Assembly: GCA_001829125.1 (NCBI GenBank)
Contig: MIAN01000234.1
Coordinates: 1-32,198, forward strand
Origin: Spirochaetes bacterium GWB1_27_13
Lineage (GTDB): Bacteria > Spirochaetota > GWE2-31-10 > MWDO01
DNA: 32,198 nucleotides
Reading direction: 5' to 3'
The first letter of the stretch is position 1. Every line of letters starts with the position of its first letter. Positions 1-32,198 of the stretch are shown here, piece by piece. Position numbers and translations under genes: made by a program. The notes beneath the pieces were generated by a model. That model did no database searches. It saw nothing but the letters and a program-made list of their open reading frames with translations, and had not been told where the DNA came from.

Positions 1-30
1 TTGACAAAAAAATAAATATATTATATAAGT
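1..30 (+). promoter_or_regulatory. Candidate sigma70-type promoter for gltBD
   Basis: TTGACA at 1-6, 17-bp spacer, TATAAG at 24-29; GGAG at 53-56 upstream of the gltB ATG at 65. Confidence 0.6.
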
Positions 31-64
31 TTACAATTTTATACTTTTCAATGGAGAAAAATAA

Positions 65-3000
65 ATGAGCAATTCGAGTTCTAATTTACCACCGCTTTAT
101 AACCCAGAATATGAGCATGATAGTTGTGGGGTTGGTTTTATTGCCAATTTAAATAAAGAAGCAAATCATAAAGTAATTGAAATGGCTTTAGAGGCACTTG
201 TAAATCTCACTCATAGAGGGGCAGTTGGTGGAGATGCTAATACTGGCGATGGAGCTGGTATTTTATTTCAGATTCCACACGAATTTTTGGGTAGCGTTGT
301 TTCAGAGGTAAAAAATTTGAAACAAGGGGAATATGGCGTTGGTCAAATATTCTTCCAAAAAAATGATAAAGCAGTAAAAAAATGCGTTGAAGTAGTAGAA
401 AGAGTTGTTAAAGAAGAAGGTTTTAAAGTAGTAACTTGGAGAGCCGTACCAACTAATGACTCTTCTTTAGGATTTTTAGCAAAAAATTCACAACCAGAAG
501 TTAAACAACTTTTTGTAGTTTCAGAAAAAGATAAGATAACAGAACAAAAATTATATATTTTAAGAAGAAGTATAGAAAATGCTATTGCAAAAGAATGTTC
601 TGAATTTGCTGAAGATTTTTATATATGTACACTTTCAACAAGAACAATTTGTTATAAAGGAATGTTACTTGCAGAACAACTTCCTGAATACTTTTCAGAT
701 TTAAAGAATCCTTTAATTAAAAGTAAACTCGCAGTAATTCATCAAAGATATTCTACAAACACATTTCCAGCGTGGAAACTTGCACATCCTTTTAGATATG
801 TTGCTCATAATGGCGAAATTAACACTTTGCGTGGAAATGTTAATAAAATGACTGCAAGAGAAAAAACTGTTTCTTCTCCAGCATTTGGTGAAAAAATTAG
901 TAAACTTTTCCCAGTTATTATACCTGGTGGAAGTGATTCAGCGTGTTTTGATAACTGTCTTGAGTTTTTAATTCAAGCTGGTAGAAGCCCAGAACACTCT
1001 TTAATGATGATGATACCAGAGGCTTTTGGAAAAGCATTCTATATGAGTGAAGACCGAAGAGCTTTTTATGAATATTATTCTTCTATTATGGAACCATGGG
1101 ACGGACCTGCTGCTATGGTTGCAACAGATGGTAAAGTTATTTGTGGTACTTTGGATAGAAATGGTCTTAGACCTTCAAGATTTGTTATCACTAAAGATGG
1201 TTATGTAGTATCAGCATCAGAAGTTGGGGTACTTGAAATTGATCCAAGTAATGTTAAACATCTTGGAAGACTTCAACCTGGTAAAATGTTTAAAATAGAT
1301 ACAGATACTGGTAAAGTTTCTTTTGATAATGAAGTTAAAAGCCAAATTGTAAGAAGCAAACCTTATAGAAGATGGCTTGAAAAAAATAGAATCGAATTAG
1401 CTGGATTATTCCAACCACCTGTGCCAAAAAAAGTTGATAAAAAAGAGTTATTAAAAGCACAACAGGTTTTTGGTTACACAACAGAAGAATTAAAAATGCA
1501 AGTTTTGTCAATGGCTTGGGATGGACAAGAGCCAGTCGGTTCTATGGGTATGGATACTCCTTTGGCAGTATTATCCGAAAAACCACAAGTTTTATTCAAT
1601 TATTTTAAACAATTGTTTGCTCAGGTTACAAATCCACCAATTGATCCATATAGAGAAAACCTTGTTATGAGTCTTATGACATGGCTTGGTAAAAAAGGTA
1701 ATATTCTTACAGAAGAAGAAACTCATTGTAAACAACTAAAACTTCCACATCCTGTGATGACAGAAGATGACATTGAAAGATTGATCAGTGCAAAACATGA
1801 AAACTTAAAAACTGCAAGACTTTCAACTTGTTTTGATATAAAAGGTGGAGGTAAAGGGCTTGAAGAAGCAGTTGATAAATTATGTAAAGATGTTTCTCAA
1901 AAAGTAAAAGAAGGAAACACTATAATAATATTATCTGATAAAGACTTTGATAAAACAAAAGCACCTATTCCATCATTACTTGCAGTTGCTGCTGTTCATC
2001 AATATTTGATTACAACAGCAGAAAGAGAAATGGTTGGTCTTATTGTTGAAAGTGGAGAACCAAGAGAAACACAACACTTTGCATTGTTAATTGGTTATGG
2101 TGCAAATGCAGTATCTCCATATATTGCTTTCCAATCAATTGTAGACTTAAAAGAAAAAGGAGAAATCCCTGTAGAAGTTAGTTTACAAGATGCACTTGAC
2201 AATTTTATCAATGCAATCAAAAAAGGTCTTTTAAAGACTCTTTCAAAAATGGGTATCTCTACTCTAAGAAGTTATCAAGGTGCTCAAATTTTTGAAGCAG
2301 TTGGCGTTAGTGAAAAAATTATAGACAAACACTTCAAAGGTACTGCATCACGAATTGGTGGTATTGATTATGATATTATTGCAAAAGAAGCAACTTTAAG
2401 ACATGAAAAAGCATTCCCACAAGGAAACGAAGGGTCATTGCCGCTTGATTTTGGTGGAATATTCCATTATAGAAAAAATGGTGAAGTTCATTTGTGGAAT
2501 CCTCAGACTATTGCAAAAATACAAGATGCTGTTAAAAAGAATAGTTACAATACATATAAAGAATTTTCAAAACTTGTTAATGAACAACAAAAAAATCTAT
2601 ATACAATCAGAGGAATGTTTAAGTTCAAAAACACAAACTCTATTCCTTTAGACCAAGTAGAACCACTTGATAAAATTTTCCCTCGTTTTGCAACAGGTGC
2701 AATGTCTTATGGCTCTATAAGTAAAGGGGCTCATGAGGCTATGGCTATTGCAATGAATAAACTCGGTGGTTGGAGTAATACTGGTGAAGGCGGTGAAGAC
2801 CCAGAAAGATTTAAACTTGATGAGAATGGTGATGATAAATGTTCTAAAATCAAACAAGTTGCATCTGGTAGATTTGGTGTTACAATTAACTACCTTGCAC
2901 ATGCAAAAGAATTACAAATTAAAATCGCTCAAGGTGCAAAACCAGGTGAAGGTGGACAATTACCGGGACATAAAGTTGATGAAATCATTGGTAAAACAAG

Positions 3001-4606
3001 ATATTCGACACCGGGTGTAACTCTAATTTCTCCTCCTCCACATCATGATATTTACTCAATTGAAGATATTGCTCAGTTAATATTTGATTTACACATGTCA
3101 AATCTTGATGCAAGAGTTTCTGTAAAACTCGTATCAGAAGTAGGTGTATCAACTGTTGCAGCTGGAGTTGCTAAGGGTAAATCAGATGTTGTATTAATCT
3201 CTGGTTATGATGGTGGAACAGGGGCTTCTCCTGTAACATCAATTCAACATGCTGGTCTTCCATGGGAGCTCGGTCTTGCAGAAACACAACAAGTATTGAT
3301 AGCAAACCATTTAAGAGACAAAATTAGAGTACAAGTTGACGGTAAACTTATGACTGGTAGAGATGTTATAATTGCTGCTATATTAGGTGCAGAAGAATAT
3401 GGTTTTGCAACTGCGGCTTTAATTTCTATGGGTTGTTGTATGTTAAGAAAATGTCACTTAAATACTTGTACAATGGGAGTTGCAACTCAAGACCCAGATA
3501 TGAAAAAACTCTTTAGAGGTAAAGCACAAGATGTAATTAACTATTTTACATTCGTAGCAACTGAAGTAAGAGAAATCATGGCATCACTTGGAGTTAAATC
3601 AATTAACGAATTAATCGGAAGAACTGATTTACTCGAAGTTAATCCAGAAACATTCAACTGGAAATCAAAAACATTAGACTTTTCAAAATTATTATACAAA
3701 TACGAAAAACCAGAAGTTGAAATCAGATGTACAAAAGAACAAGACCACATGTTAAGTACTTCTTTAGATTACAATGTGATACTTGATAAAGTTAAAGATG
3801 CAATCGAAACCAAAAAACCAGTTAAAATTGAAATGCCAATTAGAAATATTCATAGAACTGTTGGCACAGTAACAAGTGGAGTAATTGCTAAGAAATATGG
3901 CGATCAAGGCTTACCGACTGACACAATTCATATTAAATTTAATGGTGCAGCAGGTCAAAGTTTTGGTGCATTCTTAGCTCATGGTGTTACGCTTGAGCTT
4001 GAAGGTTATGCAAACGACTATCTTGGAAAGGGTTTATCTGGTGGTAAAATAATCGTTTATCCTCCAAAACAAAGCCATATTGACCCAGCAAATAACATCG
4101 TTGTTGGTAACACACTACTTTATGGTGCAACAAGAGGTGAGGTTTATATTAGAGGTGCAGCAGGCGAGAGATTTGCAGTAAGAAACAGTGGTGTTACAGC
4201 AGTTATTGAAGGAGTTGGTGACCATGGTTGCGAATATATGACTGGTGGAACTGTTGTAGTTTTGGGTAATACTGGTAGAAATTTTGCTGCTGGTATGAGT
4301 GGTGGTATTGCTTATGTTTTAGACCCAAATCAATTATTTGATACATTCTGTAACCTTGAAATGGTTGATTTATTACCTCTTAATGAAGAAGAAGACAGAA
4401 ATAAATTAAAAGACTTATTAACAAAACATTATCAATACACTGGTAGTGAAAAAGCAAAAGAAATATTAAATGCTTGGGAAGAATCTATTGATAGATTTGT
4501 TAAAGTATTCCCAATTGATTATAGACTTGCATTACAACGAATTAAGCAAGCAGAACTTACAAAATCTGAGACAATGAAAGTAACAGAGGAGGTTTTCCGT
4601 GGCTAA
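65..4606 (+). CDS. gltB: Glutamate synthase large subunit
   Basis: Full-length 1513 aa. N-terminal glutaminase Cys after a short propeptide (YEHDSCGVGF), FMN-domain motif GEGGEDPERF, Fe-S motif CCMLRKCHLNTCTMGVATQ, C-terminal GXGXG-type repeats. Confidence 0.97.
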   Translation: MSNSSSNLPPLYNPEYEHDSCGVGFIANLNKEANHKVIEMALEALVNLTHRGAVGGDANTGDGAGILFQIPHEFLGSVVSEVKNLKQGEYGVGQIFFQKNDKAVKKCVEVVERVVKEEGFKVVTWRAVPTNDSSLGFLAKNSQPEVKQLFVVSEKDKITEQKLYILRRSIENAIAKECSEFAEDFYICTLSTRTICYKGMLLAEQLPEYFSDLKNPLIKSKLAVIHQRYSTNTFPAWKLAHPFRYVAHNGEINTLRGNVNKMTAREKTVSSPAFGEKISKLFPVIIPGGSDSACFDNCLEFLIQAGRSPEHSLMMMIPEAFGKAFYMSEDRRAFYEYYSSIMEPWDGPAAMVATDGKVICGTLDRNGLRPSRFVITKDGYVVSASEVGVLEIDPSNVKHLGRLQPGKMFKIDTDTGKVSFDNEVKSQIVRSKPYRRWLEKNRIELAGLFQPPVPKKVDKKELLKAQQVFGYTTEELKMQVLSMAWDGQEPVGSMGMDTPLAVLSEKPQVLFNYFKQLFAQVTNPPIDPYRENLVMSLMTWLGKKGNILTEEETHCKQLKLPHPVMTEDDIERLISAKHENLKTARLSTCFDIKGGGKGLEEAVDKLCKDVSQKVKEGNTIIILSDKDFDKTKAPIPSLLAVAAVHQYLITTAEREMVGLIVESGEPRETQHFALLIGYGANAVSPYIAFQSIVDLKEKGEIPVEVSLQDALDNFINAIKKGLLKTLSKMGISTLRSYQGAQIFEAVGVSEKIIDKHFKGTASRIGGIDYDIIAKEATLRHEKAFPQGNEGSLPLDFGGIFHYRKNGEVHLWNPQTIAKIQDAVKKNSYNTYKEFSKLVNEQQKNLYTIRGMFKFKNTNSIPLDQVEPLDKIFPRFATGAMSYGSISKGAHEAMAIAMNKLGGWSNTGEGGEDPERFKLDENGDDKCSKIKQVASGRFGVTINYLAHAKELQIKIAQGAKPGEGGQLPGHKVDEIIGKTRYSTPGVTLISPPPHHDIYSIEDIAQLIFDLHMSNLDARVSVKLVSEVGVSTVAAGVAKGKSDVVLISGYDGGTGASPVTSIQHAGLPWELGLAETQQVLIANHLRDKIRVQVDGKLMTGRDVIIAAILGAEEYGFATAALISMGCCMLRKCHLNTCTMGVATQDPDMKKLFRGKAQDVINYFTFVATEVREIMASLGVKSINELIGRTDLLEVNPETFNWKSKTLDFSKLLYKYEKPEVEIRCTKEQDHMLSTSLDYNVILDKVKDAIETKKPVKIEMPIRNIHRTVGTVTSGVIAKKYGDQGLPTDTIHIKFNGAAGQSFGAFLAHGVTLELEGYANDYLGKGLSGGKIIVYPPKQSHIDPANNIVVGNTLLYGATRGEVYIRGAAGERFAVRNSGVTAVIEGVGDHGCEYMTGGTVVVLGNTGRNFAAGMSGGIAYVLDPNQLFDTFCNLEMVDLLPLNEEEDRNKLKDLLTKHYQYTGSEKAKEILNAWEESIDRFVKVFPIDYRLALQRIKQAELTKSETMKVTEEVFRG

Positions 4607-6041
4607 AGCTAAAGTTATTAAAAACTTATTAAATTACAAAACTATTCCACGCCAAACTATTAAATATAGAAGCGTAGAAGAAAGAGTTAAAGATTACAAA
4701 GAAATTTTAGAAAATTATGCAGAAGATGCAATTAAACAACAAGCCTCCCGCTGTCAAAATTGTGGTGTTCCGTTTTGTCATGGATTTGGTTGCCCATTGG
4801 GAAATATGATCCCTGACTGGAACGAACTTGTTTATCAAAATAGATGGCAAGAAGCTTGCGACTTACTTCATAGCACAAATAATTTTCCTGAAGTTACTGG
4901 TAGAGTATGTCCTGCATTATGCGAAGATGCTTGTACTCTTAATATTGGGATGGAATCAGTTTCTATTAGAAACATTGAACTTACAATAGTAGAAAGAGGA
5001 TTTAAAGAAGGTTGGATTAAACCTATTCCACCAAAAGTAAGAACTGGTAAGAAAATCGCAGTTATAGGCTCAGGTCCAGCTGGATTAGCAGCAGCTCAAG
5101 ACTTAAATAGAATGGGTCACTCTGTAACACTTTTTGAAAGAGATGCAAAAGTTGGCGGATTTTTAAGATATGGCATCCCAGACTTTAAACTCGAAAAATC
5201 TGTTTTGGATAGAAGAGCAAAACAAATGGCTGATGAAGGCGTTGTAATTAAAACAAATACTTACATCGGTAAAGATATTACAGTAGAAGCATTAAAAAAA
5301 GATTTTGATGCAATTTTAATTACTTGCGGAAGTAGAGACCCAAGAGACCTCCCAATTGATGGTAGAAATCTCAAAGGTGTTTACTTTGCAACTGATTATT
5401 TAAAACAATCAAATATGAGAGTTGATGGAATTAATATTCCACAAGACCAAATAATTGATGCTAAGGGTAAGAATGTTGTTGTTATTGGTGGTGGTGATAC
5501 TGGTGCTGACTGTGTAGGTACTGCAAATAGACAAGGTGCAGCATCTGTAAGTCAATGGGAAATACTTCCTAAACCATCTGACACAAGAGCAGATGACACT
5601 CCATGGCCTATGTATGCTAAAAAATTAAGAACTTCTTCTTCTCATGACGAAGGTTGCGAAAGAAGATGGCTTATTTCTTCAAAAAAATTTATTGGTAGTG
5701 ATAAAATCGAAAAAATCCAAGCTATCGAAGTTGACTGGAAAATCGTTGACGGTAGATGGGTAATGTCAGAAAAAGCAGGTACTGAGTTTGAACAAAAAGC
5801 TGATTTAGTTTTACTTGCAATGGGTTTTACACATCCTGTTCATGACAATTTGATTAAAGATTTGGGCGTAGAACTTGATAAGGCAGGCAATGTTAAAACT
5901 GATAATTTTGGTTTTGGCAAAACTTCAGTTGATAAAGTTTTTGCTGCTGGTGACGGTGCTCGTGGACAATCATTAGTTGTTTGGGCAATAAACCATGGTA
6001 AAGATGTTGCTTTAATGATAAATAATTATTTAAAGATATAA
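4599..6041 (+). CDS. gltD: Glutamate synthase small subunit (NAD(P)H-dependent)
   Basis: CQNCGVPFCHGFGCPLGN Fe-S motif, FAD GSGPAGLAAAQDL motif, NAD(P) GGGDTGADCVGTA motif; overlaps the gltB 3' end by 8 bp. Confidence 0.96.
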   Translation: MAKAKVIKNLLNYKTIPRQTIKYRSVEERVKDYKEILENYAEDAIKQQASRCQNCGVPFCHGFGCPLGNMIPDWNELVYQNRWQEACDLLHSTNNFPEVTGRVCPALCEDACTLNIGMESVSIRNIELTIVERGFKEGWIKPIPPKVRTGKKIAVIGSGPAGLAAAQDLNRMGHSVTLFERDAKVGGFLRYGIPDFKLEKSVLDRRAKQMADEGVVIKTNTYIGKDITVEALKKDFDAILITCGSRDPRDLPIDGRNLKGVYFATDYLKQSNMRVDGINIPQDQIIDAKGKNVVVIGGGDTGADCVGTANRQGAASVSQWEILPKPSDTRADDTPWPMYAKKLRTSSSHDEGCERRWLISSKKFIGSDKIEKIQAIEVDWKIVDGRWVMSEKAGTEFEQKADLVLLAMGFTHPVHDNLIKDLGVELDKAGNVKTDNFGFGKTSVDKVFAAGDGARGQSLVVWAINHGKDVALMINNYLKI

Positions 6042-6061
6042 TTTCTAATTTTAATTAAATT

Positions 6062-6094
6062 AGGCTATCTCAAGGGATTGGGGTAGCCTTTTTT
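6062..6094 (+). terminator. Rho-independent terminator after gltD
   Basis: AGGCTATCTC / GGGGTAGCCT stem (includes G-T wobbles) followed by TTTTTT; lies between gltD and the convergent toxin-like gene. Confidence 0.7.
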
Positions 6095-6095
6095 G

Positions 6096-6470
6096 TTATA
6101 GTTTAGTTATAAAATTGTATATTTCTATCAAAACTGTAAATAATTCTGGTTCTTTACTTTCTGTTATTTTATCTTCTGTATGTTTGTGGTCTGGAAATGT
6201 TTTTATTTTTTTATGATGTTTTGCATTATCGTATCTAAAAATTAAATTATTATTTTTATCCATAAAATGATAGCTATATTTAATTTTTTCTTTTTTAGTA
6301 ATATCTTTTACCTCTGTAATTTCAAGATAAAAATCTTTTTTAAAAGAAACTTTTATGTTAATATAACCATTTAGTTGAGAATATATTTTCTTTTCTACCG
6401 AATAATCAATTATTATTTCTTGAAAATATAATAATATATTTTCTATCTCTATAAAATATTTTTCAATCAT
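6096..6470 (-). CDS. TumE-like toxin (DUF6516-like) of a toxin-antitoxin pair
   Basis: 124 aa; YSYHFMDKNNNLIFRYDNAKHHKKIKTFPDHKH...EPELFTVLIEIYNFI resembles the TumE/DUF6516 family from memory; start overlaps the upstream antitoxin-like gene by 4 nt. Confidence 0.6.
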   Translation of the reverse strand: MIEKYFIEIENILLYFQEIIIDYSVEKKIYSQLNGYINIKVSFKKDFYLEITEVKDITKKEKIKYSYHFMDKNNNLIFRYDNAKHHKKIKTFPDHKHTEDKITESKEPELFTVLIEIYNFITKL

Positions 6471-6772
6471 TCTAATTCTTTTACTTTTTCTATATTAGAA
6501 ATATACATTTCGTATATTCCAGCCCAAATTATAAAATCTTTTCTATCATCGAGTTCGCCATTGTTAGTTTTGTTATAAAATTCTTCTGAGCTCATATTGT
6601 ATTTTTTTTCAAAACTAATTAGGTCATTCTTGATATTTACAATACCTTTTTTCATTTCATTAATCTGATAATTTATGAGTTCTTCAAATAATAAGTCTTT
6701 ATTTTTTGTATTATTAAAAATTATATTAATTTTTCGCTCTATTGCAGGGTCTAACTCTAAATTTAAAAGCAT
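6467..6772 (-). CDS. TumA-like antitoxin partner
   Basis: 101 aa; FEKKYNMSSEEFYNKTNNGELDDRKDFIIWAGIYEMY resembles antitoxins paired with TumE-type toxins; AGGAGGG ribosome-binding site just upstream; overlaps the toxin gene. Confidence 0.55.
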   Translation of the reverse strand: MLLNLELDPAIERKINIIFNNTKNKDLLFEELINYQINEMKKGIVNIKNDLISFEKKYNMSSEEFYNKTNNGELDDRKDFIIWAGIYEMYISNIEKVKELE

Positions 6773-6857
6773 TCAATCCCTCCTGATTTAATTATACGAT
6801 ATTTTTTTGAAATATGGTACAAAATAATTAGATGAGAGAGTAAATCTTATCAAATAT

Positions 6858-9800
6858 CTAATCCTTATATTCCCCAAGCATTGCCAAAAATTTCTTTCTG
6901 TCTTCTGGGGAAATATTTATATTGGCAATAATTTTACTTTCTTTTAAGTTTTTGATAGATTTATTGAATAATTTCGAGAATTCTAAATTTTCTTCAATTT
7001 TTTTCTTAGTTTCTTCTGAAATATTCCCTTTTGCTACATCTTTTGCCATTTCTACCTTAATATTATCATGAGGAAATATATCATTTTCAACATTTTTTAT
7101 ATTTTTTATATTTTTTATTATTATTTCAAAAATTTTATCATCTCTAATCCAACTTTCATCAAAATAATAAAGTGCAAAGAGTGTAACTAAAACCTCGTCG
7201 CTTAATATATCTGGTCTTTGTGGTGGCTTTTTATTTTTAGGATTAAAAACCTCAGAAAATTTTTTCCCAAATTTCTTTTCTTCCTCTTTATAAGAACGCA
7301 TCGAAAAATATCTAACCTTATTTAAAAACCTCTTTATTGCCCTTGGTGTATTGTGTTTAAAATTAATAAGTGGAGCCCAAATCTTTAGTGCCTCTTTAAA
7401 ATTATCAGAATCATCAATAATATCGCCTTCTCCCAATTTTTTGCTTATATATACTAAAATTGGAATAATAAAAACTAAAATAATAAAAATAACTAAAATA
7501 CCCAATAAAATCCAAAAATTACTATTTTTCGTTTGTCCATTTTCAAAACTAGAACTATTTGGACTCTGAATCGTAGTAGTTGTTATTTGGTTTATTGTTG
7601 TTACTGGTGTAGGTTTAGCATTATTAATTATACTTATAATTTTATCCCTATCAATAAAACTTTTTATTTCTTTTAAGGCGTAATTATTATTAGTTTTTTC
7701 ATAATAATTTTTTATAAAATCAAGTTCTTTTTTGTCTTTTATATTACCAATAATTTGGTTAAAATAACTTAAATTAAACGATTTTATATCATCTAGGTTT
7801 ATTGTGTTATTTAATTGCTTATTTATATAATTAAAATGGTTTATTTCTTCAATTTTTAAAGATTCTTTTAATATATATTTTTTCTTATCGAAGTTATAAG
7901 TAAATATAGATTTCACTAAATTTTTATCATCTTCATAAATAAGCTTTGTAAATAAATCATTTTCAAATATATCTTTATTTATTTCTTTATTAAATCCTAA
8001 TTTTTGATTATTTTGTTCGTTTTGTTGCTCTTTTTGTATATATTCTTTGCTTTTTGATATTATATTATTAAAAAAGAAAAATCCAACTATAAAAATATAT
8101 ATAACTAAAACAACTTTTGCTGCTAAAAAAAACTTTTTAAGAGGATTTTCGATTTTTATTTTACTTTCTTTGTCTTCTTTTTTATCTGATGTTAAAAGCT
8201 TTGTAGAATTCTCTTTTTCGGCAATTGGTACTGGTATTTCTATATTTATCAGTTTTTCCATGTATTTTTTAGCAAAATCCTTTAATTTATTTGTATTATC
8301 ACTATTATTATTGCATTCATCATATTTTTCTACCAAATCCTTAAAATCAAGCCCTACGCAATGTTCAACTCTATCTTTATCAAGCCCAAGTATAAAAAAA
8401 CAATCTCCTGCACTCACCAAAAAATTGATAGCTTCAAGGACTGTAACAACAGTATTTGGCTTACACCTATCAAGATCATCAATTATTATCACAAGATTTC
8501 TATCACCCAAAGCCTTAGTAACTTCTTTAAACTCCTTTGCAAATTTATATCTAAACCCAGTATTTTCGGTAGAATATCTAATACCAAACTTACTTTTTAT
8601 CTCATTCTTTACAAACTCACTTAGACTACTAAAAGGCTTTAATTTATCAAAAATAGCCAATATTGCAGGCATTGAAGATATAAATATTATTATAACATTA
8701 ATTATTATATTATTATCTTTAAAATTAAATAAATTACTTATATTAGTAGATATAAATTCTAAATTTAAGATAATTATTCCAAGAGTTACAATATATATCA
8801 ACCCAATAATTAAATATAAAAACCAATTTCTTTTTAACCTTAAGCACAATAATCTAATATGAAACCAAAAATACCAAAGATTGCCCCAAGGAGGAATAGC
8901 CTGAAATTTTATGTTTTCTAATAATGCGTTTAATAACTGCTCCTCGTTTTGATGATGCCAAGCATTAAACCAAACTGGATAAAAATTATGTTTTTTGAGG
9001 AAAGCATTTATTAGACTCATCATCGAAGACTTGCCAGTCCCCCATTTGCCAGTAATAGCAAGAGTTAGCGGTGGCTTTGTGTTTCTGTTACGGATAAATT
9101 TTGCAATACCCTCTGCAGTCGGTGCAAAATTTAAGTAATCAATCATCCCATTTTCGAGAGGTTTATCTGAAATTAAAACATTTTCTATTGATTTTAGTTT
9201 TTCTTCCTCTTTTTTGACTTCTTTTTTAAATAATTCAGTAAAAAACCATATAATTAACCCTAATAATACAATATAATACCATCCAGCTGGATATTTTGCA
9301 TAATTATTAAGCTTTTGCCAAGTATCCCCACCATCTTTAGTCTGATAAATACTACCACTTTGTGAAACTACAAGCCCATTGTTTGCATCTATAAAGTTTA
9401 GTTTAATTAAACTAGTTTTAATAACCTCACCATTTATTTTTATCTCTTTAGGCTGCCATGTATCGCCTGAATCAGTGGATTTAAAAATAGTTTTTTTTCC
9501 ACAAATCCAACCTGTTTTATTGTCTGATAAAAAATTAATTGAAGATAATCTTTCATTAGTACCAGAGTTTATTTTATTCCAAATATCTCCGCCATCGATT
9601 GATTTTAGAATAGTGCCATTATCACCACACGACCAGCCTGTTTTATTGTCTGATAGAAAATAGATTGAAGATAAACTAGTAACAATTCTTGTATTTATTT
9701 TTTTCCAATTATAACCACTATCAATTGATTTTAAGATAATGCCATTTAAACCACAAACCCAACCGATTTGATTATTAATTGAAAAATAGATTGAAGATAA

Positions 9801-11315
9801 GATATATTCATTACTATTTGAATTTGTTTTAGTCCAACTATCACCTTCATCTGTTGATTTTAATATACTCCCAATACCACAACTCCAACCGATTTCGCTA
9901 TTTGAAAAATAGATTGAATATAGTTGTGGTTGTTTGACAAATTTTACTTCATTCCAATTAATCCCTCCATCTTTAGATTTTAAAATAATACCTCTCTTTC
10001 CTGAACTCCAACCAATTTTATTATCGCTAGAAAAATATATTGAATTTATATCACTTGTAACTTCATAATTTATTTTAATAAAAGAAGTTCCACTATTGCT
10101 ACTTTTAAATAATTTGGTATCTTTTAATATCCATATATTTTTATTGTCTTTTGAAACAAAAGTATCTTTTATAATTTTTTTTCTTATTTGATACCAGTAA
10201 TCTCCGCCATCGATAGATTTTAAGATAGTTCCATTATAACCACAAGCCCAACCTGTTTTATTATCACTTGAAAAATATATTGAAGTTAACCATTCATCAG
10301 TACCTGAACCTTTTTTACTCCAAGTTTCTCCGCCATCGATAGATTTTAAGATAGTTCCATTATAACCACAAGCCCAACCTATTTTATTATCATTTGAAAG
10401 ATAAATAGAAGCCAAATCAGCAGTAGTTTTATAGTTTGTTTCAGTCCAATTATTTCCCCCATCAATTGATTTTAAAATAGTGCCAGTAATACAAAAAGCC
10501 CAACCTATTTTATTATTATTTGTAAAATAGATTGAGTATACAGGTTGTATATTTTTTTTAAAAAAGCTTTTTAAATAGTATGTTTCAATATAGTTTGTTT
10601 CAGTCCAATTATTTCCCCCATCAATTGATTTTACAATAGTTGCAGTGGTACGATTGTAAGCCCAAGCAGTTTTATTATCTGATGAAAAATAGATTGAATT
10701 TAACCTTTCATTAGTACCATAGTTCATTTTAGCCCAATTATTTCCACCTCCATCAGTTGATTTTAAAATAGTCCCATTACTGCCACAAATCCATCCTGTT
10801 TTATTGTCAGCCGAAAAATATATTGAAGTTAAACTTTCATTAGTACCAGAGTTTATTTGTTTCCAATTATCTCCCCCATCAGTTGATTTTAGAATAGCTC
10901 CATTATCACCACAAGCCCAACCAGTTTTATTATCAATAGAAAAATAGAGTGAAATTAAACTTTCATTAGTACCAGAGTTTATTTGTTTCCAATTATCTCC
11001 CCCATCGATAGATTTTACAATAGTTCCACTCCAACCACAAGCCCATATATTTTTGCCATCTTTACTAACAAAGATTTTACTTAAATTCGCTCCTATGTAA
11101 GGCAATTTTTCGTCTGGGTTTATTTCTATTGGATAAAAAATATCGAGTAAACTTGCATTTCTATAAGCATCTGAGTTTGTTGGTTGAAAGATAGCAACAA
11201 TAGTTGCCAGAGTGATTATTAGGGTTATTATGATTAAAATTGTTAGTTTTTGGGATGATTTTATATTAAAAGTTGATTTTTGGGTTTCTAAGATAGTACC
11301 TTCGTATTTTTGCAT
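6858..11315 (-). CDS. Membrane KAP-family P-loop NTPase with N-terminal Ycf48/BNR-type beta-propeller repeats
   Basis: 1485 aa. N-terminal TM (LTILIIITLIITLATIVAIF); 14 repeats of the type SIYFSSDNKTGWACGYNGTILKSIDGGDNW; TM (WYYIVLLGLIIWFFTELF); Walker A GKWGTGKSS followed by FYPVWFNAWHHQNEEQLLNALL; Walker B LVIIIDDLDRCKP; TM hairpin between Walker A and B; a second TM pair after Walker B; GGAG ribosome-binding site upstream. Confidence 0.85.
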   Translation of the reverse strand: MQKYEGTILETQKSTFNIKSSQKLTILIIITLIITLATIVAIFQPTNSDAYRNASLLDIFYPIEINPDEKLPYIGANLSKIFVSKDGKNIWACGWSGTIVKSIDGGDNWKQINSGTNESLISLYFSIDNKTGWACGDNGAILKSTDGGDNWKQINSGTNESLTSIYFSADNKTGWICGSNGTILKSTDGGGNNWAKMNYGTNERLNSIYFSSDNKTAWAYNRTTATIVKSIDGGNNWTETNYIETYYLKSFFKKNIQPVYSIYFTNNNKIGWAFCITGTILKSIDGGNNWTETNYKTTADLASIYLSNDNKIGWACGYNGTILKSIDGGETWSKKGSGTDEWLTSIYFSSDNKTGWACGYNGTILKSIDGGDYWYQIRKKIIKDTFVSKDNKNIWILKDTKLFKSSNSGTSFIKINYEVTSDINSIYFSSDNKIGWSSGKRGIILKSKDGGINWNEVKFVKQPQLYSIYFSNSEIGWSCGIGSILKSTDEGDSWTKTNSNSNEYILSSIYFSINNQIGWVCGLNGIILKSIDSGYNWKKINTRIVTSLSSIYFLSDNKTGWSCGDNGTILKSIDGGDIWNKINSGTNERLSSINFLSDNKTGWICGKKTIFKSTDSGDTWQPKEIKINGEVIKTSLIKLNFIDANNGLVVSQSGSIYQTKDGGDTWQKLNNYAKYPAGWYYIVLLGLIIWFFTELFKKEVKKEEEKLKSIENVLISDKPLENGMIDYLNFAPTAEGIAKFIRNRNTKPPLTLAITGKWGTGKSSMMSLINAFLKKHNFYPVWFNAWHHQNEEQLLNALLENIKFQAIPPWGNLWYFWFHIRLLCLRLKRNWFLYLIIGLIYIVTLGIIILNLEFISTNISNLFNFKDNNIIINVIIIFISSMPAILAIFDKLKPFSSLSEFVKNEIKSKFGIRYSTENTGFRYKFAKEFKEVTKALGDRNLVIIIDDLDRCKPNTVVTVLEAINFLVSAGDCFFILGLDKDRVEHCVGLDFKDLVEKYDECNNNSDNTNKLKDFAKKYMEKLINIEIPVPIAEKENSTKLLTSDKKEDKESKIKIENPLKKFFLAAKVVLVIYIFIVGFFFFNNIISKSKEYIQKEQQNEQNNQKLGFNKEINKDIFENDLFTKLIYEDDKNLVKSIFTYNFDKKKYILKESLKIEEINHFNYINKQLNNTINLDDIKSFNLSYFNQIIGNIKDKKELDFIKNYYEKTNNNYALKEIKSFIDRDKIISIINNAKPTPVTTINQITTTTIQSPNSSSFENGQTKNSNFWILLGILVIFIILVFIIPILVYISKKLGEGDIIDDSDNFKEALKIWAPLINFKHNTPRAIKRFLNKVRYFSMRSYKEEEKKFGKKFSEVFNPKNKKPPQRPDILSDEVLVTLFALYYFDESWIRDDKIFEIIIKNIKNIKNVENDIFPHDNIKVEMAKDVAKGNISEETKKKIEENLEFSKLFNKSIKNLKESKIIANINISPEDRKKFLAMLGEYKD
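9293..11085 (-). repeat. 14 tandem propeller-blade repeats (about 120-126 bp period) within the KAP NTPase gene
   Basis: Repeated translated core (S.DNK.GW.CG..GTILKS.DGG..W); near-identical DNA copies exactly 126 bp apart, e.g. 10201 vs 10327 and 10851 vs 10977. Confidence 0.9.
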
Positions 11316-11926
11316 AAATGCTCCTTTTATGCTTTAAACTATATGGAAACTATGGTATCTGTTTATTATTTTCTCATAATTGTTATAATTATAAGAGAAA
11401 TAATTAAAAAATCAATAATTTATTAAAAAATTTACTAAATTTATATAACAAGTTAATAATTATTCAAATTCCAAGTACCATTATTTGAATTATGGATTAA
11501 AAGAAACAGAAAGGCAATAAAATAGGTTGTTATTTATTTTTATTCTCTTCTTGATATTTTTTAATAAACTTTTCTAATTGATTTCTATAAATAGAATTAT
11601 AGTATTTCTAAATGAAAAGTAGCGTATATGAATTATTACACTTATTTTACATTTGCATAATATTTTATTTACATCATCATTATATAACTATTACTAAAAA
11701 AACATGTCCTATTATTTTTAAATTATTATCTTCCAATAAATCTTAAAATATTCATATTTTTTCAATAAAATTAATTTTTTTATCCTACTTAGTTGACTTT
11801 CAAAAAAATACAACCTATAATATTATCAAACAAACATTATTATTATTTTCGCGATATTTCATTTTCTTTTAATTGAAGAAGATAATTTTGGTATCTTAAT
11901 TTTTTTAAATAGTTGGAGGAATTTTT

Positions 11927-13561
11927 ATGTCTTATGAAAAACAAAATGATGCTCTTGGTACAACAAACAGGGGTAATCCTTGTGAATCAAGTCTTTGTAC
12001 ACTTTGTAGAGCAGATTGTCAGGGCAAGTGTGAAACATGGCTTTCGAGTATGGTAGGAAGAAAACTTTTGTATCCAAGAGATTTTGGTTGGATTACAGCA
12101 GGAAGTTCAAATACTGACCATAATGGGGTATCTTATAATTCTTTAAGAATTCAAGGGTATAATTATGGTGCTTATGGTTTACCAAAAGGAATATCGAATT
12201 CTGCTGATGATTGTATATTTCCTAATGTTTCAATAGAAACTCAATTTGGTAGTAAAATACAAACAAAATGTAGAGTACCAATTATGACTGGTGCTTTAGG
12301 TTCTACATTTATTGCAGCAAGATACTGGGAATCTTTTGCCGTTGGTGCTGCGTTAGTGGGTTTTCCTATCGTTGTTGGTGAGAATGTTGTTGGTATTGAT
12401 AAAGAAGCGGTTATCAAAAATGGAAAAATAGAAAAAGCCCCAGAACTTGACAGAAGAATAGAAACATTCTTAAAATATTATGATGGTTATGGTGCTATAA
12501 TAATACAGATGAATGTTGAAGATACAAGAAATGGTGTTGCCGAGTATGTCATCGAAAAATACGGCGAAAAAGCAATAATTGAGTTGAAATGGGGACAAGG
12601 TGCAAAAAACATTGGCGGAGAAATCCAAGTATCAAATCTTGAATATGCAGTGTTTTTAAAGAATAGAGGTTATGTAGTTGATCCAGACCCAACAAAACCA
12701 GAAGTTCAAGATGCGTTTAAATCTGGTGCAATAAAATCTTTTGCAAGACACTCAAGACTTGGCTACACAGATTTAAAATCTGCTGATGAAGTAAGAACTT
12801 CTTTTATGAAATCAGTAGAACATTTAAGAAAAATTGGATACAAAAGAATTTCTTTAAAAACCGGTTCTTATGGAATGGAAGCACTTGCTATGGCTATAAA
12901 ATATGCAAGTGATGCAGAACTCGATTTATTAACAATCGATGGGTCTGGTGGTGGAACTGGTATGAGCCCTTGGAATATGATGGAATCATGGGGTGTTCCG
13001 TCGATTTATTTACACTCTAAGGCTTATGAATATGCTTCTATTCTTGCTAAAAAACAAAAAGTTGTTGATTTGGCTTTTGCAGGTGGATTGGCAAGAGAAG
13101 ACCATATTTTTAAAGCATTGGCTTTGGGTGCTCCATTTACAAAACTTATTTGTATGGGTAGAGCAGTTATGATACCAGGTTACCTTGGTGCAAATATCGA
13201 AGGTGCATTAAATCCAGACAAAAAAGAAAAAGTTTTTGGTCACTGGGAAAAATTACCTTCTACAGTAACACAGCTTGGTCTAAAACCAGAAGAAATATTT
13301 GCAGGCTACTACGATGTTCAAAAGAAAGTAGGAGCAAATGAGATGAAAAATATTCCTTTGGGTGCTATTGCTGTTTGGACACTTTCTGATAAACTTGCTG
13401 CTGGTTTACAACAACTTATGGCTGGTGCAAGAAAATTTAGCTTAGATAAAGTTACACGAGATGAATTGTTTGCTGCAAATCGTGAAACAGAAAAAGAAAC
13501 TGGCATTAAATTTATAACAGAAGCTTTGGATACTGATGCAAAAAAAATATTAAATTCATAA
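11927..13561 (+). CDS. FMN-binding glutamate synthase-like family protein (standalone central domain)
   Basis: 544 aa; N-terminal Cys-rich segment CESSLCTLCRADCQGKC; TIDGSGGGTGMSPWNMMESWGVPS and VDLAFAGGLAREDHIFKALALGA match the glutamate synthase FMN barrel; GGAGG at 11915-11919. Confidence 0.85.
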   Translation: MSYEKQNDALGTTNRGNPCESSLCTLCRADCQGKCETWLSSMVGRKLLYPRDFGWITAGSSNTDHNGVSYNSLRIQGYNYGAYGLPKGISNSADDCIFPNVSIETQFGSKIQTKCRVPIMTGALGSTFIAARYWESFAVGAALVGFPIVVGENVVGIDKEAVIKNGKIEKAPELDRRIETFLKYYDGYGAIIIQMNVEDTRNGVAEYVIEKYGEKAIIELKWGQGAKNIGGEIQVSNLEYAVFLKNRGYVVDPDPTKPEVQDAFKSGAIKSFARHSRLGYTDLKSADEVRTSFMKSVEHLRKIGYKRISLKTGSYGMEALAMAIKYASDAELDLLTIDGSGGGTGMSPWNMMESWGVPSIYLHSKAYEYASILAKKQKVVDLAFAGGLAREDHIFKALALGAPFTKLICMGRAVMIPGYLGANIEGALNPDKKEKVFGHWEKLPSTVTQLGLKPEEIFAGYYDVQKKVGANEMKNIPLGAIAVWTLSDKLAAGLQQLMAGARKFSLDKVTRDELFAANRETEKETGIKFITEALDTDAKKILNS

Positions 13562-13620
13562 TTATTTCTAGCTTGATTGGAACTATAACAGATATTTTTG
13601 GTATATGTATTTTGTATTTT

Positions 13621-13654
13621 TAGGTCTGTCCCACGGGACAGACCTATTTTTTTT
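13621..13654 (+). terminator. Rho-independent terminator
   Basis: TAGGTCTGTCCC-AC-GGGACAGACCTA perfect inverted repeat followed by TTTTTTTT. Confidence 0.9.
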
Positions 13655-13756
13655 AAATTCTATGGGCATAAATATTAATTATTTTTCATAAAAGGGTTGT
13701 AATTTTTAATAATTTTATTAAAATAAAAGTATATAATATTTCACAGGAGAAAAAAA

Positions 13757-14830
13757 ATGAAAAAAATTATTCTATTATTAACTATTGTTTTATTTGTCCT
13801 TTTAGGATGTAAAAAACATGGAATCGATGGTACTAAAACAGATGTAATGACTATAAAAATCCCTTTAGTTACATGGGGTGGTTACGCTGCTTTATTTGCT
13901 GCAAATAATGGTGCTGTTGCAACTGAAGATTCTTTATTTTACAAATATGGTAAATTTAAAGTTGAGCTAATCCAAGAAGAAAATCCAGCGAATCAATTAC
14001 AGGGATTTGCAAATGGAACATACCCAATTATTTGGTCAACAATGGATATGCTTCCACTTCACTATGATGCTTTAAGTAAAGACCCAAGGACTATTCCAAA
14101 AGTTATCGGACTTTTTGATTATTCTGCTGGCGGAGATGGCATTATAGTAAGAAATAATATTACAAAAGGGGCTGATTTTAAAGGGAAAAAAATAGTTACT
14201 GCTCAATATACCCCATCACATTTTTTTATTTTGTGGTATTTAAATGAGAATGGTTTTACTACAAAAGACGTTGATATGATTTATGCTGCGGATGCGATTG
14301 CTGCAAAAGATACTTACATTGCTGACAAAAATATAGATGTTTGTGTTACATGGTCACCTTTTATCTATGATATAACTGACAAAAATAAAGAGACTTATGT
14401 GCAAGGGTCTATTTTACACACAAGTACATTACAAGAAAACCCTGCTTATGGTTTAATAGCAGATATTTATCTTGCAAGAGCTGATTTTGTGGAAAAAAAT
14501 CCAGAGGTTGTTAAGGCTTTTACAAAAGCTATGATTGATGGTTATGATTTATTTGTTAAAGATAAACAAAAAGTGGCAAATGATATTGCAAGTTTATTTG
14601 GTATCAAAGGTGGAGTAGAAGAAGTTATGTTAATGTTTGGTGATGTAACTATTGCTGGTAAAGAAGAGAATAAAAAGTTTTTTGATGAAACAAATAACTC
14701 TTCAGCGTATAACATTTTCAAATTATCAACAGACCTTTATAAGAAAAATGGTAATATAATTAGACAAGATTTTAATGTTGACCCAAAAGAAGTTATTGCA
14801 AAAGATGCAATGCTCGAATCAATAAAATAA
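13757..14830 (+). CDS. ABC transporter substrate-binding lipoprotein (NitT/TauT/SsuA-like)
   Basis: 357 aa; signal peptide with lipobox (VLLGC); periplasmic binding fold motifs (GFANGTYPIIWSTMDMLP, ADFKGKKIVTAQYTPSHFFILWYLNENG). GGAG ribosome-binding site. Confidence 0.75.
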   Translation: MKKIILLLTIVLFVLLGCKKHGIDGTKTDVMTIKIPLVTWGGYAALFAANNGAVATEDSLFYKYGKFKVELIQEENPANQLQGFANGTYPIIWSTMDMLPLHYDALSKDPRTIPKVIGLFDYSAGGDGIIVRNNITKGADFKGKKIVTAQYTPSHFFILWYLNENGFTTKDVDMIYAADAIAAKDTYIADKNIDVCVTWSPFIYDITDKNKETYVQGSILHTSTLQENPAYGLIADIYLARADFVEKNPEVVKAFTKAMIDGYDLFVKDKQKVANDIASLFGIKGGVEEVMLMFGDVTIAGKEENKKFFDETNNSSAYNIFKLSTDLYKKNGNIIRQDFNVDPKEVIAKDAMLESIK

Positions 14831-14839
14831 AACTTTTAG

Positions 14840-14872
14840 ACCTGTCTGGTTTCAAAAACCTGACAGGTTTTT
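14840..14872 (+). terminator. Rho-independent terminator
   Basis: ACCTGTC-t-GGTTT / AAACC-t-GACAGGT stem-loop followed by a T tract. Confidence 0.75.
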
Positions 14873-14888
14873 ATCCTTAATCCGATAT

Positions 14889-15332
14889 TTATTTAAAGCC
14901 AGTTGAACCAAATCCGCCTTCTCCTCTTTGTGTATCAGACAACTCAGAGACTACTTGAAAATCAGCGTCAACTACTTTTGAGAATACCATTTGGGCAATA
15001 CGCATACCTTTTTCTATTGTAAAATCACAATCAGAATGATTAATGAGCACAACTTTAACTTCACCTCTATAATCACAATCAATTGTGCCGGGACTGTTTA
15101 ATACTGCAATGCCATGTTTAATTGCAAGCCCGCTCCTGCTTCTTACTTGTGCTTCAACACCTCGCTCCATTTCAATTGAGATTCCAGTAGAAATTAGTTT
15201 AAATTTATGTTTTTCAATTATGAGTTCTTCTGTTGAAAATAAATCAAAACCGCTAGAATTAGGAGTTGCTTTTGCTGGTATCTTTGCTTCACTATTTAAT
15301 AGTTTAATTTTTACTTTACTTAAAAATTCCAT
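14889..15332 (-). CDS. dut: dUTP diphosphatase
   Basis: 147 aa; SSGFDLFS, RSRSGLAIKHGIAVLNSPGTIDCDYRGEV, KGMRIAQMVF and RGEGGFGSTG motifs. Confidence 0.97.
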   Translation of the reverse strand: MEFLSKVKIKLLNSEAKIPAKATPNSSGFDLFSTEELIIEKHKFKLISTGISIEMERGVEAQVRSRSGLAIKHGIAVLNSPGTIDCDYRGEVKVVLINHSDCDFTIEKGMRIAQMVFSKVVDADFQVVSELSDTQRGEGGFGSTGFK

Positions 15333-16588
15333 TCTGCTAAATCAACCTTCTTTTTATATAATGCTTGCGTTAAAAAATTTTCTTGTATAAAAATTTGTTT
15401 AATTAATTCATTTAAATCATCGATTGTCGTTTTATTAATTTTTTCAATTACATAATTTTCATCGTATTGCTTACCAAATCTTATTTCCATTTGAGCAATT
15501 CGTTGCATTCTTTTTTGTAGAATATCAGAATTTAGTATTATTTCACCAATCTTTTGTTTTTTTGCTTGCTCAAGTTCTTCTTTAGTAATGCCATCCTTTA
15601 ATAGTTCTTTTATTACTAACGATATATTGTTGATAGTTTTATTTACATTTTTTGGCATTATAGAAGTGTAAAGACCAAAAATTGTTTCTTCTCTATATTT
15701 ATGTATATATGTGTAAATAGAATAACAAAGTCCAAGTTCTTCTCTAATTCTTTGAAAAAATCTAGAAGACATTGACTCACCAATGATAATATTTAATAAA
15801 TTTGCACTAATATAAGTGTCTTCATTTAGATTAAATTTAGATGTACCCATCATTAGATGCAATTGTTCTGAAGGCATTTCTGTAAAGAATGATTTTTTTT
15901 CTCCCTGATTTGCTTTTTTATTTTGTGGAGTAGGACATCTTCTAAAAGTTAGTGTATTTAGATAATCTAAAATTTTTTCAGAAGAAAAATTGCCACTTAT
16001 AACTAAAATTAAATCATCAGACGAAAAAATATTCTTATAAAAATCAAAAAGTGTATCTCTTGATACAGATGTAATTGATTCCTCTGTGCCAATTATAGGA
16101 AGCCCAAGCCCTTGTTCAGGGAAAAGATTAAACATAAAATCTTCATGAATTTTTTCGGAAGGGTCTTCCATAGTTGATTTAATTTCGTTTAGAATAACAT
16201 CTCTTTCCAAATCAGTCTCTTTTTCGTCAAAAACAGACCCATTAAACATATCATACATAATTTTTAATGCTTTTTCTAAATAAAAATTAGGTATTCGATT
16301 ATGAAGAACCACAAGTTCATAAGAAGTATAAGCATTTAAATATCCACCCATTTCATCAAAAATTTGGGCTATATGGTCTTTTTGAAACTCTTGAGTCCCT
16401 TTAAAAATCATATGCTCACAAAAATGAGAAAGCCCAGCTTGATTAAATAGCTCATCTCTTGAGCCTCTTTTAATAAAAAGTCCCAAAGCAACTGATAAAA
16501 ATTTAGGATTTTCTTCAAGGAGAATGGTAAGCCCATCATCTCGTTTATATTTTTTTACATTATTTATAAATATTAAATTGTTTTCCAT
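15320..16588 (-). CDS. M16 family zinc peptidase (processing peptidase-like)
   Basis: 422 aa; inverted zinc motif HFCEHMIFKGT and downstream M16 features (ILNEIKSTMEDPSEKIHEDF); overlaps the dut start. Confidence 0.93.
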   Translation of the reverse strand: MENNLIFINNVKKYKRDDGLTILLEENPKFLSVALGLFIKRGSRDELFNQAGLSHFCEHMIFKGTQEFQKDHIAQIFDEMGGYLNAYTSYELVVLHNRIPNFYLEKALKIMYDMFNGSVFDEKETDLERDVILNEIKSTMEDPSEKIHEDFMFNLFPEQGLGLPIIGTEESITSVSRDTLFDFYKNIFSSDDLILVISGNFSSEKILDYLNTLTFRRCPTPQNKKANQGEKKSFFTEMPSEQLHLMMGTSKFNLNEDTYISANLLNIIIGESMSSRFFQRIREELGLCYSIYTYIHKYREETIFGLYTSIMPKNVNKTINNISLVIKELLKDGITKEELEQAKKQKIGEIILNSDILQKRMQRIAQMEIRFGKQYDENYVIEKINKTTIDDLNELIKQIFIQENFLTQALYKKKVDLAEWNF

Positions 16589-16610
16589 TTTTTTCTCTGT
16601 GAAAATAATT

Positions 16611-16757
16611 TATAACACGGATTAACATAGATTTTCATAGATAGGCACAGATTATGCTAATTTTAGCCAATTAGGATTTTTTCTGTAAATTTTACCTATT
16701 TAATATCAATAAAATCTGTGTCAATCTCTTTTTCTATCCGCACTAATCCGTGTTATA
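16611..16757. repeat. 147-bp imperfect inverted-repeat element (member of a dispersed repeat family)
   Basis: Perfect 14-bp terminal inverted repeats TATAACACGGATTA (16611-16624) / TAATCCGTGTTATA (16744-16757); internal ends share CACAGATT with copies near 25900 and 31752. Confidence 0.75.
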
Positions 16758-16764
16758 TAAAATG

Positions 16765-16795
16765 AAACCGTACTCAAAGAGTACGGTTTAGTTTT
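16765..16795. terminator. Hairpin terminator, probably of rpsO (possibly bidirectional)
   Basis: Perfect 11-bp stem AAACCGTACTC-AAA-GAGTACGGTTT; T-rich on both sides. Confidence 0.65.
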
Positions 16796-16816
16796 TGAAG
16801 CATATAATGACTTAGA

Positions 16817-17083
16817 TTATTTTCTTATGCCAAGTCTTTCTATTAAATCTCTATAACTATCAAGATTTTTCTTTTTAAGGTGGTCTAAGAATCTTCTTCT
16901 TCTACCAACTAACATTAAAAGACCTCTTCTTGAATGAAAATCTTTTGGATGGTCTTTAAAATGACCTGTTAAATACTTGATTCTTTCTGTCAAGAGTGCA
17001 ATTTGAACTTCTGTTGAACCTGTATTTTTTTCACTTTTTCCAAAGTCTTTTACAAGTTCTTTTTTTCTGTCTACGGTAATCAT
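16817..17083 (-). CDS. rpsO: Ribosomal protein S15
   Basis: [35 protein letters not shown]...[22 protein letters not shown]. Start placed at the ATG downstream of GAAGGAG; the longer ORF (to 17098) begins with a TTG overlapping the Shine-Dalgarno sequence. Confidence 0.96.
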
Positions 17084-17154
17084 TAATTTCTCCTTCAAAA
17101 ATGTTTGTTATTTTTATTTAAAATGATAAGCAAGAATAACAAATCTCCTTATCA

Positions 17155-18027
17155 TTATATTCCAAAATATTGTTTTGTTGTTTGCAAATCTCTTTCTATT
17201 TGCTTTTTCAACTCTTGTATATTCTCAAAGGTTGCATTATCTCTTATTTTTTTCAAAAAATCAACCTTTATTTTAAAATTGTAGTGAAATTCATTATAAC
17301 CAAACAAATTGGTTTCTACTACTTTATCATCAACATAAGTCATAGAAAAATATTCTTTTTCTTTTATATTTGTTTTAGAAATGTAAGTTCCTGCTTTTGG
17401 AAAAATTACATCATTATTATGAATATTCATAGTAGGAAAACCAATTGTTCTACCAATCTGTTGTCCTTTATTTACAATGCCCTCTATAAAAAAATTTCTT
17501 CCCATAAATTTATTTGCTTTTTCTACTTCACCTGCAAAAATCAACTCTTTTATAAGAGAAGTTGATACTTTTTCGTTATCTATATAAAGTGGTTCTATAA
17601 TAGAATAGTTTGAATTACTTTTAATTAAATTATTAACATTTCCTGCCTTATCTTTTCCAAAATTAAAATCTTTACCAATCACAAAATCATCAATATCAAA
17701 ATTGATTTTTAAAAGATTTATAAATTGATCAGGGAGAAGAGAGGAAAATTCGGGCGTATAGTCACATAAAATTAAATTTTTTATTCCAAGAGATTTAATA
17801 AACTCAATTCGTGTATTCAAGTCTAATACTGTTTTTTTATCTGGATTTTTACAAGGAAGGTTTTTATATGTTAGGACATAGTTTTCAAATTTTTCTTCTT
17901 TAGAAATTCTTAATAACTCATTTAATATCTTTTGATGTCCGAGATGAAAACTTTCAAAAAAGCCTATTGATATTATGCCTTCTTTTTTAATGTCATGTCT
18001 TTCAAATATAGTATTATAAACCTTCAT
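17155..18027 (-). CDS. ribF: Bifunctional riboflavin kinase/FAD synthetase
   Basis: 290 aa; SIGFFESFHLGHQKIL nucleotidyltransferase motif, GKDFNFGKDKAG, riboflavin kinase motif GRTIGFPTMNI; placed in a translation-gene cluster. Confidence 0.93.
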   Translation of the reverse strand: MKVYNTIFERHDIKKEGIISIGFFESFHLGHQKILNELLRISKEEKFENYVLTYKNLPCKNPDKKTVLDLNTRIEFIKSLGIKNLILCDYTPEFSSLLPDQFINLLKINFDIDDFVIGKDFNFGKDKAGNVNNLIKSNSNYSIIEPLYIDNEKVSTSLIKELIFAGEVEKANKFMGRNFFIEGIVNKGQQIGRTIGFPTMNIHNNDVIFPKAGTYISKTNIKEKEYFSMTYVDDKVVETNLFGYNEFHYNFKIKVDFLKKIRDNATFENIQELKKQIERDLQTTKQYFGI

Positions 18028-18035
18028 ATCTATAT

Positions 18036-18440
18036 TTACTCTTCTTCTTCATTTTGAGAATTGTCTTTTGCTTCTTTTTGCTCTCGTTCTCTTCTTTCAT
18101 TTTCAATTTGTGCTAAAGTTTTATCTAATTGGAACGCTTTTTCTTCTTCTTCGTCATAACGAAATTCAATCTTTGGTGTAAATCTTAATTGAAGTCTTTC
18201 TCCAATAATTTTTTGAAAAAAACCAGCTGCACTATTTAGCCCATTTACAGCTTTATTTATATCTGCTTTATCACCAATGGTTGTAAAATATAAATGGCAA
18301 TAGTGTAAATCTTTGCTTAAAGTAATCCTTGAAATTGTCATAATTCTTGGGATTCTTGGGTCTTTTACTTCACCTAAAGTAATTATTTTCATTACTTCTT
18401 CTATAATTAAAGTTTTTATTCTTTCTGATTTGTATTTCAC
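18036..18440 (-). CDS. rbfA: Ribosome-binding factor A
   Basis: 134 aa; RIKTLIIEEVMKIITLGEVKDPRI, LSKDLHYCHLYFTTIGD, LRFTPKIEFRYDE. Confidence 0.93.
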   Translation of the reverse strand: MKYKSERIKTLIIEEVMKIITLGEVKDPRIPRIMTISRITLSKDLHYCHLYFTTIGDKADINKAVNGLNSAAGFFQKIIGERLQLRFTPKIEFRYDEEEEKAFQLDKTLAQIENERREREQKEAKDNSQNEEEE

Positions 18441-18606
18441 TTAATATCCCTTTACTATTTGATTTTCTAATTTATCCAATTGAAGACGATTTGTCAAGTT
18501 TTTAAAGAATCTTTTTCTTTTAATTTTTTTAATCTTCCAAATGAATAATATTTACCAATAATTAAATCGCATTCATTTGTTTGAGTATATAAGTTATATA
18601 TACTAT

Positions 18607-18640
18607 AAATTAATGAAATTGTCACCAATTTCATTAATTT
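18607..18640. repeat. Perfect 15-bp inverted repeat (hairpin) downstream of the kinase operon
   Basis: AAATTAATGAAATTG-TCAC-CAATTTCATTAATTT. Confidence 0.7.
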
Positions 18641-18754
18641 TAGGTATATAATCAACCTCGGATAACTCATTGTTATATAATAGATTATAATTATTATTAT
18701 TAATTTATTTTATACTAAGAATTTTGACAAACTCAACTCGTTTGATTATAAAAT

Positions 18755-21679
18755 CTATTTTATTGGCAGTCTTATTGTAAATTTAGTACCAACATTTTCT
18801 TTTGTTGCAACACTTATTTTCCCACTGAGTTCTTCGACTTCATTTTTTACTACATCAAGACCGACTCCTCTGCCAGATAAATCAGTTACATGATCTTTAG
18901 AACTAAAATCTGGAGAAAATATAAAATTAATCAGTTTCAAATTTGTAATATTATCGTTTTCTGAAATTAAAGATTTTTGTATAGCTTTTCTTCGTATTGC
19001 CTCAAAATCAATACCTTTTCCGTTATCTATAACTTCTATATAATAATCTGTGTTATCTTTATAAATTTCAAGCTTTATTAAACTTTTTTGAGTTTTATTG
19101 ATTGTCAGTTTTTCAAATTTATCTTCAATTCCATGATCCAAAGCATTCCTGATAAGATGAATAATAGAGTTTTTAATTTTATTTAGATAAGGAAAATCAA
19201 AGAGTGTGGTATAATATTTAAATTCTACTTCTTTATCTATTTTAACGGATATATTATCAACCATATCTTTTAATGTCATAAGAAATTTGTCAAGCAAGGC
19301 TTTTGGTGAGTTATTATATTCATCAATATCAAGTTTGCAGAAAAGTCTAAATTTATCTAATAGCCTATCAATTATTTGGATTTCTTTAAGTAATAAATCG
19401 ACAAGATTATTGATTTTTTCTTTTATATTCTCAATATTTTGAGAATCCTTGTAAGAGGAAAGTTGATCCTCGATAATATGAGTTATTTCTGCTAATTGCT
19501 TTAAATCAAGAGCATACGCAGCACCTTTTAAAGAATGTAGATGCCTAAAAATATGTTGTCGTGCTTCATCATCTTTTAAAATATCAATGTTTTGATTTAG
19601 TTCACTTAGAACATTATTTGTTTCATTAATAAAGTCTATAAAAACTTGTGGACCTTGTTTAAGAATAGCAGATATAGCACTTATTTCAGCATCTTTTCTA
19701 TTTTTCTCTTTCTCAAGTTCTTTTTCTGCTTTTATAACTAATGTCTTATCTTCAAACAAAACCATAACATTTTCAATTGCATTATTATTATAAATTCTTT
19801 GAAAATTTATATTAACAAAAAAATCTTCATTTGTATCAGACCTGTTTATTTTTATATACTGATCTTTTAACGGGTTTATAAGCATTAACATTTCCATTTC
19901 AGTATTTATATTTGTAAATAATGAATTTAAAAAGAAAGTCATATACTCTCTTTCATTTTTATTTTTATCATTATCTGGATAAATAAAGTCAATAAAATTC
20001 TTTCCTGCAATTTCTTCTTTACCAAATAAATGAGTAAGATAATTTGAATATTGATTACTGATCTTAAAGTTTTTATCAATTAACAAAAGTCCTTCTTTTA
20101 TATTTTCAAGATATTTTTTATTTTCCTCAAACTTTACTTCTTGTAACTGAGTAATTAACTCAAGTTCTTGCTTTTTTCTTTCTGTCGATATTAGTTTTTC
20201 CTGATAATCTTTTACTTCATTTATCATTTTATTAAAGTTATCAGTTAGAACACCTATCTCATTATGAGACTTTTGTTCAATATAATAAGAATAATCACCT
20301 TCAGCAATCTTTTTTGTTGCATTTACGAGTAATTCGATTGGGTTTGTAAAAGTTTTACTGAATGAAAAAGAAATTATTATTATTATTATCAAAAAAATAA
20401 ATGTTATTACAGAAATAATAAAAACAATATCTATAATTGGCTTTAAAAATTGGGATTGCGGGTGAAAATATATAAATTTTACACCAGACAAATCACTTCC
20501 ATCTACAATAGTCATATATCGTTTATTATCAAAAGTAATATAATTTATTTTAGTTTTATTGATATTTATATCATGACGAAAATTTATCGATAAAAACAAA
20601 TCATATAGTTTGTCTTTTTTTTCCATATCTGTATTTTTATTTAAAACGAAACTATTTGATGAACTATTATAACTATAAAAAAAATCTACAAGGTCTTGAT
20701 TATTTTTATTGATTTTTTTGATTATTTGATTTTCAAAGATTTCTTTTTCTATTTCTTCTGGAAAATGGTAGAGTAAATCCTTGATATAATCTTTTTGTAA
20801 AATTGTTTTATCAGTAATAAGCATTCGGTAATCATTAAAATTTAATAACTCATCATTAGGATTTGGGCTGTCTTTTCCAAGAATATAGATTTTTTTATTT
20901 TCATCATAATTATAATAATCGTCTGATATAGGGTGATTGTAACTTATAATATTGTTAAACTTATCAAGTACATAAAGAGTACCAAATTTTAATTCATCAA
21001 TGTTTTCAAAATATTTTTCTATATAGCCACTCTTAAAAACAACTATAATAAATTTAGCAAATGTATCAGAAGGATTTACAGGAGGGTCTTTGTAATATGG
21101 TGCTATCATTACAGGATTTTTACCCTCATATCCTGAGATGACATTTTCTTTAAAGAGTCCGAATACAGTTTTTATTTGATTATCATTTTTTATCTGTTTA
21201 TAAAGAATATCCTGTTTTAAAACATCTATATTTGGCGGAACCTGATTGATACCCGAAAAATGAATTTTATATGGGGTGTTATTATTAATTGAAGTTCTAT
21301 CTAATTCGACAAGGTACAGTCTTCCCTCTATCTTTTCTTCCATTGTTTTTCGGATGCCACCAATTTGTGTTTCTGAACCTATAAGTTTTTCGGATATATT
21401 TATTTCTTCAGAACCGTTTTTATATTGAGGTGCATTGAGACCTTCTACAACTTCAGGTATTGTAAATAAATTAGCAAGTGTACGCGAGTTTTGTTCGTAG
21501 GAAATGTCCAAATTCATTTTAACTTGAGAAATAATCATTGAATAAAGTTTAAAATTCTGATTTTCTAGATACGAAAATATTCTAATACTTATAATAATGA
21601 TTAAGACTATTATAGGTAATATTGCGACAGGGATAATAAATTTTAAGAGATCCCACCTGATTTTAGTATTTTTTTTCAT
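18755..21679 (-). CDS. Membrane-bound CheA-like histidine kinase (sensor-HAMP-PAS-Hpt-HATPase)
   Basis: 974 aa; two TM segments, HAMP (NPIELLVNATKKIAEGDYSYYI), PAS-like region, Hpt motif RHLHSLKGAAYAL, HATPase motifs HLIRNALDHGIED / VIDNGKGID / GRGVGLDVVKNEVEELSG; ends without a CheW-like domain. Confidence 0.88.
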   Translation of the reverse strand: MKKNTKIRWDLLKFIIPVAILPIIVLIIIISIRIFSYLENQNFKLYSMIISQVKMNLDISYEQNSRTLANLFTIPEVVEGLNAPQYKNGSEEINISEKLIGSETQIGGIRKTMEEKIEGRLYLVELDRTSINNNTPYKIHFSGINQVPPNIDVLKQDILYKQIKNDNQIKTVFGLFKENVISGYEGKNPVMIAPYYKDPPVNPSDTFAKFIIVVFKSGYIEKYFENIDELKFGTLYVLDKFNNIISYNHPISDDYYNYDENKKIYILGKDSPNPNDELLNFNDYRMLITDKTILQKDYIKDLLYHFPEEIEKEIFENQIIKKINKNNQDLVDFFYSYNSSSNSFVLNKNTDMEKKDKLYDLFLSINFRHDININKTKINYITFDNKRYMTIVDGSDLSGVKFIYFHPQSQFLKPIIDIVFIISVITFIFLIIIIIISFSFSKTFTNPIELLVNATKKIAEGDYSYYIEQKSHNEIGVLTDNFNKMINEVKDYQEKLISTERKKQELELITQLQEVKFEENKKYLENIKEGLLLIDKNFKISNQYSNYLTHLFGKEEIAGKNFIDFIYPDNDKNKNEREYMTFFLNSLFTNINTEMEMLMLINPLKDQYIKINRSDTNEDFFVNINFQRIYNNNAIENVMVLFEDKTLVIKAEKELEKEKNRKDAEISAISAILKQGPQVFIDFINETNNVLSELNQNIDILKDDEARQHIFRHLHSLKGAAYALDLKQLAEITHIIEDQLSSYKDSQNIENIKEKINNLVDLLLKEIQIIDRLLDKFRLFCKLDIDEYNNSPKALLDKFLMTLKDMVDNISVKIDKEVEFKYYTTLFDFPYLNKIKNSIIHLIRNALDHGIEDKFEKLTINKTQKSLIKLEIYKDNTDYYIEVIDNGKGIDFEAIRRKAIQKSLISENDNITNLKLINFIFSPDFSSKDHVTDLSGRGVGLDVVKNEVEELSGKISVATKENVGTKFTIRLPIK

Positions 21680-21690
21680 ATTTTACTCTA

Positions 21691-22155
21691 TTATACTTTC
21701 ATATCTCTCATTGACACATTTACAGAAAAATCACCAAATTCAGATTGAAATGGGATTGATATTACAGGTACCCCTTTAGGCCAATTGATATTATATGAAT
21801 TTCCTGTAATAACACCAGGTAAAGATATTTCGATTCTGTAATCTTCGAGATCTTTTTTGGCATTTCCAGCTATAATATTGACCATCTCACCAACCCCATC
21901 TATAACTTCATTTGTGATAGCCATAAATGATAAACCTGAAAATTTGGAAACCATTTTTATAGCAGTTTCTCTTGAGAAAGTAAGAACTACTGCACCAACT
22001 GTATCTCCTGCAAGACCAATAATAGCAGAAACTTCTTTTAATTCATTAGGGTCTTTAAGAAGTACTGGTGGAGAAACAGTAACTGAAACATTAAGATACT
22101 CTTTAAAAAGATTCATGGAAGCATTTAAAAATGGATTTATATACATAGCCTTCAT
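21691..22155 (-). CDS. CheX-like chemotaxis protein (putative CheY-P phosphatase)
   Basis: 154 aa; INPFLNASMNLFKEYL start and EVIDGVGEMVNIIAGNAKKDL motif; flanked by a CheY and a CheA-like kinase gene. Confidence 0.85.
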   Translation of the reverse strand: MKAMYINPFLNASMNLFKEYLNVSVTVSPPVLLKDPNELKEVSAIIGLAGDTVGAVVLTFSRETAIKMVSKFSGLSFMAITNEVIDGVGEMVNIIAGNAKKDLEDYRIEISLPGVITGNSYNINWPKGVPVISIPFQSEFGDFSVNVSMRDMKV

Positions 22156-22167
22156 ATTAATTCTCCA

Positions 22168-22548
22168 TTAAGTAAGATATTTTGATATTTTTTCAAGAAA
22201 AATTTCAGCTTTTACTGGTTTTACAATGTAATTTGTAACACCTGAAGTAATCGCTTCCATCACATTATACTTTGCCGCTTCAGAGGTTATCATTACGACT
22301 GGAGTAAGACTATATTTTTCCATAGACCTAATTATTTTAACAAATTGAAGTCCATTTAGATGAGGCATATTCCAGTCTACAATAAATAAACCGATATTGT
22401 TTGAGTTTGCTAATTGTAAAGCTTTTTCTCCATCTTCTGCATCAATAATGTCTTCGTCTTTACAACCTGCTTCTAATAAAATATTTCTGTGAATCCTTCT
22501 CATTGTTGAGGAATCATCTATAATTAAAACTTTCACTGTTTCCTCCAA
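22168..22548 (-). CDS. CheY-like single-domain response regulator
   Basis: 126 aa; VLIIDDSSTMRRI, VDWNMPHLNGLQF, MITSEA, NYIVKPVK. Confidence 0.93.
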   Translation of the reverse strand: MEETVKVLIIDDSSTMRRIHRNILLEAGCKDEDIIDAEDGEKALQLANSNNIGLFIVDWNMPHLNGLQFVKIIRSMEKYSLTPVVMITSEAAKYNVMEAITSGVTNYIVKPVKAEIFLEKISKYLT

Positions 22549-22585
22549 TTTTATTGATTATTTTATCCATACTAACCAATATTAA

Positions 22586-22603
22586 ATACTTTATATAAAG
22601 TAT
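22586..22603. promoter_or_regulatory. 18-bp perfect palindrome upstream of the cheY-like operon
   Basis: ATACTTTATATAAAGTAT, 38-55 bp upstream of the cheY-like start. Confidence 0.35.
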
Positions 22604-22725
22604 ATGCCCATCATATAAAAAGTCAAGAAAATTATGATAAAATAATGAAAAGAAATTAATTATGGTATTACAAATAATACTATTAAATTTATAATTTTTT
22701 TCTAATTCCATTCTCCATAAACAAC

Positions 22726-22754
22726 AAAAGGGATGTCTTGCGACATCCCTTTTT
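22726..22754 (-). terminator. Rho-independent terminator of PEP carboxykinase gene
   Basis: AAAAGGGATGTC-TTGC-GACATCCCTTTT perfect stem; T-rich downstream on the minus strand. Confidence 0.8.
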
Positions 22755-22770
22755 ATAATTAAAACTCAAA

Positions 22771-24570
22771 TTATGAATTAAGTCTTTTTTCAAGATCATT
22801 AAGTTCATCGTTGAGTTCTTTTGGTAAGTGTGAGCCAAATTTAGCATAATGTTCTTTGATACCAGGAATTTCTTTTTTCCATTCATCATTGCTTACTGCT
22901 AATACAGCTTTTACTTCATCTTCTGTAATTTTCATACCAGAAACATCAAGTGCGTCAACTGTTGGTACAAAACCAATAGATTTCTTTTCAGCTTTGCCTG
23001 TACCGCTAACTCTTTCGATAATCCATTTTAATACTCTTGAGTTTTCACCGTATCCTGGCCACAACCATTTACCTTCTGCTGTTTTTCTAAACCAGTTTAC
23101 ATAGAAAATCTTTGGTAATTTTGATTGATCAGTTGCTTTTTTACCAGTATTAATCCAGTGTCCAAAATAGTCGCCCATATTGTATCCACAGAATGGTAAC
23201 ATAGCAAATGGGTCTCTTCTTAATTGTCCAAGTCCACCAGCAGCAGCAGCAGTCATTTCACTTGCAACAACAGAACCCATAAATACACCATGATTCCAGC
23301 TAAAAGCTTCATGAACTAATGGAACAACAGATGCTCTTCTACCACCAAAAAGAATAGCAGAAATTGGAACACCATTTGGATCTTCCCAAGCAGGATCAAT
23401 TGCAGGACATTGTGAAGCAGGAGCTGTAAATCTTGCGTTTGGATGTGAAGAAGGTCTTCCGCAACCTGGAGTCCATTCTTTACCTTGCCAATCTGTTAAT
23501 TTAGCTGGCTCATCATCTGTCATTTGTTCCCACCAAACATCACCATCTGGAGTTAAAGCAACATTTGTAAATATTGTATTTTTTTCGAGTGATAACATAG
23601 CATTTGGGTTTGATTTCATAGAAGTACCTGGAGCTACACCAAAGAAACCTGCTTCTGGGTTGATAGCATAAAGTCTTCCATCTTTACCAAATTTCATCCA
23701 AGCAATATCATCGCCAATACATTCTACTTTCCAACCAGGTATTGTAGGGATAAGCATAGCGAGGTTTGTTTTACCACAAGCTGAAGGGAATGCAGCTGCA
23801 ATATATTTTTTTTCACCATTTGGAGGAGTGATGCCAAGAATAAGCATGTGTTCTGCAAGCCAACCTTCTTCTCTAGCCATAGAAGTAGCGATTCTAAGAG
23901 CAAAACATTTTTTACCAAGTAACGCATTTCCACCATAACCAGAACCAAAAGACCAAATAATTTTTTCTTCTGGGAAGTGAGTGATGTATTTGATTGGGTT
24001 ACAAGGCCAAAGAACATCTTTTTCTCCAGCGATTAATGGTTTACCAACTGAGTGAACACATTGAACAAATTCGCCGTTATCACCAAGAACATCGAGTACT
24101 TTTTTACCCATTCTTGTCATTATTCTCATATTTACAGCAACATAAGCTGAATCAGAAAGTTCAACGCCAATATGAGAAATTGGAGAACCAATAGGACCCA
24201 TACTGAAAGGAATAACATACATTGTTCTACCTTTCATACAACCATCATAAAGACCTTTCATAATGATTTTCATTTCTGCTGGGTCTTTCCAGTAGTTTGT
24301 TGGACCTGCTTCTTCTTTTGTTTTTGAACAGATGAATGTTCTTTCTTCAACTCTCGCTACATCTGCAGGGTCTGATTTAGCATAGAAACTTCCAGGTTTT
24401 TTGTCTTCGCTAAGTTTAATAAAAGTACCAGCTTTTACTAACTCATCACAAAGCTTGTTGTATTCTTCTTGAGAACCGTCACACCAGTAAATTTTGTCTG
24501 GTTTACACATAGCTGCAATTTCTTCGACCCATTTGATCAATTTTTGATTTTTGGTCATATTGTTTTCCAT
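22771..24570 (-). CDS. pckG: Phosphoenolpyruvate carboxykinase (GTP)
   Basis: 599 aa; [14 protein letters not shown]-loop, [49 protein letters not shown], typical of the GTP-dependent family. Confidence 0.97.
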
Positions 24571-24652
24571 TGATTACTCCTTGATATATTTTTTTTAATA
24601 TAAGTGGTATTTCAAAACCATAAAATATGGTTACTAGGAACTAATTATGATT

Positions 24653-24690
24653 TAAGACCTATCATGTTTTTGAAACATAGCAGATCTTAG
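24653..24690 (-). terminator. Imperfect hairpin, possible birA terminator
   Basis: AAGACCTATCATGTTT-TTG-AAACATAGCAGATCTT imperfect inverted repeat just 3' of birA. Confidence 0.4.
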
Positions 24691-24693
24691 TTG

Positions 24694-25422
24694 TTATATT
24701 AAATTTACATCACCAGCCAAAACGTCAATAATTTGTTCATCGATTTTTAATTTAAGAATGCCGTCTTCGTCAATATCAAAAACTTCACCGCTCTTGACTT
24801 CGCCATTCATAATCCATTCGACTTTTTTGCCGATTATTTTGCTATATTTCACCCATTCTTTTTTAATTTTTTTAATGCCATCATAACCGAAGAATATAGT
24901 AAAATATTTTGATAATTTATCTAAGTATAACTCGCTAAACTTTTTTAAATCAAAGTCTTTTCCTAGAATCATAGAAACTGAGGTGGCTTTTTTACCAACG
25001 CCAGACAGGTCTTCTTTTGTGGAATTAACATTTACGCCAATGCCTACAATAAGTTTTTCCATTTTTGTAGTTTTCCAAATGGATTCTGCCAAAACACCAG
25101 AGATTTTTTCATCGTTTATATAAATGTCATTGGGCCATTTAATCCAAGAATTATGAACGCCAATTTCATCAAATAATTCGACGAGTGCCACAGAAATACA
25201 GGCAATATACCAATTGAAATTTAAAATTGATTTTTTTGGTTTAAATAATATTGATAAAGCGAGATTTTTATTTTCAAAACAAAACCATTTACGATTTTCT
25301 CTACCTCTGCCAGTTGTTTGGTTAAACGAGTAAACAATAGTCTTATCTTCAAATTCGTTTTGCTTTAAAAACGAGTTTGTAGAATCTACTTCTTCTAAAT
25401 AAACAATATTAAATAAACTCAA
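24694..25422 (-). CDS. birA: Biotin--[acetyl-CoA-carboxylase] ligase
   Basis: 242 aa; VDSTNSFLK, TTGRGRENRKWF, IKWPNDIYINDEKISGVLAE, VGIGVNVN. Confidence 0.93.
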   Translation of the reverse strand: MSLFNIVYLEEVDSTNSFLKQNEFEDKTIVYSFNQTTGRGRENRKWFCFENKNLALSILFKPKKSILNFNWYIACISVALVELFDEIGVHNSWIKWPNDIYINDEKISGVLAESIWKTTKMEKLIVGIGVNVNSTKEDLSGVGKKATSVSMILGKDFDLKKFSELYLDKLSKYFTIFFGYDGIKKIKKEWVKYSKIIGKKVEWIMNGEVKSGEVFDIDEDGILKLKIDEQIIDVLAGDVNLI

Positions 25423-25836
25423 TGTGGTAACCTAAACTGTATTTTTATTGTTATATACAAAAATTTTTATTTTGTCAAAAAAATAAAGATTAATTTTTTA
25501 AATTTTTGATAAATTTTACATTTGTACGATAATTTGAAATTTTAGAATTTTTTTATTAAAAATCAAAATATTCTAAATATTTATTATAAAACTAGTTAAG
25601 TTGATATTTCTTAAAACAGATTTTTTCTAAAAAAATGATGAGGTTATACATTATTAATTAAATTTTGAATTTATTAATTTAAATAATTTGAAAGAAAGTG
25701 ACAACTAAAAAAGATAGATTTATTTAATTAAAATAATTAAATGATAATAAAAACTTTTTTTATTTCAAAATACAAAAAATATATTATAATATATCTAAAT
25801 CTAATGTTAAATTAGAAAATTTTAAGTATATTTCGA

Positions 25837-25856
25837 TGCCCGAGACTGGAATCGAA
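25837..25856 (-). other. tRNA 3'-end-like fragment (possible att footprint)
   Basis: Minus strand reads TTCGATTCCAGTCTCGGGCA, like a tRNA T-loop, 3' T-stem and acceptor strand; no tRNA body on the 5' side. Confidence 0.4.
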
Positions 25857-25900
25857 TTTAATTTGTAATTATTAAGAATAAATTAATTTGCAAAACTCCA

Positions 25901-25946
25901 ATAAAATCTGTGTAATCAGTTTTAATCTGTGGAAATATGTGTTATG
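25901..25946. repeat. Dispersed AATCTGTGTAATC...GTGTTATG repeat, copy overlapping the start of the DUF1175 gene
   Basis: ATAAAATCTGTGTAATCAGTTTTAATCTGTGGAAATATGTGTTATG; shares CAATAAAATCTGTGT with the element at 16707-16721. Confidence 0.6.
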
Positions 25947-26957
25947 AAAAAGATTGTGTTATTTATATTAATTTTTATTATTCTATCATTTTTTATAATT
26001 TTTGTTGTTATTTTGAATGATAATAAACTTGAAATTAAACAAACAAGCACTGTGATTTATGCAAACTCAAATAATTTTGCTTTTTTTGAAATAAAATATA
26101 AAAATAAACTAAGGCAAAAATTTTTTCCTTTTGATAAGAAGTTTAAAATTAATTATATAGAAGGAAAACAATTAATTGAAGAGATTAAAAGTAAAAAAGG
26201 ATTCTACCTAAAAAGTAAAACTGTATCTGGGGTTGTTAAGTTTAATATAGAGGCAGAAAATCAAATTAAATTTTGCGAAATTAAAATTGCAGAAAATTAT
26301 ACTGATAGTGATGGTGATGGATTTCCCGATGTGGTAGAGTTAACCAATGAAGATAGAGATAATTTTGCTAATTGGTTTGTTTCAATTGCTGAGTCTCAAT
26401 TTTATGGAATATCGTCTAACTGGGAGGCTATAAATCAAAGTTGTTCGGGGCTTGTTGTTTTTGCTTGCAAGGAGGCTTTGAAGAAACATAATAATCAATG
26501 GTTTGCAAAGTATTCTTTTATTGTAACAAAAAATATTGATGATGTAAAAAAATATAATTATCCAGATGTTCCTTTGTTAAAAGAGAATATTTTTAGGGTT
26601 AAAAAGGGTAGTTTTAATATAAATGATGTGAGTTCTTGTTTTGCAAATACTGCGAATGTTAATAATTTGCTCAATTTTAATTTCACATTTATTGGTAAAA
26701 ATAAGATAGATTTTAAAAAAGGTGATGTTTTATTTTATAATGTTTCAAATAATCAAGATTCTCCATATCATTCGATGATTTATACTGGAGAAAGCGATTA
26801 TTTGATCTATCACACTGGCAACCTTTCATCTACAAATATAGGTGAGGTAAGAAAAGTTAAATTTGACGATTTATCAAAACATCCCGACTCATTTTGGCAT
26901 CCAGTAAGTGATAATAAATCATTTTTGGGGGCTTATAGGTGGAATTTTTTGAATTGA
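25944..26957 (+). CDS. DUF1175 family protein (YfaT-like)
   Basis: N-terminal membrane/signal segment, then DSDGDGFPDVVELTNEDRDNFANWFVSIAESQFY...CSGLVVFACKEAL...KKGDVLFYN...YHSMIYTG. ATG at 25944 preferred over the GTG at 25929 used by the ORF track. Confidence 0.7.
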   Translation: MKKIVLFILIFIILSFFIIFVVILNDNKLEIKQTSTVIYANSNNFAFFEIKYKNKLRQKFFPFDKKFKINYIEGKQLIEEIKSKKGFYLKSKTVSGVVKFNIEAENQIKFCEIKIAENYTDSDGDGFPDVVELTNEDRDNFANWFVSIAESQFYGISSNWEAINQSCSGLVVFACKEALKKHNNQWFAKYSFIVTKNIDDVKKYNYPDVPLLKENIFRVKKGSFNINDVSSCFANTANVNNLLNFNFTFIGKNKIDFKKGDVLFYNVSNNQDSPYHSMIYTGESDYLIYHTGNLSSTNIGEVRKVKFDDLSKHPDSFWHPVSDNKSFLGAYRWNFLN

Positions 26958-26992
26958 GATGATTATTCTAAATTTTTATAATGGAGTAATAA

Positions 26993-27298
26993 ATGGATGA
27001 TAGAACAATATATTTTTCTCAAAAATTAAAAGAAAATCTATCAAAAAATATAAAAGAATTGGTTTTATTTGGCTCAAGAGCAAGAGGCGACTATTGGGAT
27101 GGTTCTGATTACGATTTTTTGATTGTGGTTAATGAAAAAAGTAAAGAAACAATAAAATCTATAAGACAAATCGAAGTTGATTTTTTAGATAAATTTGATA
27201 TTTTATCAGCTAGTTTAATATTTGACGAAGAAGAATGGGAAAAAACAAAAAAATTACCAATAGGAATAAATATTTTGAGAGAAGGGGAGTGGATTTGA
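26993..27298 (+). CDS. MNT-type minimal nucleotidyltransferase
   Basis: 101 aa; LVLFGSRARGDYWDGSDYDFLIVV (GSRARG...SDYD active-site motif); GGAG ribosome-binding site. Confidence 0.88.
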   Translation: MDDRTIYFSQKLKENLSKNIKELVLFGSRARGDYWDGSDYDFLIVVNEKSKETIKSIRQIEVDFLDKFDILSASLIFDEEEWEKTKKLPIGINILREGEWI

Positions 27299-27699
27299 TG
27301 GAATTAAACGCTGAAATTATAGCAATGATAAATAAATCAGACAGTAAATTGAAGACTGCAAAAATAGTTTATAACAATGAACAATATGCTGACTGCATGT
27401 CTTCTTCATATTATGCTGTTTTTCATATAATTTCTGCTTGTTTATTATCAAAAAATCTAACATTCTCAAGTCATTCTCAGACTATTGGAGCCTTTAATAA
27501 AGAGTTTATTAAAACTGGCATATTTCCAAAGGAATATACTGCAATAATTCAAGGACTTTTTGAAGATAGACAGAATGGGGATTATAATGTATATTTTACC
27601 CCTGATAGAGATATGGCTTTTGATAGTATAAAACAAACTGAAATTATTATAAATTCAATAAAAGATTATTTACTAAGAGAAAAGGATAAAGGAAACTGA
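27298..27699 (+). CDS. HEPN domain protein
   Basis: About 133 aa from ATG 27298 (TGATG overlap with the MNT stop); YADCMSSSYYAVFHIISACLLSKNL and EDRQNGDYNVYF match HEPN proteins; paired with MNT. Confidence 0.82.
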   Translation: MELNAEIIAMINKSDSKLKTAKIVYNNEQYADCMSSSYYAVFHIISACLLSKNLTFSSHSQTIGAFNKEFIKTGIFPKEYTAIIQGLFEDRQNGDYNVYFTPDRDMAFDSIKQTEIIINSIKDYLLREKDKGN

Positions 27700-27703
27700 T
27701 TGT

Positions 27704-30700
27704 ATGAGTGAAAATTTTAATTCATTAGAAAATATTCTTAAAAAAAAATTTCATGGTGCTGTAAATATTAGAGGGATTAAATTTCAGTTATTGTTTTCAA
27801 TTTTTAAGTCTTTTGAATTATTAAAAGAAAATCCTAATTTTAAAATCCAACTTGAAGGAATAGAAGACCTTGATGTTAAAAAACAAATAGAAAATGTTAA
27901 TTTAAAAGGATTAAAGTTTAAAAATATTTATATTCAAGCAAAAACATCTGATAATCTATGGAATTGGACAAAATATCAAGAAGTATTTAAAAATTTTTAT
28001 GAAATATATAAAATTGATAATCAATCAAATTTTGAAATGATAACAAATTTTGAGCATAATAAAGATTGGTTAAAAATTATAAATAAAGAAAAATTGGATA
28101 AAAAAGAAGAAATTAAACTAAATAAGAGATTTAAAGCGATTTGTGATAAAATAGGGTTGAGAGACTCTGAAAAAGATGATTTTTTTACTAAAATCAAACT
28201 AAAATCTTATGAAGAGAGTAAATTAATTGACTCAATAGTAAAAAATATTATTGATTTGTATTCTTTAGCAAATGATATTGTTTATTATTATCTTGATATT
28301 TTGTTTGGAAAATTTTTAGAAAAATCTAAAAATAGAGATTTTATTGATAAATTATTTTTAGATAATTTGTGGGTAGAATTTAATCAATTAAAGGTAAGAA
28401 ATGAGCAATTTGATGCTTACAAAAATGGATTGATTTCTAAATTGGTGTGGAATGATGATAATAATAAAGATGATTTTTATGATGGTAAAAAAGTAAGACC
28501 ATCGCAAATAGTTTCAAATCTTGATGTTTTTCGTCAAAAATGGATAGAACAAATTAATAAAGCGATTTATGAAAATGGTATATGTGTTATAAAATCATCA
28601 AGTGGACAAGGAAAATCTACATTATTATATAGATATGTTTACAATTATTGGTCAGAAAAATATATTTACACAATAAACTCTGTTAAAACAGCCGAAGAAG
28701 TAGAATTAATAAATGATTTTTTGAGAATGTTAAAAAAACTTGATTATCCAATAATAGTTGTAATTGATAATGTTGATAATAACACAAGATATTGGTATAA
28801 AATTGCGAGTTTATGCAGAGAAATTGGAATTAAACTGCTAATATCAGTTAGATATGAGGATTGGTTTAGATTTAGTGATATAAATATTACAAATTATGAA
28901 ACTATTCAACCTTATCTTGATATTGAAGAAGCAAAAGAAATATACAATAATTTAAAAAAGATTAATCGTATTCATAAAGATATTGTTTCTCCTCAATGGG
29001 CTTTTGAAAAATTGGAAGATAGTAAATTATTGATTGAATACATTTATCTAATCACTCATGGAGAGATGTTAAAAGAAAAGTTGAATGAACAAATAAAAAA
29101 TATTTCTATACTTGAAGAAGATAAAGCAAAAATTGAAATATTACGAAAAGTTTCGGTTGCTGATATGCTTGGTTCTCCACTAAGTATCAAAAAATTACAA
29201 AAAAACATAAATTCTAAATCAGATTTACAATATTTATTAGAATCTTTAGAAAAAGAGTATATTGATATTAAAGAAGGTATTATTACTGGCATTCACTGGG
29301 TTAGATCAAAACATATTTCTCAAATTCTGCATGGTAAATATAAAAATTTAACAGATACAGCAATAGAGATATTGAATGATATTAATTTTGAAAATCTTGA
29401 TATATTTGTGTCAAACTGTATTTCAAATAAAGATATAAATAATCAAGAAATATTTAAACACATGCAATGTAATATACAAAATTATTCTTTAAAAGATTTG
29501 AAAAAAATATTTAGAGGTTTATTTATAGGTGGTGAAAAATTATTTTATCTTGAAAATAAGGCTAATTTTGATGAAGCGTTTGATTTTCTGGGAGACACTG
29601 GGATTTTTTTTCTTGGAACTAGCACATTACCAACAAAATCTCATAATGCTATTGAATCTTTAAAAAAAGATGGTCTTTTTAATGAAAGTCTTGAAAATCT
29701 TGAAAGAATTACCCAAAAAATAAAAAAACTAAATAGAGGCTTTGATTTATGTAATAATTTCTTTGATAACAACTTAAATAAAAATATATTACAAGAAAAA
29801 CTAAAAGAAGATATTCTTAATGATTTTCCAGAAATTTTTCATTGGTTAAAATATTCTAACATGTCAGTTGATATAAAAAATGTTTTGTTAAAATATAAAG
29901 TGAGTGATTTTGATAATATAGATATAGAAAATTTAAAATATTTTCTTTCTGGTATTTATGAATATGATAATAATGTTTATTTAGAATGGTTTGAAAAGAA
30001 TAGAATGGATTTGATGTATTTTCTTACATGGCAAACAAATTCTTTAAATTTAGATATAACAGAAGAAAAAGAGATAAAAATAAAATATATAAGCATTATT
30101 GATAATGAAACTGGCAAATATAATGATAAATCTGTGAAAAGGATAAAAATACTAAGAGAAATTTTACCTTTCTTGAAGATTTATTCGACAGAAAGACTTG
30201 ACTTTGAAATATTAGGTATTACTCCAACTTATGATAAAGGTTATAAAAATATTCCTATAGAAAATGAACCTTTGCAATTTATAATTGAAATAAATAAACT
30301 ATGGGCTGAAATAGTAGAAAATAATTATCGAACTGATAGTTATTATATATTTCAACAAAAATGGTTTGAATTAAGAAATTGCATTATAAAAGTTATGGAA
30401 AATTTTAACAAATGGCTTAAAAATATTTTTATGGGAAAGTCTAATAAAGTAGAATTACTTAAAGAGATTGATAACATAAATATTATAAAAAAAATGGATG
30501 AAATTTTAGGATTGCCTCTTCAAATAGATAAAAATATAGAAAAGCAATTTAAAGATTCAATAAGTGATTGCGATAGTTATTTTAGATTTTTTGTTAGTAA
30601 GATTGGTTCTTATTCTCCTAGTAATGACAATAATCTTTTGTTACATAATTTAAACGAGTATAGGAAAAATTTAGATAATTTATACAAAGGTTTTAAGTTA

Positions 30701-31615
30701 TTATTTGATAATAATATACCTGATTATTTTAAAATTTGTGATTTAAAAGAAAAAGAAAAAAAAGAGGCAGATAGATTAGTTGATATGGTTGGTATTTTTA
30801 TAAATCACTGGAAATCGAGACCTATATTATCATTTGAAGAAATAATAAAGCAAGAGAAAGAAATATTTAATAATAAAATAGTTCAAAGTGTAAAAAATGC
30901 TTTAAAAGATAAAAAAGTTTTTGTTAATAATAAATTATATATAAACCATCCTTTAAATTACTTATTTATTGCATTTGAGATTGAAAATCCACTTTTTTAT
31001 TTAAAAGAATTGCTAAATATATTGAAATTACTCAATAATATAGAAAATACAGCACATTGTTATTATTTAATGCCTATATATCAAGGTAATCGTATAATTA
31101 ACGGTATTTTTCAATTTTATGATACCACTATAAGGAAAATAAATAATAATGAATATTTTCCTTGGGAAAGTTTCTTGCCAGTAGAAATTGATGATAAAAT
31201 AAAGTTATATATCCAAGATTATCCATATAAAGAAGTATTTGAGTTATCTTTTATTGATGAATTTAAAGGTTTTTTTGGATATATTAATATGTTTTATGAA
31301 ATTTTGAGATTAACTACTTTAAATGATAAAGAAAGTTATTATTTAACAAAATTTAAACAAAAAATTATAGATTACTATAATTCTTTTGTAAATGAATTGA
31401 TAAATAAAGCAAATGATTTTTATAATAAATATAAATTAATAATTAATCAATTACAAAAATATCTAAAAGATGTTGATATTGATGTAGAAAAAATTATTTA
31501 TATTTTAAAAGAAATATCAGTAGCAAAAGATGATTCAATAATGGATATTATTTCTAAAAATTCAGAATATTTAATAAAATGTAATTTTGAAATAACAAAA
31601 TATACATTTATTTAA
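27704..31615 (+). CDS. Large STAND-like P-loop NTPase with putative N-terminal PD-(D/E)xK (Cap4/DUF4297-like) nuclease region
   Basis: 1303 aa; N-terminus GAVNIRGIKFQ...IQLEGIEDLDV...IYIQAKTSDNLWNW (candidate E..ED...QxK nuclease signature); Walker A SSSGQGKST (residues about 298-306), Walker B IIVVIDNVDN (about 350), sensor-like LLISVR (about 378-383); starts 4 bp after the HEPN stop. Confidence 0.75.
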   Translation: MSENFNSLENILKKKFHGAVNIRGIKFQLLFSIFKSFELLKENPNFKIQLEGIEDLDVKKQIENVNLKGLKFKNIYIQAKTSDNLWNWTKYQEVFKNFYEIYKIDNQSNFEMITNFEHNKDWLKIINKEKLDKKEEIKLNKRFKAICDKIGLRDSEKDDFFTKIKLKSYEESKLIDSIVKNIIDLYSLANDIVYYYLDILFGKFLEKSKNRDFIDKLFLDNLWVEFNQLKVRNEQFDAYKNGLISKLVWNDDNNKDDFYDGKKVRPSQIVSNLDVFRQKWIEQINKAIYENGICVIKSSSGQGKSTLLYRYVYNYWSEKYIYTINSVKTAEEVELINDFLRMLKKLDYPIIVVIDNVDNNTRYWYKIASLCREIGIKLLISVRYEDWFRFSDINITNYETIQPYLDIEEAKEIYNNLKKINRIHKDIVSPQWAFEKLEDSKLLIEYIYLITHGEMLKEKLNEQIKNISILEEDKAKIEILRKVSVADMLGSPLSIKKLQKNINSKSDLQYLLESLEKEYIDIKEGIITGIHWVRSKHISQILHGKYKNLTDTAIEILNDINFENLDIFVSNCISNKDINNQEIFKHMQCNIQNYSLKDLKKIFRGLFIGGEKLFYLENKANFDEAFDFLGDTGIFFLGTSTLPTKSHNAIESLKKDGLFNESLENLERITQKIKKLNRGFDLCNNFFDNNLNKNILQEKLKEDILNDFPEIFHWLKYSNMSVDIKNVLLKYKVSDFDNIDIENLKYFLSGIYEYDNNVYLEWFEKNRMDLMYFLTWQTNSLNLDITEEKEIKIKYISIIDNETGKYNDKSVKRIKILREILPFLKIYSTERLDFEILGITPTYDKGYKNIPIENEPLQFIIEINKLWAEIVENNYRTDSYYIFQQKWFELRNCIIKVMENFNKWLKNIFMGKSNKVELLKEIDNINIIKKMDEILGLPLQIDKNIEKQFKDSISDCDSYFRFFVSKIGSYSPSNDNNLLLHNLNEYRKNLDNLYKGFKLLFDNNIPDYFKICDLKEKEKKEADRLVDMVGIFINHWKSRPILSFEEIIKQEKEIFNNKIVQSVKNALKDKKVFVNNKLYINHPLNYLFIAFEIENPLFYLKELLNILKLLNNIENTAHCYYLMPIYQGNRIINGIFQFYDTTIRKINNNEYFPWESFLPVEIDDKIKLYIQDYPYKEVFELSFIDEFKGFFGYINMFYEILRLTTLNDKESYYLTKFKQKIIDYYNSFVNELINKANDFYNKYKLIINQLQKYLKDVDIDVEKIIYILKEISVAKDDSIMDIISKNSEYLIKCNFEITKYTFI

Positions 31616-31637
31616 ATTTTATTGTATAATTATATAA

Positions 31638-31703
31638 GGTGTTGGTATTCATTGGCAAGATATTGATGAGGATATATCAATAGATGAAATTTTAGGAATT
31701 TAA
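31638..31703 (+). pseudogene. C-terminal remnant of a DUF2442-like protein
   Basis: In-frame GVGIHWQDIDEDISIDEILGI* resembles the DUF2442 C-terminus; preceded immediately by an in-frame TAA, no start codon. Confidence 0.6.
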
Positions 31704-31751
31704 TACCAAAAATTTTAAAGATTAACTATAATTATGGTATAATTACATAAT

Positions 31752-31774
31752 TTAATCTGTGTAATCTGTGTTAT
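31752..31774. repeat. Dispersed AATCTGTGTAATCTGTGTTATG repeat, copy upstream of the alpha-2-macroglobulin-like gene
   Basis: TTAATCTGTGTAATCTGTGTTAT just before the GGGGGA ribosome-binding site. Confidence 0.6.
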
Positions 31775-31784
31775 GGGGGAAGAA

Positions 31785-32198
31785 ATGAATCGAGTAATTA
31801 GGCTTGCATTTTGTTTTTTGATTTTGGTTTCTGTGAATATTTTTGCTGCGAGGTTATTTTATCTTTCGACTGATAAGACTTTTTCGATAAATGAAGAAAA
31901 GCGGGTAAAAATTGAGTCAGAAGCTTATGTTTCTGGATTGAAAATAAGGGTTTATAAAATTGTTGACCCAATAAAATTCTATAAAGAACAGGATAATATC
32001 CATAAACCAGTGATAGAAGGTAGAAAATTGAGGTATTACACGCCAGAGGTTGTAAATGGATTTATTGGATTTTTGAAAACAGAGTTAAGAGAATGGGCAA
32101 GAGAAGAAATTCCTACAAATAGTAGAGGAAATCTTATAAATAGTTATAGTGATTTTTCTATGTCATCAGAAGAGACTAATATTTTCCCAAATAAGATT
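31785..32198 (+). CDS. Secreted alpha-2-macroglobulin-like protein, N-terminal part (runs off window)
   Basis: Open frame from ATG 31785 to the window end; signal peptide MNRVIRLAFCFLILVSVNIFA; RLFYLSTDKTFSINEEKRVKIESEAYVSGLKIRVYKI resembles an MG1-type domain; DUF1175 gene nearby supports it. Absent from the ORF track because it has no stop in the window. Confidence 0.55.
   Translation, partial: MNRVIRLAFCFLILVSVNIFAARLFYLSTDKTFSINEEKRVKIESEAYVSGLKIRVYKIVDPIKFYKEQDNIHKPVIEGRKLRYYTPEVVNGFIGFLKTELREWAREEIPTNSRGNLINSYSDFSMSSEETNIFPNKI

Follow-up and report, generated by a model that had tools for sequence, protein, structure and literature searches.

The gene at 27704-31615 of the window (the whole 32,198-nt stretch from Spirochaetes bacterium GWB1_27_13 analysed here) most probably encodes, with a probability of about 0.8, a single-protein Avs-like (bacterial NLR-like) defence protein, in which a Cap4/DUF4297 nuclease, an nSTAND5 switch and, at the C-terminus, a variable recognition region would work by ligand-triggered oligomerisation and DNA cleavage. 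The original prediction placed a nuclease fused to a STAND-like ATPase at 27704-28900, a span that is real but covers only residues 1-399 of a protein running on to 31615. The domain parts are each already known; what would be new is how stably Cap4 and nSTAND5 are combined, how widely the combination occurs, and a C-terminus that has no match. The gene and its three parts are the following:

27704-31615, plus strand: Cap4 nuclease, nSTAND5 ATPase and C-terminal sensor-like region (1303 aa, intact single open reading frame)
27704-28453, plus strand: Cap4/DUF4297-type PD-(D/E)xK nuclease domain, residues 1-250 (PF14130 in the family, PDB profile matches, AlphaFold2 fold)
28466-29338, plus strand: nSTAND5 NTPase, residues ~255-545, with a winged-helix-like end (HWVRSKHI)
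29339-31612, plus strand: helical, repeat-like stretch and then mixed alpha/beta segments, residues 546-1303, presumed to be the sensor

Pfam left residues 1-250 unnamed when the full window protein was searched, and PF14130 (Cap4_nuclease) matched the domain alone at E 0.0086, with 16.7 bits against a gathering cut-off of 26.2. Since the window's own match falls below that cut-off, identification of the nuclease rests on the family and on the fold. PF14130 was matched at E<=1 in 15 of 17 N-termini (best 4.2e-9), and one of them, L004, scored 27.4, above the cut-off. A search of the full protein against PDB with phmmer gave nothing useful, and the family profile matched AbpA (8zue, 6.3e-7), DUF4297 (8xav, 9.4e-7, covering almost the whole domain at profile positions 22-219) and LmuA (9ux7, 1.7e-6). 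The PADLOC model for LmuA (PDLC03848) matched four homologues over ~200 residues, the best being L012 at 7e-12. The AlphaFold2 model of the nuclease (12 sequences, mean pLDDT 77.1, pTM 0.73) presented a long first helix (residues 19-42) and two C-terminal helices (190-209 and 216-243). When residues 1-252 were compared with PDB by Foldseek, the top matches were Cap4 (6vm5, 1.2e-6), then Avs3 (8dgc, 9.5e-6, query TM 0.58) and LmuA, with DUF4297 also among the top; the fold is thus of the Cap4 PD-(D/E)xK type, and a non-nuclease fold was not seen.

The residues expected of such a nuclease are found in three segments, the first two of which, and the half-motif that follows them, are placed as follows:

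27755-27787, plus strand: G(x4)RG(x2)FQ motif opening the first long helix, residues 18-28
27842-27877, plus strand: catalytic strand pair KIQLEGIEDLDV, residues 47-58, with E51, E54 and D55
27926-27946, plus strand: IYIQAKT, residues 75-81, the QxK half-motif with Q78 and K80

All motifs quoted in the original prediction are present in the reading frame and are not due to chance, key residues being conserved in alignments of 18 and 19 rows. The first had been read as GxxxRGxxFQ, in which the motif is right and the spacing is wrong, the actual arrangement being G18-x4-R23-G24-x2-F27-Q28; Q28 is kept in all homologues with a complete N-terminus. The remaining motifs were read at 48-IQLEGIEDLDV-58, 75-IYIQAKT-81 and 86-WNWTK-90, and the numbering of the proposed catalytic residues E51, E54/D55 and K80 was correct, with Q78 completing the QxK motif. 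In the 18 rows (the window and 17 homologues), E51, D55, Q78 and K80 were invariant and position 54 was always E or D, and the same was observed in the 19-row alignment with two further homologues, even though identity of the nuclease domain to the window was mostly only 13-34%. WNWTK, which had been included in the nuclease pattern, is a feature of the clade and not a family motif, with counterparts only in the two closest relatives, L008 (WKWSQ) and L009 (WNWSK). An apparently invariant K68, obtained with MAFFT from seven full-length homologues, was spurious, as QAK had been misaligned against another lysine; a local-pair alignment with closer relatives pointed to Q78/K80. Altogether, the Cap4-type fold, the sequence profiles and the invariant E/D and K residues bear out the PD-(D/E)xK nuclease; by sequence and model, residues 1-250 are a Cap4/DUF4297-type domain of this kind, which would be expected to cleave DNA.

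The STAND-like ATPase that had been predicted downstream corresponds to PF25199 (nSTAND_NTPase5), matched at 1.9e-10 over residues 257-387 and scoring 41.2 bits where the cut-off is 34. The Walker A, Walker B and LLISVR sensor-like motifs attributed to it were all found:

28595-28618, plus strand: Walker A (SSSGQGKS region), around S300-G301-Q302-G303-K304-S305
28745-28771, plus strand: Walker B (IIVVIDNVD region), D355
28835-28864, plus strand: LLISVRYEDW, with the sensor-1-like arginine R383 and D386

In Walker A, G301, G303 and K304 were invariant in both the 18- and the 19-row alignments, as were R383 and D386 in the 19-row alignment, and D355 of Walker B is an aspartate within the close clade, several distant rows being shifted by one residue. 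The conserved block extends to the winged-helix-like H531/R534. The nSTAND3 profile (PF20720) reached 24.7 bits, below its cut-off of 27.2. Matches to UvrA were rejected because they were weak or covered the P-loop region. Matches to mad8 fell, in the one located case (L018, 0.0025, residues 256-294), where the ATPase region begins, and the literature offered nothing helpful on that system.

Beyond the switch, conservation drops sharply. Identity to L009, the nearest complete relative, decreases from 50% (residues 421-545) to 27-29% (546-1100, with 27% in 546-700) and to 20% (1101-1303), and identity of the C-terminal part to other homologues is ~10%. This much faster divergence is as expected for a recognition region, which we infer the C-terminal part to be. 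Its model, built from seven sequences, was mostly helical (pLDDT 69, pTM 0.48, last 128 residues unreliable), and a PDB fold search with this low-confidence model returned nothing below E 0.02; helical matches with high rmsd, such as those to zinc transporters, were treated as meaningless. This presumed sensor has no match in PDB, and what it binds might be an infection signal of a new kind.

Homologues were collected by tblastn, which returned distant relatives on plasmids and one phage record, and by a combined pattern and tblastn scan, which yielded eight loci from GTDB genomes plus three from viral contigs; L042 and L045 came afterwards, from a further scan and a search of the phylum. The long relatives L008 (Cyanobacteria) and L009 (Planctomycetota) share 34% and 32% identity with the window, respectively. 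Hosts are scattered patchily over at least seven phyla, comprising Cyanobacteriota, Planctomycetota, Bacillota, Bacteroidota, Pseudomonadota, Deinococcota and the window's own phylum, in which the full-length profile matched two of 298 sampled genomes, the window genome counted. This wide host range indicates horizontal spread. The window, L008 and L009 formed one group in the nuclease tree (support 99/99) and in the STAND tree (100/98), and two large clades were recovered in both; several deep branches are long and finer placement is unsure. The agreement between the nuclease and switch trees implies that the fusion was inherited as one unit. When the phylum was searched with PF25199 alone, most matches scored under the cut-off and lay in open frames of 381-614 aa, which are not members of the Cap4-nSTAND5 fusion. 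The window's genome holds a second PF25199 match (G000:C104:26769-27143, 37.3 bits with in-frame neighbours), dismissed as a second copy of the fusion because its 316-aa open frame is too short.

The setting of the homologues is that of mobile elements and defence islands. Four loci came from IMG/VR viral contigs and several others lie on plasmids, and the neighbouring genes include an HsdM-like type I methyltransferase (L016), a PtuB-like HNH protein (L013), a type II methyltransferase (L018), MmeI (L002) and, by reading, an HsdS-like protein (L045). Individual loci presented particular arrangements. In L017 (5191-8325, an IMG/VR contig), the homologue is flanked by repressor-like genes and by a TnsB/Mu-type transposase, which fits carriage by a Mu-like prophage. 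In the Sphingopyxis plasmid pMC4 (L004, 5341-7239), a homologue of about 632-633 aa, apparently truncated, ends just before IS21 (istA/istB), and L008 is split into two frames. In the Marinovum plasmid pMaD1 (L006, 5407-13248), the homologue and a second large gene share 14 bases; the second gene, by reading, opens like an HNH protein and continues with a weak NACHT match and HEAT repeats, so that two STAND-type nucleases stand in tandem. L015 (1254-7093) is a partial homologue at a contig end, whose neighbours include a weak JetC/MukB-like match (1.6e-4), possibly Wadjet-like.

The original prediction had also proposed an order of events, from sensing through oligomerisation to nuclease activation, and the same order is suggested by analogy with Avs3 and DUF4297-HerA. 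In SeAvs3, ligand binding leads to tetramerisation that pairs the nuclease domains (PMC11291478). DUF4297-HerA is a promiscuous dsDNA nuclease acting by abortive infection, its function depends on dimerisation of the nuclease domain through an interface formed by helix A and two C-terminal helices, and mutation of its PD-(D/E)xK site reduced activity and abolished defence (PMC11291478). The AlphaFold2 model of the window nuclease includes the helices corresponding to this interface. By analogy, the protein would rest as a monomer with an inactive nuclease until its C-terminal region is bound by a ligand of phage or plasmid origin; the STAND module would then bind ATP and oligomerise, and the nuclease domains would pair and cleave DNA non-specifically, aborting the infection.

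Many domains with the PD-(D/E)xK fold have changed roles, and DNase activity is here a prediction from sequence and model, so the Cap4-fold domain might act on RNA in vivo, or be a DNA-binding or structural part. The strict invariance of E51, D55, Q78 and K80 at such low identity makes this quite improbable, as does the degradation of dsDNA by DUF4297-HerA, the matched family whose activity has been tested (PMC11291478). The target might also be different, as similar fusions could in principle take part in plasmid competition or phage-free programmed death. Several homologues are carried by plasmids, and L011-L013 lie near mobilisation/partition-type genes (by reading), which would suit an element-borne anti-competitor or post-segregational killing device instead of a phage sensor. 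However, such a device is considered unlikely in view of the four loci on viral contigs and of a variable C-terminus that suits variable ligands; moreover, anti-plasmid and anti-phage roles can coexist, and Lamassu uses a Cap4-type effector. The existence of broken relatives, namely L004 beside IS21 and L008 in two frames, raises the question of whether the window copy is itself a decayed or inactive remnant, which is very hard to credit for an intact 1303-aa frame that keeps all catalytic and Walker residues. A triggered DNA-cleaving defence protein is thus the reading retained for the gene.

Immediately upstream, two small genes are found on the same strand:

26993-27298, plus strand: MNT-type (minimal nucleotidyltransferase) protein, antitoxin-like, with a GSRARG...SDYD motif (PF01909, 1.7e-11; PADLOC PDC-S09, 3e-16)
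27298-27699, plus strand: HEPN-domain protein, 133 aa (PF05168, 1.9e-17)

Their adjacency is that of type VII MNT/HEPN toxin-antitoxin pairs; among the NCBIfam equivalog models, MntA gave 27.9 bits against a cut-off of 60 and the HEPN protein had no match. The two genes and the nuclease-STAND gene occupy a 4.8-kb stretch (26958-31772) that has a DUF1175 gene before it and a large gene, at 31773, after it. As these flanking genes directly adjoin in three relatives of the same phylum (L034-L036), the three genes represent an insertion, acquired together or stepwise. Their compactness could mean that they form one three-gene system, in which HEPN would be an RNase-like second effector or the pair would guard or regulate the STAND protein: the start codon of HEPN (ATG) shares one base with the stop codon of MNT, the HEPN stop lies 4 nt before the nuclease-STAND ATG, all three genes fill the single insertion, and the HEPN gene is the sole PF05168 match in the genome. 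A promoter-like 11/12 match also lies just 5′ of the first gene, but DNA this rich in AT should give dozens of such matches (84 found versus 64 in shuffles); no terminator-like site was found in 25400-32198. In opposition to a single system, none of the sampled homologue loci has MNT or HEPN in its flanks, a 35-residue stretch in L008 (E 0.21) being noise, and chance stacking is plausible because MNT/HEPN is reported in PMC7641770 to be the most abundant predicted toxin-antitoxin system in prokaryotes. A three-gene system is accordingly regarded as doubtful. Since no sampled homologue has the pair, MNT/HEPN and nuclease-STAND are favoured as two stacked modules. It is more doubtful still that the cassette is a coupled system joining an RNA-targeting MNT/HEPN pair to a DNA-destroying Cap4-nSTAND5 protein whose sensor fold has no solved relatives, in which either the STAND protein would respond to a disturbed MNT/HEPN pair or both effectors would fire on one signal.

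A second defence-like cluster is found at 6096-11315 of the window, between glutamate-synthase-type genes. It comprises, on the minus strand, a gene at 6858-11315 for a 1485-aa protein with seven YCF48-type repeat stretches (PF14870, 6e-53) and a KAP NTPase (PF07693, 1.6e-22), which matched QatA (1.8e-31) and PifA (6.7e-20) in PADLOC, and an adjoining TumE-like toxin gene with its partner (6096-6772, minus strand).

Among known systems, Avs3 (AVAST type 3; SeAvs3, 8dgc) shares with the nuclease-STAND protein an N-terminal Cap4-type nuclease on a STAND ATPase followed by a long C-terminal region, but it has ~2000 residues against 1303, and the low-confidence model of the window's C-terminus had no fold match to Avs. 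The Avs layout of effector, STAND module and C-terminal sensor in one protein was found, the last being a presumed role. Nevertheless, Avs3 and Avs4 chains were absent from the PDB profile matches listed for the full protein and from the best 60 listed for the STAND module, and in searches with the window protein neither an Avs nor a whole-protein defence model was matched in PADLOC (2023) at E<=1, nor any defence model in NCBIfam. The protein would be Avs-like in working principle; its membership of the Avs families found no support in these searches, and it belongs to an uncatalogued lineage. With Cap4, the effector of SAVED-Cap4 CBASS (6vm5/6wam), it shares the nuclease fold, which gave the best Foldseek match, whereas its partner is an ATP-dependent STAND switch and not a SAVED cyclic-nucleotide receptor. 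CBASS combines a CD-NTase with a SAVED effector; Pfam reported no SAVED domain in the protein and no CD-NTase gene adjoins it, the neighbouring MNT matching oligonucleotide-cyclase models of PADLOC weakly (E 0.006 and above). The DUF4297-HerA system (8xav, 9c1m) shares the profile match across the nuclease domain, but it consists of two proteins with a hexameric HerA, in contrast to one chain with a different ATPase. LmuA of Lamassu (9ux7, 9nxx) is related by the ~200-residue profile match in homologues and by a fold match; Lamassu has a separate SMC-like LmuB, and none occurs here. Avs5 (SIR2-nSTAND3) is likewise built as a STAND defence protein whose C-terminal sensors vary (PMC12931631), but differs in its SIR2 NADase effector and in its nSTAND3 module, whose profile the window matches below cut-off.

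No description of a Cap4-nSTAND5 fusion was found in the open-access literature, an absence that is weak evidence, as most subscription papers lie outside this scope. What emerges is a coherent lineage of STAND proteins with a Cap4 nuclease that crosses phylum boundaries, is absent as a system from PADLOC 2023 and could not be tied to Avs in the sequence searches. This suggests that the diversity of nuclease-armed NLR-like sensors goes beyond the Avs set, or that they arose repeatedly.
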